Shown: positions 1-64,000 of the stretch, piece after piece
Numbering within the stretch: the first letter of the stretch is position 1
How the letters are laid out: each line of letters opens with the position of its first letter
Assembly: GCA_903936705.1 (NCBI GenBank)
Contig: CAIZWN010000068.1
Coordinates: 186,001-250,000, forward strand
Direction: 5' to 3'
DNA length: 64,000 nt
Source: an uncultured Myxococcales bacterium
GTDB lineage: Bacteria; Myxococcota_A; UBA9042; DTJE01
Notes under the pieces: generated by a model
Told to the model about the DNA's origin: nothing
The model's input: the letters and a program-made list of their open reading frames with translations, nothing else
Databases searched by the model: none
Translations under genes and position numbers: made by a program

Positions 1-933
1 TGTCCCCCTGATACCGAATGTCAGAAGCCGGTCGATTGTGGTTTGCAGGGATACTGCGCGGCAGTCTCATCCGACGGGAAGTGCTTGGTGGACGCCGACT
101 GTCCTGTGGACTTTGCCTGCGAGTCGGTTAGTGAACCATGCGCTTGGGGTGGTTGCGCCCCATGTGCCTGCAGCTGTCCCGCGGATGGCGATTGTTCTGA
201 GTGCGAGTGTCCTCCTTGCCAGGAACCTCCCCCCTGCACGCCGACCGTTCGCAACTTTTGCCAGTACCACCCGGCCCCCTGCGCGATCGACGCGGACTGC
301 AAGGCCGGCTGGGAGTGCAAGTCCGAGGAGATTTGCAGCGGAACGGGTTGCGCGTGCCCGTCCTGTTCCCCGGAAATGGAATGTCCCGCATGCGATTGTC
401 CGCCCGACCAGCCGCCCGCTTGCGAGGTGCTGGGTGCGTGGTGCCAGCCAAAGTCGGTTCTGTGCAAGACGGCTACCGATTGTGCGGAAGGGTTCGAGTG
501 CATCGAATACACGTCGGGTGGCGATTGCATGTGTCCGGCCTGTGCCTGTGCGCCCGAAACCCCAGATTGCGGCTGCTCGCAGTGCGATTGTCCGTCTGCG
601 ACGACGACGCAGGTTTGTATGCCAATTGGATGGGCAGCGGCCGGTATTGACGAACACGCCCTTTCCGGAGGGACTGGCACACCCAGGGATGACGGGGATG
701 CGACGAGTACGCCGGTCAATTATGGCAGCGACAATGCCGGTGGCGAAATACCGGCATCGACCAGTCCTACAGGTACCAATGAATCGGGGGTCACACCTCC
801 AGCCAGCGGCAATGGTGGAAATGGTTGCCAGTCGTCAGCGACCCCAGGTGCCCCGCTTGGCCTGGCGTTGATCCTGGCTGGCGCGATGATCCTTGGCCTG
901 CGTCGGCGTGTGCATGCCAGCCGGCAAGTGTAG
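1..933 (+). CDS. Cys-rich surface protein, 3' part, with MYXO-CTERM-like tail
   Basis: The frame is open at the left edge, so the start lies outside the window. About 310 residues are visible. Residues 1-205 are very rich in Cys, in modules of the type C-x6-C-x5-DC-x5-C followed by short CxC-type clusters, repeated about three times, and should form many disulfides outside the cytoplasm. A low-complexity Gly/Thr/Ser/Pro stretch follows. The end has three parts: a GNGC motif, a hydrophobic segment (LGLALILAGAMILGL) and an RRR cluster. That is the layout of the MYXO-CTERM sorting signal used in Myxococcota for surface anchoring. Function of the ectodomain is not recognised. It precedes the polysaccharide operon on the same strand, but a separate promoter lies between them. 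Confidence 0.75.
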   Translation, partial: CPPDTECQKPVDCGLQGYCAAVSSDGKCLVDADCPVDFACESVSEPCAWGGCAPCACSCPADGDCSECECPPCQEPPPCTPTVRNFCQYHPAPCAIDADCKAGWECKSEEICSGTGCACPSCSPEMECPACDCPPDQPPACEVLGAWCQPKSVLCKTATDCAEGFECIEYTSGGDCMCPACACAPETPDCGCSQCDCPSATTTQVCMPIGWAAAGIDEHALSGGTGTPRDDGDATSTPVNYGSDNAGGEIPASTSPTGTNESGVTPPASGNGGNGCQSSATPGAPLGLALILAGAMILGLRRRVHASRQV

Positions 934-1009
934 GTTCCCGGTTTCTTCGCTTCATCCTGACGAACACTAAAGATCGATCGGAAGACGTGTAGTTGGGCGA
1001 AGGACTGCG

Positions 1010-1081
1010 CCCGGTTCATGACGTCGATAGTTGCTGGAAAGGCCAGCCGACGCAAAGTAGGCATTTCAGATTGAACCCGGG
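1010..1081 (+). other. Structured element with a GACGCAAAG motif
   Basis: Outer arms 1010-1018 (CCCGGTTCA) and 1072-1081 (TGAACCCGGG) pair with one bulged C. Inside is a perfect 5-bp hairpin, GCTGG (1033-1037) with CCAGC (1043-1047), followed directly by GACGCAAAG (1049-1057). The nonamer is identical to the conserved 3' strand of the c-di-GMP-I (GEMM) aptamer, and the hairpin just before it is in the expected place. The conserved 5' half (GCAAACC before the hairpin) is missing. The element lies upstream of the best promoter of the operon, so it would be transcribed only from an unseen upstream start. Listed as a structure, not as a riboswitch call. Confidence 0.3.
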
Positions 1082-1094
1082 TTGATTCAGAGTC

Positions 1095-1123
1095 TTTACC
1101 GCAGTTGCAATGACGCATATAAT
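1095..1123 (+). promoter_or_regulatory. Sigma-70-type promoter of the pel-like operon
   Basis: TTTACC at 1095-1100, a 17-bp spacer, and a perfect TATAAT at 1118-1123. Transcription would start near 1130, giving a leader of about 115 nt before the first gene at 1246. Confidence 0.6.
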
Positions 1124-1151
1124 CCCGCCCACGGTGTTCGATTGCTGGCTT

Positions 1152-1210
1152 GTCGACAGGTGTTCGGGATGCGTCCCATTGCGGGGCTATTCTTGCGTGT
1201 TCCTGTCGGC
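1152..1210 (+). promoter_or_regulatory. Foldable 5' leader of the pel-like operon
   Basis: In the predicted untranslated leader, GTCGACAGG (1152-1160) pairs with CCTGTCGGC (1202-1210): nine pairs, one of them G-U. The enclosed 41 nt contain the small hairpin GGGA-TGCG-TCCC (1166-1177). The nested helices lie between the promoter and the ribosome binding site (AGGGGGT about 1234-1240). No known aptamer consensus was recognised. Confidence 0.35.
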
Positions 1211-1245
1211 CTGGGCTGTTTTCCGATCCGCGCAGGGGGTGCGAT

Positions 1246-3405
1246 ATGGTGTTTCGTCGTTCAATGGTCTGTTGCCTGTTTGCCCTGGCCTTGCTTTCCT
1301 CCAGCGGGGTTCTGGCCCGGGCCGTGACGATCGACTTCATGTCCGGGGCTAACTCGACCGTGAAGGGCGTGTACGTCACCAAGGAATTCTGGTTCGAGTT
1401 GTCGGAGGACTGGGCGTTCCCGGACCCTGCTGTGCTGGACCTTCGTTTCACGCACACGCCGATCCTGGTGCGCCAGCTCTCGACGCTCAGCGTCCAGGTC
1501 AACGGCAGCCCGATCGAGAGCGTCTATCTGGACAACGGCAACCTGCGCAATGCCCAGCTTTCCGTCAAGATCCCGGGTCGCCTGTTGAAAGGCGGAATGA
1601 ACGTGCTGACGCTGGTCGTCAAGATGCGGTCTGATCTGAAGGACCTGTGTGACGACGTCCACAATCCTGCCCTGTGGACCCTTCTTGAAAAGGAATCCAG
1701 CCTCACGGTTCCGTACGCCGAGAAGGAGATCGTTCCCGACCTCGAGCGTTTTCCGTCCGACTATGCCAACCCGGACCTCCTGTACTCCAAGGAGAAACCG
1801 AAGATCCATGCTGTCATAGTAGTTCCGCAGGCGCCTACGCCCGCCGAGATGGACCTGATCGGGGCGCTGGCCGTGGTACTGGGGCAGGACGTGGGCCTTG
1901 GTGCGGGCGGTTTCGAGGTGATGTCGATCGACCGAGCGGACCCGACTGACCTGAAGTCGCGCCAGGTGATTCTGGCCGGTGGGATCGAGTTCATGAAGCG
2001 CATCTCTGCCGCTCCGTTCCGTGTCCCGGTGCCCCTTGATGCCCTGGCTGGCGAAGCAGGCGGGGCGCTGATGGAGTTCAAGTCGCCCTTCAATCCTTAT
2101 AGGCGGTTGCTGGTTGCAACGGGACGCGACAACGCCGCGTTGAAGCTGGTTTCGGACCATCTGAAGACGCCTGCTACCATCAGGAACCTGAAGGGGCCGT
2201 CCGTGGTTTTCGACAAGCCGCCAGTGTTCGAGACGGCTATCGAGGGCCGGCAGGATGCCGCGTTCATGGTCCGGTTGCAGGACCTGAAGATGTCCGATCT
2301 CCAGGCTCGCGGCAAGTTCTATCACTCGATCACTTTCACCATGCCTAATCCGTACGTTGGCAAGGTCAAGGACGGCGCCTTCCTGCGCGTCAGCATGAGC
2401 CACAGTGAACTGCTGCTGCCCCAGTCATCGTCGCTGCTGGTGAAGGTCAACGGCGAACCGGTCAGAAGCCTGCGTCTGACCAGGGACACCTCGCCACGCA
2501 ACACCTGGGACATCAGGATTCCCCTGGAATATCTGAACACGCGCTTCCTCACCTTCGAGATGGAATTGTTCCTGGATATCGGGGATCCCGACTGCTACTA
2601 CAATCACCCCGAGATGGCCTGGTTCACGCTGCACAACGATACGCTGCTGTACCTTCCGGTTGACTCGGCCAGCGACGAGACGCTTGCCAACTACCCGTAC
2701 ATGTTCCTGCGGTGGAATCAGTTCGACCGCCTGGGCGTCGTAATGGTGGACCCGATAACTGACGGTTCGATGTCCGCCGCCTTCAACATTATCGCCTACC
2801 TCAGCCAGAGCCTGCGATCGCCGAACTGGGTTGAACTTGTCATGACGACGGCAAAGACGCTGACGCCCGCCCAGCGATCCAGTCTCAACCTGCTTGTTAT
2901 CGGCCCCCTGGGCTCGATTCTGTCAGACCCGGCGTGGTCGACTGCAATTCCCAAGGAGCTGTCCGGGCGCGAGATCCAGGGCCGTGGAGATATCCTGAAC
3001 ACGGCAGGTTTCCTGTCGCTGCTGCGTGAGACCGACGGACGTCGGGTCCTGGCGGTTTCGGGTCGGTCCGATCCCGAGATCGGCCTTGCGGCGCCCCACC
3101 TTTTCGAGACCGGCAAGGTCGAATGGGTGCGCGGCACGCTGGCGGCGGCGACCTCCGATGACGAACTGAAGGTTCTGCTGCCGCCGCTTCTGGCGGACCC
3201 GGTTGCCAGGTTCGATCCTGCCAAGGTGAGGTTCGAGGAGAAGGGCGGCAGGATGGTGCCGGTTCTCGAAGTGCCACAGCCGGCGGCTGCGCCATCGCGC
3301 TATAACATGGCCTACTTGGTGTTCTTCATCCTCACGCCGGTCCTGGTGCTGCTGGTGATCCTGCGCCTGAGGGCACTGGCCCGAGAAGGCCGCGAGAAGG
3401 CGTGA
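1246..3405 (+). CDS. BcsB-like periplasmic polysaccharide-synthase subunit
   Basis: 719 residues. The ATG at 1246 follows an AGGGGGT Shine-Dalgarno and begins a clear signal peptide (residues 1-26, ending near VLARA); the longer upstream frame adds nothing like a leader. The body resembles the cellulose-synthase regulatory subunit BcsB: two jelly-roll-like halves in which a VQVNG / VKVNG motif is followed by a hydrophobic strand pair, near residues 85-170 and 395-480. A single membrane span near residue 690 (YLVFFILTPVLVLLVIL) and a short basic tail anchor it in the inner membrane, as in BcsB. There is no BcsA-like synthase next to it; the only glycosyltransferase is PelF. The stop overlaps the GTG of a longer reading of the next gene, consistent with an operon. 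Likely role: periplasmic guide for the nascent glycan (inference). Confidence 0.75.
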   Translation: MVFRRSMVCCLFALALLSSSGVLARAVTIDFMSGANSTVKGVYVTKEFWFELSEDWAFPDPAVLDLRFTHTPILVRQLSTLSVQVNGSPIESVYLDNGNLRNAQLSVKIPGRLLKGGMNVLTLVVKMRSDLKDLCDDVHNPALWTLLEKESSLTVPYAEKEIVPDLERFPSDYANPDLLYSKEKPKIHAVIVVPQAPTPAEMDLIGALAVVLGQDVGLGAGGFEVMSIDRADPTDLKSRQVILAGGIEFMKRISAAPFRVPVPLDALAGEAGGALMEFKSPFNPYRRLLVATGRDNAALKLVSDHLKTPATIRNLKGPSVVFDKPPVFETAIEGRQDAAFMVRLQDLKMSDLQARGKFYHSITFTMPNPYVGKVKDGAFLRVSMSHSELLLPQSSSLLVKVNGEPVRSLRLTRDTSPRNTWDIRIPLEYLNTRFLTFEMELFLDIGDPDCYYNHPEMAWFTLHNDTLLYLPVDSASDETLANYPYMFLRWNQFDRLGVVMVDPITDGSMSAAFNIIAYLSQSLRSPNWVELVMTTAKTLTPAQRSSLNLLVIGPLGSILSDPAWSTAIPKELSGREIQGRGDILNTAGFLSLLRETDGRRVLAVSGRSDPEIGLAAPHLFETGKVEWVRGTLAAATSDDELKVLLPPLLADPVARFDPAKVRFEEKGGRMVPVLEVPQPAAAPSRYNMAYLVFFILTPVLVLLVILRLRALAREGREKA

Positions 3406-3476
3406 TCGCCGTGCGGCTTGCCCGACGTCCGGATTTCGCCGGCCAGTCGGCAGGACCGTGTCGGAGGACGGAACGG

Positions 3477-5990
3477 ATGCGTGGGGCTTCCACATATCGT
3501 CCCAGTGTGGCGCGATTGATTCTGGCTGTCCTTGCTGCGACAGCGACCATGTCCATATCTTCGGGCGCCGTAGCCTTGCGCCTGGCTGACATTTCAAACC
3601 TGGTGCCTGGCGACCGTGTCGTCTGCATGTTCGACTCGTCCGAGGGCTCGACCGAGAATAAGAATCCATTGTCCGGTATCGTTGCCGAGTCGCTTGCCAG
3701 GCAGGGCTATCGGGTCGAGTGGCTTGATGTTGCAAATGGGCCCCCTGCACCAGGTATTGTTGCCGGTGCGCGCGCGGTCGTGACCGGCTTCAAGGACGGT
3801 AAAATTGGCCGCGCCAGGGATCTGGTCGAGTTCCTGCGCGAGGTCGCCAACGCAGGCGTTCGCGTTGTTGTAATCGGTGCGTTCGGCGCCTTCCAGGATT
3901 CGGACGGGGCCTTTCTGCCGGCGAATGTGGTGAACCGCTTTTTTCTTGCAATCGGTGTCAACTACGAAGCCTGGTGGACAGATGAGCCGGCGAAATTCTC
4001 GGTACGCGTCGAGGATCAGGCGCTGGGACTACCCCAGGCCGTGACTTCATCGGCCACTCGCCACTTCTACCAGTTCAGTTCGATGCGGCCGGACGTTCAC
4101 GTGCAGGTCTCCGGCCAGCGCACGGATTCTGAGCTGCCTCCGTCGGCACTTGTATTCACCAGTGCAACCGGCGCAATGGCCCTTTCTAGGTATCTTTCCG
4201 GCGACGATATGCTGGCCGATGCTCGCCAGTCGCGCCTGGACATCAATGCATTCGTCAGCGAGGCGCTTGGGCGTCGTCCTGCCGACCCGACGACCTTGCT
4301 GGTGGTTGTCGATCCGACGGTCTCCGACAGCAGACGTGCCCTGGAGTCGATCCGTCAGGCTGCATCATATTGTGGCATTCCGTTGGCCACGATGACCGTC
4401 GGGGCCGCGTCGACCCTGCGTCCAATTGACCTTGCCGCCTATGCGGGACTGGTCTTGGCGGTTCCCGAGGTACCCGCGCCGCTGGACGACTATCTTGCCG
4501 GTCTGGTGAAGGACCTGTTGTCGCGCAAGGGTCGAGCCCTGTCCGTGCTGCCAGTTCGCAACAAGCCACTGGCTGTCGTGTTCGGCCACGATGGCAGTGC
4601 CCCGCCTGTGCCATACAAGGCATCCAAGGTGCGCTTTACGGCCGCTGCGTTTCCGGGTTTGGGAGGGTTCCTGATTGACCTTCCCGAGCCCAGTCTTTCC
4701 GGCCTGCGCGCGGCCTTGCCGTCCCGCTGCACCGTGATGGTGCATGCCGTGGTGTCGGACGGTGAGGTTCCCATGTGGTGGCGTTGTCCCGTTGGCGGCG
4801 GTGAGGTTTCGGTCCTGAATGCGTATGAACTGACCGATCGGGCATCGCTGGGTTTCGTGATTCAGGCTCTTCTGGATGTCGAGGGCAGTTTCGCGATGCC
4901 GGTTCTAGACGCCGCGGTCGAATTCGTGGACGACTGTCCGCTGCCCATGACCGGCAGCGTCCTGCCTGTGCTTGGCAAGCTTGATACCACGTTCTATCGC
5001 GACGATTTCTATGGTGCCGTTCGCGACCTTGCAAAACGCCTTGGCATCAGGCCGACATTTCTTGCCGTGTTCACCTACGACGACAAGGTATCTGCGCCCT
5101 ACGGCGAGCCCTGGCCTGGGCCGACGGGAGAGGTTTCGCGGGAACTGGCCTCGCGTATTGTTGCCGATGACTTTCCTGCCGGGCTGCATGGAATGACCCA
5201 TGTGTCGCCTGGGCTGTCAGGCGGCGTCACCAGACCATTCGCCGACGAGTCTGCGCTGATGAACCAGTTGCAGGCAGCCCGACACGCTTATTCGCAGGTG
5301 TTCGGGGCCGAGAATTTTCCGATCGTCTACGTCCCACCGAACGACTGGATCGACGCGGCAGGCAAGCGCGCCCTGGTTGCGGCCGTGCCGGAGGTTCGCG
5401 TGCTGGCTTCGGTTTTTGTCGGCTCGGATGTCGAGACACAGCAGGACTTCGGTCCGGACCCGGACCAGCCCTCACTGGTGGCGCTGCCGCGGACGTGGGC
5501 TGGAATGACATTGGCTGGCGATCCGGCGATGGGTATGGTCAACGGCCTGCTGGCGCAGGTGACATCGACCCATTTCATTCATCCCGACGACGTGCTTGAC
5601 AAGGAACGCTCGGGTGGGCTTTTGTGGGCTGGCTTGCGGGATTCCTGGATTCGATCGATGGACGAAATGAGGCGGCGTTTTCCGTATCTGCGGGAAATGA
5701 CGGCCGTGCAGGCGGCGGACGAGGTCCGTCGCATGAGTGCCACCGGGCTGAAGGTAGTCGCGTCTGGTCAGGCTGGTGTCTCGATGACTCGAGCCTCAGG
5801 GATCGATGGCTCGATGATCGTGCTGGTAAGGCTGCCGGCTGGCTGCAGGGCATCCGCAGACGCCGGCGGGAAGGTGGTTCTGACGGATCCTGCCTCGGGA
5901 CGGCACCTGGTACGGATGGACCGAAGAAAACTGGTCGTGGGGTGCGAGCGCGGTTCAGCTGAGCCGACCCGTGCCCTGGCAGCGAGGTGA
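3477..5990 (+). CDS. DUF2194-type, deacetylase-like exported protein (PelA counterpart?)
   Basis: 837 residues. The ATG at 3477 has GGAGG nine bases upstream and opens a signal peptide (residues 1-35); an upstream GTG at 3402 overlaps the previous stop but gives no leader. Residues 50-450 look like Rossmann-type domains (VVIGAFGAF, LLVVVDPT). Residues 470-800 look like a carbohydrate-esterase-4-like barrel: an Asp pair in VDDCPLP (D485, D486), HGMTH giving H571-x3-H575, and a later HFIHPDD. These match the Asp/His-x3-His metal-site logic of polysaccharide deacetylases. I assign DUF2194 from recall of that family. It occupies the place of pelA, whose product has hydrolase and deacetylase domains. 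Overlap with pelD supports co-translation. Enzymatic activity is inferred. Confidence 0.7.
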   Translation: MRGASTYRPSVARLILAVLAATATMSISSGAVALRLADISNLVPGDRVVCMFDSSEGSTENKNPLSGIVAESLARQGYRVEWLDVANGPPAPGIVAGARAVVTGFKDGKIGRARDLVEFLREVANAGVRVVVIGAFGAFQDSDGAFLPANVVNRFFLAIGVNYEAWWTDEPAKFSVRVEDQALGLPQAVTSSATRHFYQFSSMRPDVHVQVSGQRTDSELPPSALVFTSATGAMALSRYLSGDDMLADARQSRLDINAFVSEALGRRPADPTTLLVVVDPTVSDSRRALESIRQAASYCGIPLATMTVGAASTLRPIDLAAYAGLVLAVPEVPAPLDDYLAGLVKDLLSRKGRALSVLPVRNKPLAVVFGHDGSAPPVPYKASKVRFTAAAFPGLGGFLIDLPEPSLSGLRAALPSRCTVMVHAVVSDGEVPMWWRCPVGGGEVSVLNAYELTDRASLGFVIQALLDVEGSFAMPVLDAAVEFVDDCPLPMTGSVLPVLGKLDTTFYRDDFYGAVRDLAKRLGIRPTFLAVFTYDDKVSAPYGEPWPGPTGEVSRELASRIVADDFPAGLHGMTHVSPGLSGGVTRPFADESALMNQLQAARHAYSQVFGAENFPIVYVPPNDWIDAAGKRALVAAVPEVRVLASVFVGSDVETQQDFGPDPDQPSLVALPRTWAGMTLAGDPAMGMVNGLLAQVTSTHFIHPDDVLDKERSGGLLWAGLRDSWIRSMDEMRRRFPYLREMTAVQAADEVRRMSATGLKVVASGQAGVSMTRASGIDGSMIVLVRLPAGCRASADAGGKVVLTDPASGRHLVRMDRRKLVVGCERGSAEPTRALAAR

Positions 5991-5992
5991 CA

Positions 5993-7432
5993 ATGACGAA
6001 GACCATTTCGGCCAACAGGTACTCCCGGCAGATCGAGAGCCTGATCGAGGCCATCCTTGGACTGGCCTTCCTGGTTGTGTTGAATGCCGCCTTCTTTCCG
6101 GACGACCCTGGCTATCTGTCGGTCAGTCCTCACCCGTTCCTGTTTCTTGTCATTCTGATTGCATCCAGGTACGGCACGTTCGACGGTTTCATCTGTGGTT
6201 TGCTGTGCGCGTCGGTCTTCGTCGGCTATCTGTTCTGGAACAAGGATCTGGCAGGGCTTAACGTCACTGCCGAGTGGAGCCAGTTCATCCCGGCTTATCT
6301 CTTCATCCTGCTGGGCCTGCTGCTGGGCGAGATTCGCGAGGTGGCCAATCGAGAGGTCTCGCGCCTTCAGGTCGAGACCGGCAGTCTCATTCGGCGAAAC
6401 GATGATGTTGTTCGCGAGAATGCCCTGCTGATGCAGGTGAAGGACGAACTGCAGCAGCGCGTGCTGTCTGCCGACGATCCCCTGTCCGAGTTCTACCAGT
6501 CGGCCCAACGGCTGCAGACGCTGCGCCCGGACGAGGCATACCCCGCGGTGATGGACCTGGTCGGGCGCTTCACTGGTGCCGAGAAATTCGCGCTGTACCA
6601 GTTGGCCGATGTGCCGTCCACCCTTGTCGGAGCCCCTGGCGGGCGCGTCTTTACCTTGCGTCAGTCGCGCGGCTGGTCTAATCCCACCGAGTTCGACGAT
6701 CGTCTTGACGAGACCCATCCTGCGGTCGCCCGGGCGGTCGAACGTCGTGAGGTTACGGTCGTCAAGGAGGCTGTTACCGACTCGTCCAAGGGGGACATCC
6801 TGGCCTGTGCTCCCATGGTGGACGCGTCCAAGGACGAGGTGATGGGCCTGATCGTAATCGAACGTATCCCGTTCATGCGCCTGACGCAGATGACAGTTAG
6901 TCACCTGTTCACGATAGCCGGCTGGGCCGGTAAGGCGTTGGCCGATGCCCGCCGTTTTGACTCGGCGATGGACGCTCGCGTGGACGACGAGACTACCGGT
7001 ACCTACAACTTCCGTTTCCTGACCCAGCGTCTGGCCGAGGAAGCTCAGAGGGTGCGACGCTATGGCGGTTCGTGCAGCTATTTGCTGGTCAACGTGGTTG
7101 ACGTCGATACGCTGGGTATCGACGAGAGGCGCCTGGTCCTGCGCGAGACCGGTTTGCTGGTTCGCAAACTGCTGCGCACGATGGACGTGGTCGGAGTGCA
7201 TCGGACCCTTGGTTCGTTCGGAATCATCCTTCCATCGACATCCAGTGTGCAGGCGTCCATAGTGACGTCCCGTGTGAACGAAAGTTTCCGGAAGGGTTTT
7301 GGTGGTTACGGTTCGCGGTTTGCCCATCTTCGCTTGCGCATGGGCATCGCATCGACCACGGGCGCCGAACCGCTGTCCGAGGCGCGCCTGATGGAAGAGG
7401 CCGAGCGTTTGGACCTGGTCCAGGGAAGATAG
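5993..7432 (+). CDS. pelD: PelD-like c-di-GMP receptor of Pel synthesis
   Basis: 479 residues. The ATG at 5993 is preceded by GAGGTGA, which includes the stop of the previous gene; a GTG at 5987 is the alternative. Order: about four membrane spans (residues 18-110), a helical, probably coiled-coil linker (about 110-160), a GAF domain (about 175-320) and a degenerate GGDEF domain (about 330-475). The GGDEF signature is replaced by LGSFG, so no cyclase activity is expected. The inhibitory-site motif RxxD is kept as R395-T-M-D398 just upstream. That is how Pseudomonas PelD binds c-di-GMP to switch on Pel polymerisation. Its position before pelE-pelF-pelG supports the call. Confidence 0.88.
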   Translation: MTKTISANRYSRQIESLIEAILGLAFLVVLNAAFFPDDPGYLSVSPHPFLFLVILIASRYGTFDGFICGLLCASVFVGYLFWNKDLAGLNVTAEWSQFIPAYLFILLGLLLGEIREVANREVSRLQVETGSLIRRNDDVVRENALLMQVKDELQQRVLSADDPLSEFYQSAQRLQTLRPDEAYPAVMDLVGRFTGAEKFALYQLADVPSTLVGAPGGRVFTLRQSRGWSNPTEFDDRLDETHPAVARAVERREVTVVKEAVTDSSKGDILACAPMVDASKDEVMGLIVIERIPFMRLTQMTVSHLFTIAGWAGKALADARRFDSAMDARVDDETTGTYNFRFLTQRLAEEAQRVRRYGGSCSYLLVNVVDVDTLGIDERRLVLRETGLLVRKLLRTMDVVGVHRTLGSFGIILPSTSSVQASIVTSRVNESFRKGFGGYGSRFAHLRLRMGIASTTGAEPLSEARLMEEAERLDLVQGR

Positions 7433-7493
7433 GTCGTCGTACGGCCGACGGATTGCGCGTTTTTGGCCGGCTGGCGTCAGGAGGTTCGAGTTC

Positions 7494-8531
7494 ATGCGGT
7501 TCCTCAGCGAGCCAGGCAGGTTTCTGGGGGTCCTTCAGGCCGTGCTGGAGATCGAGGCCTTTGTGTTTCTTTTGCATGGCTTCGGACTTCCTGCGTTCTG
7601 GCGCGTCTTTCTGCCTTTAGGTGCCCACCTGCTTGCCGTTTCGCTTGTCTCGGTCGGGCTTGTTCGTCGGTGGGATTTCAGCAAGGGCCGTGAACGTGCC
7701 TGGGCAGTGGTTGGTCTGTGCATGATGCTGCCGTTGCCGCTGCTTGGCTTCCTGGGATTCGTGATGATCTACGCGCTGGTCGAATCATCGAGCAAGCGTG
7801 GCGGCGAACTTCTGAAGGATTTCCAGGAATATATTTCGTACGACCCGGCGGTCATTCAGGGGGCCGTTCGCAGTGACGAGGATGGCGATCGCTTCCTGAT
7901 GGCCGAGGTGAACGTTTCGCCTTTGCGTGAAATACTTGCTGGCGACGACATTCCGTTGAAGCGAGGCGCCATCCTGTCGCTGTCGCGCCTGCCACGTGCC
8001 GACGCCGTCGCTTTGCTGAAACGTGCGCTGGCCGACGAGACTCGAGAAATTCGCTATTACGCCAGTACCGCCCTGTCGGACATGGAAAAGGAGTTCAACG
8101 ACAGGATCTTCCGCTTGGTGCGCGAGGTCGAGCGCAATCCGACGACCGCCGAAAGGCACGTGGATCTTGCTCGTATCGTGCTGGACTACGCTGACGCCGG
8201 CCTGCTGGACGAAGGCATGGTTCGCTATTTCCTGGAAATTGGTCTTCGCGCGCTGGACAAGGCGAAACTGATTCAGGATCGCCCTCCTCAGGTGGAGCTT
8301 TTCGAGGGGTTGCTGCTGCGCCGGTTGGGCCATCTTGAGAAGGCCGATGCTTCGCTGCAGCGATACGCAGCAGTCCGTCGCGACGACCCCGAGGTAATGG
8401 TGATTCTGGCCGAGGTCGCTTACGAACGTAAGGACATGCTGCGTGCGCGAAGCCTGGTCGCCGAGGCGATGGGGCGGTTTCCGGAGGATCACCGTTTCGA
8501 GGAACTGGCTGCCGTGCTGGGGGGCGCATGA
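7494..8531 (+). CDS. pelE: PelE-like membrane protein with helical repeats
   Basis: 345 residues, close to Pseudomonas PelE. The ATG at 7494 has CAGGAGG seven bases upstream. There are two to three membrane spans in the first 100 residues, then a soluble helical region. Residues 150-200 contain a HEAT-like pair (LKRGAILSLSRLPRADAVALL, LKRALADETREIRYYASTALS) and residues 205-340 contain TPR-like helices. The stop overlaps the pelF start by ATGA. In the known Pel system PelD, PelE, PelF and PelG form an inner-membrane synthase complex in which PelE scaffolds the glycosyltransferase. The call rests on architecture and neighbours, as PelE sequences vary widely. Confidence 0.78.
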   Translation: MRFLSEPGRFLGVLQAVLEIEAFVFLLHGFGLPAFWRVFLPLGAHLLAVSLVSVGLVRRWDFSKGRERAWAVVGLCMMLPLPLLGFLGFVMIYALVESSSKRGGELLKDFQEYISYDPAVIQGAVRSDEDGDRFLMAEVNVSPLREILAGDDIPLKRGAILSLSRLPRADAVALLKRALADETREIRYYASTALSDMEKEFNDRIFRLVREVERNPTTAERHVDLARIVLDYADAGLLDEGMVRYFLEIGLRALDKAKLIQDRPPQVELFEGLLLRRLGHLEKADASLQRYAAVRRDDPEVMVILAEVAYERKDMLRARSLVAEAMGRFPEDHRFEELAAVLGGA

Positions 8532-10015
8532 AGACCGATGTGTGCATGATCCTGGAGGGTTCGTACCCGTACGTCGTCGGGGGCGTCTCGACATGGGTCC
8601 ATGACATCCTGACCAGTCTGTCGGACGTGTCGTTCTCGCTGGTCCATATTGGTGTTTCGCGCGAGGTTGCAGACGAGCCGAAGTACGAATTGCCACCCAA
8701 CGTGCTGGACTTCCGCCAGGTTCCATTGATGGACTCCATATCCTGGCGGGGCCCTCGATTTCAGAACAAACGCGCGGCGTGGAAGGCGCTGGACAGGTTC
8801 ATCGAGGAACTGTCCGTCAACGACACGTCGGGTGTGCGCAACATTCTGGAACGCCTGGACCCAGCGCGGGCCGGTGCAATTACACCGTACGATGTGTTCC
8901 ATGGCCGTCAGTTCTGGGATTTGCTGGTGGACCGGTACGAGAAGTTTTATCCCGATTTCAGCTTCATCGATTTCTTCTGGACCCTGCGTTTCATGGCGCT
9001 GCCGCTGTTCCGCGTGGTGCATGCAGATATTCCTGAAGCCAGGTTGTATCACGCGACATGCACCGGTTACGCGGGCCTTCTGGGCGCAGTCGCGTCGCTG
9101 CGCACGGGTGCGCCAATGGTGATTACCGAACACGGCATCTATACCAACGAGCGCATGATCGAGATCACACAAGCCCACTGGATCTACCGGGAAAAATCAA
9201 CCTCGATGGTCCCGACCAAGCAGGTGGGCGCCTTGCAGTCATTGTGGATGCGGAAGTTCGAATTGCTGTCGCGCATTGCCTACGATGGCAGCGCTCGTAT
9301 CTATACCCTGTACGAGGGCAACCGCCAGTTGCAGGTTCAGGGCGGTGCAAATCCCGAGAAGACCGGCATCATTCCGAACGGCATCGATATCGAGAAGTTC
9401 GACGGTCTGTCACTGTCACACCAGGACAAGCGCCGTGGCCCGCCGCGCGTCTGCATGGTTGGGCGCGTGGCGCCCATCAAGGACGTAAAGACGTTCATCC
9501 GCGCGGCAAAGATGATCAGCGAGGAGATGCCCGAGGTGCGCTTCCAGGTGCTTGGTGGTCGCGACGAGGACGAATCGTACCTCGACGAGTGCGAGCGGTT
9601 GGTGCGTGTCCTGTCGCTGAAGAGCGTCTTCGAGTTCACTGGCGCCGTGGACATGAAGGAATACTACCCGGGGATGTCGGCCCTTGTTCTGACCAGCATC
9701 AGCGAGGCGCAACCGTTCGTTCTGCTTGAGGCAATGCGTATCGGCATCCCGGTGGTTGCCAGCAGCGTCGGGGCCTGCGCGGAACTGGTGTTCGGTGCTG
9801 GTCCCGATGACGAGGCAATTGGTCCTGCCGGTTTCATCACCAACGTGCGATCTCCGCGCGAGACGGCCGACGCGGTCCTGTCCATTCTGCGAAATCCGGA
9901 TCGGGCCAACGCAATGGGAGCCGCCGGTCGCGAACGGGTAGGCCGATACTACGTCAGGCGCAACATGCTTGATTCTTATCGTGAAGTGTACCGGCAGTTC
10001 TGCGGAGGCTCCTGA
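8528..10015 (+). CDS. pelF: PelF glycosyltransferase
   Basis: 495 residues. The start overlaps pelE by ATGA. This is a GT-B fold, family GT4-type enzyme. The N terminus has the PelF signature ILEGSYPYVVGGVSTWVHDI (residues 8-27). The C-terminal half has VGRVAPIKDVKTFIRA and the E-x7-E retaining-transferase motif in SEAQPFVLLEA, followed by GIPVVAS. In Pel systems it polymerises amino sugars from a UDP-activated donor on the cytosolic face, under c-di-GMP control through PelD. No signal peptide, as expected. It is the only glycosyltransferase in the operon. Confidence 0.95.
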   Translation: MKTDVCMILEGSYPYVVGGVSTWVHDILTSLSDVSFSLVHIGVSREVADEPKYELPPNVLDFRQVPLMDSISWRGPRFQNKRAAWKALDRFIEELSVNDTSGVRNILERLDPARAGAITPYDVFHGRQFWDLLVDRYEKFYPDFSFIDFFWTLRFMALPLFRVVHADIPEARLYHATCTGYAGLLGAVASLRTGAPMVITEHGIYTNERMIEITQAHWIYREKSTSMVPTKQVGALQSLWMRKFELLSRIAYDGSARIYTLYEGNRQLQVQGGANPEKTGIIPNGIDIEKFDGLSLSHQDKRRGPPRVCMVGRVAPIKDVKTFIRAAKMISEEMPEVRFQVLGGRDEDESYLDECERLVRVLSLKSVFEFTGAVDMKEYYPGMSALVLTSISEAQPFVLLEAMRIGIPVVASSVGACAELVFGAGPDDEAIGPAGFITNVRSPRETADAVLSILRNPDRANAMGAAGRERVGRYYVRRNMLDSYREVYRQFCGGS

Positions 10016-11385
10016 TGGCGGGCATAGGATTCAGACTGCGCGAGATGGCGCAACGCAAGACGTTTGCCGAGTGGCTGAAACTGTACACCTACTCGGCGGT
10101 CATTTTCTCGGGTCCATGGTTGATTTCGATTCTCGGTCTTGCTGCGCTTTCGATCTTCGCCATGCCGTCGATGCAGGATCGGGACGTTCGCGTTTTTACC
10201 GTCACGATAGTCTACATCTACTGCTTCAGCCTGATAACAACCGGGTTGCTTCAGTTGGTTGCGACGCGATATGTGTCCGACCAGTTCTACCTGCGCAATC
10301 CTGATGCCGTGGTTCCGACATTCGTCGGGGTTCTGGTGGTAACCATCCTGGTGCAGACGGTCACCGGGGCCATTGCGTTGTACTTTGCCGACCTGTCCTT
10401 CCTCTACAAAATGACTGCGCTTGGCCTGTATGTTTCGGTGTCCGTCATCTGGGTGGACATGCTGTTCCTTTCCGCCACGAAGGACTACGCGAACATAGTG
10501 ATCGCGTTTGCGCTGGGCTATCTGACGTCGTTTCTTTTGTCGCAACTGCTGTCGGTATTCTTCGGGCTGGACGGGCTTGCCATTGGCTTCCTGATCGGCC
10601 AGGTGCTGCTGATGTCGCTGCTGATGCATCGAGTGTTCGCCGAGTACCACTTCGGCGAGGGATTCAGTTTCGAATTCCTGACGTATTTCAAGCGGTTCCC
10701 GGCCTTGGCGATCTCGGGTTGCGCCTACAACACGGCGATCTGGATCGACAAGATTCTGTTCTGGTATTCGGACACCGGTGTCCCGATCCACTCGTATTTC
10801 AGGACGCATTTTCCTTACGACTCGGCGATGTTCATCGCCTACGTGACGATCCTGCCGACGCTTGCAATCTTCCTGCTGCGAATCGAGACGGACTTCTACC
10901 TGCGCTATAAGAACTACTACGGCACGATCCTGCAGAAGGCGCCGCTGGCGCTGATCCTGCAGCGCAAGGCCGAGATGATGGGCGTGCTGCGTCAGGCGTT
11001 GAAGGCAGTCTTGATCTGGCAGGGGGTTGTCACGATGGGCAGCTTCCTGCTGATGCCTTTCCTGGTGTCGCTGATGGGCATCGATCCGGCTGACACGCCA
11101 GTGTTCAGGGTGGCGACAATCGGCTCGTTCTTTCACGGCGGCCTTTTGATCCTGCTTATTCTCGTCCTGTACTTCGATTTCCGGGGCTCGGCGGTCATTT
11201 TGTCGCTGCTGTTCCTGGTTTTGAACGTGGTTCTGACGTTGATCTCGCTGCGTCTTGGGCCGGCGTTCTATGGTTTCGGGTACACGCTGGCCTGCGCCAT
11301 CACTTTGGCCGTCGGGTTCTTCATCTTCAACAATCGCATAAAGAACCTGGAGTACCTGACATTCATGCGCCAACCGGTGGGTTGA
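10015..11385 (+). CDS. pelG: PelG polytopic transporter-like subunit
   Basis: 456 residues, the size of Pseudomonas PelG. The start overlaps the pelF stop (TGATG). It begins with the family hallmark MAGIGFRLREM followed by a span with SGPW (about residues 18-42). About twelve hydrophobic segments cover the protein, in line with the MOP/Wzx-like flippase superfamily. In the known system it works with PelD, PelE and PelF in the inner-membrane synthase complex. It is the last gene of the operon. The next gene is convergent and ends 21 bp away. Confidence 0.95.
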   Translation: MAGIGFRLREMAQRKTFAEWLKLYTYSAVIFSGPWLISILGLAALSIFAMPSMQDRDVRVFTVTIVYIYCFSLITTGLLQLVATRYVSDQFYLRNPDAVVPTFVGVLVVTILVQTVTGAIALYFADLSFLYKMTALGLYVSVSVIWVDMLFLSATKDYANIVIAFALGYLTSFLLSQLLSVFFGLDGLAIGFLIGQVLLMSLLMHRVFAEYHFGEGFSFEFLTYFKRFPALAISGCAYNTAIWIDKILFWYSDTGVPIHSYFRTHFPYDSAMFIAYVTILPTLAIFLLRIETDFYLRYKNYYGTILQKAPLALILQRKAEMMGVLRQALKAVLIWQGVVTMGSFLLMPFLVSLMGIDPADTPVFRVATIGSFFHGGLLILLILVLYFDFRGSAVILSLLFLVLNVVLTLISLRLGPAFYGFGYTLACAITLAVGFFIFNNRIKNLEYLTFMRQPVG

Positions 11386-11387
11386 AC

Positions 11388-11402
11388 CGGGATTTCGTCC
11401 CG
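11388..11402. terminator. Small hairpin between convergent pelG and truD
   Basis: CGGGA-TTTCG-TCCCG fills most of the 21-bp gap between the two convergent stop codons. It lacks a T-tract on either side, so it is only a weak bidirectional terminator candidate. Confidence 0.35.
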
Positions 11403-11406
11403 CGGG

Positions 11407-12516
11407 TCACTCGGACTCTTCTACAACCGTTCTTCCGGATTCTGGCAGGATGAATTCGCGCAGCAGCACCGTGGCATAGCAGCCCTTTGGGAGGCCGAAG
11501 AACAGGCGGATGCCGTCCGGATCGGGTTCAACCCGCATGTCGTCGGGCCGCACAAACAGCGATCGGCGGGTGCCCTCGGCCAGCTTGGCGAAGATTCGGA
11601 ACGATGATGGCGCAAGGCCAGCCTCGTCCAGGACCGCCTGTTCAAGATCCAGGGCATCCCCCTTTGCCGACATCGTCTTGGTGCCCCAGATAGGCCCTGT
11701 CAGGCGGACCTCGCCGGCATCCAGGCGAGCCTGGTCCACCGAAGTCTCAGATGACGTAAACATGCCCCCGGTCTCGGTCTTTTGCAGGACGTCACCGGAA
11801 AGCACGGTCGAATCAAGGCCCTTTTCCATCCTCAGCCACAGGTGGCGGTTGAATAGTGCCGACTGGATTGCAGACACCGTCATGCGGCGCTCGAAGTGTC
11901 CCAGGTGCCGCTGGGCCTGCTGGTCCCTTCCGGCAGTTGACGGGTCCAGGCGAGCCAGGCCGGTTCGCAGCGTGTCGCCTGACCATCCAAACCGCTGCAT
12001 GCCGAAGAAGTTCGGAAAGCCGCGCATCGCCACCAGGCGAGCGGTTTCGCGCAAGGCATCAATGACTTCATGCGGCGCATCGCGCATCAAGATCGAGAAC
12101 CGGTTGCCCCACAGGTGGCCGGTCCGCAGCTTGTTTTCGTGCCGTGTGACCTCGAGAATCCGCACCCCGTCAATCTTGTGCGCCCAGGAAAGGCGGTCCT
12201 CGCACTCGGCCGGCACCGAAATCCACTGGCGGGTGACTGCACGTCGGTCCTTGGTTCCAGCAGTGCCGATTGCTGGCAGGGCAATGCCCAGTTCCGCGGC
12301 CAGGCGCCCCAGAAGATCGCCGGCGGCGACGTCGCGCTTTTCCACCCACATCAACAGGTGCGATCCCTGGCCGGAAAAGGGATAAGCGGGAATCTCATCG
12401 ACGACGAAGTCCTCGGGGACGAATTTGAGCCGGGCCGAGATTCTGGGACGGCCGGGGCAGGCCAGTGGCAGGGAGTCCAGGTGGGTTGCCGCGTACAAGG
12501 GCTCGGCATTCATCAT
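11407..12516 (-). CDS. truD: tRNA pseudouridine(13) synthase TruD
   Basis: 369 residues. It converts uridine 13 of tRNA(Glu) to pseudouridine in the cytoplasm. The family motif GTAGTKDRRAVTRQ carries the catalytic Asp (D90). Other conserved stretches are FVVDEIPAYPFSG, RHENKLRTGHLWGNRF and FPNFFGMQRFG. The ATG overlaps the upstream stop (ATGA) and has AAGGAG eight bases before it, so it is translated together with the HAD-TsaC fusion, another tRNA-modification protein. Confidence 0.95.
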   Translation of the reverse strand: MMNAEPLYAATHLDSLPLACPGRPRISARLKFVPEDFVVDEIPAYPFSGQGSHLLMWVEKRDVAAGDLLGRLAAELGIALPAIGTAGTKDRRAVTRQWISVPAECEDRLSWAHKIDGVRILEVTRHENKLRTGHLWGNRFSILMRDAPHEVIDALRETARLVAMRGFPNFFGMQRFGWSGDTLRTGLARLDPSTAGRDQQAQRHLGHFERRMTVSAIQSALFNRHLWLRMEKGLDSTVLSGDVLQKTETGGMFTSSETSVDQARLDAGEVRLTGPIWGTKTMSAKGDALDLEQAVLDEAGLAPSSFRIFAKLAEGTRRSLFVRPDDMRVEPDPDGIRLFFGLPKGCYATVLLREFILPESGRTVVEESE

Positions 12517-13841
12517 TGGTCAATTCTCCTTGCGGCGGCAAGCGCGGCTCGGATGGAGGTTTCCGGCACCGCGCCGGCACGCAAGATCCTGACGTCCCCG
12601 TCGATGAAACCGACAAGGGTGGATGGTGTGCCCGTCAGGGGTTCATTATCAACTACCAGAAGGTCCGAGGCCCCGACCACATATGGATCAATTTCATCAG
12701 CCACTGATGGCGCTGGCTGGCCGCTCCTGTTGGCGCTGGTCGACAGGATTGGTCCCCCCAGCGATCTGCACAGCGCCACGCAGAAAGGGTGAGGGTCCAC
12801 TCTAACGGCTACGGTGCCGCCAGGGCCTGCCACATCTGCCGGCAGTTCGGCCCTTGCCGGCAGCACCATTGTTACAGCGCCTGGCCAGAAGGCTGCGGCA
12901 AGGCTGCGCGCGGCCGCGGGAACGTCTGACGCCAGGGAGAAGGCTGCATCGGTGTCAGCCGCCAGCAGCAGGAATGGGGCGTCCCTGGTTCCCTTGATCC
13001 GGCGAATTCTGGCAGCGCAGTCGGGGTTCATGGCATCCCCGCCAAGACCGTACAACGTGGAGGTTGGATAGACGATCACGCCACCCGACCTTACCCTGCA
13101 GCAAGCCCGGTCAACGTCATCGACGCTCGAACGCAGGCTGTCGCCAAGGCCCAGAAGCCGTGCGAGCACCGTTTCCCAGTCGGCGAACGACTCGAACAGC
13201 AGGTCTGGCTTCAAGGCTGCCAGGGTGTCAAGATCGTTTCCGCCGGTGGCTACCAGCACTATCTTCAGGCCGTTGGCAGTGGCCGCGGCGTAGTCCAGCG
13301 TGCTGTCGCCGATGACCCATGCCTCGACAGGGCCTCCTGCAAGGGACTCGGCTCGGTGCCACGCCGCTGCTGTCAGTTTCGCGCGGTCGGCAGAATCCGA
13401 TCCGTACCCTCCGAATGAAAAATGGTGGTTCAGGTTGCCGCGTTCGAGCTTGATGCGGGCGCCGGCCTCCAGATTCCCCGTGCACAAACCCACCAGGCAG
13501 TCGTTCCTTGTGGCCAGGGCGTCCAGCACACGTTCCATGCCCGGCATGATGCGGTAATGCTGGGCCTTGTTTACTACGCCAGGCAGTATTCGCAGATACG
13601 CTTCAAAAAAGGCGTCGGTCTCGGCCACGGTTGCTTCGCGACCAAGGGCTTGGCGGGCACCTGCTGCGAATATGGCAGGGTCGGTGCACCCTGCGAAAGG
13701 GAATGCATCAAAACCGTGCGGGGCGTCAAAGACCTCGCACCAGGCGTCCAGGAACGCCTGCTTTCCGGCCCCACCAGCGCGTATAAGGGTGCCGTCGATG
13801 TCGAAGAGGAATGCGTGTGGAATGCCTGATGGACGCATCAT
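12513..13841 (-). CDS. HAD phosphatase fused to TsaC/Sua5-type threonylcarbamoyl-AMP synthase
   Basis: 442 residues with two complete domains. Residues 8-225 are a HAD hydrolase of the phosphoglycolate-phosphatase type: FLFDIDGTL has the Asp nucleophile pair D14/D16, and VIGDSTLDYAAA is the late metal motif. Residues 235-442 are a YrdC domain: YPTSTLYGLGG, KGTRDAPF and STSANRSG are the nucleotide- and carbonate-site motifs of TsaC/Sua5, which makes threonylcarbamoyl-AMP for the t6A37 modification. One frame spans both with no internal stop. The stop overlaps truD. The start has no obvious Shine-Dalgarno and follows the HEAT gene by 9 bp, so coupling to it is likely. Why a phosphatase is attached is unknown. 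Confidence 0.88.
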   Translation of the reverse strand: MMRPSGIPHAFLFDIDGTLIRAGGAGKQAFLDAWCEVFDAPHGFDAFPFAGCTDPAIFAAGARQALGREATVAETDAFFEAYLRILPGVVNKAQHYRIMPGMERVLDALATRNDCLVGLCTGNLEAGARIKLERGNLNHHFSFGGYGSDSADRAKLTAAAWHRAESLAGGPVEAWVIGDSTLDYAAATANGLKIVLVATGGNDLDTLAALKPDLLFESFADWETVLARLLGLGDSLRSSVDDVDRACCRVRSGGVIVYPTSTLYGLGGDAMNPDCAARIRRIKGTRDAPFLLLAADTDAAFSLASDVPAAARSLAAAFWPGAVTMVLPARAELPADVAGPGGTVAVRVDPHPFCVALCRSLGGPILSTSANRSGQPAPSVADEIDPYVVGASDLLVVDNEPLTGTPSTLVGFIDGDVRILRAGAVPETSIRAALAAARRIDQ

Positions 13842-13850
13842 GGGCGACTG

Positions 13851-15728
13851 CTACTTCTTCCCCTTTGTCGCCTTGGCTGGCGCCGGGGCTGACTTTCCAC
13901 CCTTCTTCGGATACGACAGCATCGCGCTGGCTGCCGAAACGCGGACGGTTTCTTCCGGGTCCAGCAGTGCGGACCTTATCTGCGCAAGCGAATCGTCGGC
14001 GCCGCACTGGGAAATTGCCGCCAATGCCGCTATGCGAACGTCGGGTACCGAGTCCATCAGGCGGCCTGTTGCCGCTGCAAGACCCTCGGGGCAGGATCGC
14101 ACAACCAGTCGTGACAAGGCGGTCTGTCGCGTATCGCCAAACGGTGATCCTGCGGAAACGTCCTTCAGGAATGCGATCTCGGAATCAGGCAGAAGTGTCA
14201 CTGCTCTAAGAGCCGCCGCCCTTGCCCATGCACGGTCGGAATCGGCAGCCTTGCGAAGGAACGGAAGGGCATCGGTTCTGAACGCCTCGACCAGCGCGAC
14301 CAGGGTGTCGGGGGACAGGCCGGGCAGCACCGAGCCGAAGCTGTCCAGGGCCTGCTTCATGTCCAGGCGCGCCATGGCCAACAGCACCGGCCCGCGAACC
14401 GCAGGGTCGCGATCCTCCAGATTGATGCGCAGGACCGGCAGCGCCGTATCGTGATTGGCGTTGCAGACGGCAAGAATCGCCAGTTTGCGGATCTGCGGGT
14501 CCCGGTCGTAAACGAGGTAGGACGCCACCGGGATGACCGACTTGTCGCGGATCTTCGACAACGCCGCGACGACCGCGATACGCGCAACCGGATCTGCATC
14601 GCGGACGGCTCTTTCAAGGTGTTCCACGGACTCGGCCTGCGCCAGTTCCCCAAGCGCCTCGGCGGCCAGTTTGCGAACCAGTGGGTTGCCATCGCCCAGC
14701 AAGCCATGCAGCTTGGGCAGGGCTCGATTGCCCATCAGCCTGCCAAAAGCGCGCGTAGCCGCGGCCCGACGCGGCAGCAGCGTAGACGAAAGGTCGTCCT
14801 CGACTCGCTTGCGGACGTCTTCGTCGGTCGACTTTGCGAACGCCAGATAAACCCACATCAGCATGTCAGCAGATGTCTCGGGTGCCAGAAACTTCTTCAG
14901 ACGAGGGATGGCATCAGGAGAAGGTGCGGCGGCAGCGGCCTTCAGGAAGCGGATCTGCGAGTCGGCGTCCCGATCGGCCAGAGGCAGCAGCACGGCGACC
15001 GCAGATGCGTCTCCCTGGCGGGCCAGGAGTTCGGCCGCTGCAAATCGCGAGGCTTCGTCCTTCGACTTCAGCATGGGCTTCAGCGTCGTCGCTGGGAGGA
15101 TGATGTCCGCCTCCAGCGCCCATGCCAGGGAGGCGGTTACGACGGCCGGGTTCTTGTCCTTCGCCAGCGTGGAGGCCAACGCAATCCTGTCGGTCAGTCG
15201 GACGTCGGCCAAGCGCTGGGCGAACAGCGGGTCGCCCTTGGCCAGCCCGATAGACAGCAGCGGCGCCGCTGCCTCAGGTCCCCTGGTAATCGCGGCCCGC
15301 AACAGCTTGTCGCGGTTGGGATTATCGGTACGCATGGTCGCGTCAACCAGCAGCGCCAACGCCTCGGGCGCCGCGAAGGCAGACAGCATGTCAAAGACGT
15401 CTTCCTCGATCGGGATGCCGGCATCCCGGAGGGATTCAACAATACGGGCCTTGCCATCGGCAACTCCCTTGAAGACCATGACCTTGAATGCCGCCTTGCG
15501 CACGGGCCACTGCGGGTCCAGCAGCGCTTCCTTTATATAGCCGGCAGTGTCATGGCTGGGGATCCGTCCCATTGCCTCGATGGCTTTTGCGCGAGCGATC
15601 ATGTCGCCGCTGCGCGTGCCCTTTTCGATAGTGATCCATGCCTCTTCGGCAATGTCCTCGCGAGGACCGGCCATCGCCGTTGCCGAAAACAGAACCATGC
15701 CCAGGAAAGCGACCATGCAACGTTTCAT
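13851..15728 (-). CDS. Exported HEAT-repeat protein
   Basis: 625 residues. The ATG has GGAGG five bases upstream. Signal peptide at residues 1-20 (cleavage near AMAGP). Nearly the whole mature chain consists of HEAT/PBS-lyase-like helical pairs of about 30 residues, with recurring motifs such as NPLVRKLAAEALGELA, DPVARIAVVAALSKI and DPQIRKLAILAV. The tail is Lys/Ala-rich (KATKGKK). Such repeats are protein-binding scaffolds; no catalytic motif is seen. First gene of the minus-strand set with the HAD-TsaC fusion and truD, although a periplasmic protein has no evident link to tRNA modification. Confidence 0.8.
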   Translation of the reverse strand: MKRCMVAFLGMVLFSATAMAGPREDIAEEAWITIEKGTRSGDMIARAKAIEAMGRIPSHDTAGYIKEALLDPQWPVRKAAFKVMVFKGVADGKARIVESLRDAGIPIEEDVFDMLSAFAAPEALALLVDATMRTDNPNRDKLLRAAITRGPEAAAPLLSIGLAKGDPLFAQRLADVRLTDRIALASTLAKDKNPAVVTASLAWALEADIILPATTLKPMLKSKDEASRFAAAELLARQGDASAVAVLLPLADRDADSQIRFLKAAAAAPSPDAIPRLKKFLAPETSADMLMWVYLAFAKSTDEDVRKRVEDDLSSTLLPRRAAATRAFGRLMGNRALPKLHGLLGDGNPLVRKLAAEALGELAQAESVEHLERAVRDADPVARIAVVAALSKIRDKSVIPVASYLVYDRDPQIRKLAILAVCNANHDTALPVLRINLEDRDPAVRGPVLLAMARLDMKQALDSFGSVLPGLSPDTLVALVEAFRTDALPFLRKAADSDRAWARAAALRAVTLLPDSEIAFLKDVSAGSPFGDTRQTALSRLVVRSCPEGLAAATGRLMDSVPDVRIAALAAISQCGADDSLAQIRSALLDPEETVRVSAASAMLSYPKKGGKSAPAPAKATKGKK

Positions 15729-15831
15729 GAATGCCTCCGAAGCGACCGGATGGACGCCGCTACTCTAGGCGGGGGTGCGACGAAGTGTCAACCACTGAAA
15801 GGCAGCCAGGAAATCGCTTGCAAACAGCCGC

Positions 15832-15861
15832 TTGCCTGTGGGCGTCCCAGGGCGTTAGAAT
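15832..15861 (+). promoter_or_regulatory. Probable sigma-70-type promoter
   Basis: TTGCCT (15832-15837), an 18-bp spacer and TAGAAT (15856-15861), about 80 bp upstream of the start at 15942, in the gap between divergent genes. Confidence 0.45.
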
Positions 15862-15941
15862 GTGCACGGCCATAATGTATCCAGGGCGTTGCTGAGGGAA
15901 TCCCAGGGTTTTCGGCATGTTCCTGGGGCCTGGAGGTCATG

Positions 15942-16754
15942 ATGAAACGGTTGGCTTTCACGGTGTTGGCGTTGATGGTGGCATCGACCTTGGCGGTCGG
16001 GGCCAATGCCCAGGAAGTGCTTCACCCGTCGAAAATCGATGCGTCCATGAATGGGCTGCAATTCGGCGGCACGCGAGACCAGGTTCTTGAAGCCCTGAAA
16101 AAGCGCGTGCAGGTGCGTTACGAAATGATGATCCGCGTCACGAAGGACGTGCGGGATCGGGATCGCCTGTCTCGCGATATGCAGAAGGAAATCGACGACA
16201 TCCAGGCTTCGCGCATCGTTTTTGACGGTACGCAGACCGGTTGGAACGTCTCGATACTGTCCGACGAGTTCGCCAACGGGCTGGGTCTCGAAATGATTCT
16301 TGTCCGCGAGGGCAACGCAAGGTACTACCTGTTCTTCGCGGGTGGAGGACTCTACAAAGTTATCGAGACTCCCGAAGACCCAAATCTGGAACCGACGATG
16401 CGAGCCATGAAGGCTGCGTACGGCGAACCCCTGAAGATCGACTACATCGACACCAAGAAGACGCGTCTGGACAAGGCGGTCTGGGCGAACGGCCCGCTGA
16501 CCCTGACATTGCTGGACCGCACCTCACAGTTCCAGACAGTGACAATTCGTTGGGCCGTGAAGGACAAGGACGAACAAGTTCAGGCCGAGGTCGTCAAGCG
16601 CGCCGCCAGCGGACCGGCGATGAATCCCCTGATCCGCGAGGCGCAGGAGGCGCCAGAAATGGAAGGCAAGGATCCCGTTGACGACCTTATCGGCCAGGCC
16701 CCCCCGTTGAAGAAGGTCGTGGACAAGCCGAAAAAGAAGAAGAAATCGAAGTAG
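15942..16754 (+). CDS. Exported protein of unknown function, Lys-rich C terminus
   Basis: 270 residues. Two ATG codons stand in tandem at 15939 and 15942. GGAGG at 15932-15936 is better spaced for the second. Signal peptide at residues 1-24 (ending GANAQ). The mature part starts with a short motif (MNGLQFGGTRDQVLEALKKR) like those of small periplasmic proteins that react to a repeated helix-turn unit, then a basic helical stretch (about 55-85) and beta-rich segments. The last 15 residues are mostly Lys. No family is recognised. The next gene begins 34 bp later and may share the transcript. Confidence 0.65.
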   Translation: MKRLAFTVLALMVASTLAVGANAQEVLHPSKIDASMNGLQFGGTRDQVLEALKKRVQVRYEMMIRVTKDVRDRDRLSRDMQKEIDDIQASRIVFDGTQTGWNVSILSDEFANGLGLEMILVREGNARYYLFFAGGGLYKVIETPEDPNLEPTMRAMKAAYGEPLKIDYIDTKKTRLDKAVWANGPLTLTLLDRTSQFQTVTIRWAVKDKDEQVQAEVVKRAASGPAMNPLIREAQEAPEMEGKDPVDDLIGQAPPLKKVVDKPKKKKKSK

Positions 16755-16788
16755 GCGATTCGCCAATCGCGCAACCGGAGATTGCTGG

Positions 16789-17526
16789 ATGAACCGGGTG
16801 CGCTTCCCTGTCCTGGCCGCGCTGGCGCTGCTGTCGTGCAGCGTGCCGGTCGGCGCACCAATCCCGGTAAAGGAGGCTTCAATGAAGGTGCATCGTGTCC
16901 TGCTTGGGCCGTACGAGACCAACGGGCTCATTCTCGAAGACGAGCGGACCAGGGAGGCGCTTGTTGTCGATGCAGGCGGCGACGCCGATGCGGCATTTCG
17001 GCGTATCGAGGCAATCGGGGTCAAGCCCGTGATGCTGGTGCACACCCACGCCCACATGGATCATTGCCTGCAGTCCGTCGGGCTGGCGAAACGTCTTGGT
17101 GTGCAAAGCGCGTTGCACGCCGACGATCTGCCGTTGTGGCGCAACCTGAAGCGGCAGGTTGAAATGCTTATGGGCCCAGGTTCCGCGTCGGCGCTTGGGC
17201 TGCTGGACAACGAGGATCCTGCGGTGCTGGTGAAGGATGGCGACGTCCTGTCCTTCGGTGATTCGAAGGTCGAGGTCGTGTACCTGCCGGGACATTCTCC
17301 GGGTGGAATCGGGTTGTTATGGCGAGGGAGCCCCTCTGTTCTGATCAGTGGCGACACGCTTTTCAGGGACGGAGTCGGCCGGACCGACCTGTGGGGCGGC
17401 AGTTGGGAAGTCCTTCTGAAATCAATCCGCGAACGCCTGTTCACTTTGCCCGACGATACGGTGGTCTGGTCGGGGCATGGTGACGAGACGACAATCGGTC
17501 GCGAGAAGGCCGGCTTCACGTTCTGA
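16789..17526 (+). CDS. Metallo-beta-lactamase-fold hydrolase, glyoxalase-II-like
   Basis: 245 residues from the ATG at 16789. The metal motif THAHMDH, a later GHSPGG and SGDTLF, and the last His in WSGHGDET are those of the glyoxalase II / YcbL branch, whose members hydrolyse thioesters with a two-metal site. Two starts are credible. 16789 (CGGAG about nine bases before) adds a leader with a lipobox-like LLSC, implying a lipoprotein. 16882 (AAAGGAGG five bases before) gives the usual cytosolic length and begins MKVHRVLLGPYETNG, the normal family N terminus. I report the longer form. Confidence 0.85.
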   Translation: MNRVRFPVLAALALLSCSVPVGAPIPVKEASMKVHRVLLGPYETNGLILEDERTREALVVDAGGDADAAFRRIEAIGVKPVMLVHTHAHMDHCLQSVGLAKRLGVQSALHADDLPLWRNLKRQVEMLMGPGSASALGLLDNEDPAVLVKDGDVLSFGDSKVEVVYLPGHSPGGIGLLWRGSPSVLISGDTLFRDGVGRTDLWGGSWEVLLKSIRERLFTLPDDTVVWSGHGDETTIGREKAGFTF

Positions 17527-17551
17527 CATCGCGAAACCCTTTCGAAATCGG

Positions 17552-17580
17552 TTGACTTCATACAGTGTTACTCCTAAAAT
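17552..17580 (+). promoter_or_regulatory. Strong sigma-70-type promoter of rpsA
   Basis: TTGACT (17552-17557), a 17-bp spacer and TAAAAT (17575-17580). A start near 17587 would give an untranslated leader of about 84 nt. Confidence 0.7.
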
Positions 17581-17584
17581 GCCG

Positions 17585-17638
17585 CTCCCAACTCCACGGA
17601 TAGTGGATGGGAAAAGCCCGCAGGGGGTCGGTTGGGAG
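17585..17638 (+). promoter_or_regulatory. Structured 5' leader of rpsA
   Basis: CTCCCAAC (17585-17592) and GTTGGGAG (17631-17638) form a perfect 8-bp helix at the predicted 5' end of the transcript. Directly inside, TCCAC-GGATA-GTGGA (17593-17607) forms a 5-bp hairpin that could stack on it, followed by a purine-rich stretch (GGGAAAAG). The rpsA ribosome binding site lies 23 bp further on. In E. coli, rpsA is autoregulated through leader hairpins; this may be an analogous leader, but no homology was shown. Confidence 0.4.
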
Positions 17639-17670
17639 TTTGCAGTGGGGCGGGCGCCAAAGGGAGGTCT

Positions 17671-19635
17671 ATGACGGATCTGAACAACCAGAATGTGTCG
17701 GGAACGCCGGAACTGGCCGCGGAAGACGATTTCGCGGCGCTTGTTGCCCAGTACGATCACTCGGAGGTTCGTGACGGCGAGATCGTCAGCGGAACCGTCG
17801 TGAAGATCGAGAAGGACTGGGCGCTGATCGACATCGGGTACAAGAGCGAAGGCTATGTACCGATCGACGAGTTCCTTGACCTGGACGGCAAGCTTGTCCT
17901 CGCGGTTGGCGACAAGGTCCAGGTCTACGTCGAGGCTCGCGAGAACAAGGAAGGCCTTGTCGAGCTGTCGCGCGAAAAGGCCGAGAAGTTGAAGATCTGG
18001 GACGAGATCTCCGCGGCCGCCGAACGCGATGGCGTGGTGGAAGGCGTGGTCCTGTCCAGGGTCAAGGGCGGCCTGACCGTCGATATCGGCGTCAAGGCGT
18101 TCCTTCCCGGTTCGCAGATCGACCTGCGCCCGGTACGTGGCCTGGACCGCTATATCGGCCAGAAGCTGCGTTTCAAGGTAATCAAGTTCAACCGTCGTCG
18201 TGGCAACATCGTGCTGTCGCGCCGCGCCCTGCTGGAAAAGGAGCGCGAGGAACTGAAGTCCAAGACGTTGGCTACGCTGGCGATTGGGCAGGTTCTGGAC
18301 GGCAGCGTGATGAACATCACGGAATACGGCTGTTTCGTGGATCTGGGCGGCATCGACGGACTGCTGCATATCACCGACATGTCATGGGGTCGCATCAACC
18401 ACCCGTCCGAAATGGTCCAGGTGGGCGACCGCGTGAAGGTCAAGGTTCTGAAGTTCGACCCGACATCCGAGCGTGTCTCGCTGGGCATGAAGCAGATCAG
18501 CGAGGACCCGTGGATTCGCGCCGGCGATCGCTACAACGTGGACGATCGCGTTCGCGGCAAGGTTGTTTCTCTGGCCGACTACGGCGCTTTCATCGAGCTT
18601 GAGGCCGGCATCGAGGGCCTGATCCACGTCAGCGAAATGTCGTGGACCAAGAAGGTCAAGCACCCGTCCAAGGTCATGAACGTTGGCGACGACGTCGAGG
18701 CCGTGGTCCTGCAGGTCGATGCTCGCAACAAGCGGATCGCACTGGGCCTGAAGCAGACGGAAATCAATCCCTGGAACCTGCTGCGCGAGAAGTACCCGGT
18801 CGGGACCCATGTGAACGGGAAGGTCCGGTCGGTAACGTCGTTCGGCATCTTCGTTGGTATCGAGGATGGCATCGACGGCCTGATCCATCTGCAGGACATC
18901 TCCTGGTCCCGCAAGATCAAGAATCCCGCAGACATGTTCAAGAAGGGTGACGAGGTCGAGGCAGTCGTTCTGCACATCGACCCGGACAAGGAGCGTTTCG
19001 CCCTGGGCATCAAGCAGATGGGCGTTGATCCGTGGGAGCGCGTGCACGACAAGTACCCGATCGGCTCGGTAGTCACCGGGATCGTCAGCAAGGTGCTGGA
19101 TTTCGGCGCCATCGTCGAACTGGAAGACGAGGTCGAGGGCCTGGTGCACGTGTCCGAGATCCGGACCGAGAAGGTGGACAATGTCGCCAAGGTGCTGAAG
19201 GCCGGCGACCCGATCACCGCCCTGGTCATCAACCTGATCCCCGAAGAGCGCAAGCTGGGCCTGTCCATGCGGCGCTATCAGGAAGCCACTGAAAGCGGCG
19301 ACTACCAGGAGTACCTGCGGGCTCAGAAGACGGCGCCGACCACCATCGGCGACCTGATTCGCGAGAAGCTCGACGTCTCGTCGTTGCCCAGGGTTGCTGG
19401 CGGCGTGCCCTTCAAGAGGGCGGCCGATCCTGCGGTCGAGGTTGCAGGGGACGACCCAACTGCCGAGGTTGCGGCGGACGAGCCTGCCGCCGAGGCTGCT
19501 GCCCAGCCCGAGCCGACGCCCGAGCCGATGCCCGAGCCGACGCCCGAGCCGACCCCAGCTCCAGAAGCGATGGCTCCGTCCGTCGAGGAGCCTGCTGAGG
19601 CTGCCGAGTCGGTCGAAGAAAAGCCGGCCGAGTAG
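17671..19635 (+). CDS. rpsA: 30S ribosomal protein S1
   Basis: 654 residues. The ATG at 17671 follows GGGAGG; an upstream in-frame start at 17632 lies inside the leader and is less likely. Six S1/OB-fold RNA-binding domains follow each other at about residues 33-100, 118-185, 204-273, 290-358, 377-445 and 462-531, the usual bacterial S1 layout. The typical pattern is G-x-V-x3-x-F/Y-G-x-F/V-V-x-L with LIHVSEMSW. S1 binds mRNA leaders and delivers them to the 30S subunit. The last 80 residues are an Ala/Glu/Pro tail with four PEPT-type repeats (12-bp DNA units at 19510-19557), longer than in enterobacterial S1. Confidence 0.97.
   Translation: MTDLNNQNVSGTPELAAEDDFAALVAQYDHSEVRDGEIVSGTVVKIEKDWALIDIGYKSEGYVPIDEFLDLDGKLVLAVGDKVQVYVEARENKEGLVELSREKAEKLKIWDEISAAAERDGVVEGVVLSRVKGGLTVDIGVKAFLPGSQIDLRPVRGLDRYIGQKLRFKVIKFNRRRGNIVLSRRALLEKEREELKSKTLATLAIGQVLDGSVMNITEYGCFVDLGGIDGLLHITDMSWGRINHPSEMVQVGDRVKVKVLKFDPTSERVSLGMKQISEDPWIRAGDRYNVDDRVRGKVVSLADYGAFIELEAGIEGLIHVSEMSWTKKVKHPSKVMNVGDDVEAVVLQVDARNKRIALGLKQTEINPWNLLREKYPVGTHVNGKVRSVTSFGIFVGIEDGIDGLIHLQDISWSRKIKNPADMFKKGDEVEAVVLHIDPDKERFALGIKQMGVDPWERVHDKYPIGSVVTGIVSKVLDFGAIVELEDEVEGLVHVSEIRTEKVDNVAKVLKAGDPITALVINLIPEERKLGLSMRRYQEATESGDYQEYLRAQKTAPTTIGDLIREKLDVSSLPRVAGGVPFKRAADPAVEVAGDDPTAEVAADEPAAEAAAQPEPTPEPMPEPTPEPTPAPEAMAPSVEEPAEAAESVEEKPAE
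19510..19557 (+). repeat. 12-bp tandem repeat, four copies, in rpsA
   Basis: Units of the form GAGCCGACGCCC starting at 19510, 19522, 19534 and 19546, with one to two differences. They encode the PEPT/PEPM run of the S1 tail. Confidence 0.85.
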
Positions 19636-19765
19636 GGTCCCCGCACTGGCCAATGGCGTCTGCTTGGTTCCCCCTCACACAAACCAATTATCTTCGTAGT
19701 TCCAGATAGCTCCTGGATTTGTTCGTTGTTCCAGATTGGTTCGAAACAAGAGGGTCGGTTGGAAG

Positions 19766-20653
19766 CTACTCTGCGCTGGCAGCCACGTGCAGTGGGATCT
19801 CCATCACCTGAGCGGCTCCGGCGAACTGGCCCACATTGATGCCGTTTGTTGTCGCGCGGGCGCAAGCCGTCAGCTCTGGTCCAGGGCCAGGGTTGGTGCT
19901 GATGCGCGAAACCTGCGCCGTGCCGCGCGGCAGAATGTACACGAACACCGACCCGCCCTCGAACGCGGGGTTGCGGCCTGCCTCCAACCGGAAACAGCGG
20001 ATCAGTCGTGGGGCAACGGTTCGTTGGACATCGTCAAGGTCTGCCTGCGTCAACTGGCGCCCGCCCGAGGTGTCCTCGGTATCAAACGAAATGTCGACCT
20101 GCGGGGCCATATCGATAATGCCAGGTGTTGCCGAGGTGGAGGTCGTTGTTCTGGCAACCTTCGCGCGCTTGGCTCGGGGAGGCACTGCGCTGACCTTCAC
20201 CGGTTCTGCGATCATGGCGCGCAGCGGCACGATCCGTTCGAACTGGAGTTCGCGATAGAAGCGGGTCGGATAGCCGGCCAGGACGGGCGGCGGCGGGCGA
20301 AGAACCAGGATGGCAGCAATGCCACCGACTATGGCCAGAACAGCACCGGCAATCAGCGGCATCTTGGTGGTCCACCAGTTTCCCCGGTGAACCGTGTCGT
20401 GATCCTTCTCAATCTCGGCCTCGCGGGCCGCCTGCTCTTCGCGCTGGGTGCGCTCCTGGATGTACGCATAAAGTTTGGGTACGTCCTGAACGCGCAACCA
20501 CTGCCTGGTCCGACGGTTCTGCACCTCTGTTTCGGCAGTAATCTCCCGTCGCTCGATGATGTGTTCCAGTTCGCGCGTCGTGAACGGGCCGTAGTCCATC
20601 CCGTTGCGCTTGTACATCCAGCGATCAAGCGCATCGTCTTTGAGGATCGTCAT
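19766..20653 (-). CDS. GYF-domain single-span membrane protein
   Basis: 295 residues from the ATG at 20653, which has GGAG five bases upstream; an earlier in-frame start at 20683 lacks one. Residues 10-60 are a GYF_2-type domain (MYKRNGMDYGPFTTRELEHI, WLRV), a cytosolic peptide-binding module. A charged helix follows, then one membrane span (about 97-118, PLIAGAVLAIVGGIAAILVL). The periplasmic C-terminal 100 residues (CFRLEAGRNP, GSVFVYILPRGTAQVSRI) resemble the TonB-C-terminal/AgmX-like domains that end many Myxococcota motility and envelope proteins. Convergent with rpsA. Function unknown; a cytosol-to-periplasm linker is the reasonable guess. Confidence 0.72.
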   Translation of the reverse strand: MTILKDDALDRWMYKRNGMDYGPFTTRELEHIIERREITAETEVQNRRTRQWLRVQDVPKLYAYIQERTQREEQAAREAEIEKDHDTVHRGNWWTTKMPLIAGAVLAIVGGIAAILVLRPPPPVLAGYPTRFYRELQFERIVPLRAMIAEPVKVSAVPPRAKRAKVARTTTSTSATPGIIDMAPQVDISFDTEDTSGGRQLTQADLDDVQRTVAPRLIRCFRLEAGRNPAFEGGSVFVYILPRGTAQVSRISTNPGPGPELTACARATTNGINVGQFAGAAQVMEIPLHVAASAE

Positions 20654-20708
20654 GGAACTCCAGACGCCGTTACAATCAGGCAATCATCATCATGGTCGTG
20701 ACGTCGAG

Positions 20709-21482
20709 TCAAGAGCAATGGTTCTCGCAGGCGCCGCGGTTGCCTACCCGCCTCGCAATGGCCCTGGCCAGGGCCAAGGAAACCTGGTCAGGATCTGGAC
20801 ATTCGCCGGCAAGCGATTCAACGCTGGAAATGACCTGGCTGCGAACCTTGCACGGATCAATGTAGTCGAATCCACGCAGGTCGCGACCCAAGTTGATGGC
20901 AACGCCGTGGGTGGTGATTTCCCTGGTCAGATGAAACCCGACCGACGCGATCTTGGCGTCTTTCACGTAGGCTCCAGGGCGATCGGGATCCCAGATTGCG
21001 TCGATGCCAAAGCCATGCAGCAGTTCAAGGACGGCGTCGCCCGTTGCCTGCAGCAGTTGCGGAACGGTCAGGTGCAGTCGCCGCAGGTCGAGGATCGGAT
21101 AGACCACCGCCTGCTCGGGATAATGGAAGGTCGCGCCCCCACCTCGATTGACCTGATATACCTTGACACCTATGGATTGCAGCGCAACCGGACCAAGGTG
21201 CAGTTCATCCGGCGTCGACCGATGACCCAGCGTGATGACTGGAGGATGCCGCAGCGCAAGAAGGATTCCTGCTCGCTTGCCATCGCGGACCCGGGCCGCG
21301 GCCTCGGTCTGAGCCTCCAACCCTGACGCATACGGAACCAGGCCCAGCGCCACGATGTCCAGGTCGCCTGGACCGCAACCGCCGATTGTTGCTCCATCTC
21401 CGGTCGGCAGGACCAGCCTTGATTCGGTGACGCGTCGGCACGTGCACGTCGTGGCCAAAATCCTGCGGTACTCCTGATTCAA
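20709..21482 (-). CDS. lipB: Octanoyl-ACP:protein N-octanoyltransferase LipB
   Basis: LipB moves octanoate from ACP to the lipoyl domains of dehydrogenase complexes, the first step of lipoate synthesis. RGGGATFHYPEQ is the family's RGG-x2-T-x-H box. The catalytic pair is present: Lys in AKIASVGFHLTR and Cys in YIDPCKV. About 257 residues are read from the TTG at 21482, which has GGAGG six bases upstream; a second TTG at 21518 gives 269. Both are longer than the usual 210-230, so the N-terminal 35-45 residues are either an extension or wrongly included. No lipA is in view. Lies 40-76 bp after the release-factor-like gene on the same strand. Confidence 0.9.
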   Translation of the reverse strand: MNQEYRRILATTCTCRRVTESRLVLPTGDGATIGGCGPGDLDIVALGLVPYASGLEAQTEAAARVRDGKRAGILLALRHPPVITLGHRSTPDELHLGPVALQSIGVKVYQVNRGGGATFHYPEQAVVYPILDLRRLHLTVPQLLQATGDAVLELLHGFGIDAIWDPDRPGAYVKDAKIASVGFHLTREITTHGVAINLGRDLRGFDYIDPCKVRSQVISSVESLAGECPDPDQVSLALARAIARRVGNRGACENHCS

Positions 21483-21558
21483 TGGGGGCCTCCGTATGCG
21501 GTTTCGAACCTGAAACAACCGCCAGATTCATTGCAACCTTGGGCGCGTCCAGAGGGCA

Positions 21559-21978
21559 TCACGCATCCCCCTCGCCTGGAAGACGTCGCGCGGCCTTGAC
21601 GCTGGATCTGTGGTGCTTGCCATCCAGTATCTTTTCCTGTGCGCGTCGACTGCGCTTGCGCTTCTGGCGACGAACCTTCTCGATAGCCTTGCGTCGGTCG
21701 CTCTCGGCCCCTAACCGCTGGTCCTCGATCCGCTCTACCAGCCTCAGCCTTGCCATATAGCGGTTCAACGCCTGCGATCGGGACTCGCTGCAGCGGATGG
21801 AGGTTCCTGTCGGACGGTGGACCAGTTGGACGCAAGACGAAACCTTGTTCACGTTCTGGCCGCCAGGGCCGGACGAGCGGACGAACGTCTCCTCCAGGTC
21901 GTCCTCGAGGAGTTCCAGTGCCGCCATCCTTGCAGCAAGGGCCTTCTGTTTGTCCGGGCCGACCGGATAATCAGCCAT
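21559..21978 (-). CDS. Release-factor-like (GGQ) protein
   Basis: 139 residues from the ATG at 21978; a longer frame to 22032 lacks support. The catalytic release-factor motif GGQ is present in RSSGPGGQNVNKVSSCVQL, near residue 43. A very basic helical tail follows (RRKAIEKVRRQKRKRSRRAQ). There is no anticodon-like or stop-codon-recognition domain, so it belongs to the stand-alone peptidyl-tRNA hydrolase group (ArfB/ICT1-like and relatives) that rescues stalled ribosomes. Which subgroup cannot be settled by eye. Confidence 0.85.
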   Translation of the reverse strand: MADYPVGPDKQKALAARMAALELLEDDLEETFVRSSGPGGQNVNKVSSCVQLVHRPTGTSIRCSESRSQALNRYMARLRLVERIEDQRLGAESDRRKAIEKVRRQKRKRSRRAQEKILDGKHHRSSVKAARRLPGEGDA

Positions 21979-22227
21979 CTTCGAACGCTCCAGCGTTGGC
22001 CGGAGAATACGGATTCGCGCGAGGCGTGCCAATAGGCACCTGATATGTTGCGACCTCGAAAAGCGGGTGTCGCAAGATATATCGGTGCGATAAAGGAAGC
22101 GATTGGAAAGGAATCCTGGACGACAGAGAGTCTGGACGACGGAGGGCCTTGACCGACCGGTAAAATTTCCCTACGCTGGCCCCGCAGCCTACAGGCTGGT
22201 GTTATCAACCCTGGCACGAGGTAGTCG

Positions 22228-23175
22228 ATGAACCTTCGCAAATACATGGCCATTGTGATGATCGTGGCCGGAGCGTTCGGAATCGCATGCAGCGACGACG
22301 GCGGCAACACCACCGACAACGCTGTCGATAATGCCGTCGTCGACAATGCAACCACCGACGTGGCCGCCGATACCCAGGTGGATAATTCGACGACCGACGT
22401 CGTGGTCGACACACCGGTGACCACCTCCCTGTTCGAGGGCCAGTTGGTGGACTTTGCCTCGAAGACGGGCCGCAAGGGCGTTGACGTTATGCCACTTGAT
22501 AACGACACCGGGTTGCCCCTGGACGCCGTGAAATATCCCGCACTGAAATCCGGCGACGATGGCTTGTTCGAGATGCAGTTGCCCGCTGGGACGATGGTGG
22601 GATTCCAGGCGACCGGCAAGGAGGAAGTCACCACCGGTATCGCGATGAAGTTCCAGAAGACCTACATGTTCAACATCCCTTCCGATGCCCAGGGCAAGCG
22701 CGTTTATGCCGTGAACACAATCACCTACGCGACCGCGCCCGCCACTGCCGGTATCAAGGTTGACAAGACCAAGGGCATCCTGGCCGGGACCATTTATTGG
22801 AAGAACGGTGTCAGCGGCCAGGAAGAGTTCGTCGGCTGCGCAAGCATCGAAGCGATCCCCGTTGAAGGGACGACAGCGCTGGGCGACGTCCGGTATTTTG
22901 ACCCGGCCAACGACCTTCCCGGCCCGCTTTCCAAGGCCCCGTTCACCACCACCGGTTTGGCGGGCACCAGCCGCTATATCATCGCCAACCTGCCTGTGGG
23001 CCGGTACAAGTTGGTCGTCAAGATCAACGACGTGCAGGTCAATACCGGCGCCGCCGAGGTCTCCTTGTTCGCTTACGCGGACAGCATCGCGATCAGCAAC
23101 GTGTACCTGGAAGGCGCCGCCAACCCGACCCCGGCTCGCGCCGAGTGTGTAGTGGACGAGGCCAACCCGACCTGA
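22228..23175 (+). CDS. Lipoprotein with Asp/Val/Asn-rich stalk
   Basis: 315 residues. The ATG at 22228 has GAGG seven bases upstream. The signal peptide ends in a lipobox (FGIAC, Cys at residue 21). Residues 22-70 are a low-complexity acidic stalk built from TD-N-AVDN / DVVVDTP units. Residues 70-315 are beta-rich, with repeated carboxypeptidase-regulatory-like features (GLFEMQLPAGTMVGFQATG; YIIANLPVGRYKLVVKI), suggesting two immunoglobulin-like sandwiches. It ends 55 bp before the DUF1302 gene and is likely the first gene of that set. Role unknown. Confidence 0.75.
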   Translation: MNLRKYMAIVMIVAGAFGIACSDDGGNTTDNAVDNAVVDNATTDVAADTQVDNSTTDVVVDTPVTTSLFEGQLVDFASKTGRKGVDVMPLDNDTGLPLDAVKYPALKSGDDGLFEMQLPAGTMVGFQATGKEEVTTGIAMKFQKTYMFNIPSDAQGKRVYAVNTITYATAPATAGIKVDKTKGILAGTIYWKNGVSGQEEFVGCASIEAIPVEGTTALGDVRYFDPANDLPGPLSKAPFTTTGLAGTSRYIIANLPVGRYKLVVKINDVQVNTGAAEVSLFAYADSIAISNVYLEGAANPTPARAECVVDEANPT

Positions 23176-23230
23176 TCGTTCATTCAAGCAGGCCATTTAA
23201 AGCGAACGTCCCCCCGCCGGGAGGAATTCC

Positions 23231-24985
23231 ATGAATCGGATCTACCTGTTGACGGCTGGCTTGTTCTTTATGGCAATTGCGGTCGCGCCCTCCGTCGTTG
23301 CCCAGAACGCGCCACAGCAAGCTGGTCCTGCGGTTGCCACCGCTCCCGCATCGGTATTTCCCGAGGGGACCGATGTCGAGCCCGTCTGGCGGGTCGGCGC
23401 CTTCCTGATGAACCAGACCGGCGTCTTCGTTGCAAACGACAAGGACGAGTTCAAGGATCCGGAGAACCCTGGTTCGCCCACGAACCACGGTGGCAACCTG
23501 GGCAAGCTGTCCATGTGCCGCTTCACGTTGCAGGTTGATGCCGACTGGCGCCCGACAAAAAGGGTTTGGACCCACCTGACCCTGCGTCTGGCCAGATCGC
23601 TGGCGCTGGATGCCGACAAGGATGCCCAGGTCCCAGCTGCCGGGTACACCGGAAAGGACAACGCCGATCGTCGCAAGGAGTGGGTTCGCGACAACTACTA
23701 CAGCGAGACTGAAGTCCGTGAGTTCTTCATCAATTTCCGGGCGTTTCCGTGGTTGGACATCCGCCTTGGCCGCCAGCTTGTGGCGTGGGGCGAGTCGGGG
23801 AACAGCCGCCTGCTGGACGTCGTCAACCCGGTGAATTCCACCTGGCATTCGGCACTTCTCGAGTCCTTCGAGGATCAGCGCATGCCCTTGTGGATGGTCC
23901 GTGCCCTTGTCGATGTCCCTGCCTTGAAGGGCGGGCTGGACGTGGTATGGGTCCCGATGCTGCCGTTGCTGGAGAGCGCATCGGACACAGTCACCGTGCC
24001 TTTGACGTTCGTGAACGCCTGGGGGCTGCCGACGCCGCCCAAGCAGCGCAACGATGCCGTCGGCCCCGACAAGGTCAACAGCAAGCAGTTGCTGATTCCC
24101 CATGACTTCGGCGCCGACAGCCGCGTGGGCTTCAGGTGGAAGGGCAGGGCCGGGAAGTTCGTCAACTATTCGTTGATGTACTACTGGACTCACCAGATGT
24201 CGCCGCCCATCCCGAAGTACACCCGACGGCCTGGCACATGGGACGAGAATGCCAAGCAGTTGGATGTCTCGCGGGGCACGTTCGACGTGTTCCTCGAGTT
24301 CCCGCGCCAGCACATAGTTGGTTTCTCGCTGGAAGGGCAGGTCCCGTTCCCGCTGGGCACGATGCTGAAGCTGGAGGCGGCACTTGAACCGGACCGCACC
24401 TTCGCGATGTGGTCGGCTGCCTCGCAAGGGACCCCGGTCTACCCCGAACAGAAGTTCGAGGAGATCCCCTTCCAGCAAAGGAAGTTGCTGGTGTTCCAGT
24501 ATGCGCTGACTCTTCAGCAGCCGTTCTGGATCAGGCCGGTGAACCGCGAGGAGCCGTTCATCCTGGTGTTCCAGTTCCAGCATACGGTCATCCCGGGAAT
24601 CGACGACCTGAACAAGGACAATGCGGTCGTCGATGTTCCGGGGTACGACACGACCGTGGCCAGTCGGCACCAGTACAAGTTCATCGGCGCCTTGTTCACC
24701 ACCTTCCTTAAAGGGACGATCACCCCGAAGATCACGGCTGGATATATACCCAAGACCACGCGTTGGCTTGTCGAGCGGAAGGGCGAGATCGAGAAGTGGA
24801 GCCTGGCTCGCCAGTCGATGAACAACGGAAGCGGCTTTGCGACATTCTCGCTGTCGTTCAAGCTGATGAACTCGATTCGGGCGACGGTGGCCTACAACAG
24901 GTTCTTCGGCAATCAGGCATACGACGGACTTGGTTTCTACCGTGACCGGGACGAGGTCAATTTTACCGTCAAGTACCAGTTCTAA
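23231..24985 (+). CDS. DUF1302-family outer-membrane protein
   Basis: 584 residues. GGGAGG precedes the ATG. Signal peptide at residues 1-24 (VVAQ). Long alternating strands with aromatic girdle residues suggest a beta-barrel. The family-typical segment LDIRLGRQLVAWGESGNSRLLDVVNP is in the first third. The C terminus ends in VNFTVKYQF with a terminal Phe, the usual outer-membrane insertion signal. DUF1302 and DUF1329 genes usually sit side by side, often with an RND/MMPL-type exporter; here the pair is present without the exporter. Substrate unknown. Confidence 0.82.
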   Translation: MNRIYLLTAGLFFMAIAVAPSVVAQNAPQQAGPAVATAPASVFPEGTDVEPVWRVGAFLMNQTGVFVANDKDEFKDPENPGSPTNHGGNLGKLSMCRFTLQVDADWRPTKRVWTHLTLRLARSLALDADKDAQVPAAGYTGKDNADRRKEWVRDNYYSETEVREFFINFRAFPWLDIRLGRQLVAWGESGNSRLLDVVNPVNSTWHSALLESFEDQRMPLWMVRALVDVPALKGGLDVVWVPMLPLLESASDTVTVPLTFVNAWGLPTPPKQRNDAVGPDKVNSKQLLIPHDFGADSRVGFRWKGRAGKFVNYSLMYYWTHQMSPPIPKYTRRPGTWDENAKQLDVSRGTFDVFLEFPRQHIVGFSLEGQVPFPLGTMLKLEAALEPDRTFAMWSAASQGTPVYPEQKFEEIPFQQRKLLVFQYALTLQQPFWIRPVNREEPFILVFQFQHTVIPGIDDLNKDNAVVDVPGYDTTVASRHQYKFIGALFTTFLKGTITPKITAGYIPKTTRWLVERKGEIEKWSLARQSMNNGSGFATFSLSFKLMNSIRATVAYNRFFGNQAYDGLGFYRDRDEVNFTVKYQF

Positions 24986-24995
24986 GGAGGACGCC

Positions 24996-26297
24996 ATGCA
25001 GCGGACGATGTCGATCGCGATCCTTGCCGCGGCCCTCCTTGCAACGGGCTCTGCGGCGGCGAAACTGAAGGACGATCAAGTTCTGACCAGGGACAACTGG
25101 ACTGCGCTTGCCGGGTTTGCTCCGGATGCGTCACCGGCAGGTTTCACTCCGGGCGCGTTGGTTGACAAGGCGACCTGGCGCGCCCTCGCAACGTTGGTTC
25201 CGGAGGGGCTGTCCAACTTGATCGAGTCGTGGGGCTTGACCATGCGGACCCAGGCGTACCGGCCGATCCATCCGTCGGCTGGATATATCGACGCGACGAA
25301 CCGTTATTCAAGGTGCGTCACGGCGAAGCCGACTGGGGGAAAGAAGGACTACCGGAAGAAGGCCGTGGCTGGCTATGTTGCCGGGCTGCCGTTTCCGGAC
25401 CCGCAGAGCGCCACGGAAATCGCGTACAACCAGCACTATGCGTACATGGGCGACGACGGGCGGTTGTGGTTCGAGGCGCTGTGGATATCTGCCAGGAACG
25501 GCGTCTGGCGGACCGAGGAGTGGGTTTGGAACTCGCTGAATCGGGCCATGCACCGCACGGATCTGGCGCCATTGCCAGCATTCCCGACCATGGCCGCCGA
25601 GGATATCCAGTACGCGTCGATCGCAACGGCTCGTACCCCGGCAGACAAGCGTGGGACCACCGCGCTGTACTATCGCTTCGAGACTCCGGTTGATCAGCAA
25701 GGCTGGGCGTGGGTGCCGTCGATGCGGCGCGATCTGAAGATGCTGTTCGGCGTGCCCGGCGTCTCGTGGAACAACAGCGACATGTTGTGGGAAGACGTTC
25801 GAGGCTATTCGGGCCATCCCGAGTGGCTTGATTGGAAACTGGTGGAACGCACCACGATCCTTGCGCCGATGCATGCCGGCGTAGTCTTCGGGAAGAAGGC
25901 CAAGGAAGTTACTTTCGATTTGGAGAATGCGCCGCACTGGAACCCGCGGATTTCATGGGAGCCTCGCCCGGTCTACGTGCTGGAGGGTCGGCCCAAGATG
26001 TCGTCGGGCCTGTCTCCGCACCCGTATTCCAAGGTGGTGATGTACGTTGATGCCGAGACATGGCTGGTGCCGCTGAAGGTTGCCTATGACAAGAAGGGCA
26101 AGTTGTGGAAGGTGATCCTGCACGCCTTTAACGAGTCTCCGGACGCCGACAAGCTTCCGCCTCCGTTGGCGCTGGCGCTGGCGGTGGATCTCAAAGGGGG
26201 GAGTGCCACGGCGTTCGCTCCTTTCGAGTCTTCGTCCAACTTGGGCATGACCGCCGCCGACTTTGTAGAAAGCCGTCTGCGTGCCCTTGGCCAATAG
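24996..26297 (+). CDS. DUF1329-family exported protein
   Basis: 433 residues. The ATG at 24996 follows AAGGAGG by five bases, and the gene starts 10 bp after the DUF1302 stop. Signal peptide at residues 1-20 (GSAAA). The mature chain has family-type stretches: YIDATNRYSRCV, YVAGLPFPDPQ, TPVDQQGWAWVPSMRRDLKM, DSDMLWEDVRGYSGHPEWLDWKL-like, and the C-terminal YSKVVMYVDAETWLVPLKVAYDKKG. DUF1329 proteins adopt a LolA-like half-barrel and are thought to carry hydrophobic cargo across the periplasm to the DUF1302 barrel (inference from family context). Confidence 0.82.
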   Translation: MQRTMSIAILAAALLATGSAAAKLKDDQVLTRDNWTALAGFAPDASPAGFTPGALVDKATWRALATLVPEGLSNLIESWGLTMRTQAYRPIHPSAGYIDATNRYSRCVTAKPTGGKKDYRKKAVAGYVAGLPFPDPQSATEIAYNQHYAYMGDDGRLWFEALWISARNGVWRTEEWVWNSLNRAMHRTDLAPLPAFPTMAAEDIQYASIATARTPADKRGTTALYYRFETPVDQQGWAWVPSMRRDLKMLFGVPGVSWNNSDMLWEDVRGYSGHPEWLDWKLVERTTILAPMHAGVVFGKKAKEVTFDLENAPHWNPRISWEPRPVYVLEGRPKMSSGLSPHPYSKVVMYVDAETWLVPLKVAYDKKGKLWKVILHAFNESPDADKLPPPLALALAVDLKGGSATAFAPFESSSNLGMTAADFVESRLRALGQ

Positions 26298-26328
26298 GAA
26301 CCCCCCTTGATTGCATCCTTGATGGCTT

Positions 26329-26357
26329 CCACTGGTATTCATTTCAAATACCGGTGG
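26329..26357 (+). terminator. Stem-loop after the DUF1329 gene
   Basis: CCACTGGTATT (26329-26339), a 7-nt loop and AATACCGGTGG (26347-26357): 11 pairs with one G-U. No T-tract follows, so it may be a terminator or an mRNA end-protecting hairpin. Confidence 0.45.
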
Positions 26358-26441
26358 CATTGACTGAAAGGGTTGACTACACTTTGCCGGAATATTGCGG
26401 GCGGGCGTCCGCGCCTTTCGGGCCTCCGAGGAGAAACACCG

Positions 26442-28064
26442 ATGTTGCATTTCAATAGATGGACGTGTGGTGTCGCGATTGTGCTGGTTTTCGGTGTCGC
26501 CACCGGTTGCGGCAGTTCATCCGGTCAGGACAACGGCACCGTTCCTGACGTTTCTGCCGAGGTCGCGCCGGACGTGATCGGCGAGGTTGCATCCGACGTT
26601 GTTGCTGATGTTGCCGCCGAGGTGGCGTCGGACGTTGTTGCTGACGTAGCCGCCGAGGTCCCGGCCGACGTGGTAGCCGACGTGGCCGCCGATGTCGTCG
26701 AGGACGCGATGCCGGACGTTGCGTGGGAAACCCTGCCGCGCCTGCCAGAGGGCCTGGTCATTACGGCCGATTTTGCCGCTGGAGCAGCACAGAAGGATGT
26801 TTCCCCGACGCAACCGACCCACCTGGGTGGCTTCGGATTCTGCCTTGGCGACGAGACCGTCTGCCGATCCACCGATGGCGTTCATGACCCGCTGCTGGCT
26901 TCGACGGTCGCAATTGCCGACCCCAAGAGCGGCGAGGTCGTGATGTTCATCGGCGTAGACACGATCGGCGTACTGCGCAGCGATGTCGAGGACATGCATC
27001 GGCGGATCCAGAAGAGGCTGTACGAGCAGTACGGCGTATATTTCCCGGGCGAGCGGGCCATGATTGGCGCCAGCCATGCCCATTCTTCGTGCGATACGGT
27101 CGGCCTGTGGGGGCCGATGATGGGCGCCGGACGCCAGGAACAGTATGTCGAGTTGCTGAAGAACGGCGTCGTAGATTCAGCGGCCGAGGCCTTTGGCAAA
27201 CTGGTCGACGTGACCATGGACTGGGGCAAGGGCTCCTGGGTGAACAGCGACGAGGATGGCTTCACCCATGACAACGACCTGTTCGTGCTGCGCGGCAAGG
27301 GTACTGACGACAATACGGTGTTCACACTGGTCCGTTTCCCTGCCCACCCGACAACCTACGGGGACAAGATGCACGCGGCTTCGGCCGACTTTGTCGGGAC
27401 CATGCGGTTGAAGCTCGAGAAGGATCTGGGAGGCTTGAACGTGTTCATGAACGGCCCGATCGGGTCGGTGTACCCCGAGCGGCCGAACGAGTGCGGCCTG
27501 ACCGAAGAGGCCTTCCCGAACGGCGATCGGACAACGACCACCATGGATCCCGCCGACTACATGAAGACCACCTGCACCGGCTATGGCATTGCGGAAGTGG
27601 TAAAGACGGCCCTGACTACATCGACGCCGCTGGTGGCGACGAACGGGATCACCTTCAAACACACGAAGTTCCATTTCCATCCGACCAACGGTACGTTGAT
27701 GATGCTGGCCGAGGTCGGGCCGCTGCCGTTCGACAATGTGAACGTGGATGATCCTGAGGCGATGATGTACTCGATCTTCTCGGTGGCGACGGTCGGAGAC
27801 CTGACCTACATCACGACTCCCGGCGAGTCCTTCCCATCGTTCGGCGACGAGGCCAAGAAGATTGCGGTGGAGGCCAACCTGCCCAACCCCATCGTTCTGG
27901 GTCTGACCCAGGACTGGATGGGATACCTCCTGCTGGAAAAACAGTGGAAGGACGCGAACCTGTCCTACCACCAGAGCCTTTCGCCAGGCGAGACCGTCGA
28001 ACCCACGTTCATGGCCGCGATGCGCAAGCTGCTGGGCCTGCCTGCGGCGCCCCCTGTGAAGTAG
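26442..28064 (+). CDS. Lipoprotein with neutral-ceramidase-like domain
   Basis: 540 residues. The ATG at 26442 follows GAGGAG. Lipobox near VATGC (Cys 24). Residues 30-90 are an acidic stalk of DVVADVAAEV units (36-bp DNA repeats). From residue 105 the chain follows the N-terminal domain of neutral/alkaline ceramidases: FAAGAAQKDVSPTQPTHLGGFG, MFIGVDTIGVL, and MIGASHAHSS, which corresponds to the zinc-site THTHSG of the Pseudomonas enzyme. It is shorter than true ceramidases (about 650 residues) and I see no clear GPGGFS nucleophile loop, so the substrate may be another amide or ester. Stands alone on the plus strand. Confidence 0.68.
   Translation: MLHFNRWTCGVAIVLVFGVATGCGSSSGQDNGTVPDVSAEVAPDVIGEVASDVVADVAAEVASDVVADVAAEVPADVVADVAADVVEDAMPDVAWETLPRLPEGLVITADFAAGAAQKDVSPTQPTHLGGFGFCLGDETVCRSTDGVHDPLLASTVAIADPKSGEVVMFIGVDTIGVLRSDVEDMHRRIQKRLYEQYGVYFPGERAMIGASHAHSSCDTVGLWGPMMGAGRQEQYVELLKNGVVDSAAEAFGKLVDVTMDWGKGSWVNSDEDGFTHDNDLFVLRGKGTDDNTVFTLVRFPAHPTTYGDKMHAASADFVGTMRLKLEKDLGGLNVFMNGPIGSVYPERPNECGLTEEAFPNGDRTTTTMDPADYMKTTCTGYGIAEVVKTALTTSTPLVATNGITFKHTKFHFHPTNGTLMMLAEVGPLPFDNVNVDDPEAMMYSIFSVATVGDLTYITTPGESFPSFGDEAKKIAVEANLPNPIVLGLTQDWMGYLLLEKQWKDANLSYHQSLSPGETVEPTFMAAMRKLLGLPAAPPVK
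26592..26699 (+). repeat. 36-bp tandem repeat, three copies
   Basis: Units at 26592-26627, 26628-26663 and 26664-26699 encode SDVVADVAAEVA, SDVVADVAAEVP and ADVVADVAADVV in the stalk of the ceramidase-like lipoprotein. Units 1 and 2 are almost identical; unit 3 has diverged at third positions. Confidence 0.9.
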
Positions 28065-28182
28065 GGACTGTCTGCTGAAACCCGCCTTCGCAACCGTCTG
28101 ACCAGTTCATCGTTCGGGATTTCCTGCGGTTGATGCACCATTCTCGCTTGAGTCCGGACCGGGCATCTGGCATCCTGGCAGC

Positions 28183-29688
28183 ATGGAATCTACTTCTGCC
28201 ATTTTGCCAAGCCCGTGGACGCGGTGGTTGTTACTGGTGTTCGTGGTAGCGGTCCTTGGGGGCCGGTGGCTTTCCGAGGCTGACGGCCCGGTCAGTTCAG
28301 TGGACGAGGGCGCCTGGATATTTTCAAGTTATGTGTTCCATTTGACCTTTCTGGAACAGAACTTCGATCAGGGGACCTGGCGGACCGAAGATACGTTGGA
28401 CCACCCTCCTGTTGCTCGCTACCTGTTCGGCGCAGTTGCCGCGACGACCGGTTTTATTGAGTCTTCGGCCGCGGACAAGGAATGGTGGGCCCGGCGCGGC
28501 GCAGACGTACTTGATATTGCAGGGTTTCAACAAGAAATTGACGCTCGAATCCCCAGGCCGGCACTGTCTGCGTGCCGAATGGCAACCACATTGGCGATGA
28601 TCGCGGCGGCGATGCTTTTATTTGCCCTGGTTGCCGGAGCCTGGTCGCAAGCCGCCGGCGCCTTTGCTGCTGCGGCGTTTGTCCTGCACCCTCGAGTGCT
28701 TCACATGGCGGTCCAGGCCACGTCGGATCCGTTTTTTGTGGCACTCTTGCTGGCGAATCTTGTGGTGCTTGGCCGGGTAGTGATCGGCTTCTGGCGGACC
28801 GGCCGTCTTTCCATTGCCACTACCGTTGCGCTGGGTATCCTGTCCGCCTTGCATTTTTCGACAAAAATCAACGGTTCCATATCGCTTGTGATCAACCTTA
28901 TTGCGCTTGCCATTGCTGCCGTGCTGCCTGGTGCGGCACCGGAAGCGAAGGGCGTTAAGGTGCGCATTTATCGCGCAATCCGTGCGGGCGTTCTTATGAC
29001 CCTGGTGTTCATCGCCGTGGCTGTTGGCGTCAATCCTTCCCTGTGGCATGACCCGCTCGGGTTCCTGGCTGACATGGTGCGATTTCGGCTGCAACTGATT
29101 GAACTTCAGTCCACCGTGTTCCTGGGTGATGCCCTTCCTGCACTTGATCTGCGCTTTGGCGTTCTTGCCAGGCGCCTCCTGTTCGACGAGGACCCGGTGT
29201 TGGGGGCGGTCCGGTTTCCCCTCCTGTTGATTGGGGTCTCACTGGGGATGGTGGCAGCGGTTCGGCGCATGCGCGATCATCCTCAGCTTTGGCTGGTTCC
29301 GTTGCTGGGATCCGTGTTCTGGATTGGGGCGACGGTCGTCACGTATCGGCTGGATTGGCAGCACTATCGTTTGCCGGCAGTACCATTCATCGTGCTTCTG
29401 GCTTTGCTGGGACTGGGGGAGTTGTTTCCATTGCGGCATGGGCCATCCATGCGTCGGCGGCTGCGCGATCTGGGTCTGGCAACCGCTATCGCAGCGATCC
29501 TTGTTTGCATGGCAGTGACCCGAACCATGGAGTCGTGGGTCGAGGATAACCCCGAATGGATGGCCAGGGCGCGCCTGGGACAGATTGAGGTTCTGGCCCG
29601 TCGTCATCCACAGCGGCCAGATATCGAGGCCGAGCGGACTCGCAGGCAAGCCGAGTTCGATGCGGTTTTTCGGGATGCCGCACCTTGA
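28183..29688 (+). CDS. GT-C-type membrane glycosyltransferase (GT39/ArnT-like)
   Basis: 501 residues with about ten membrane spans. The first periplasmic loop contains SVDEGAWIFSSYVFH and, further on, TLDHPPVARYLFG. The acidic DE followed by HPP is typical of polyprenyl-phosphate-dependent PMT/ArnT-like transferases. Later spans include a conserved-looking TYRLDWQHYRLPAVPFIVLL, where ArnT-like proteins have a YxLPxxP motif. The C-terminal 50 residues are soluble and Arg-rich. Acceptor unknown. No clear Shine-Dalgarno; the ATG is chosen because it opens the first hydrophobic segment after a short polar lead. Confidence 0.72.
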   Translation: MESTSAILPSPWTRWLLLVFVVAVLGGRWLSEADGPVSSVDEGAWIFSSYVFHLTFLEQNFDQGTWRTEDTLDHPPVARYLFGAVAATTGFIESSAADKEWWARRGADVLDIAGFQQEIDARIPRPALSACRMATTLAMIAAAMLLFALVAGAWSQAAGAFAAAAFVLHPRVLHMAVQATSDPFFVALLLANLVVLGRVVIGFWRTGRLSIATTVALGILSALHFSTKINGSISLVINLIALAIAAVLPGAAPEAKGVKVRIYRAIRAGVLMTLVFIAVAVGVNPSLWHDPLGFLADMVRFRLQLIELQSTVFLGDALPALDLRFGVLARRLLFDEDPVLGAVRFPLLLIGVSLGMVAAVRRMRDHPQLWLVPLLGSVFWIGATVVTYRLDWQHYRLPAVPFIVLLALLGLGELFPLRHGPSMRRRLRDLGLATAIAAILVCMAVTRTMESWVEDNPEWMARARLGQIEVLARRHPQRPDIEAERTRRQAEFDAVFRDAAP

Positions 29689-29728
29689 AACTTCAGGGAA
29701 CATTCCGGTTTCCGGACTGCATGCGACC

Positions 29729-29758
29729 TTGCGTTTGAATGCTGCGCGCTGATAGATT
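29729..29758 (+). promoter_or_regulatory. Possible promoter of the ADC/KPR-like pair
   Basis: TTGCGT (29729-29734), an 18-bp spacer and TAGATT (29753-29758), about 42 bp upstream of the GTG at 29800. Confidence 0.3.
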
Positions 29759-29799
29759 TGCATCCGTTCCCGGTCATGTCCCTCTGCGAGGAGTAAACG

Positions 29800-30684
29800 G
29801 TGAAAGCCACGCACGTGATCGACCCGGTATTGCTGGATAACGCAGCCACCTTTACGGATCCGTTCTTCCGGCGGTTCGAGTTGCGCCCTGCCGCGGCCCC
29901 GCTTGACCTGGACGGGACCATTGCCAAGAACTACCTGTTCCCGACATTCTACGGCGACGTCACCTGCGCCCAGGCGATCTACCTGTGCCCGTGGGAGCGA
30001 GCCTACAGCCTGATGCCGCATCCGCTGATGAAACCAGTGCGCATGTCCGGGGGGCGGGCTCTGGTCGTTTTTTCCTGCTACGTGTACCGCAAGGTGCTGG
30101 GGGTGGCGCCGTACAACGAGATCGCGATGACGATACCTCTGTTGCTGGACCCTGATGTCAACGTGCCGGTACTGCCCATGTTATGGCCGAAATACCCAGG
30201 GTTCGGTTATTACGTGTTTTCGATGCCGGTCACGTCGCTGGAAAACCGTATTCGCGGCAACAAGATATGGGGACTTCCGAAGATCGTCGCCGACATCGAT
30301 ATCGGCGATCAGGAAGGCGACTGCGTGACGATGGCCCGGGACGAGGACGGTCGCCCCTACTTCGAGTTGCGTGTGCCCCGGGCCGGTACTGCGACGCGCT
30401 TCGAACAGGACGCGTTCCTGTACACGCGCCTGGGCGATAAAATGTTGCGCAGCCGTACCAGTTTTGCCGGCACTTTCCAGGTTCGAAAGAACATGGGATT
30501 GCTGTTCAAGCGCGGTGCCGGCACCGAACGCCCGACGCTGGTCTTGTCTGACTCGCCTGCGGCCTCGGTGCTGCGTGGGCTGCAGATCGAACCGGTTGCG
30601 TTCCAGACGCGCTATGCCGATCGCATGTCCAGTTGCTTTGACCTGCCCGAAGTTGGGTACAAGGCACCGGCTACTTTCCGGTAG
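29800..30684 (+). CDS. Acetoacetate decarboxylase family protein
   Basis: 294 residues. GTG start with GAGGAG upstream. The segment IRGNKIWGLPK ends at K161, where this family keeps the Lys that forms the Schiff base in true acetoacetate decarboxylase. Around it are family-like strands: FPTFYGDVTCAQAIYLCP before it and GYYVFSMPVTSLENR just upstream. Many members are not acetoacetate decarboxylases but act on larger beta-keto or enol substrates. The next gene begins 22 bp later and is a reductase-like protein, so the two may act on the same keto acid. Confidence 0.75.
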   Translation: MKATHVIDPVLLDNAATFTDPFFRRFELRPAAAPLDLDGTIAKNYLFPTFYGDVTCAQAIYLCPWERAYSLMPHPLMKPVRMSGGRALVVFSCYVYRKVLGVAPYNEIAMTIPLLLDPDVNVPVLPMLWPKYPGFGYYVFSMPVTSLENRIRGNKIWGLPKIVADIDIGDQEGDCVTMARDEDGRPYFELRVPRAGTATRFEQDAFLYTRLGDKMLRSRTSFAGTFQVRKNMGLLFKRGAGTERPTLVLSDSPAASVLRGLQIEPVAFQTRYADRMSSCFDLPEVGYKAPATFR

Positions 30685-30706
30685 GACCGACACCAGGAGT
30701 CATGCC

Positions 30707-31801
30707 ATGAACGTTCCCGCCATCCTGGACCACGCCGCCGACGCGCTGCCATTGGTCGCAAGAATAAGGGCCCGCCAGCGCGGCCTGAAGATTGTCCTGG
30801 TCGGCACCGGCGTCATCGGGGGGACGGTTGCCGGCTGGGTCGCGCCCCATCACGACCGGCTGTACGTCCTTGATCAGGGCGCGACGGCGCAGGCACTTCG
30901 TAGGCGAGGCCTCACCATATACCCTGGCGATCGACCGGAATGCCGCACAACGGTGCAGGTCAAGGTGATTGATGACATTGCCGAGGTGCCTGATGCGGAC
31001 GTCGTCCTGATGGGCGTCAAGAACTACAATCTCGATGCGGTCGCAAGCTTGGTCAAGGACCGTTTGGGCGATCGCCCCCTGGTCATAGGCATGCAGAACG
31101 GCGTCGAAAACCAGCAGATCCTGCCGCGCTATTTCTCGAGGACGGCGTACTGCGTGGTCAGCTATAACGCCTGGGCTGACGAGGCCGGTGTCATCGGCTA
31201 CCAGAAGCCTGGGCCGTTGGTTCTGGGCACGCCTGACAACTCGCTGCAAAACGAATTGCACGAACTGGCCAGGGTGCTGAACCTGGGCGTGGACACGGTC
31301 GTCACGGATCACTTCAACGACGCAGCCCACAGCAAACTTGTGATAAACCTGACGAACTCGCTGACGACGCTGATTGGCCATCGACGACGCGAAATATCGG
31401 ACCCGGCGCTGTTCCAGAAGTTGCTGACGAACATGACCTGGGAGGGCGTCCAGATAGTGCGTGGTGCCGGCTATGGCGAGTGCCGCCTGGGCGGGATGCC
31501 GTCATGGAAGACGATCTGGGTCGGGTCGCACCTGCCCAGGGCAATCACGAAACCGATCTTCGAACGCAACGTCGCCAAGATGGTCCTGAGTTCGATGGCG
31601 CAGGACATCCTTCAGCGCGGCGGCCACGAGTCAGAACTGGAAACGATCAACGGCTACCTGCTGTCGCTGGCAGACCGCCAGGGACTGGCCGTGCCCTACA
31701 ACCGGGCGATATACGACCTGTGTCGCAGCGAGTTCGCAAAACCCCATTTCACCCCGTTGGACGTGACAGATGTCCACGCGGCGGTGCTTGCACGCGGGTA
31801 G
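30707..31801 (+). CDS. Ketopantoate-reductase-family oxidoreductase
   Basis: 364 residues from the ATG at 30707 (CAGGAG nine bases before). The N terminus has a Rossmann motif, IVLVGTGVIGGTVAGWVAP, for NADP(H). VVLMGVKNYNLDAV and VIGMQNGVENQQIL are the typical PanE/ApbA second and third motifs, with the Lys (VKNYN) and Asn/Glu (NGVEN) near the active site. The C-terminal helical domain includes KLVINLTNSLTTLIG. The family reduces 2-dehydropantoate in pantothenate synthesis, but many paralogues have other substrates. Pairing with an ADC-family gene rather than panB/panC argues against a routine PanE role. Confidence 0.82.
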   Translation: MNVPAILDHAADALPLVARIRARQRGLKIVLVGTGVIGGTVAGWVAPHHDRLYVLDQGATAQALRRRGLTIYPGDRPECRTTVQVKVIDDIAEVPDADVVLMGVKNYNLDAVASLVKDRLGDRPLVIGMQNGVENQQILPRYFSRTAYCVVSYNAWADEAGVIGYQKPGPLVLGTPDNSLQNELHELARVLNLGVDTVVTDHFNDAAHSKLVINLTNSLTTLIGHRRREISDPALFQKLLTNMTWEGVQIVRGAGYGECRLGGMPSWKTIWVGSHLPRAITKPIFERNVAKMVLSSMAQDILQRGGHESELETINGYLLSLADRQGLAVPYNRAIYDLCRSEFAKPHFTPLDVTDVHAAVLARG

Positions 31802-31946
31802 GCCAACTGATCCTCCGACAGCTTGATCCCGGGCAATTACGTTGTCAGCAGGACTGGTTCCGGCGCTCCACACCGGCCGAGACCCTGCCGATCGACTATC
31901 AAGAAGGCACAGCCCAATGATGCTACATTCTTCACAAAGCAGGTCC

Positions 31947-33368
31947 TCAGTTCTTCTGAGGCGAGTCCGTCGGGTCCTGGAATTGTGTCCGGCCCTGGTA
32001 GGTCTTGCGGCGCAGGAAGGACTGACGACCGGCCTCGGCTAACGGGCTGTAATTCGCATCACCCTCTCCGCACTCGCATGCGTCGGCGATGCGCGAGTTC
32101 ATCTGCCGGGACGAGTAGGCGGCCTCCTTCTTGAAATTTGCTGCGTCACGCTGCGCCGCCAGAGCCACCAGGACATCCATGACTTCTGCGACCCACGGAT
32201 TGTTCGCTGCCTGTGCTTTCGCCTTGCGCAGCAGCGCATCCACTTCGCGCCATGCCTGACGACCGGCGGCTTCCTGTGCCTTGCGCTGGTACTCTGCCGC
32301 GGCCAACTCGCCGGCACGGCGCGCCACTAGTTCGTTTTCGGGCAGGCCGTCGCAGGCCGTCGTCAGCAGAGGGACTTCCAGCGCCACTGGACCCAGTTCG
32401 CATGCCTTGCCATCCAGGTCGGTCCACCCCAGTTTCACCTGGGTCACCTCCAGCCGGTGTCCTGCCACGAAGGTCTTAGGGGGCAGGATTTCCACCTCCA
32501 GCAAGGCCCAGGTTTCGCCGCCCCAGGCGAGGTCCGGCAGCAGCCACTGGTTTTTGCCCGTGGAGAGGTAGTCGTTGACGACGCGGACCTTCGCTGCCTG
32601 GCAGGGCAGGACTTCCAGGTGCACGGCCCGTCCCGCCAAGGCAGACATCAGGTCGAATTCTGTGCGGAACGGTTCCATCAGGTGGTCCGCGGTCTGGCCG
32701 TAGTAGCCGCTGCCACCCCCCGAACGGGCCATCCGGATCATCAGGTCCTCGTTGAAGGACTCGCCCAGACCATAGGTGGACGTCGTTACGCCAGCCGCTG
32801 CCAGTTGCCGGCACTGTTCCTCAATGGCGTTCGTGTCCGTCAGGCCCTGGTTCGCGTTTCCGTCCGACAGCAGGATCACGCGGGACACTCCGGCGCTTTC
32901 CTGGTGCCGGGACACCTCATGGGCTCCTTTCAGCCAGCCCTCGTGGAGGTTTGTGCTGCCGGCGGTTTCGATGCCGGCCAGTGCGGCTGCAAAAAGGGCC
33001 GGGGATTTCACGGCGCGGCTGGAAAGCACGACCTTGGCGCTGTCGTCATAGACCACCAGGGCGGCGTAGTCCTGTGGGCCCATCTGGGCAATCATCGACG
33101 CGGTGCACCTCTTTGCCTCTTCCAGCGGACCATTCGCCATGGACCCGGACCGGTCCAGCACGTAGGCGAGGTTCAGGGAGGGGCGAGCCTTGCCCTCGGG
33201 CAATGGCGGGCAGGGAATCCGTACCAGCACCTCCAGGACGTTGGGCTTGCCGATCCGCAGGCCTTCCCGGCGCGGAACCAGCAGCAGCTCCGGAACATCA
33301 GGGGTTGCGGGCTTCGCCTTGTTCAACGCCTTCTTGACGACCTTCTTGGCGATTTTTACGTTCTTCAC
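31947..33368 (-). CDS. von Willebrand factor A domain protein
   Basis: 473 residues. The GTG at 33368 is preceded by AAGGAGG and overlaps the stop of the regulator gene (GTGA). The Lys-rich N-terminal helix (VKNVKIAKKVVKKALNKAK) is no signal peptide, so the protein is probably cytosolic. The vWA domain (about 65-235) has a complete MIDAS site: DRSGSM, Thr in STNLHEG and Asp in LLSDGNANQG. A beta-sandwich-like middle and a helical C terminus with a coiled-coil-prone AAAEYQRKAQEAAGRQ stretch follow. Similar vWA proteins act as Mg-dependent adaptors. The regulator partner is the only functional clue. Confidence 0.82.
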   Translation of the reverse strand: MKNVKIAKKVVKKALNKAKPATPDVPELLLVPRREGLRIGKPNVLEVLVRIPCPPLPEGKARPSLNLAYVLDRSGSMANGPLEEAKRCTASMIAQMGPQDYAALVVYDDSAKVVLSSRAVKSPALFAAALAGIETAGSTNLHEGWLKGAHEVSRHQESAGVSRVILLSDGNANQGLTDTNAIEEQCRQLAAAGVTTSTYGLGESFNEDLMIRMARSGGGSGYYGQTADHLMEPFRTEFDLMSALAGRAVHLEVLPCQAAKVRVVNDYLSTGKNQWLLPDLAWGGETWALLEVEILPPKTFVAGHRLEVTQVKLGWTDLDGKACELGPVALEVPLLTTACDGLPENELVARRAGELAAAEYQRKAQEAAGRQAWREVDALLRKAKAQAANNPWVAEVMDVLVALAAQRDAANFKKEAAYSSRQMNSRIADACECGEGDANYSPLAEAGRQSFLRRKTYQGRTQFQDPTDSPQKN

Positions 33369-34024
33369 GATCTTCCTCCTTGCTTGCGGATTTCCTGAAC
33401 CAGCAGGCGGCGCAACGCATCGCCCGCACGAAGTGCATGGTCGGGAGTCAGGGACTGCAGCGCGGCAAGGTCCACCTCGACCGCGCACCAGGGAGCAACC
33501 GTCAGGCGGACCACTTCACGTCGGCAGGCAGTTCCCGTCAGGTTTCCCAATGCAGCAAGGTCGCCTTCCAGCGCCAGATGGTCTCGTGTTGGCGAGCTGA
33601 ACAGTGAGGTAACCGCCGCAGCAGGCATAGAAGTTGTCGACCGGGACGACGGAGCCTGTGCCTGAGCGGCGAACCTTGCCACCAGTTCCTGCGCCCTGTT
33701 CGCGGGTCGGGGCAGCAGGCCTGCCAGCGTCTCCCAGTCCGAGGACCGGATCACTTCCGCAATCTTCTGGAGAGGCCAGCCCTGGGCCAGAAACGATCGG
33801 ATGACCAAGGCCTCCAGCAGGTTTCGTCCTGAAAAGATGGCCTCCTTCCCCCGTCGCGTCGGGCGTGTAAGGGCCCCCACCGTCACGTAGTGGCGAATCA
33901 GGCGGACATTTGGCGCGCTGTCGGTGTTCGGCAGGCCAAAGCGAGGCATCAGGCCCAACAGATCCTCGGCCAGTTTCTCTGCCGTTCCCTCCCAGATCTT
34001 GTAGCGTTCGTGCCACGGGTTCAT
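33365..34024 (-). CDS. MerR-like transcriptional regulator
   Basis: 219 residues from the ATG at 34024, with GGAG seven bases upstream; the longer frame from 34081 begins inside the promoter. Residues 35-85 look like a MerR-type winged helix: NVRLIRHYVTVGALTRPTRRG followed by FSGRNLLEALVIRSFLAQGWPLQKIAEVI. The C-terminal 100 residues contain short beta/alpha elements without the Cys-based metal site of classic MerR; LTVAPWCAVEVDL is unassigned. Its own promoter carries a dyad between the -35 and -10, the standard MerR operator position, suggesting autoregulation of this gene and the overlapping vWA gene. Confidence 0.75.
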   Translation of the reverse strand: MNPWHERYKIWEGTAEKLAEDLLGLMPRFGLPNTDSAPNVRLIRHYVTVGALTRPTRRGKEAIFSGRNLLEALVIRSFLAQGWPLQKIAEVIRSSDWETLAGLLPRPANRAQELVARFAAQAQAPSSRSTTSMPAAAVTSLFSSPTRDHLALEGDLAALGNLTGTACRREVVRLTVAPWCAVEVDLAALQSLTPDHALRAGDALRRLLVQEIRKQGGRS

Positions 34025-34053
34025 CGGATGACTCCGGTTCGTGTCATGCGCTA

Positions 34054-34081
34054 AGATTACAACGACCGTTGTCATTGTCAA
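34054..34081 (-). promoter_or_regulatory. Promoter with central operator dyad for the MerR-like/vWA operon
   Basis: On the minus strand TTGACA (34076-34081) and TAATCT (34054-34059) are 16 bp apart. The spacer side holds the dyad ACAACG (34059-34064) and CGTTGT (34067-34072), perfect in all six positions of each arm, with a 2-bp centre. MerR-family proteins bind dyads between the -35 and -10 of this kind. Confidence 0.55.
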
Positions 34082-34414
34082 GACGCTGTAACATTAGCCC
34101 CATCGCTAATTCCTGAAAAGGTTAATCATGACAGGTGTGTGCGACATTGATGCGTGCATTGGAACCGTCAGCTTGTAATTTATGGTGGAATACCGCGATC
34201 AACTGTGCGAGGCATCGTTACCCCCTCGAAAATGACTGGCATTATTGCAAATTTGCTATCAATAAAAATAGTCTCGGCCAGCCCAAAGCGTTGGTTGAAC
34301 AGGCATATTTGCCGTGTGCCGAAAACCGCCCAGGAATACATCCGCCGAGAAAGCTGTTGACACGTTCGATGACGCATATTAAATCTATTTCGCTGGTGGA
34401 GAGAAAATAGAATA
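34082..34414. other. AT-rich intergenic region with kinase promoter
   Basis: This gap between divergent genes is clearly more AT-rich than its surroundings. It holds TTGACA (34357-34362), a 16-bp spacer and TTAAAT (34379-34384) reading toward the kinase gene. Nothing else convincing was found: an open frame of about 90 codons at 34135-34410 lacks a ribosome binding site and the codon bias of its neighbours. Confidence 0.45.
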
Positions 34415-36181
34415 ATGAATATGCCGCAAGGTGTGGGCGGAGGTCTGCAGACCGGCCCTGGGGCCAATCTGCTGGGCCGGGTCCTCGATGGCCGATTCGT
34501 GATCAAGTCCATTCTAGGAACTGGCGGCATGGGCACCGTATATCGTGCCGAGCAGACCAGCATGCGTCGCGATGTGGCGGTGAAGGTCGTGCGGCGCGAC
34601 ATTCTGGATGAAGGTTCGGTGCGTCGATTTCTGATCGAGGCACAGGCTGCCAGTCGCCTGAAAAGTCCACATACCGTGACGGTTTTCGAGTTCGGCCGGA
34701 CTTCCGACGACATATTGTACCTGGCTATGGAACTGTTGGTGGGCAAGACGCTGGCGCAGGTGCTGAAGGAGGAGGGGAAACCCTTCGGAGTCATACGTGC
34801 CGTGCGGATCATCAACCAGGTGCTCAACTCCATGGAGGAGGCCCACGGTCTTGGCATTCTGCATCGGGACCTGAAGCCGGAAAATATCTTTCTGTTGGAC
34901 GTAGCGGGCTCGCAGGATTTTCTGAAGGTTCTGGATTTCGGTGTCGCCAAGATGGTAGGCGATTCCGAGCACGGGACCACGGTCGGAGGCGTCTCGTTCG
35001 GGACGCCGGTCTACATGAGCCCGGAACATATGATGAACCGGAAGTTGGGTCCCACGACGGACCTGTATTCCGTCGCGATCATGCTGTTTGAGATGCTGGC
35101 CGGGAAACCGCCGTTGGACGAATTGTCCCCGGTCGAGAACGCCATGCGGAAGGCATCGGGAAAGTTTCCGTCTTTGCGGCAGTTGAATCCCGAGACCGAA
35201 ACCGTGCCCGAACTGGACTCGTTCCTGGCCCGGGCCCTGGAATCTGATCCCGCGAACCGCCCGCCCGACATCAATGCCTTCCGTAACGAATTCAACCGGG
35301 TGGTCCATTCCATGATTTTCGGGGGCAACGGAATCTCGTCGGGCATGCTCACGCCGCCGCCTTTCCCGGCCGTCTCGATTCCTCTGCCGGTTCGCGAGAG
35401 TCCGGACCAGACTCTCGTCATGCCGCAGCCTAACCTGGCTTCCCCTGCGCAACCGGTGGTGCAAACGAATGAGGCGGCGAATCCGCAGCCGCCGTTGTCG
35501 TATCGTGGCAGGCCCATTTCCCCGCCTATCCGGCTGGCTCCCGTTGACGAACACGAGGAGCTGGAGGAGCAACCGGATCCAGTTCAGCCGCCGCCGACCC
35601 CGCCCAGGCGAGCGGCACCAGTCGAGGAGCGCCCTAACCCTCCGACTGCGGCGCCGCGGGTCATGCAGGTACGGATTGCTCCAGTTCAGGAGGTTGTAAC
35701 GCCTGCTGCCCCGCCCACCAGGCTGAGGCCGAAACGGAATTCGGACAGCCGGTTGAGCCCGCGGGTGCCCCGTCTGCGCAGCATCGTGTGCCTGGCCGGG
35801 GTGATGCATCACAAGGCACTTCTGGCCGAGGTCAGCGAGTCCGGAGCCTTCGTTAATTCTAATTGGCTGCCTCGTCCGGGTGATAAGCTGAGCATCATGT
35901 TCCCCCGTTCTGACGGCAGCCCCGGTCCGTCCATCATCATCGGTGCCCGCGTGGTGCGTGTCATTGACAAGGCATTGGATGCCGGCCAGGTGCGCGGCTT
36001 TTCCGTGAAATGGCTGGTTCTGCGTACGCAGGGCCGCTTGGCGGCCCTGCAGTCCTTCTACAAGGATCTGTTCGACCTCGACCTTCCGGGAGACGACACC
36101 CACGAGGAGGCCCGCCTCTGGGAGTACTGGTTCGAGGACAAAATGTTGCAACGGAACGTCACCCGGTGCTCGGGGGTCTGA
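34415..36181 (+). CDS. Ser/Thr protein kinase with C-terminal PilZ-like domain
   Basis: 588 residues. The ATG at 34415 has GGAGAG 12 bases upstream; a second in-frame ATG at 34421 is possible. The kinase domain (about 25-300) is complete: Gly-rich loop GTGGMG (35-40), AVK Lys57, HRD 150-152 with Asn157, DFG 174-176, SPE 202-204. A 150-residue Pro-rich linker follows, with no membrane span. The last 130 residues resemble PilZ: RLSPR fits the RxxxR motif, and EVSESG about 25 residues later is a near match to D/NxSxxG. If it binds c-di-GMP, the protein would link c-di-GMP to phosphorylation. Eukaryote-like kinases of this sort are abundant in Myxococcota. Confidence 0.85.
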   Translation: MNMPQGVGGGLQTGPGANLLGRVLDGRFVIKSILGTGGMGTVYRAEQTSMRRDVAVKVVRRDILDEGSVRRFLIEAQAASRLKSPHTVTVFEFGRTSDDILYLAMELLVGKTLAQVLKEEGKPFGVIRAVRIINQVLNSMEEAHGLGILHRDLKPENIFLLDVAGSQDFLKVLDFGVAKMVGDSEHGTTVGGVSFGTPVYMSPEHMMNRKLGPTTDLYSVAIMLFEMLAGKPPLDELSPVENAMRKASGKFPSLRQLNPETETVPELDSFLARALESDPANRPPDINAFRNEFNRVVHSMIFGGNGISSGMLTPPPFPAVSIPLPVRESPDQTLVMPQPNLASPAQPVVQTNEAANPQPPLSYRGRPISPPIRLAPVDEHEELEEQPDPVQPPPTPPRRAAPVEERPNPPTAAPRVMQVRIAPVQEVVTPAAPPTRLRPKRNSDSRLSPRVPRLRSIVCLAGVMHHKALLAEVSESGAFVNSNWLPRPGDKLSIMFPRSDGSPGPSIIIGARVVRVIDKALDAGQVRGFSVKWLVLRTQGRLAALQSFYKDLFDLDLPGDDTHEEARLWEYWFEDKMLQRNVTRCSGV

Positions 36182-36313
36182 GCCATGTCAGGACGCTGAC
36201 CCGTCGCGTGGCGCCATCACCTCATGCTATCCTCAACCGTCCTGGCCAGGGGCGACAGCCGCGGTGTCCTCGGCAGTTTCGTCCGGCGGGGTTTTCGCGA
36301 TGTTCTTTGTAAC

Positions 36314-36334
36314 CCACAACGATCCGTGTTGTGG
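36314..36334 (+). other. Perfect 7-bp hairpin just upstream of tRNA-Leu
   Basis: CCACAAC (36314-36320) and GTTGTGG (36328-36334) with a 7-nt loop, ending five bases before the mature tRNA. It may be a leader hairpin of the precursor or a protein-binding dyad. Confidence 0.35.
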
Positions 36335-36339
36335 ACAAA

Positions 36340-36422
36340 GCCGGGGTGGCGAAATGGTAGACGCAGGGGACTTAAAATCCCCCGATCGTAAGGTCATGAG
36401 GGTTCGAGTCCCTCCCTCGGCA
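36340..36422 (+). tRNA. tRNA-Leu (anticodon UAA)
   Basis: 83 nt. The acceptor GCCGGGG pairs with CCTCGGC (one G-U), with discriminator A at 36422. The anticodon loop CTTAAAA (36371-36377) gives anticodon TAA (36373-36375). A long variable arm (class II tRNA) and the T-arm GAGGG-TTCGAGT-CCCTC are present. CCA is not encoded (CTG follows). Confidence 0.96.
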
Positions 36423-36479
36423 CTGATTGATATTATTGGATTATGTGTCGCGTTCGCATGGTAAAAGTCCCGTCGTAAC

Positions 36480-36707
36480 CTATCTGTTCGCGCGCACTTC
36501 GTTGATCAACTCCATCTGGATTTCCTGGATCTCGACCAGTCGTTCCCATTGATGTGACAGTAGATGGTCCATTTTTTGGTTCAGATGACGAATCTCAAGT
36601 TCGGCCTTCAGGTTGACCTGGTAGTCGCGTTTGGCGTGCAGGCGGCAGATGCTTTGTCGTGTACCGCGCTGTGATGCCGGCAGGTCCGCTGCAAAATCTC
36701 GCGTCAT
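36480..36707 (-). pseudogene. C-terminal remnant of a DUF1003-family gene
   Basis: 75 codons remain. The segment RDYQVNLKAELEIRHLNQK followed by MDHLLSHQWERLVEIQEIQ matches, from recall, the conserved soluble C terminus of DUF1003 membrane proteins. The two upstream membrane spans and the N-terminal part are absent; the sequence before residue 20 (DLPASQRGTRQSICRL) looks like a degraded copy of the usual SQNRQA-x-DRL lead-in. No ribosome binding site is evident. It ends about 58 bp from the tRNA-Leu, on the opposite strand. A short functional protein cannot be excluded. Confidence 0.6.
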
Positions 36708-36762
36708 TTCGGGCTGCGTGGTACGGTTTCTTTCGTTGCAGGAACCGGGGGTACATGGCGGG

Positions 36763-37935
36763 ATGAGTGCGCGACGGGAACTGTTGGACGTTGCAGGTAT
36801 TCATCGGGTGGTTGTGAAGCTTGGTTCCTCCTCGCTTACGAGCCCTCGGAGGGGGCTGCGCGAGGAGGTCATTGGCGAGGTTGCTGAACAGGTAGCCACG
36901 CTTGTCGGAACCCGAGGCCTGGCCTTTGTCGTTGTATCGTCCGGTGCGGTCGCCTCGGGGCGCAAGATGCTGGGTTTGACCGGGCGCCCAAGTCTGGCGC
37001 AGAAGCAGGCTGCAGCCGCCGTCGGCCAGCCCGCCTTGATGGAGGCCTGGTCGCGTGCCCTTGGTCGCCGTGGGCTGCTGACGGGGCAGGTGCTGATGAC
37101 GCACGAGGACTTCACCGATCGTCGGCGATACGTGAATGCCAAGAACACCTTCGAGACCTTGCTGGCGTCCGGGATTGTGCCAATAGTCAACGAGAACGAT
37201 ACCGTGGCCACCGCTGAAATCCGCCTTGGTGACAATGACCACCTGGCGGTGCTGGTGGCCAATCTTGTAGGGGCCGATCTCCTGGTGCTGATGACGGACA
37301 GCGACGGGATGTTTTCTGCTGATCCTCATAAGAACCCGGATGCAGTCAGGGTGTCGGTGCTGGATCGCGTTGACGAGGACGCGTTGTCCCGTGCCCGTGG
37401 AACCAGGGCGGGTTCGCCCGGCTCGGGGGGGATGTCCACGAAGCTGCATGCGGCTCGATTGGCAGCGTCTCTGGGCGTTCCCGTGGTCATTACAAGAGGC
37501 GATGTCGATGGACGCCTCGAGGAAGTGTTGGCTGGCGAGGACGTGGGGACATTGGTGGTTCCGTCAACCGGCGTGCGCCCTACAGGACGCAAGCTGTGGA
37601 TTGCATCGGCGGGAAGGCCTCGTGGGACGCTGACGGTTGACGATGGCGCTGCCCGTGTCCTGCGTGACCAGGGGCGCAGCCTGTTGCCGGCCGGGATCAC
37701 TGCGGTGTCGGGGGACTTCTGTTCGGGAGACGTCGTGACGATCCTGGATCCCGAAGGCAGGCCTGTCGGTCGCGGCGTTACAGGATGGCCAGCAATCGAG
37801 GTGGCGCGGGCCATGGGGCGCCGAACGGCGGACTTGGGTGATCTGGCCGAGCGGGGCCTTGTGCCCGAGGTCGTCCACCGCGACGACCTGACACTGGCAT
37901 CACGCGAGGACGATTCGAAAGGAGATTCGCGGTGA
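36763..37935 (+). CDS. proB: Glutamate 5-kinase
   Basis: 390 residues. It phosphorylates glutamate, the first step of proline synthesis. The amino-acid-kinase domain (about 10-260) shows [43 protein letters not shown] and GSGGMSTKL. The C-terminal PUA domain starts near residue 290 ([14 protein letters not shown]). The ATG at 36763 is used: earlier in-frame codons run into the DUF1003-remnant side and give no motif, though the Shine-Dalgarno (GGCGGG) is poor. The stop overlaps proA by GTGA. Confidence 0.95.
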
Positions 37936-39191
37936 ACGATATTCTTGCGCGTGTGTCCAACCTGTGTCGTGACGCGAAAGCTGCTTCCGCCGCGATTGCG
38001 CGGGCGGATACTGCCACCAAGAACGCAGCGCTGGATGCCATGGCGCGAGGCCTGCGCCGTGGCGCCGACGTCGTGCTGGCAGCGAACGCGCAGGACCTTG
38101 AGTCGGCGCGCGCCAATGGAACCTCGGGTGCAATGCTGGATCGGTTGGCTTTGGACCCGCAGCGGGTCGAAGCCATGGCCAAGGGCCTGGACGAGGTGCG
38201 AGGCCTGCCCGACCCGGTGGGGGCGATGGACGAGTTGAGGCGTCTGCCTAACGGGCTTCAGGTCGGTCGCATGAGGATCCCCCTGGGGGTCGTCGCCATG
38301 ATCTACGAGGCCCGCCCGAACGTGACGGCCGACGCAGCCGGGCTGACCCTCAAATCCGGGAACGTCGCGATACTGCGAGGCGGGTCTGAGGCGTTTTACA
38401 GCAACACTGCCATCGCCGGGATCCTGCGGTCCGCGCTGCGTGACGTAGGTCTGCCCGAGGCCGTGGTATCGCTGATTGACACTACCGATCGGGCCGCGGT
38501 GGATGCCCTGCTGGTTCAGGACGCATTCGTGGATCTTGTCATCCCGCGTGGTGGCGCCGGTCTGGTGCGTTCGGTGATGCAGAAATCCAGAATCCCAGTG
38601 CTGGCCCACGCAGAAGGCGTGTGTCATGTCTACGTAGATGATTCTGCCGATCTTGAAATGGCGGTTGCAGTTTCTGTGAACGCGAAGGTTCAGCGACCGG
38701 CCGTGTGCAACGCGATGGAAACACTGCTGGTCCACCAGTCCGTGGCGCCTGCCTTCCTGCCAATTGCAGCGTCTCGGTTGCGCGCAAGCGGAGTCGAACT
38801 CCGAGGTTGCGAACGGACCAGGAAGCTAGTTCCAGATATGGTCCTCGCGACCGAGGACGACTGGCGCGCGGAATACCTGGACTTGATTCTCGCCGTGCGC
38901 GTTGTCGATTCGCTGGACCAGGCGATGGATCACATCAGGCAATACGGTTCGCGCCATACCGAGGCTATTGTCACCAGCAATCACGCGCGTGCCATGAGGT
39001 TCATTCGAGAGGTTGATTCATCCCTGGTCCTAGTGAATGCATCAACCAGGTTCAACGATGGCAATCAGCTTGGTCTTGGAGCCGAGATAGGCATCAGCAC
39101 AACACGGATCCACGCCTTCGGCCCAATGGGCCTGGAGGAACTGACAACCCGTAAGTTCGTCGCTTTCGGCGACGGGCAGGTCCGCGGCTAG
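37932..39191 (+). CDS. proA: Gamma-glutamyl phosphate reductase
   Basis: 419 residues. GTG start with AAAGGAG upstream, overlapping proB. It reduces glutamyl phosphate to glutamate semialdehyde, the second step of proline synthesis. It belongs to the aldehyde dehydrogenase superfamily: [20 protein letters not shown], the nucleotide-loop LRGGSEA, the catalytic Cys in [14 protein letters not shown], and [23 protein letters not shown] near the C terminus. The two enzymes are known to work as a complex protecting the labile intermediate. Confidence 0.97.
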
Positions 39192-39426
39192 TCCTGGGTG
39201 CCGGCTCGGCCTTTGCGGGCTGCCTTTGTACCTTGCGAAGTTGAACTTCCCGACCAGCGATGTCGTTCTTATCCCAAATCTGGCGGGAAATCACCGTAGC
39301 TGCAGCAAACTGGAATTTCGGCCGATCAATATGCTAGTGTCAGCCCATACGGCTGGATTGGGCTTATAACTTCGGTGGTTAATTGCCTGTCTGGCGGTAG
39401 GTATCATCAAGAGGCTTGGGGGGGTG

Positions 39427-40494
39427 ATGAGGTCAATACTTGGTGTGCTATTGATTGTTGGTATGCCAGTGATCGTGGCGTGTACCGTGTCGTGGCCTTC
39501 TGCCGATATCGAGTACGACAATCAACCTGATGTCATGGCTGACGAGATTACAGATGAAGGGCTGGATATTCAGATGGATGTCCGGCCTGAAATTGAGATT
39601 GACGTTCCGCCCGACGTCCCGCCCGACGTCTGCACTCCGAAATGTGAACTCAACGAATGTGGCTCGAACGGCTGTAATGGCAGATGTACATGTGGATTTG
39701 GTCAGGTGTGTAACGACGAACTGAAAATGTGCGATGACTGTAAGAAGCCATCGACATGGGGCCCGATTGGGATGGTGGATTCTGCCAAGTTTCCCGATGT
39801 TAACGAGATCCAGCAGTTCAAGTGTGCGGATTTCTCTGGCGACGGGAAATTCGAAAGTTCGTTTTCGATCTTTGCGACGACTCTGAATGAACTGCTGAAT
39901 AACGAAATCGAAAAGGGATTCTACGGCGCTGTGGCCGAGTTTCAGCGCGGGATCAACTGGCAGAATAGTGCGGAATTTTCATTCTATGCAATGGCCGCTG
40001 GAGCCGGTGCTCCTGGCGGCGACGTTTATGTGAATCCCCTTTTCTACAATCCCTCCGATTGCCTGCCATATCTCCGGACGACAAGCACGAAGATCGAGGG
40101 AGGTCAACTGTCAGTCGGGCCTGTGGATTTATCGATGCACTACCCGTGGAACGGAATTAATCTCGCGGTGCAGGTCATGAAGGTTAGTGTCTCGGGAAAT
40201 GTGACCTCTTCTGACGCCGGTATTGCCCTGACGGATGGCCTTGCTACCGGCTACATTACGAAGGATGTGGTTGATGCAATAGTCGAAATCGTGAACTCTC
40301 GATGCCCTCCAGGTGCCACCGAACCCGCGTTTTGCAAAAATGCCAACCTGCTGGACCTGCTTCCTGAAGCTTTCGAACAGCACGGTGTTGATATCGACAA
40401 GGACGAAACAAACGACGCTCTCGCGATTTGCGTGAAGTTCACGTTAGCGCCGGCGATTCCCAAGGGTTATGGCGAAGAGCCGACATCCCCGTAG
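39427..40494 (+). CDS. Lipoprotein with acidic stalk and EGF-like Cys module
   Basis: 355 residues from the ATG at 39427; the adjoining GTG at 39424 is the alternative. The lipobox VIVAC puts Cys at residue 19. Residues 25-65 are a stalk of Asp/Ile/Val/Pro (EIDVPPDVPPDV). Residues 66-100 hold a compact Cys module (CTPKCELNECGSNGCNGRC, CGFGQVC) like the short EGF-type motifs of Myxococcota lipoproteins. The rest, about 250 residues, is unrecognised and probably beta-rich (VYVNPLFYNPSDC, LAVQVMKVSVSGNV). No operon partner is evident: the proA stop is 235 bp away. Confidence 0.72.
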   Translation: MRSILGVLLIVGMPVIVACTVSWPSADIEYDNQPDVMADEITDEGLDIQMDVRPEIEIDVPPDVPPDVCTPKCELNECGSNGCNGRCTCGFGQVCNDELKMCDDCKKPSTWGPIGMVDSAKFPDVNEIQQFKCADFSGDGKFESSFSIFATTLNELLNNEIEKGFYGAVAEFQRGINWQNSAEFSFYAMAAGAGAPGGDVYVNPLFYNPSDCLPYLRTTSTKIEGGQLSVGPVDLSMHYPWNGINLAVQVMKVSVSGNVTSSDAGIALTDGLATGYITKDVVDAIVEIVNSRCPPGATEPAFCKNANLLDLLPEAFEQHGVDIDKDETNDALAICVKFTLAPAIPKGYGEEPTSP

Positions 40495-40632
40495 TTGCCT
40501 GATGCCGGTCCTGACGAATTGAACGGCGCATCGCCGTAATCTGAAGCTTCCTGATCAATCGCGACCTTCCGCCACCTTCCGCACCACCTGGAACCGCGTT
40601 AATATGCGCCGGCCTGAAGGCGGGAGCATCCG

Positions 40633-42951
40633 ATGGTTATCCGATCAACGATGGTGATTCTGACGGCACTGGCTATCGTGGCTGCTGCCGGTGCGTGCGG
40701 TGGTGGGGATGGAGATACGGCCGATTTGTGCGTCGGCAGTGACGGTGCGTGCGTGGGGGACGTTGCCGATGCCATCGACATCAGCGATGTTGCTGCCGAT
40801 ACACCCGTTGACGCCGAACCGGATGGAGTACGGGACGTGGCGGGCGACGTGCCTGCCGACTCCGTTTCTGACGTTGTCGGCGACGGAGTGCAAGACCCTG
40901 GTGCCGATGCGACGGTCGATGCCTTATTGGAACTGCCCGCGTTGCCGACTCAGGCTCCACTGGCGGTTCCGGTTGATCCATTGAAGGATTCTGTCGTCGC
41001 GTCATGCGCCGTCTACCTCGAGGAGAAGTGCGAGGCCGGTTCATTGCGGCGATGCGAGATCTACGATGCGTCGGCCAAGACGTTCGTGGATGCCCCTGAT
41101 CCACTGGAAAAGCGGGCGTACCTGTTTGACCGTTGGCGCGACCTGTACCAGTCGCCCGATGGCCAGGCCATCGATCGTGACTTCAACAGCGCGATTGCTC
41201 CTGGCACCCCCGAGGCCGAATGGAGCGCGTTCGAGAAGCTGGGTGGCTATTGGGGCACTGGCGACGGTGGTATCTGGACGGGCTGGTCAGTGGTGGCGTC
41301 GGTTTTGCGCTACTCACAGACGGGCACCGAGGCCGACTACCTGCGCATGGAGCAACACGTCAAGGACATCCTGGCAATGTACGAAGTTACCGGTATCCCT
41401 GGGTATTTCACGCGCTATCACTTCCTGCTGATGCCGGACGACGCGCCGGTGTCTCCCGATAACATCATTCGCTGGGAGAGGAACGCCGACCTGAATCATC
41501 ACAAACGGGACATTGATCCTGCTGCCCTGAAGTACCTGCCGGCTGCCTATACCGACGGTTATACGGACAAGGATGGCAAGGTCTGGAAGGGTCGGCCCAT
41601 GTGGCATGGACGTCCCTCGATCGATCAGAACAGCGGTCCGATGACGTCGCTGCCCATGGCCTACGACCTGTTGCGCGACCAGGAATTGAAGGGGCGCATT
41701 TCCAAGCACCTGACGTGCTATCTCAAGCGCCTGCAGCGTGTGGAACTGATCAATCTTCAGCAGAACCCGCAATTGTTGGCTGCGCTGATGTCATACTTTG
41801 CCGCGGGTGAATTGAAGATGGACCCGGGCGACATCGACCTGACCAAGCTGGACCGCATCGTTGGCTATGTCCAGCGCCAGATCAACACTTCAAACGACGC
41901 CACCTTTGACAAGTCCTGCCCCGAAACGGTTCAGATGGAACCCTGGCGGGTCATTGATGCGGCCGATTCCCAGAACTTCATTGGTGACCTGTTGCAGTTC
42001 GTTATGGACATGGACACTTCGGCCGGCGAAGAGAACCAGATCGACCATTACTATTTCCCAAGCCTTCGCGGCGGCGACGCGATGCACCTGATGCACCTGG
42101 CCACGATGGCCTACCATTTTACTGGCGACGATCAGTACCGGCGCTTTCTGTACGACGAACTGATCGGGAATATTCGCGCCGACGAAGTGGCGATGACCGC
42201 CGGCGCATTCGACCTGCCGAAGTACTGCAAGTCGTTCTTCGGCAACCAGATTACGTACGGGCCGTGGTGGGCCTTCCTGCACCTGCTGGGCGACAGTCCG
42301 TTGAAGACGACCATGCAGCGCGGTTTCCACGAAGAGATGTGGTCCAAGCTGGTCAAGCCTGACAAGAACATGGACTTCGAGATCATGTACGCCGGCGCCG
42401 TGCCGCCCGCCATCGCAACGGACCATGACGCTGCGTTGGCCGAAGGGCTTTCGTTGATGCAGCGAATGGGAGGCAACGGGTGGAAGGATGGCGTGCTGGT
42501 GCTGGACGATCCGCGGCGCGCCTACCCGCTGGACAGGCAGTTTGTCGTGGACAACGCTCTTGGCGGTTCTGTTCCGACATGCCCGATCCAGGATGAAATC
42601 GATGCGTGCCTGGCCGAGATCGACTTCATGGGAGTGAAACTTCCCGGCCCGGGCATGGACGAGTTCGCCTGTGTTGCGGACGACCCGTGGCAGTGTTCGA
42701 TCGGAAACGGCAAGTGCGTATGGAAGCAGATGACCGTTTCGTTGCCTCCGGATCTGCGGCCCTGGTCCGACTTCCTGTGGCAGCGCAATCCCTATGCGAT
42801 TGGGGCTTTCCCCGGGCTTTTGGGCGGCAGCCAGTACGCCGGCAGCGACGTTTCCGAACCCTACTGGAACGCACGTCGGTACGGTTTTGTTACGGCCGGG
42901 AAGAATGATGTCCTGGCGTGGCGTCCGACTGCGGTCGATTGCGGGGAGTAG
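40633..42951 (+). CDS. Large lipoprotein, possible helical-toroid domain
   Basis: 772 residues. The ATG at 40633 has GGGAG seven bases upstream. Lipobox AAAGAC (Cys 22). Residues 28-100 are an Asp/Val stalk (DISDVAADTPVD, DVAGDVPADSVSDVVGD). From residue 115 on the chain is mostly helical and rich in Trp, Tyr and His (YWGTGDGGIWTGWSVVASVL, YFTRYHFLLMPDD, WHGRPSIDQNSGPMTSLPMAY). The regular spacing of paired helices is like (alpha/alpha)-toroid glycan-processing enzymes, but no specific catalytic pair can be named. A Cys-containing segment (DEFACVADDPWQCSIGNGKC) lies near the end. Family not recognised. Confidence 0.68.
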   Translation: MVIRSTMVILTALAIVAAAGACGGGDGDTADLCVGSDGACVGDVADAIDISDVAADTPVDAEPDGVRDVAGDVPADSVSDVVGDGVQDPGADATVDALLELPALPTQAPLAVPVDPLKDSVVASCAVYLEEKCEAGSLRRCEIYDASAKTFVDAPDPLEKRAYLFDRWRDLYQSPDGQAIDRDFNSAIAPGTPEAEWSAFEKLGGYWGTGDGGIWTGWSVVASVLRYSQTGTEADYLRMEQHVKDILAMYEVTGIPGYFTRYHFLLMPDDAPVSPDNIIRWERNADLNHHKRDIDPAALKYLPAAYTDGYTDKDGKVWKGRPMWHGRPSIDQNSGPMTSLPMAYDLLRDQELKGRISKHLTCYLKRLQRVELINLQQNPQLLAALMSYFAAGELKMDPGDIDLTKLDRIVGYVQRQINTSNDATFDKSCPETVQMEPWRVIDAADSQNFIGDLLQFVMDMDTSAGEENQIDHYYFPSLRGGDAMHLMHLATMAYHFTGDDQYRRFLYDELIGNIRADEVAMTAGAFDLPKYCKSFFGNQITYGPWWAFLHLLGDSPLKTTMQRGFHEEMWSKLVKPDKNMDFEIMYAGAVPPAIATDHDAALAEGLSLMQRMGGNGWKDGVLVLDDPRRAYPLDRQFVVDNALGGSVPTCPIQDEIDACLAEIDFMGVKLPGPGMDEFACVADDPWQCSIGNGKCVWKQMTVSLPPDLRPWSDFLWQRNPYAIGAFPGLLGGSQYAGSDVSEPYWNARRYGFVTAGKNDVLAWRPTAVDCGE

Positions 42952-42961
42952 GCGCCAAGGC

Positions 42962-44458
42962 CTAGAAGCGTTCCCTGAACTTCGTCAACCTTGCCTTTGC
43001 TCGCAGCAGCTTTCGCAGTATGAGTGGCACGCCATCGTCGGTTGCGCCCCCAGTTGCCGAGCCATCTTCCTCGGTCCCCGAAGACGACAAAACGGAATCC
43101 ACGTCTTCGTCGGAGTACATCCGTTGCATGAATGCCAGGACGTTCTTTTTGACCAAACCACGCAGTGGAAGCTTTGCAATCATGCCGTACATCGGGGCAC
43201 TGCCCTCGGCCGCAGCCTCCGGGTGAGCAAGCACGTAAGCAACGCCTTCGCGCAGGTCAGCAAGCCAGGCTGCTGCAACGCCTGCATGCCCTGGATTCAG
43301 GATCAGGTGCAGGCCGGCCGGGTTTTGAATCCGGTCGATGTGCCAGCCCCGTGCCTCCAAAAAGTCGCCCACGGCGTATATGTCCGGCCCACCTTTGGCC
43401 GCGCCAAACGACAAAACCGACATCACTGGATTTCCCAGGATGCACAGACCAGGTGTCTGCCTGATGCCCTCCAGGTAGGTTCGTGTGACTTGCATCAGAT
43501 TGGCCGCGTTCGCCAGGTACCCATCCTCGCCGATGGCATTCAGCGCGGCCCATGCGCCGGCAATGGCGCCACCCGGGCGGGTCCCGGCCAGCGTAGGCGA
43601 AACGTAGACGCCCCCGCACCATTCGGTCTCGACGCTGAACTGGTGCTTCAGATAGTCCATGTTCCGGTACAGCAGCGTCGAGGCCCCCTTGGCGGCATAT
43701 CCGTACTTGTGCACGTCAGCCGACATCGAGGTAACGCCCGGGACACCGAAGTCGAATGGCGGGATATCGCACGGGCGCTGGTCGGCGGGCAGACGTCCCA
43801 CGAAGGGCAGCAGATAGCCTCCAAGACAGGCATCCACGTGCATTCCGATGCCGCGTGCTGCCGCCAGTTGGGCCAGTTCCTGAACCGGGTCGATGACTCC
43901 GTACGGATAGCACGGAGCGCTTGCGACGATTGCAATCGTCTTCCAGTTGATGCGCTTTCTTACGGCGTTGACGTCCGCCCGGAAATCCTTGTCCAGGGGC
44001 GCCCTGACAATCTTCACGTCGAAATACTGGCCAGCCTTGTAGAAGGCCGCATGGGCCGATGCCGGAACGATTATCTCGGGGCGCAGCACCCACGGGCGGT
44101 GTCGGCGCGCGTGCTCGCGATAGGCAAGGACCGCCAGGAGGATGCTTTCCGTGCCTCCCGAGGTCAGGGTGCCTACCACCCCATTTCCCCCGTTGAACAG
44201 GCTGGCCGTCATGCGCACGACGTCCGACTCCATGCGCTTCAAGCTCTTGAATGCCATGGGATTCAGCCCGTTGGCGCTGAAGAACTGGCCATGGGCGGCC
44301 TTCAGGAAATCGGTATGTTCGTCGGACAACTGGTAGACCAGGCCGAACACCCTGTTGCCCTTGAAATCGACGTCCTGGCTGGCCAGCGTGCCCAGGCGCT
44401 GCAAAAGGTCCTTGCGCGGGATTCCCTTGTTCGGGATGGTCAAGTCTGTCTTTGCCAT
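42962..44458 (-). CDS. PLP-dependent lyase, sphingosine-1-phosphate-lyase-like
   Basis: 498 residues. The ATG has AAGGAG upstream. This is a fold-type I PLP enzyme of the group II decarboxylase family. The cofactor Lys is K251 in SADVHKYGYAAKG, and D209 in MHVDACLGG should hold the ring nitrogen. LTSGGTESILLAVLAYRE, YPYGVIDPVQELAQLA and TRPGGAIAGAWAAL are close to the Dpl1/sphingosine-1-phosphate lyase subgroup rather than glutamate decarboxylase. The eukaryotic N-terminal membrane span is missing, as is usual in bacterial forms. A related amino-acid or phospho-lipid-base lyase is the alternative. Convergent with the preceding lipoprotein gene, 10 bp apart. Confidence 0.82.
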   Translation of the reverse strand: MAKTDLTIPNKGIPRKDLLQRLGTLASQDVDFKGNRVFGLVYQLSDEHTDFLKAAHGQFFSANGLNPMAFKSLKRMESDVVRMTASLFNGGNGVVGTLTSGGTESILLAVLAYREHARRHRPWVLRPEIIVPASAHAAFYKAGQYFDVKIVRAPLDKDFRADVNAVRKRINWKTIAIVASAPCYPYGVIDPVQELAQLAAARGIGMHVDACLGGYLLPFVGRLPADQRPCDIPPFDFGVPGVTSMSADVHKYGYAAKGASTLLYRNMDYLKHQFSVETEWCGGVYVSPTLAGTRPGGAIAGAWAALNAIGEDGYLANAANLMQVTRTYLEGIRQTPGLCILGNPVMSVLSFGAAKGGPDIYAVGDFLEARGWHIDRIQNPAGLHLILNPGHAGVAAAWLADLREGVAYVLAHPEAAAEGSAPMYGMIAKLPLRGLVKKNVLAFMQRMYSDEDVDSVLSSSGTEEDGSATGGATDDGVPLILRKLLRAKARLTKFRERF

Positions 44459-44504
44459 AACGGGTCTCCTTGCAAGCGCGCCTCGGCGGGCGAAAACGCC
44501 CTGA

Positions 44505-45131
44505 TCACTGGGGCGTCAGTTTGATGATGGCAGCTTCGGCGACCGTTCGCGGCAGGCAACCACGGCTGCCGCTGGAGTAGTACTGGGTGATGATCGAGGG
44601 ATCGATCAATCCCTTGTTCACCAGTTCCTGCGCGTCAAAGCACAGATTGTCGTCCGACGTCCGGCAATCGGCGTCGGAATCGCATGGCGACAGGCAGATG
44701 CCACTGTCGCCGGAATCCGGCAGGAACGGGAACAGGCTGAAGCACATGCCCCCCATTTCAGCGGTGCAGGCACCGTCGGACCCGTCAACGGCGCAGAACA
44801 AGGCAGAACAATATCCGTTTGCTACCAGAGCCCCCTTGATGAATCCGCCGATGTTCTCGGTAGTCATGCAGAAGTCGGTGACGCATTCCTCCTTCTGGAG
44901 GCAGGGTGTTCCGACCTTTCCAACGGTCGCCGTGTCGGTCTGGGCCACGTCTGCATCAAGGCCTCCACCGCCGCCATCGTCCTCGGTCCACAAGATCGAA
45001 GGTGCCCCGCCCAGGCTGCCAACGTCCCCGCTTTCCTTGACGAAGCCCCCAGGCTGCCCTGCGCAGGATGCAGCCTGCATGACCAGCAGTGCCAATATCC
45101 ATGTCGCGAACGTTCGGCCGGCGTTCTTCAT
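44505..45131 (-). CDS. Cys-rich lipoprotein
   Basis: 208 residues from the ATG at 45131; an earlier in-frame start at 45209 gives a basic lead that is not a signal peptide. Lipobox MQAASC (Cys near residue 23). A Gly/Asp linker (TEDDGGGGGLDAD) is followed by about 130 residues with ten Cys, including PCLQKEECVTDFCM, GICLSPCDSDADC and NLCFDAQEL. That pattern is frequent in Myxococcota secreted proteins of unknown function. It lies 22 bp after the acylase gene and could be the last gene of that minus-strand set. Confidence 0.7.
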   Translation of the reverse strand: MKNAGRTFATWILALLVMQAASCAGQPGGFVKESGDVGSLGGAPSILWTEDDGGGGGLDADVAQTDTATVGKVGTPCLQKEECVTDFCMTTENIGGFIKGALVANGYCSALFCAVDGSDGACTAEMGGMCFSLFPFLPDSGDSGICLSPCDSDADCRTSDDNLCFDAQELVNKGLIDPSIITQYYSSGSRGCLPRTVAEAAIIKLTPQ

Positions 45132-45153
45132 CGGCGTACCCCCCAACCTTGTG

Positions 45154-47694
45154 TCACTTTCCGGCAGCGCCCTTCGCAGGCGCATCCGGCTGCGGTACCA
45201 GGGTGACAACCGCCTTTGCCGTAGCCTTCAGTTCGTCCCAATTGGACAGCATCGGGACGAACTCCCCTCGTTTCCAGGACTGGTGCTGGTCCCCGTAGTG
45301 GGGCGAACCCGGCCAGCCGGAAACTCCTGTATCGCTGATCCACTGTGCGTGATCGACGTCGGCCATGTCCACAATCTGGCGGTACGCCGGCCCGGCGACG
45401 ACAGCGAACGGGGTCTTTTCGTTTCCAAGGTCGAAGTGGGATTTCCAGACCGAATCCAGCCCACCTCCGACCTCCGCTGCCGGCAAATTGACGAACTTGG
45501 CCAGTGATGCCCTGCCACCGAAAGCGTGCTTGATCTGAAGCGAGTGCAACCGTCCCCACCGCCACTGCGCCGGGTCGGGCCCCAGTTCCAGGGCCAGGCG
45601 GGCTACGGCTTTGCCAAAGGCCGATAAGACTATGTTGCGCCGCGTTTCGACTGGAGGTGTGGACCGATCATCCCAAACGACGTGGCTGGCCGAATCGAAC
45701 CACAGATCGGCCACGTTGGTCGAATAGCGCTGGGACATCAGGAACTCGAATCCGGCACGATCCACCTCGTCCTGCAAAGCTTCGACAATAGCCTCCCGGT
45801 AGGTCGAGGCAAAAATGGAGGCCGCCGTCGAGTCGGCTGTCGCCTGGTAGTCCCAGGCACCCAGGATCTTCAGCGCACTGCTTTCCAGCGGTGTCCATTT
45901 GTCAAACGAGGCAAGGTCCTGGAGGATGATCGGCAGAAGTCGTTGCGCCCTATTCAGCTTCACGTCAGTCTGGATTGCGGACATGGTTTGCGGTGTGTGT
46001 GCGTTGGACTTGCCCAGCAGTTCGGTGATCCGGTCGAACCGGTACGACGGCGCCGCATCGATATGCACGAACACCTCTCCGGTTCTGGGATCCCGTGTCA
46101 GGTTATTTGCGTGGGCAAAAATCCCGCCGTTCGTCGAGACCCCGAAGGGCATCTTCTGCGGATCCACCATTTCGGTCCATTCGTAGTCGGCGACCCAGCC
46201 TGGAACCGGGAAGGTCCCCAGGTGGTGTGGACGAACCGGAAGGTCGCCGGTGACGAACAGGGCAATTGCGCCGCTGGTATCGGCGGCGGTGAACGTCGTT
46301 GCGGGTGTGGTAAGTGCCAGCATGGCCTGGCGCAGTTCCTGTACATTCGTGGCCCTGGCCGCCCGCCCCAGTGCCGCAATGCTCCCAGCCACGCCTCGCG
46401 GGGCCCAGTGCAGCGCCACCAGCGGGGCGTCCTTCGGGAACAAACGCGGATACATGTCGTTCAGGATCGCGCCGTGCGATGTCCTGCGCACGATGAAACG
46501 GCGTTCCTCGAATTTGGAACCATTCCGGATGCGCACTATCTGAGGTTCCTTGACAATCGGCCGGTACCCCTGCGCGGTCAGTACTTCGTCAGGATTCGCC
46601 GGGTTCAGCTTTTCGATGTAGAGGTCCACGACGTCGCCGACCGCGGACGTCATGCCCCATGCCACGTTCTTGTTGTGCCCGATCAGTACGTACGGCAGTC
46701 CCGCCACGCCCGACCCAATCACGTCGATGCCGGGTGCGCGCAGGTGATGCTGGTACATCAGCGAAGGCAGCATGTGGGCCAGGTGCGGGTCGCTGGCGGA
46801 AATGGGTTTTCCGGAAGCCGACAGGTTTCCGCCGACCACCCAACTGTTGCTGGCGCGCGTGAACTGCAGGGCGTCCTCTATTGTCCGGTCCGACGCCATC
46901 GCCGTTTTTCCGACAGGGGCCTGGTACGGTTTGGGGGGGAAGAAATCGGCCAGCTCGGGGACAATGGCCGGGGGCAGTGTGCGCGTCGTTTCCCCCGGCG
47001 GGAGGCTGGTTCCCCCGTGCCACCAATCACTGCCGTAGATCTGCGAGGCGCGTTCGATACCGACGCTGACGGCCAGCAGCAAGCGCGACAATTCCTGCTG
47101 CCAGTTGTGGGTGACACCCCAGGCATTCAAGCGGCCCACCGCGAAACTGTCTGCGACCGTCCATGGTTCTGGCTGGACGCGCAGCAGGCGATATTCCAGA
47201 GGGGTGTAAAGCTTCATGGCATCGTTCACGCCGGCGACAAAAGCCTCCATCAGGTCGCGGGTCGCGGGATCCATGACGGCAACGTCGTTGGCGACGGCCT
47301 GGTCCATGCCCCAGCCGCGCATGGACACGTCGAAACTGACGGTGGTCCCTTCCAGGATCTTGGTCTCTCCAACCAGTTCGGACATGCGTCCGCGGGCAAA
47401 GCGCCGCAGCATGTCCATCTCGAAAAGCCGGTTGCGTGCCTGGAAGAAGCCGGTTGCCCGTACCAGATCAATCTCGTCCTGGGCGTCGATATGAGCGACA
47501 CCTGCGGCGTCCAGATAGACCTTCACAGGCTGGTGCAGCCCGGGAATATTGATGGTCTCGTCCCGATCCTTAGGGTAGTCCGGCGAAATCTTGTATCCGA
47601 TGAAGGATGAGGCGGCGCATCCAGTCAGGATGGGGGCCGCCGCCAGCAGCAGCGTGAAACTGAAGATGTGTCTGACGGTTCTTGATCGCGACAT
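45154..47694 (-). CDS. Penicillin-acylase-family lipoprotein (Ntn hydrolase)
   Basis: 846 residues from the ATG at 47694 (GGAGGG seven bases before). Lipobox LTGC (Cys near residue 26). The alpha-chain region is residues 35-275. The self-cleavage site and nucleophile is S282 in RASNSWVVGG, matching the Ser-Asn-x-Trp-Val start of the penicillin G acylase beta chain. Downstream, DPHLAHMLPSLMYQHHL, LPYVLIGHNKNVAWGMTSAVGDVVDLY and FAHANNLTRDPRTG are typical beta-chain stretches. The family cuts amides of fatty or aromatic acids, including quorum-sensing acyl-homoserine lactones. The lipid anchor puts it in the envelope. Same strand as a beta-barrel (36 bp upstream) and the C45-like gene. Confidence 0.9.
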   Translation of the reverse strand: MSRSRTVRHIFSFTLLLAAAPILTGCAASSFIGYKISPDYPKDRDETINIPGLHQPVKVYLDAAGVAHIDAQDEIDLVRATGFFQARNRLFEMDMLRRFARGRMSELVGETKILEGTTVSFDVSMRGWGMDQAVANDVAVMDPATRDLMEAFVAGVNDAMKLYTPLEYRLLRVQPEPWTVADSFAVGRLNAWGVTHNWQQELSRLLLAVSVGIERASQIYGSDWWHGGTSLPPGETTRTLPPAIVPELADFFPPKPYQAPVGKTAMASDRTIEDALQFTRASNSWVVGGNLSASGKPISASDPHLAHMLPSLMYQHHLRAPGIDVIGSGVAGLPYVLIGHNKNVAWGMTSAVGDVVDLYIEKLNPANPDEVLTAQGYRPIVKEPQIVRIRNGSKFEERRFIVRRTSHGAILNDMYPRLFPKDAPLVALHWAPRGVAGSIAALGRAARATNVQELRQAMLALTTPATTFTAADTSGAIALFVTGDLPVRPHHLGTFPVPGWVADYEWTEMVDPQKMPFGVSTNGGIFAHANNLTRDPRTGEVFVHIDAAPSYRFDRITELLGKSNAHTPQTMSAIQTDVKLNRAQRLLPIILQDLASFDKWTPLESSALKILGAWDYQATADSTAASIFASTYREAIVEALQDEVDRAGFEFLMSQRYSTNVADLWFDSASHVVWDDRSTPPVETRRNIVLSAFGKAVARLALELGPDPAQWRWGRLHSLQIKHAFGGRASLAKFVNLPAAEVGGGLDSVWKSHFDLGNEKTPFAVVAGPAYRQIVDMADVDHAQWISDTGVSGWPGSPHYGDQHQSWKRGEFVPMLSNWDELKATAKAVVTLVPQPDAPAKGAAGK

Positions 47695-47730
47695 GGCAAA
47701 TCCCTCCACTGCATGATCGGCACTTCTATA

Positions 47731-48966
47731 TCACCAGAACTTCGCCGGGATCCGGATACCCGCGGTCATCACGTCGGTTGCCCGCGCATTCTTCCCCGGA
47801 ATCAGGCTGAGTGTTCGATAGGTCGCGTAGACCTGAAGAGGTGCGCCCAACCTCAGGAAGCTGAACAGCACGGTGACCGACAGGGCGTTCTTGTAGCCCG
47901 GCCTCCACCGGTCCTCCTGCGTGTAGTCCCAAAGATCGGACTGCGAATGAAAGTTGGTCTGTCCGACGTAGACAAATGAATAGCGCAGCGACACCGTCAG
48001 CAAAGGGGGGAAACCGGCGGCTCGGTCCACGCTGCGCTTGCTGATCCAGCTTGCGCGCGCCGGCCCCTTGTAAGGCACGAAGTCGGCCTGTATCGATGCT
48101 CCGATGAAATCGCCCGGGTCTATCAAAAAGCTGCTCCCGATATACGGTCGCAAATTCATCAGCAGCGGGTTGCGTGTTCCCAGAGGCGATTCGTAGCGCT
48201 GTTCCAAAAACCATTCGTAGAAGACGTCGATCCCCAGTGTCAGCCTTTCGTCCAGCTCCTTCTTGAACACCTTGTCGAAACCCAGGTGGAAGCTGAGGTC
48301 TCCCTGCGTCTGCAGGTCCCACATGGTACTGCCGGCAGACACGATCTCCTCGCGGTCCGAATGTTTGCCCGTCGGCAGCACTCCGGCAATCGTCAGGGCA
48401 CCCGAGAAGCCCGACTTCCCGAACGCTGCTATCCAGTCGGACCAGCGAAGCCTGGCGCCGATTATTATGTCGCCCAGGACGCCCTTGTTTCCGGCCCACT
48501 TCCCTGGCTTTGGCTGGCCCATGCTGGCCGCCCACTGCCAGAAATCTTCCTCGCTGTAAGGTCTGCCAAGCTGCGGCTGGTAGTCCCCTGCAATCCATTT
48601 CAGCCGCGGGGTGATTTCCGTGCGCACCACCAGCGGTATGCCGATCCCCAGGCTGAGGTTGTCCAGAATGCCGTACTGCAACTGGAAGGCCATGATCTGG
48701 TAACGCACGGACGCGTCGGGGATCAGCATTCCCTGGCGCCCCCCGCCTGGCTCATAGCGCTCGATCGGAGCAAGCAATGGCCCCTTCTTGCCCCGGTTGT
48801 CATAGGCCGAGTCCAGCCACGAGTAGTTGTAGTTGATGTCCAGCAGGAAGGTCCCCGATGGGAGGGCCTCGGTGAATCCGGCGCGGGCCCAGGTCGGTGT
48901 CCCGATGACCGCCAGTGACGCCAATACGGCCAGCAAAAGATTCGATGAGAGGCGTGTACCAGTCAT
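47731..48966 (-). CDS. Outer-membrane beta-barrel protein
   Basis: 411 residues from the second of two tandem ATG codons (48966; the other is 48969). GGGAGG is better spaced for the second. Signal peptide at residues 1-27 (TWARAG). The mature chain is made of alternating strands with Tyr/Phe/Trp belts (FLLDINYNYSWLDS, FQLQYGILDNLSLGIGIPLVV, LTVSLRYSFVYVGQTNFHS, LSVTVLFSFLRLG) and ends in IPAKFW, an aromatic C terminus as in outer-membrane barrels. Family not identified; channel or assembly roles are equally possible. Its start overlaps the end of the C45-like gene. Confidence 0.75.
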   Translation of the reverse strand: MTGTRLSSNLLLAVLASLAVIGTPTWARAGFTEALPSGTFLLDINYNYSWLDSAYDNRGKKGPLLAPIERYEPGGGRQGMLIPDASVRYQIMAFQLQYGILDNLSLGIGIPLVVRTEITPRLKWIAGDYQPQLGRPYSEEDFWQWAASMGQPKPGKWAGNKGVLGDIIIGARLRWSDWIAAFGKSGFSGALTIAGVLPTGKHSDREEIVSAGSTMWDLQTQGDLSFHLGFDKVFKKELDERLTLGIDVFYEWFLEQRYESPLGTRNPLLMNLRPYIGSSFLIDPGDFIGASIQADFVPYKGPARASWISKRSVDRAAGFPPLLTVSLRYSFVYVGQTNFHSQSDLWDYTQEDRWRPGYKNALSVTVLFSFLRLGAPLQVYATYRTLSLIPGKNARATDVMTAGIRIPAKFW

Positions 48967-50963
48967 CATTCGCCTCCCGTAGTCTTGAATGCCTCAACAA
49001 GGTCCATGGTCACGAAATCACCGGATGTGGCCGGCACCTGGCCCATCGCGTACTGAAGCTGCAAACTTTTTGGAAGGTAGACTGCCGCCATCATCGAGTC
49101 CCTGGAATCGACCAGATCCGGATCCCGCAATACTTCGATGGCGCCTGCGGCTCCCAATTTCCCGTATTTTTCGAGGATCTGTCCGCCCAGGATCGAGTGG
49201 GCGCGCAGCGAGCGGTAGTAGAAACTGGTCCAGTATCGCTGTGGCCTGAGGTCAAAGATCATGACCTGGGTCTGCAGATCGTTCAGGTTTTTAACGTAGT
49301 GGCTGGCGATGCGCAGGTCGTCGCCATTGACGCTCGCCAGCGGATTGCCCGAAGCATCCAGGTTTCCCGCGTCAGTCGTGTCCGGTCCGATCACGAATGC
49401 GCCGCTCCGATCGACCTGCTTGATATTCGAATCCAACTCGACCGCAGCCTGTTCCCCCTGGGCATCGGCAACCAGGACATTCCATCCGAACGTCGCGCGA
49501 ACCTGGCGCAGAATATCGACCGCCTCGCCGACGTTTTGGCGGTTCTGCATCAGGTCGCGCCCGATGATCCCTATTGGCACGCCCGACGAGATCAGGCTGG
49601 CGTCGAAAAGGTCATCTACGAACGACTTCACCATCGGGTTGTTCAAGGTATCCGAGTTTGTGAACGACCATGCCAGCCCCTCGGCATTCATTCCCGAAAA
49701 TCCCCAGATCAGCCCGGCATAGCCCAGGGTCACGAACGGGAATCCCTGATCCGGAACGTGAACAAAAGTGACCGCATGCTTGTGCGAGGTGTTCGAGTCA
49801 AGCAGTGCGTAGTGGTGCGCCAGTAACGGTTGGCCGTCTGCGGTCGCCGACCCGCGGGCTGCAAATGCGATCGATGGCGGCTGCGTGTTCGGGTCGCGCA
49901 GGCCTTCATTCGGTATCTGTTCGCGAGGAATTCCGTATCCCACGGTCGAGAAAACGACTCGCTCGTCGCGCATGAATCTGGCGTGTTCGGGAGGCGGATT
50001 GACGATCTTGTTGAAATCGCCTGCCTGGACCACGATCGACGAAACGGCGGCCGGCTCGAAACCGCCGGGTGGAGCAAAAATGACCCTCAAGGCTTCGGGG
50101 TCTTCATCGACCGCCTGAATCTCGATGGTCCCCTTGTCCAGCGGATATGAATACTGGGTATCGTTGTGCCGGATGCGTACGGTGTTCGGGTCGACGCCAG
50201 GTTCATCCCCCTTGTCCGTTCCGATCCCCAGCTTGATGTCGTGCAGCAGGAACACCAGTCGCGCATTTGTCGGGACCTCGGCCAGCGTGGCGTGCGGCAT
50301 CGGTTCGAAAGGCGTCAAGTCGCTCTCGCCGGCCTCGTCGGTCTGGCCGTCGCCGTCGTTGTCTTGTCCATCTGTCTCGACGCCCTCGAAGTGAATGCCC
50401 TCCAGGGTGGGGGCCTGAACCTGCCGTATGTAGTAGGTGATGCTGCGAAACGAAAGCAGCGTATCGAAGAAGGTGTTCAGGATCAGGATCTTTTCAAACG
50501 GCAGATCGGCACCGTCGGCGATGCCCTGCATTTCGTCCAGATACGGCTGCGGGATGAAGCGCTTCAGGTTGATCGCGCTTTCCAGCATGATCAGGTAGGA
50601 AAAGCCGCATTTTTCGGTGCAGTTCAGCGTGCACGTCGACTGGCAGTCCTTCTGCCAGGTCTGGAAATACGACTCCTTGCCTTCCTTTGAAACAGCCGAG
50701 TACCTCACCAGCACCGAGGCCACGTCGGTCTGCTCGCGGTTCAGGTATGGCATCAGCGAGTTGGTCATCAGCGTCGAATACAGGGATCGGATTCGTCCGG
50801 AAAGAGCCTTGCCATGCTGCAGGCCTCGTTCGTATGGGGATCCGCGCAGGGTTAACACCTGCGAGTACTGTGGCTGTACGGTCTGGTCGCACGAGCAAAC
50901 CATCAACAGTGCAAAGCAAGCCGTCAATATCGCAGCGATTCCAGTGCCGCGCCAAATCTTCAT
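48966..50963 (-). CDS. C45-like Ntn-hydrolase-family lipoprotein with inserted Ca-binding loop
   Basis: 665 residues. The ATG at 50963 follows AAGGAGGG; the longer frame to 51011 has no leader. The signal peptide ends in a lipobox-like VCSC. The start of the mature part (LTLRGSPYERGLQHGKAL) and the later AFAARGSATADGQPLLAHH, YAGLIWGFSGMNAEGLAWSF are hallmarks of the C45 acyltransferase/phospholipase-B-like family. Two oddities: the family nucleophile Cys appears to be Ser364 (PPSIAFAA), and about 170 residues are inserted before it, carrying DGQDNDGDGQTDE, a thrombospondin-3-like Ca loop. Activity cannot be assumed. It overlaps the beta-barrel gene. Confidence 0.72.
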   Translation of the reverse strand: MKIWRGTGIAAILTACFALLMVCSCDQTVQPQYSQVLTLRGSPYERGLQHGKALSGRIRSLYSTLMTNSLMPYLNREQTDVASVLVRYSAVSKEGKESYFQTWQKDCQSTCTLNCTEKCGFSYLIMLESAINLKRFIPQPYLDEMQGIADGADLPFEKILILNTFFDTLLSFRSITYYIRQVQAPTLEGIHFEGVETDGQDNDGDGQTDEAGESDLTPFEPMPHATLAEVPTNARLVFLLHDIKLGIGTDKGDEPGVDPNTVRIRHNDTQYSYPLDKGTIEIQAVDEDPEALRVIFAPPGGFEPAAVSSIVVQAGDFNKIVNPPPEHARFMRDERVVFSTVGYGIPREQIPNEGLRDPNTQPPSIAFAARGSATADGQPLLAHHYALLDSNTSHKHAVTFVHVPDQGFPFVTLGYAGLIWGFSGMNAEGLAWSFTNSDTLNNPMVKSFVDDLFDASLISSGVPIGIIGRDLMQNRQNVGEAVDILRQVRATFGWNVLVADAQGEQAAVELDSNIKQVDRSGAFVIGPDTTDAGNLDASGNPLASVNGDDLRIASHYVKNLNDLQTQVMIFDLRPQRYWTSFYYRSLRAHSILGGQILEKYGKLGAAGAIEVLRDPDLVDSRDSMMAAVYLPKSLQLQYAMGQVPATSGDFVTMDLVEAFKTTGGE

Positions 50964-51153
50964 AACCCTCCTTGCGGCAGCGGTCACTGCCGGACTGGGG
51001 CAAGCATTCAACAGACGGTCAAGTTCAGACGGCGCGATCGTACCAGGGGGGGCAAACCGGTCAACTGCAAATATGAACCTGTCACCCGTTGACGCCCACT
51101 ATTGTGCTGGCGTATTGATCTGCACTCCGCCCGTCGGGCCATCACGGTGCCTC

Positions 51154-52275
51154 ATGCCCTTGTCCGCCGCGATTGATGTCATTCTGGATTTCGGGTTTCC
51201 GGCCGTGGCCCTGTTGCTGGTCAGCAGGTTTGCCGCGATCCGGACCCTTGGCGCCGGGACGCTGTGCTATCTGGGTGGGATGATTTATGCGAACCTCCCA
51301 GGTGTGACGCCACACATGCCAGTAGTCGAGCCGATCGCCTTCGCGACGATGTCGTTGTCGATTCCGCTGTTGCTGTTCTCGGTCGATGTTGTTGCATGGA
51401 CACGTCTGGCGCGTACGGCCGTGCTGGCATTCGTTCTGGCATGCGGCGCGGTAGTTGTCTGCAATCTGGTCCTGGGCAGGCTGTTCGATGGCAATGTCCC
51501 TTACGCGCCCGAACTGGCGGGCATGCTGACGGGTGTCTACATCGGCGGTACGCCGAACATGGCCGCGCTGGCAGGCGCTTTCAAGGTGCCGCCGGAGGTG
51601 TTTGTCAACTGCAACGCGGCAGACCTGGTCTGGAGCGCCTTCTTCATGCTGTTCATGCTGACTATCGGCCCCCGCGTTCTTGCCAGGTTCATGCGGCCGT
51701 ATCCCAAAGCCGTTGTCGGGTCGGGTCCATCGGAGTGGCAACCCGATCGGCCGGCAACCATCAAACAAAGGGTTGCCGGAATCGGGTTGTCCGTGGCATG
51801 CAGTGTGGTTGGCGGCGCTGTCTATGCGCTGCTTGCCCCGTCCGAATTCGCCATGGCGGTTGCGATCCTGGTGATCACAACGTTGGCAGTTCTGGCGTCG
51901 ATGGTGCCTCGCGTGCGCACGCTGGCCGGCACCTATACTTCGGGCCAGTACCTGCTGTTCGTCTTCTGCTTTTCGGCCGGGTCGATGGCCGACATCGGCA
52001 AGTTGCTTCAGACGGGCCCGGCCTTCCTGCTGTTCACCCTGGCATCCATCTCGTCGATTGCGGTGCTGCAGTTTGCCGTCATGAAGGTGTTCGGCATCGA
52101 CCGGGATACGGCGATAGTGACCAGCGTGGCGACCATCATGAGCCCGGCCTTCATCGCGCCGGTAGCAGATCGACTGGAAAACCGCGATGTCCTGTTTACC
52201 GGTATCGCCAGCGGGCTGATGGGATATGCGGTGGGGAACTACCTGGGCATCGCAGTCGAATGGGTTTTGCGGTAA
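51154..52275 (+). CDS. DUF819-family membrane protein
   Basis: 373 residues, about ten to eleven membrane spans. The ATG at 51154 is chosen because the hydrophobic region starts a few residues later; the Shine-Dalgarno is poor, and an in-frame ATG at 51073 is possible. Conserved-looking loops include YIGGTPNMAALAGAF, NCNAADLVWSAFFM and TIMSPAFIAPVADRL. The GGTPN and MSPAF motifs in two halves suggest an inverted-repeat carrier of the sodium-symporter type. DUF819 (YjcL-like) has no proven substrate. Divergent from the C45-like gene. Confidence 0.82.
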   Translation: MPLSAAIDVILDFGFPAVALLLVSRFAAIRTLGAGTLCYLGGMIYANLPGVTPHMPVVEPIAFATMSLSIPLLLFSVDVVAWTRLARTAVLAFVLACGAVVVCNLVLGRLFDGNVPYAPELAGMLTGVYIGGTPNMAALAGAFKVPPEVFVNCNAADLVWSAFFMLFMLTIGPRVLARFMRPYPKAVVGSGPSEWQPDRPATIKQRVAGIGLSVACSVVGGAVYALLAPSEFAMAVAILVITTLAVLASMVPRVRTLAGTYTSGQYLLFVFCFSAGSMADIGKLLQTGPAFLLFTLASISSIAVLQFAVMKVFGIDRDTAIVTSVATIMSPAFIAPVADRLENRDVLFTGIASGLMGYAVGNYLGIAVEWVLR

Positions 52276-52491
52276 TCGAGGCAGAAGCGATGTGCTGACG
52301 AACCGGCAGGTTAAACTCGCAACATCAGACTGACTGGTGATCGATTCCCGGACCCGGAAGGCAATTCCGGGAGACAGTTCCCGCGACCGGATGACACCTT
52401 CAGGCGTAGTCGGTAACCCTTCAATACCAAACATGAAAGTGTAACCAGTTAAGGTGGTGCGCCTTTTGCTTATGGGTTGACAAAAGGGGTA

Positions 52492-52510
52492 TGCCCCGGG
52501 GTTCGGGGCA
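52492..52510 (+). other. 7-bp hairpin in the leader of the giant repeat gene
   Basis: TGCCCCG (52492-52498), a 5-nt loop and CGGGGCA (52504-52510), ending a few bases before the GGAGG of the next gene. TTGACA at 52477-52482 just upstream has no matching -10. Confidence 0.4.
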
Positions 52511-52528
52511 ATTCGTCGGAGGCTGGTC

Positions 52529-55500
52529 ATGTCTATGTCTTCTCGCGGTCTGGCGTTGGGACTTTTTGTTGTCGTGGCAGCGGGTTGTGAAGTCGGGGGG
52601 CCGATTGGCGTGGAAGACCTGTCGCTGCTGTGCGACGGCGCGCCTTGTGCCGGGGAATTGTTGCCGGACGGGGGCGGCGGATGTGCGGATGGCTGGCTGG
52701 CGTGCGAGACGGGATGCGTAAATCCGCTGGTGGACCCGTTGCACTGCGGCGGTTGCCTGGCGGTGTGCGCCGGGGGAACCGTGTGCAACATTGGGACGTG
52801 CTGGTCTGCTTGTCATGGCAGCCTCGAGGATTGCGCGGGGAGCTGCGTGAACCTCAGCTCCAATCGTGCGCACTGCGGGGCGTGCGATCAGACATGCAAG
52901 GATTCGGAGGTTTGCTCCAGCGGTTCGTGCGTCGGGTCGTGCCGGGCCACGCAAGTGCAGTGCGACGGAACGTGCGTGAACCTTGCCCAGGACATCCTGA
53001 ATTGTGGCCAGTGCGGCCAGACATGCGGGCAGGGCGAGGTCTGCTCCAGCGGCCAGTGCCAGGATACTTGCCAGCTGGGCCTGGAGCAGTGCGCGGGCAA
53101 TTGCGTAAACCTGCGGGAGGACGTTGAGCATTGCGGAATCTGTCTTGGGGCATGTTCGCCGGGGCAGGTGTGTTCGGGCGGGACGTGTGCGACGACGTGC
53201 CAAGGGGGCCTGGCTAATTGCGATGACGTTTGTGTGAACCTGCTGACGTCCACCGTAAACTGCGGGGCTTGCGGTGGAGTCTGCAGTGCGGGTCAGGTGT
53301 GCTCGAATGGGTTCTGCGCGATTTCGTGTCAGGCGGGCCTGACGGATTGCGACGGGACCTGTGCAAACGTATTGACGGACGCTGCGAACTGCGGCGCATG
53401 CAGGGAAGTTTGCCAGCCGGGCCAGTGGTGCGTTGATGGGGCCTGCAAACTGACTTGCCAGAGCGGGTTGTCGGACTGTCTGGGTGTGTGCGTCAACGTT
53501 CTGACGGACCTTTCGAATTGCGGAGTGTGTGGGACGGGGTGCGAGGCGGGGCAGGTTTGTTCGGACGGTGAGTGTGCGCTTTCGTGCCAGTCGGGCCTGA
53601 CGCCGTGCAGCGGAACGTGCATGAACTTGCGGACAGACTTTGGGAACTGCGGCGCATGCGGGTCGTCGTGCGTATCGGGGATGGTTTGTTCGAACGGGGA
53701 GTGCGCATTGTCGTGCCAGGGAAGCCTGGTGAACTGCGACGGGATCTGCAACAACCTTCTGACGGATCGAAACGATTGTGGTGGGTGCGATTTGGCGTGC
53801 CCGGACGGGCAGGTGTGCAGCATGGGGGAATGTGCTCTGTCTTGCCAGGTTGGGCTTACGGATTGCGACGGTACGTGTACGAACCTGCTGACCGAGCCCG
53901 CACACTGCGGGACGTGTGATACGGACTGCGTGCCGGGGATGCGTTGCAGCCAGGGCGAGTGCGTGCTGTCGTGTCCATCGACGCTGGCCCAGTGCGACGA
54001 GACATGCGTGGATCTGAACTCGGACCGTGCACATTGCGGGGCGTGCGGATTTTCCTGCAACGCCGGGCAGGTGTGCTCGGACGGGAGTTGCCGACTGTCG
54101 TGCCAGATCGGCCTTACCGAGTGTGATGGGACGTGTGTTGATGCAACGACGGACAGACGTAACTGCGATGGCTGCGGGCTGATGTGCCCGTCTGGTCAAG
54201 TTTGTTCGGGGGCGTCGTGCCTGTTGTCGTGCCAGGACGGCCTGACCGATTGCGATGGGACGTGCGCGGACCTGCAGACCAGCCGGACCAGTTGCGGGAG
54301 CTGCGGGGTGACGTGCTCGATCGGGATGATGTGCTCGGGCGGAACGTGCGCACTGGCGTGCCAGGACGGGCTGGTGGACTGCACGGGGAAGTGCCGTGAC
54401 TTGAAGGTCGATACCGCGAACTGCGGGGCCTGCGAGCATCCGTGCGTGTCGGGAAGCCGGTGCGAGGGGGGGGAGTGCCTGCTGTCGTGCCAAAGCGGAC
54501 TGAACGATTGCGACGGGACCTGCGTAAACCGTGCGACCGACGTGGCACATTGCGGGGCGTGCGGGAACGCGTGCGTAGCTGGGCAGGTGTGCTCGGGCGG
54601 CCGGTGCGCGCTGACGTGCCAGGACGGGCTGACGGAGTGCAACGATGTGTGCGTGAACCTGCAAACGGACCCTGCGCACTGCGGGGCGTGCGACGATGCC
54701 GCGTGCCCGGCAGGCAAGGTGTGTTCGGGCGGCGAATGCGCGTTGACGTGCCAGCAGGGGCTGACCGACTGCGAGGGGACGTGCGTGAACCTGAAGACGG
54801 ATCCCTTCCATTGCGGAATCTGCCAGTTGATGTGCCTTGAAGGGTACGTGTGTTCGGGCGGCGAGTGTGGTCTGTCGTGCCAGGCCAGCCTGACGGACTG
54901 CGGCGGTACCTGCGCGAACCTTCGGTCAGACAACCTCCACTGCGGGGATTGTGGCACGTCATGCCCGTCGGGCACGGTTTGCACGGGCAGCCAGTGCGCG
55001 TTGGACTGCCAGCCTGGCGAACTTACATGCAACGGTGTGTGCGTGGACCCGCTGTCGGACAACCTGAACTGCGGGCTGTGCGAAAACACGTGCCCGTCGG
55101 GCGAGGTTTGCTCGAATGGGACGTGCCTGCTGACGTGCCAGACCGAGTTGACGGAATGCGGCGAGACGTGCACGAACCTGAAGACTGACCGTGAGCATTG
55201 CGGTGCTTGTGAGACTTCCTGCCTGGATGGGCGGGTGTGCAGCAACGGCACATGCATGCTGTCGTGCCAGGAAGGCCTTTCGACTTGCAACGACACTTGC
55301 GTGAATCGGCTCAGCGACAACGCGCACTGTGGCACCTGTGGCACGGTCTGTCCGTCCTGGGCGCGGTGCTCGAATGGTGCGTGTTTGCGGTCTTGCCAGC
55401 CCTCGCTGACCGATTGCGACGGCCTGTGCGTGAATCATCTGACTGACAACTTGAACTGCGGTACATGCGGGACGGTTTGTCCCGCGGGACAGGCGTGTTC

Positions 55501-57898
55501 GAACGGCGCCTGTGCCCTGACATGCCAGGCCAGCCTGACGGATTGTGGAGGCACCTGCGTGAACTTCATTGCCGACATCGCCCATTGCGGCGGCTGCGGT
55601 CTCGTTTGCCCCGCAGGCGACGTCTGCACGGACGGGAAGTGTTTGTTAAGCTGCCAGGATGGCCTGACGGACTGCCTGGGGACGTGCGTGAACAGGCAGA
55701 TTGACAAGGCGAACTGCGGCGTGTGCGGCAACGCCTGCCAGGCAGGCAATGTGTGCGTGGGCGGTGAGTGCTTGCTGACCTGCCAGGCCAGCCTCACGGA
55801 CTGCGGCGGCACCTGCGTGAACCGGTTGACGGACAACGCAAACTGCGGTGCGTGCGGCAAGGTTTGCGCTGGTGGGCATGCGTGTGTGAACGGAACGTGT
55901 TCGCTGACCTGCCAGACTGGCCTGACGGACTGTGGCGATACCTGTGTGAACTGGCTGACGGACAACATGCACTGCGGTTCGTGCGGCGCGGCTTGCATAG
56001 CTGGCACGGCCTGCGTGGGCGGCACCTGCGCCTTGACATGCCAGGAAGGCCTGTCTGCCTGCGACGGTACGTGCGTGAACAAGCTGACGGACAACGCCAA
56101 CTGCGGCGCGTGCGGCACTACTTGCGTCGCTGGCAAGACCTGCGTGAACGGTACCTGCTCGCTGACGTGCCAAAGCGGGCTGTCGATCTGCTACCGCAAC
56201 TGCACGGTCAACATCGGCCCCACCCAGTGCGGTACGTGTGTGAACAAACAGACCGACAATGCCAACTGCGGCGCCTGCGGTACCGTGTGTGGTGCTGGCC
56301 AGGTCTGTGCGGGCGGTATTTGCGGCGCCACCTGCGAATCCCCGCTGATCGCATGCGATAACCGCTGCGTGGACCCGCGGTACGACCCGACGAACTGCGG
56401 TGCGTGCGGGACCCAGTGCAACAGTGCACCCCACGCCTGGTCAGCCTGCACGTCATCAACGTGCGGCAACTTCTGCCAGTCGCCCTACCTCGAGTGCAAT
56501 ACCCTGGACGCAGACGGGTGCGAAATCGATGGTGACACGAATCTTTCGAATTGCGGCGCGTGCGGGACCGTCTGTCCAACCCGCGCGAATTCCAGCCCGA
56601 CGTGCGCCAGCGGAGCCTGCGGGATCAGTTGCACCGGAGCCTTCCGCAACTGCGATGCGAACAGCGTGAACGGCTGCGAGGTGAACTCGGCCATCGACCT
56701 GTCCAATTGCGGATCGTGCAGCAACGCCTGCCCAGCGCGGACCAATGCCACGACGACGTGCGCGGTTGGTGCATGCGGATTCACATGCAACGGGGCCTAC
56801 CGGGACTGCAACGCCCTGGCGATCGACGGGTGCGAAATCAACACGGTCACCGATTCCGCGAACTGCGCTGCGTGCGGCACGGCCTGTGCGGTGCGTGCGA
56901 ACTCCACGCCCGTGTGCTCGGGTTCGTCTTGCGGCTTCACGTGCAGCGGTACATTCAAGGACTGCAATGGCGTTGCCAGCGACGGGTGCGAAATCGACTC
57001 GGCCAGCAGCGCCGACAACTGCAGCGCCTGCGGAACCGTCTGCCCGGCCCGGGCCAATGCAACAACCTTCTGCAGTGGCAGCGCCTGCGGTTTCACTTGC
57101 AGTGGCAACTATAAGGACTGCAACAGCAATGCGGCAGACGGGTGCGAGATCAACACGCAGACGAACGTCAGCAATTGCGGCGTATGCGGCCTGGCGTGCC
57201 CGGCCCGCGCGAATGCCACGAGTACCTGCACCAGCGGCACCTGCGGGTACACGTGCGATGCGAACTACCTGGATTGCAACGGTTCCGCCGCCGATGGGTG
57301 CGAAGTCTACAAGTTGAACGACGTCAACAACTGCGGCACGTGCGGCAACGTGTGCCCCGGCGCCAGTAACGCGTCAAAATACTGTTCCAGCGGTAGTTGT
57401 GGGTACACCTGCAACGGCAACTACGGCGACTGCTACAGCGGTGCGGCGGACGGCTGTGAGACGTACCTTGTGGACAACAACTCCAACTGCGGTTCGTGCG
57501 GGAACGCCTGCAGCGGCGGCAACACCTGCTCGGGCACCAGTTGCGTGTCGGGGGCTCCCGGGCCGTGCAACCCGTTCAACTCGGGCAGTACCTACGCCAG
57601 CGCCTGGGGCTGGTACTGGGCCACGATCGACTGCGCGGGCGTCAACGACTCCAACATCGGGTGCACCACCGAATACTGGCAGTTGCCCTCTGGCTGGAGC
57701 GTGGCGCCGGACGACGGGTACACCCAGTATATGATTGCCAACCACCGCTGGGGCACGCACGTGGGGGTCACGTCGAACGGGAACTCCTACGGCACGCAGA
57801 ACTTCAGCGGCGGCTTCTGGAACCCGAACATGCTCAGTGGTAACGGGTGGGGGTACAAGGCGAACTCCTGCAGCCTTCGCGTGATGATTCGGAGATGA
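52529..57898 (+). CDS. Giant Cys-rich repeat lipoprotein (Stig1-like modules)
   Basis: 1789 residues. The ATG at 52529 follows GGAGG. Lipobox VVAAGC (Cys 20). Residues 52-1315 contain 29 modules, nearly all exactly 43 residues, each with eight Cys at positions 1, 8, 12, 22, 25, 29, 35 and 40; consensus CQxGLTDCDGTCVNLxTD. Residues 1316-1672 are seven modules of 52 residues (the last is 45) with GCE at positions 15-17 and RANA/RTNA near 37. Residues 1673-1789 are a different aromatic-rich domain (WGWYWATIDC, NHRWGTHVGV, SGGFWNPNM). Modules recall plant Stig1 and many Myxococcota surface proteins. Every Cys is probably disulfide-bonded. Likely a long rigid surface fibre; ligand unknown. Confidence 0.88.
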   Translation: MSMSSRGLALGLFVVVAAGCEVGGPIGVEDLSLLCDGAPCAGELLPDGGGGCADGWLACETGCVNPLVDPLHCGGCLAVCAGGTVCNIGTCWSACHGSLEDCAGSCVNLSSNRAHCGACDQTCKDSEVCSSGSCVGSCRATQVQCDGTCVNLAQDILNCGQCGQTCGQGEVCSSGQCQDTCQLGLEQCAGNCVNLREDVEHCGICLGACSPGQVCSGGTCATTCQGGLANCDDVCVNLLTSTVNCGACGGVCSAGQVCSNGFCAISCQAGLTDCDGTCANVLTDAANCGACREVCQPGQWCVDGACKLTCQSGLSDCLGVCVNVLTDLSNCGVCGTGCEAGQVCSDGECALSCQSGLTPCSGTCMNLRTDFGNCGACGSSCVSGMVCSNGECALSCQGSLVNCDGICNNLLTDRNDCGGCDLACPDGQVCSMGECALSCQVGLTDCDGTCTNLLTEPAHCGTCDTDCVPGMRCSQGECVLSCPSTLAQCDETCVDLNSDRAHCGACGFSCNAGQVCSDGSCRLSCQIGLTECDGTCVDATTDRRNCDGCGLMCPSGQVCSGASCLLSCQDGLTDCDGTCADLQTSRTSCGSCGVTCSIGMMCSGGTCALACQDGLVDCTGKCRDLKVDTANCGACEHPCVSGSRCEGGECLLSCQSGLNDCDGTCVNRATDVAHCGACGNACVAGQVCSGGRCALTCQDGLTECNDVCVNLQTDPAHCGACDDAACPAGKVCSGGECALTCQQGLTDCEGTCVNLKTDPFHCGICQLMCLEGYVCSGGECGLSCQASLTDCGGTCANLRSDNLHCGDCGTSCPSGTVCTGSQCALDCQPGELTCNGVCVDPLSDNLNCGLCENTCPSGEVCSNGTCLLTCQTELTECGETCTNLKTDREHCGACETSCLDGRVCSNGTCMLSCQEGLSTCNDTCVNRLSDNAHCGTCGTVCPSWARCSNGACLRSCQPSLTDCDGLCVNHLTDNLNCGTCGTVCPAGQACSNGACALTCQASLTDCGGTCVNFIADIAHCGGCGLVCPAGDVCTDGKCLLSCQDGLTDCLGTCVNRQIDKANCGVCGNACQAGNVCVGGECLLTCQASLTDCGGTCVNRLTDNANCGACGKVCAGGHACVNGTCSLTCQTGLTDCGDTCVNWLTDNMHCGSCGAACIAGTACVGGTCALTCQEGLSACDGTCVNKLTDNANCGACGTTCVAGKTCVNGTCSLTCQSGLSICYRNCTVNIGPTQCGTCVNKQTDNANCGACGTVCGAGQVCAGGICGATCESPLIACDNRCVDPRYDPTNCGACGTQCNSAPHAWSACTSSTCGNFCQSPYLECNTLDADGCEIDGDTNLSNCGACGTVCPTRANSSPTCASGACGISCTGAFRNCDANSVNGCEVNSAIDLSNCGSCSNACPARTNATTTCAVGACGFTCNGAYRDCNALAIDGCEINTVTDSANCAACGTACAVRANSTPVCSGSSCGFTCSGTFKDCNGVASDGCEIDSASSADNCSACGTVCPARANATTFCSGSACGFTCSGNYKDCNSNAADGCEINTQTNVSNCGVCGLACPARANATSTCTSGTCGYTCDANYLDCNGSAADGCEVYKLNDVNNCGTCGNVCPGASNASKYCSSGSCGYTCNGNYGDCYSGAADGCETYLVDNNSNCGSCGNACSGGNTCSGTSCVSGAPGPCNPFNSGSTYASAWGWYWATIDCAGVNDSNIGCTTEYWQLPSGWSVAPDDGYTQYMIANHRWGTHVGVTSNGNSYGTQNFSGGFWNPNMLSGNGWGYKANSCSLRVMIRR
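52682..56473 (+). repeat. 129-bp tandem coding repeats, 29 units
   Basis: Starting at 52682, 26 of the first 27 units are exactly 129 bp (43 codons); unit 16 has one extra codon, and units 28 and 29 are 165 and 141 bp. DNA identity is moderate. Gly codons are mainly GGG in the first half and GGC in the second. The period is a multiple of three, which also opens long meaningless frames on the other strand. Confidence 0.92.
56474..57544 (+). repeat. 156-bp tandem coding repeats, seven units
   Basis: Six units of 156 bp (52 codons) starting at 56474, then a shortened seventh of 135 bp. The eight Cys lie at positions 1, 8, 16, 27, 30, 34, 44 and 49 of each unit. The Cys count is the same as in the 129-bp class but the spacing differs, so this is a second, related module type. 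Confidence 0.92.
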
Positions 57899-57968
57899 AC
57901 CTCCAACTTCATGCCGAACTCCATGCGACTGCCAGTACCTCATCAGATTCCGGGTAACGGAAGAGGTT

Positions 57969-58419
57969 TCAAACGTCGTGCGAAAAAGGTCCTCGGTCGC
58001 CCTTTTCGTGGTATCCCGCCAGCCGATAGTTGGTGCCACGGCCTCCCGACTCGTTGCGCACGATCACTCCCTTGTCCAGAAGGTCCGCCAGATCTCGCTG
58101 GGCCGTTGCCGGGCTTACCCCCGCAAGGTGCGCCACCTTCCTGGTGGTCAGTCCGCCCTTGAAACCTCCCGGTTCCTCCTCTAGAACGCGGCGCAACACC
58201 CTCAGTTGCCTCTGGTTCAGGACATGCCCCGACAGGGATTGCCAGAACCGGCCCTGAGCCAAGGCCAGGTCAATCTGCCGTTCGGACCTTGCCACAGCAC
58301 CCGTCAGGCATTTCAGGAACCAATCCAGCCACCCGGTCAGGTCGCAAGTGTCTTTCTGCGCCTGCTGCAGGGCCAGGTAATAGGCATCGCGGTTGAATGG
58401 GGTCCGCTGTGCCGTGATC
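57969..58419 (-). pseudogene. C-terminal remnant of a Fic-family gene
   Basis: The minus-strand frame is open from the stop of the upstream lipoprotein gene (58420) to the stop at 57969, about 150 codons, without a credible start. The first part reads DAYYLALQQAQK, then DLTGWLDWFLKCL, and the end has LNQRQLRVLRRVLE, VAHLAGVSPATAQRDLADLL and ESGGRGTNYRL. This order matches the region after the Fic core in Fic/DUF4172 proteins: linker, then a C-terminal winged helix. The catalytic HPFxxGNGR motif and everything N-terminal are missing. A GTG at 58295 could start a 108-residue winged-helix protein, so partial use is possible. Confidence 0.6.
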
Positions 58420-59862
58420 CTACTTGGGGATCAGTGGATGGCCCTTGATGCCTACGTCTATCGCGACTACTCCTCGCTGTTCGGGATCGACAAGGACCGG
58501 GATCGCGATCAACGCCATGTATAGTTTTTGTTCCCCGAAGGCGGTCGGCCCGAACGCCGCGTTCGCCATGGCCTTGTCGGTCGTTGACAGGAATCGGCGC
58601 AGCTCGCCACCCCCGGCAGGCAGGATCCACACGGCGCTTTCAACCAATCCCAAACTGGTATCGACCTGATCGACCATCATGTACAGGTTGCCTTCGGCGT
58701 CGAATGTGACGCCATCGGCATAGCTGGCGAATCCTGGCGCCACGTCGGTCCGCTCCCCAAGCGTGCCGTCGGAACCAAGCGCGAACTTGTACAGCCCCCC
58801 GTTCCTGGCCGACATGTCCGACCCGTCCATGCACAGCAACGCAGTGTTCTCGGTGGTGACCCACAGTGCCGTGCCCGACGGGTCAACCGCTACGCCGTTC
58901 GCGCCGCCTTCACTTGCCGCATCGAAACCGGCCTCGGACACCAACGTTCCGTCGGCGCGAAAAACCAGCACCTTGCCCAGGCAACTGTCTGCCATCACGA
59001 TCAAGCCGCCGGCGGCCGTGGTCAGGTCGTTGGGGTACTTCAGTTCGATCGCCGGAGTACCAATTTGCACCGTGGTCACGTTCCCGGCGGGGTCGATGCG
59101 CCGCGCCGCCTTGCCGTTGGCATCGGCGACCCACAGATTTGCGTCCGTGTCATAGGCGATTCCAAGCGGCCAGCCAACCGTGTCGCCGGTCAAGGCCATG
59201 GTCGTGACATCGCCCTTCGAATCAACCTCCAGCAACCCTCCCGGTACGCCCAGGATCATTCGCGTACCGTCGGGGCTGAAGGCCAGGTCCTCGGTCGATC
59301 CCTCGATTGCCTGCGAGGCAAGAAATCCGGCGACGTTGCCGAATACCGCCGGGGCCAGAGGTGTGTCCAGCACCCCGTCAAGGGTGGCGGTCGCCAGCAC
59401 TCCGTTCCAGTCCAGCGAAACCGTTTGTCGCACCGGAGCCGGTCCCAGAGTCCACTGGAACGTGGCCAGCCCGTCGACCCCGGTAGTCGCGGTTGCAACG
59501 GGCAGCTGGCCCCCGCCGCGTGTCACCAAGGCATTGATGGTCGCGCCCTGGATCGATTGATTCGCGTCGTCCCGTGCCCTTACCGTCAGCGTCAGAAGGG
59601 ACCCGGACTTTGCCGATTCCGGAAGTTCCTCGATTGCCAGCGATCGTTCAGAAGCCGGGATCTCCTGCTGGAAGTCGGGTGCCTGGTCCTGCGCCTCGGT
59701 CGGCGCATCTCCCGGAAGATCGCCTGGGACTTCGCCCGCGACTTCGCCCGGAACATCTGCGCCGATGTCGATACCGGCATCCAGGTCTTCCTTCTCCCCG
59801 CCGCACCCGGCCAGGCAGGCCAGTGCCAGCGCGGTCACGATTCGTCCAGGTGTGTTCAGCAT
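58420..59862 (-). CDS. Lipoprotein with SMP-30/NHL-like beta-propeller
   Basis: 480 residues from the ATG at 59862 (GGAGG ten bases before); the upstream frame to 60186 runs through the direct repeats and is not a leader. Lipobox LAGC (Cys near residue 17). Residues 22-60 are an acidic Asp/Gly/Pro/Glu stalk (DIGADVPGEVAGEVPGD). Residues 75-165 look like an immunoglobulin-like (Big-type) domain (LTLTVRARDDANQSIQGATI). Residues 175-480 contain propeller blades with GWPLGIAYDTDANLWVADANG, YPNDLTTAAGGLIVMADS, GGANGVAVDPSGTALWVT and YADGVTFDAEGNLYMMVD. The Asn/Asp of such blades binds Ca in SMP-30 lactonases. Substrate unknown. Confidence 0.78.
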   Translation of the reverse strand: MLNTPGRIVTALALACLAGCGGEKEDLDAGIDIGADVPGEVAGEVPGDLPGDAPTEAQDQAPDFQQEIPASERSLAIEELPESAKSGSLLTLTVRARDDANQSIQGATINALVTRGGGQLPVATATTGVDGLATFQWTLGPAPVRQTVSLDWNGVLATATLDGVLDTPLAPAVFGNVAGFLASQAIEGSTEDLAFSPDGTRMILGVPGGLLEVDSKGDVTTMALTGDTVGWPLGIAYDTDANLWVADANGKAARRIDPAGNVTTVQIGTPAIELKYPNDLTTAAGGLIVMADSCLGKVLVFRADGTLVSEAGFDAASEGGANGVAVDPSGTALWVTTENTALLCMDGSDMSARNGGLYKFALGSDGTLGERTDVAPGFASYADGVTFDAEGNLYMMVDQVDTSLGLVESAVWILPAGGGELRRFLSTTDKAMANAAFGPTAFGEQKLYMALIAIPVLVDPEQRGVVAIDVGIKGHPLIPK

Positions 59863-59971
59863 GTCGTCTCGTCCTCCGCTGGTGTGCGGACGGGTCACGC
59901 CTTGATCGCGACTGGACCCGGCTCGCATTCTTTCGGGAACTGTGGCAGAGACGTCGTTGGGTGTCGAGGGG

Positions 59972-60061
59972 GTAATCGCCGCGCGGGGCAGGCGTACGGG
60001 AACAGAATGGACGCCTGATGGCATGTGGTTTGCGTAATCGCCGCGCGGGGCAGGCGTACGG
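59972..60061. repeat. 28-bp direct repeat pair with 34-bp spacer
   Basis: Two identical 28-bp copies, at 59972-59999 and 60034-60061, each starting GTAATCGCC and ending GGCGTACGG, flank a 34-bp unique sequence. The size is like a CRISPR unit, but there are only two copies, no degenerate third copy on either side and no cas gene nearby. The internal CGCC...GGCG gives a short stem. More likely a small dispersed repeat. Confidence 0.6.
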
Positions 60062-60131
60062 CCCGATCGTCGCGAAAGGCTTTTGCCGACTGCCCTTGGT
60101 TGTCTGCCGTCTGCCGGCGCATGGAGTTTGA

Positions 60132-61010
60132 ATGAACCGGACCGCCCTGTTTCACCGCAGCGAACTCCTGGTGGGTCGCGCCGCAATGGAACGCATGCAG
60201 CAGACGCGTGTCATCCTTTTTGGCATTGGAGGGGTCGGCAGCTGGACCGCCGAGGCGCTGATCCGCAGCGGAATCGGCCACCTCACCATCGTCGATTCGG
60301 ACTGCGTATGCATCACTAACGCGAACCGCCAGTTGCAGGCAATACCGGCGAACGTGGGCCGGGTCAAGGTCGATGAACTGGCCGTCAGGCTGCGCGGCAT
60401 CAACCCCGATGCCGTGATAGTGGCTCGTCGCGAGTTGTATGACGCCACGACGAAGGACACTTTCGAGCTGGAGTCCTACGATTACGTGCTGGACGCCATC
60501 GACTCGCTTAGTTCCAAGCTGGGCCTGATCATCCAGGCACTGGAACGCAAGGTGACCCTGTTTTCGACGATGGGGGCGTCCGGCAAGCTGGATCCAACCC
60601 GCGTCCGAATAGGGTCGATATGGGAATCAACCGGCTGCCCGCTGGCACGTCGCATCCGAAAACGCCTGCGCCACCACGACATAACGGCCGACTTCAAGGC
60701 GGTCTACAGCGACGAGGTCCTGTTGAATCAGGGCCCCCAGGCCGCCTGCGGAACCGGCGCCTGTTTCTGCCCGCAATTCGTAGATGACGGTTCCGGCGCG
60801 CAGGAAGAAGCCCACGAATGGTGCAGCAGCAAGGCATTCATCAACGGCTCGATGGTGCACGTCACAGCGACATTCGGAATGTGCCTAGCCAGCCTGGTAG
60901 TCAACGACGTGATCGCCGCAGCCGGTGCCATGCCGATTGAAAAAGGCATCCAGATGCCTGCCGGGTTGGCTGTTGATTCGCCTTCCGACGACGATGATTT
61001 GGACAAGTGA
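60132..61010 (+). CDS. tcdA: tRNA threonylcarbamoyladenosine dehydratase TcdA
   Basis: 292 residues. The ATG at 60132 has GGAG six bases upstream. E1-like ThiF/MoeB fold: the nucleotide loop GIGGVGSWTAEALIRSG (from residue 31) and VDSDCVCITNANRQLQA are the family's ATP site; LDAIDSLSSKLGLI follows. The C-terminal part (CSSKAFINGSMVHVTATFG) is typical of TcdA/CsdL rather than MoeB or ThiF. The enzyme uses ATP to cyclise t6A37 of tRNA to cyclic t6A. It complements the TsaC part of the HAD-TsaC fusion, which makes the t6A precursor. The last residues are acidic (SPSDDDDLDK). It stands alone. Confidence 0.93.
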   Translation: MNRTALFHRSELLVGRAAMERMQQTRVILFGIGGVGSWTAEALIRSGIGHLTIVDSDCVCITNANRQLQAIPANVGRVKVDELAVRLRGINPDAVIVARRELYDATTKDTFELESYDYVLDAIDSLSSKLGLIIQALERKVTLFSTMGASGKLDPTRVRIGSIWESTGCPLARRIRKRLRHHDITADFKAVYSDEVLLNQGPQAACGTGACFCPQFVDDGSGAQEEAHEWCSSKAFINGSMVHVTATFGMCLASLVVNDVIAAAGAMPIEKGIQMPAGLAVDSPSDDDDLDK

Positions 61011-61060
61011 GTTTCGGGGTTAGTTTGTGTTTCGGGATCCTAGGATCGGCACGATCGACG

Positions 61061-61903
61061 TCATTGTGCCGGAGGCGTGGTGCCGGTCGGTTCACCTTCA
61101 TCCGGCTGTTCCTGCGCCGGGGCGATGACCTGCAGCCGTTCGAATGCCGCCACGCAGTCGGCATCCCACTTGGCGCCGGCCTGCCCACGAAGAATCTCCA
61201 GCGCCGCCTGGTGCGTCATACCCTTCTGATAGGGCCGGTCGGTCGTCATGGCATCATAGCCGTCTGCGACCGCTATGATCCGGGCTCCCAGGGGGATGTC
61301 GTTACCCTTCATGCGGCGCGGATACCCCTTGCCGTCGATCCGCTCGTGGTGAGCGTGGATAATCGTTACCACTTCTCCCAGAAAATCCAGATGTTTCAGG
61401 ATCTCCGCCCCTGCTCCGGGATGCGCCATGATCTCCTTCACCACGTCAGGCGGGTTCCTGGCCTCGTGCGGCTGGAAGATCCGATCCGAGCAGCCGATCT
61501 TGCCGATGTCGTGCAGCACGCCGGCCGTCCGAACCAGTTCCACCGTCACTGGGGCCAGTCCCATTTCGCAGGCGATCAGTGCGGCGATGCCGGCCACGCG
61601 TTCGGCATGGCCGCGGGTGTATGCGTCGCGCGCCTCCAATGCCTGGGCCATGGACGAGACCGTCTGCAGCGAATTGCGCTTGATCTGTTCGTTCAGGCTG
61701 CGAAGTTCCTGGACCAGCAGTTCGAGTTGATATTCCCGGGTCTCCACCTTGACCATCATCATTCCCATCGCCTCAGCGATGATCCTGATCGGCCCAGGCA
61801 CGTCACTGCCGGTAAGCGCCATGATGTCGTTGGAGTAGTTTCCACCGGCCACGTTCTCGATGATCGCCAGCAACTGCGAAAGTTCATTTGATTGGTCGTT
61901 CAT
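61061..61903 (-). CDS. HD-GYP-type phosphodiesterase
   Basis: 280 residues from the ATG at 61903, which overlaps the stop of a small upstream ORF (ATGA); a TTG at 61927 is the alternative. Residues 1-70 are a helical N-terminal module (VAGGNYSNDIMALTGSDVPG) resembling a short sensory or HAMP-like segment, without a membrane span. Residues 70-255 are an HD-GYP domain: HAERVAGIAALIA, the metal motif HDIGKIG, MAHPGAGAEILKHL, IIHAHHERIDGKGYP and ARIIAVADGYDAMTTDRPY. The complete HD and GYP motifs fit hydrolysis of c-di-GMP (or a related dinucleotide). A short tail is Pro/Gln-rich. It follows glgX on the same strand. Confidence 0.9.
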   Translation of the reverse strand: MNDQSNELSQLLAIIENVAGGNYSNDIMALTGSDVPGPIRIIAEAMGMMMVKVETREYQLELLVQELRSLNEQIKRNSLQTVSSMAQALEARDAYTRGHAERVAGIAALIACEMGLAPVTVELVRTAGVLHDIGKIGCSDRIFQPHEARNPPDVVKEIMAHPGAGAEILKHLDFLGEVVTIIHAHHERIDGKGYPRRMKGNDIPLGARIIAVADGYDAMTTDRPYQKGMTHQAALEILRGQAGAKWDADCVAAFERLQVIAPAQEQPDEGEPTGTTPPAQ

Positions 61904-61986
61904 TTCGCGCCTCGCGTTCCCGGCCAATAAACCTCCGGAAGGTTCATGATCCTTTCCTGACTGACTATTCCGGACTGCGAAACCAT
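61900..61986 (-). CDS. 28-codon leader ORF coupled to the HD-GYP gene
   Basis: ATG at 61986 preceded by a perfect AAGGAGG (61994-62000) with a 7-nt gap, running 28 codons (begins MVSQSGIVSQERIM, contains PEVYWPG) to a TGA that overlaps the HD-GYP ATG by ATGA. The Shine-Dalgarno of this ORF is far better than that of the HD-GYP gene itself, so HD-GYP translation may depend on coupling. No homologue is recognised. It begins 31 nt after the glgX stop. Confidence 0.5.
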   Translation of the reverse strand: MVSQSGIVSQERIMNLPEVYWPGTRGAK

Positions 61987-62016
61987 CGACGATCCTCCTT
62001 CCTATTCACACGCCAG

Positions 62017-64000
62017 CTAGGTTGCCTTGGAGCTGCTGCGCCAAAACAGAACCACCAGTGACCTTTGTTGAACTGAATATGCGCCAGCACGAATCACGGC
62101 GGCTTCATTCCAGGGGCTGATGTCTTCGGGCGATTCCAGGGCGGTATCGATCCAGCGCCTCCAGTTGCACCCCGGCGACTCTGCGACGAGTGGGACCTCG
62201 AAGGTCAGTTGCTTCCAGTAGGCGTTGATCATCATGTGCACCATGAATCTGCCGCTTAGGCTTCTTACCGTGCAGGCGATGGAATGCGAGTCGGACCCCC
62301 AGTCCGGCTGGTCAAGTTTCACTCCGTGCCAGACCACTTTTGATTGCAGCAGAAACTGGTTCAGTGTCAGTCCGGGGTCATCCAGTGAAACGTCCCGCTT
62401 TTGACGGTCGGCAATCAGAACCTTTACGAATCTGAACAGGCCCGCATGTTTGGAATCAAAACCCCAATCCAGCCAGCTGATCTCGTTGTCCTGGCCGTAC
62501 GCATTATTGTTGCCCTGCTGAGTTCGCCTGACCTCGTCGCCCATCAACAGCATCGGCGTTCCAGCCGACAGCAGCGTTGCCGCAAGAAAGTTCTTTACCT
62601 GACGGTTCCTTAGCTGTTCGATTCCCGAATCGTTGGTTGGGCCTTCAGCTCCGCAGTTCCAGCTGAAATTTTCGTCGCTGCCGTCCCGGTTTGCCTCCCC
62701 GTTCGCCTCGTTATGCTTGCCGTCATAGGAAACCAGGTCCTCAAGCGTGAAACCGTCATGGCAGGTGACGAAATTGATGCTCTGTTCCGGCTCGCGCTCC
62801 TTGTGCCCATAGATGTCGGGGCTGCCCAGCAACCGGGATGCGAATTTCGAGACCGTGTCCCTGTCTCCCCTCAAAAAACTGCGCACATCGTCCCGAAACC
62901 TTCCATTCCATTCCTTCCAGTTGTCGCCGATGAAACTGCCGACCTGGTAAAGTCCGCCAGCATCCCATGGCTCGGCAATCAGCTTGATTCCCGCCAGCAC
63001 AGGATCCGTCTCGATGTCCCGGATCACGGCCGGATTCGACAGTGGCCGCCCCTGGGCGTCCCTTGTCAATACCGAGGCAAGGTCGAATCGAAACCCGTCG
63101 ACGTGCATTTCCTGGACCCAGTACCGAAGGCTGTCCAGGACCATGCGACGCACGTGGGGGTTGCTTGTGGCAAGCGTATTTCCGCAACCGGCATAGTTGC
63201 CGTAGTATCTTCTGTCAGGCTCCAGAAGATAGTAGGCGTCGTTCCCAAATCCACGGAAGGACAGAGTCGGCCCCTCATGATCGCCTTCCGCCGTGTGGTT
63301 ATAGACGACATCCAGGATCACCTCGATACCGGCGCGATGCAGCGCCTTTACCATGTCACGGAATTCATCGACCGGCCCCAGAGGGTCCTTCCTGAAGCTG
63401 TACGTTGAATGTGGAGCAAAAAGCGAGACCGGAGCATATCCCCAGTAGTTCTTGAATCCCGGGGGAGCATCCTGCTGGTCAAAGTGGTACACCGGCAGCA
63501 GTTCAACCGCGGTAACGCCCAGTTCCTGAAGATACGGGATCTTCTGGATCAGTCCCGCGTAGGTGCCCCGCCTATCCGCAGCAACACCAGAACTGGGATG
63601 GGCCGTGAACCCGCGGACGTGCATCTCGTAAATAATTGAACGTGCAAAAGGATGCCTTGGGTGAACGTCTCCTTCCCAGTCATACAGGCTGGGGTCAGCA
63701 ACCACGCTTTTCATGGCAGTGGCGCAGTTGTCACCTGGACAGCTTGCCTGCACGCGGCTGTAGTCTTCAGGTACGAAAACCGCCCTTCCGTAGGGATCCA
63801 GCAGCACCTTCTGGGGGTCGTAACGCATGCCGCGCTCGGGCTGGTGTGGACCGTGAACCCGATATCCGTAAACCTGTCCCGGTCCAACATCGGGAACAAA
63901 GACGTGCTGGTAGCAACCGGTCCTGTTCTTCTTCGGGTCAAGAAGGATCGTACGTTCCGGGGCGACATCGCCGGCCTTCCTGAAAAGCAGCAGCTCCACC
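62017..64000 (-). CDS. glgX: Glycogen debranching enzyme GlgX, 3' part
   Basis: Partial: the frame is open at the right edge, with at least 660 residues visible (the full enzyme is about 700). Family GH13 isoamylase/GlgX type: after an N-terminal CBM48-like domain (YGYRVHGPHQPERG, RYDPQKVLLDPYGRAV), the barrel shows VTAVELLPVYHFDQ, VILDVVYNHTAEG, the nucleophile in MHVDGFRFDLASVL, the acid in LIAEPWDAGG and the third Asp in VTCHDGFTLEDLV. These are the full catalytic triad. It trims alpha-1,6 branches from glycogen after phosphorylase. Upstream of the leader ORF and HD-GYP gene on the same strand. Confidence 0.96.
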   Translation of the reverse strand, partial: VELLLFRKAGDVAPERTILLDPKKNRTGCYQHVFVPDVGPGQVYGYRVHGPHQPERGMRYDPQKVLLDPYGRAVFVPEDYSRVQASCPGDNCATAMKSVVADPSLYDWEGDVHPRHPFARSIIYEMHVRGFTAHPSSGVAADRRGTYAGLIQKIPYLQELGVTAVELLPVYHFDQQDAPPGFKNYWGYAPVSLFAPHSTYSFRKDPLGPVDEFRDMVKALHRAGIEVILDVVYNHTAEGDHEGPTLSFRGFGNDAYYLLEPDRRYYGNYAGCGNTLATSNPHVRRMVLDSLRYWVQEMHVDGFRFDLASVLTRDAQGRPLSNPAVIRDIETDPVLAGIKLIAEPWDAGGLYQVGSFIGDNWKEWNGRFRDDVRSFLRGDRDTVSKFASRLLGSPDIYGHKEREPEQSINFVTCHDGFTLEDLVSYDGKHNEANGEANRDGSDENFSWNCGAEGPTNDSGIEQLRNRQVKNFLAATLLSAGTPMLLMGDEVRRTQQGNNNAYGQDNEISWLDWGFDSKHAGLFRFVKVLIADRQKRDVSLDDPGLTLNQFLLQSKVVWHGVKLDQPDWGSDSHSIACTVRSLSGRFMVHMMINAYWKQLTFEVPLVAESPGCNWRRWIDTALESPEDISPWNEAAVIRAGAYSVQQRSLVVLFWRSSSKAT

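Follow-up and report, generated by a model that had tools for sequence, protein, structure and literature searches.

The window analysed here, taken as the whole stretch of 64,000 nucleotides, carries a gene in which a Hanks-type Ser/Thr kinase domain is joined through a proline-rich linker to a PilZ domain. The gene, its parts and the neighbouring tRNA gene are as follows.

34415..36181, plus strand: kinase-PilZ gene; ATG start, 588 amino acids, a single uninterrupted frame by ORF reading
34499..35263, plus strand: Hanks-type Ser/Thr kinase domain, residues 29-283 (PF00069, E 6.7e-45, over the cut-off)
35282..35728, plus strand: Pro-rich linker of about 149 residues, 23% Pro
35750..36031, plus strand: PilZ domain, residues 446-539 (PF07238; structure model and its matches)
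35750..35764, plus strand: RxxxR motif, R446-L-S-P-R450
35828..35845, plus strand: second motif EVSESG, residues 472-477, ExSxxG compared with the usual D/NxSxxG
36032..36178, plus strand: C-terminal extension with LWEYWFED, about 50 residues after the barrel
36340-36423: tRNA-Leu (TAA anticodon), between the kinase-PilZ gene and proBA-like genes

The window protein is denoted P0001 in our alignments and tree. Its kinase domain has a Gly loop GTGGMGTVY at residues 35-43, K57 within VAVKV, HRDLKPEN starting at H150 (with D152), DFG starting at D174, and SPE at 202-204. By fold and residues it is a Hanks-type kinase, and phosphorylation of Ser/Thr is predicted from the sequence. The ends of the linker were set at fixed offsets from DFG and from RxxxR. 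No transmembrane segment was found in the window protein, in which the highest hydropathy over 19 residues was 1.28. The first-pass annotation had placed at 34415-36181 a full kinase core (HRD, DFG, SPE), a Pro-rich linker after it, and a PilZ-like domain with RxxxR and a near-match EVSESG. Each of these was recovered: the frame is exact, with 588 codons from its ATG, all catalytic residues are present together with the Pfam Pkinase match at 29-283, the linker has the length and Pro content listed above, and the two motifs lie at R446-R450 and E472-G477. The PF07238 profile search that it had proposed for the C-terminal domain gave 28.2 bits (E 2.5e-6) on the full-length protein against a curated cut-off of 22.5, and 32.2 bits when the domain was scanned by itself. 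The NCBIfam scan and the C-terminal part gave nothing informative, and no PilZ entry was returned when PDB sequences were searched using either the domain or an 18-row profile.

Residues 440-549 were modelled with AlphaFold from two sequences, trimmed so as to leave out the C-terminal tail. The best trimmed model has a mean pLDDT of 69.7 and the other four lie between 42.6 and 46.5; with one good model among five, we therefore treat the PilZ model as usable and not as strong. It shows six strands and a C-terminal helix, that is, a six-stranded barrel. In a Foldseek search of the PDB, the top 33 rows for this model were PilZ proteins or PilZ-containing complexes, led by MotI/DgrA (1.1e-3), BcsA, Alg44 with c-di-GMP and YcgR with c-di-GMP, none of which reaches E 0.001. 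The entries 1ywu, 5y4r, 5y6h and 8u0i among the top rows we take to be PilZ entries. A longer model including the C-terminal tail (mean pLDDT 40.3) was excluded from the fold claim; its top seven PDB rows were also PilZ entries, none at E<=0.001. The absence of a PilZ fold, which the first-pass annotation had named as evidence against its reading, was not observed, since the model matches PilZ structures best. Structural alignment with VIA-align gave Z values of 12.3 for c-di-GMP-saturated BcsA, 10.8 for VCA0042 and 10.4 for PA0012, and lower values of 7.7 for tetrameric XCC6012 (3rqa), 6.5 for XC1028 (3dsg, trivial binding) and 6.0 for FimX-bound PilZ (4fou). XCC6012 is stated, in the excerpts covered of PMC11800159, not to bind c-di-GMP. 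The model thus appears nearer to the binding type of PilZ structure, and likeness of fold by itself proves no function.

We searched 52 related genomes with the C-terminal part of the protein and then read the ORFs at the matches. Proteins with the order kinase, linker, PilZ were found 21 times, the window protein included, in 11 of the 13 searched genomes of its family (f1). The own genome of the window (assembly of 4.85 Mb) has three copies, namely the window's, L051 and L052; G001 has four, G002 three, G004, G005 and G011 two each, and G006-G010 one each. Among the 13 f1 genomes no kinase-PilZ protein was found in G003 or in G012, the latter being 68% complete. A search of genome contigs for named relatives gave one, L050, from contig CAINDP010000146.1 (uncultured Myxococcales), which we treated as a G002 copy; viral contigs gave no close relatives. 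Nine of the 21 proteins (the window's, L050-L053, L059, L066, L068 and L072) were scanned whole against Pfam, and in all nine both domains were over the cut-off. Alignment A2 comprises 18 of the 21 kinase-first proteins, with L058, L062 and L063 left out, and a PilZ match at E<=0.01 was obtained for 17 of its 18 domains, including the window's own. A profile built from A2 was then used on 282 genomes of the phylum, where A2 members match by construction. All 21 proteins were found at E<=1.6e-32, together with a stand-alone PilZ protein of f1 (G012, 289-aa frame, 5.9e-35), and the next match after these was at 4.7e-21.

The kinase motifs are kept in this set: all 21 kinase-first proteins have DFG, SPE and the Asp of HRD type, the last within HGD in L068 and within HKD in L072. 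The linker varies from 33 to 330 residues (median 98), and the hydropathy peak is at most 1.80 in all 21. The C-terminal extension has a common element WE(Y/F/W).F in 12 of the 21 relatives, the window's included; judged by eye, the extension of the window protein may be part of a larger PilZ subtype.

As to the surroundings of the gene, a MerR-like gene lies upstream in divergent orientation, and downstream, after the tRNA-Leu, there follow genes coding for amino-acid-kinase/PUA and for aldehyde-dehydrogenase domains, read by us as proB and proA. The kinase-PilZ gene apparently stands alone. Eight window neighbours were compared with loci of 8-16 kb from 15 relatives, and no match at E<=1e-8 was obtained; the kinase-PilZ protein, as control, matched 15/15 loci. 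The sole neighbour match below 0.01 was the lipoprotein-like ORF at 39424 in L063 (E 0.003). As the neighbours are not conserved across the relatives' loci, no operon-based function was drawn.

Column counts come from the full set of 21 PilZ domains aligned over 114 columns, in which the mean frequency of the top residue is 0.50. Eight columns are invariant (R446, R450, G477, P486, V513, R515, G528 and F529), and three of these eight, R446, R450 and G477, belong to the motifs. At position 472 there are 14 proteins with D, five with E and two with N; at 474, 18 have S and three have G, so that the second motif has the form (D/N/E)xSxxG in 18/21 and DxGxxG in 3/21. Position 472 follows the first Arg by 26 residues in 20/21 and by 27 in L050. 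The sister copies in the own genome have DLSESG (L051) and DVGVGG (L052). The position before RxxxR is Ser (S445) in the window protein alone and Arg in the other 20 of 21. The first-pass annotation had held that the inexact second motif makes binding uncertain. The motif is indeed ExSxxG, with Ser and Gly of the (D/N)xSxxG rule kept and Asp replaced by Glu, but the concern is milder than it had seemed, given that Glu occurs in 5/21 and that both Arg and the Gly never vary. Glu-472 is found in P0001, L050, L053, L059 and L061, the last two being a pair. In the tree these proteins lie on either side of L051, L054 and L057, which have Asp, and Glu was therefore either gained twice or reverted once. 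The term ExSxxG was not found in the three best-ranked literature matches. Excerpts of the sources report that replacement of R111 in MrkH almost abolished binding (PMC5055493) and that replacement of both RxxxR Arg in a Leptospira PilZ protein abolished it (PMC11800159).

We built a maximum-likelihood tree from 55 kinase domains, namely those of the 21 kinase-first proteins, 13 proteins with PilZ in front (see below) and 21 further kinases of the own genome. The own genome has 39 kinase matches, 30 of them with loci, and three of the 39 are joined to PilZ; the 27 other loci were tried for the tree and six were dropped as short or unmatched to the motif pattern. Rows L182 and L200 are identical, and there are long branches among the own-genome rows. 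The 21 kinase-first domains form one clade (100/96), found in 100% of 200 bootstrap trees. Two own-genome kinases without PilZ, L179 and L180, adjoin this clade with weak support (88/16). L179 has a hydropathy of 2.47, a clear membrane peak. As a separate observation by eye, the C-terminal part of another own-genome kinase, L194 (G000:C5:159367-160134), looks like a hemerythrin domain.

The phylum search also led to proteins with the opposite order of domains. We examined 20 long-frame regions, 18 of them outside f1, which were picked among the matches listed and are not a survey. PilZ lies ahead of the kinase in 10 of these 20, and in three of 39 fetched regions (L089 unread), giving at least 13 proteins at the following places.

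L069, 6849-9443, plus strand: PilZ-first kinase
L070, 5670-9422, minus strand: PilZ-first kinase
L080, 5852-7978, minus strand: PilZ-first kinase
L128-L136 and L138: PilZ-first kinases

All 13 come from family f6, which belongs to the same class as f1. Both domains were over the Pfam cut-off in 11 of the 13; in L132 and L134 only the kinase was, and PilZ was recognised by the A2 profile. Like the kinase-first proteins, they have a PilZ domain with RxxxR and a Hanks kinase in one chain, whereas their domain order is opposite and their kinases form a clade of their own (99/99), found in 100% of 200 bootstrap trees. Their second motif is NxGxxG in seven, NxSxxG in four, DxGxxG in one and SxSxxG in one. 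Since the two orders lie in separate kinase clades, the sequences are most simply explained by at least two origins of the kinase-PilZ fusion.

The architecture itself is already known from Pkn1 (MXAN_1467) of Myxococcus xanthus. According to excerpts of PMC8316039 and PMC8844925, loss of Pkn1 reduces sporulation, its gene is induced in development, and its PilZ domain is without the conserved motifs. Compared by description and not by sequence, Pkn1 resembles the window protein in having a kinase followed by a C-terminal PilZ domain. It differs in that the f1 proteins keep RxxxR in 21/21, with (D/N/E)xSxxG in 18 and DxGxxG in three, whereas its own PilZ is stated, in what the sources give, to be motif-less. 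In G172 and G195, two genomes of 10-11 Mb from another family and not known to be Myxococcus, no Pkn1-like fusion was recognised in the 30 of 47 PilZ matches that were read, in stretches with 1500 bases on each side, so that long frames are partly cut and L145 and L159 lie at a contig edge. Among the matches listed for these two genomes, the kinase matches extend over the kinase and linker of the query and no further. Besides Pkn1, no Ser/Thr kinase with PilZ was found among the literature matches listed, where subscription journals were mostly outside coverage, and the word PilZ is absent from the main text of a kinome classification (PMC2877116). Other M. xanthus proteins share parts of the arrangement. 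PixB and PixA have PilZ joined to a signalling or enzymatic domain and bind c-di-GMP in vitro, but have an acetyltransferase or receiver domain in place of the kinase (excerpts of PMC8316039). The histidine kinase SgmT likewise has a c-di-GMP input and a phosphoryl output (PMC3509222, in part), but works by His-Asp phosphotransfer and binds through GGDEF and not PilZ (PMC8844925, in part). Judged by the literature searched, the new elements are a clade in which RxxxR and most of the second motif are retained, the distribution of this clade over the family, and an independent fusion in reverse order.

Profile searches of the own genome gave 16 GGDEF matches, 19 PilZ matches and 15 HD_5 matches, 13 of the last over the cut-off, and no EAL match at E<=0.001. 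With no EAL and 13 HD_5 over the cut-off, breakdown of c-di-GMP would rest on HD-GYP-type enzymes. The Asp in the GHxxGD element marks enzymes that make c-di-GMP, and enzymes making cGAMP have Ser at this place. Fifteen of the GGDEF stretches were fetched and 13 were readable; all 13 have GHxxGD and, within the stretch read, 12 show GG(D/E)EF; because the Asp is kept in these 13, 3',3'-cGAMP is thought less likely as the signal. The sixteenth GGDEF match, at 5987-7432, scores 23.4 bits in a protein scan, slightly below the cut-off; it lies in the window itself, within a polysaccharide region.

3402-5990: DUF2194 protein, 862 amino acids (E 5.7e-57), its end overlapping the start of the PelD-like gene
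5987-11385: pel-type exopolysaccharide locus, with a GAF plus degenerate GGDEF protein, a TPR/HEAT protein, PelF and PelG

PelF (479.9 bits, cut-off 100) and PelG (444.8 bits, cut-off 29) both lie downstream of the GAF-GGDEF gene. From place and features, we read the membrane GAF plus degenerate GGDEF protein as PelD-like and the TPR/HEAT protein as PelE-like; the DUF2194 protein is possibly a polysaccharide deacetylase or hydrolase of the locus. The PelD-like protein also has an RTMD, resembling an RxxD site. The GGDEF, HD_5 and PilZ matches and the pel-type locus make it very likely, on genome content, that c-di-GMP is made and used in the source organism.

We lean slightly towards the reading that the window protein is a cytosolic Ser/Thr kinase reading c-di-GMP; it is a motif-bearing form of the known architecture and probably responds to c-di-GMP. 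The c-di-GMP would be bound by the RxxxR arm and the loop of the second motif. The ligand would then probably act by changing the pairing of PilZ domains or their docking target, and less through a rigid interface of the two domains; with linkers ranging from 33 to 330 residues across relatives, such an interface would be hard to maintain and pairing or docking is favoured. Pairing of PilZ domains could bring kinase domains together for trans-phosphorylation, or docking could bring the kinase to its substrates. As L179 with its membrane peak is placed next to a kinase-first clade without one, we infer that a cytosolic sensor displaced an outer one: the PilZ module probably replaced the membrane and external portions of a receptor kinase of more ordinary type. 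The weak side of the c-di-GMP reading lies in the ExSxxG form, the lost Arg before RxxxR, one good model in five, the absence of an EAL match and the unconserved neighbours.

The alternative that survives best is that PilZ acts as a nucleotide-independent docking module that places the kinase on a partner, c-di-GMP playing no part; we regard it as unlikely but deserving of serious weight. PilZ proteins of the type IV pilus, PA2960 and XAC1133, are described in excerpts of PMC11800159 as making protein contacts without binding the ligand, and PlpA, in the part of its source covered, keeps the motifs and shows no c-di-GMP binding. According to the excerpts the Pkn1 PilZ is motif-less, and yet normal sporulation depends on Pkn1, so that a PilZ joined to a kinase may function in the absence of ligand. 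The Glu in the second motif and the lost Arg of the window protein would fit the same explanation. However, the two RxxxR Arg and the Gly do not vary in any of the 21 while the rest of the PilZ domain drifts, and the c-di-GMP-binding PilZ structures gave Z values of about 8 to 12 against 7.7, 6.5 and 6.0 for XCC6012, XC1028 and 4fou, which argues against docking alone.

It is rather improbable, in our judgement, that the family binds c-di-GMP while the window copy is drifting (S445, E472) and has become a receptor of weak or single-molecule binding, high in threshold or dead, beside two sister copies. P0001 is alone among the 21 in having Ser and not Arg before RxxxR, and the two other kinase-PilZ genes of its own genome (L051, L052) have D-type motifs. 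The residue before RxxxR is said, in work of Ko et al. from 2010, to decide between the one-molecule and the paired mode of c-di-GMP binding. Both modes are described in excerpts of PMC5055493, with an intercalated c-di-GMP pair in MrkH and PP4397 and one molecule in VCA0042. Against drift, Glu is also present in L050 and L053, from two other genomes of the genus, and in L059 and L061, from another genus of the family; being common to relatives in two genera, it points to an inherited state and not to decay. In addition, R446, R450, S474 and G477 are intact. Finally, a chance PilZ-like motif or misannotation of two genes as one is very improbable in spite of the modest PilZ score of 28.2 bits, as the frame is uninterrupted, the same fusion occurs in 21 proteins of 11 assemblies and the model has a PilZ fold; the reading of two adjacent genes as one was rejected on the uninterrupted frame and the recurrence in relatives.

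Returning to the c-di-GMP reading, c-di-GMP controls histidine kinases, other enzymes and transcription factors, and CckA and ShkA are histidine kinases that bind it. A Hanks Ser/Thr kinase switched directly by c-di-GMP would link two large bacterial signalling systems and, if true, would be a bacterial counterpart of the eukaryotic cyclic-nucleotide-dependent kinases. The wider proposal is that two or more fusions, with the domains in opposite orders, took place within a single class of relatives of the myxobacteria, giving families of c-di-GMP-gated Ser/Thr kinases with direct second-messenger control of Hanks-type phosphorylation; here we find the balance to be even. As the PilZ of Pkn1 is stated to be motif-less, the question of gating by c-di-GMP could hardly be put there. 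In the present family RxxxR is kept throughout, the proteins look soluble, a genome may have as many as four paralogues (G001) and the domains could be expressed one by one, which makes the question directly testable, and the reverse-order f6 family would offer an independent second case.

A minor observation, made by eye, concerns other PilZ proteins met in the searches. L086 (6213-7364, plus strand), L074 (2969-3877, minus strand) and L065 (6175-7107, plus strand) each have a PilZ, a (W/F).Y.FP stretch and a second PilZ-like part, and this stretch somewhat resembles the one after the kinase-linked PilZ.
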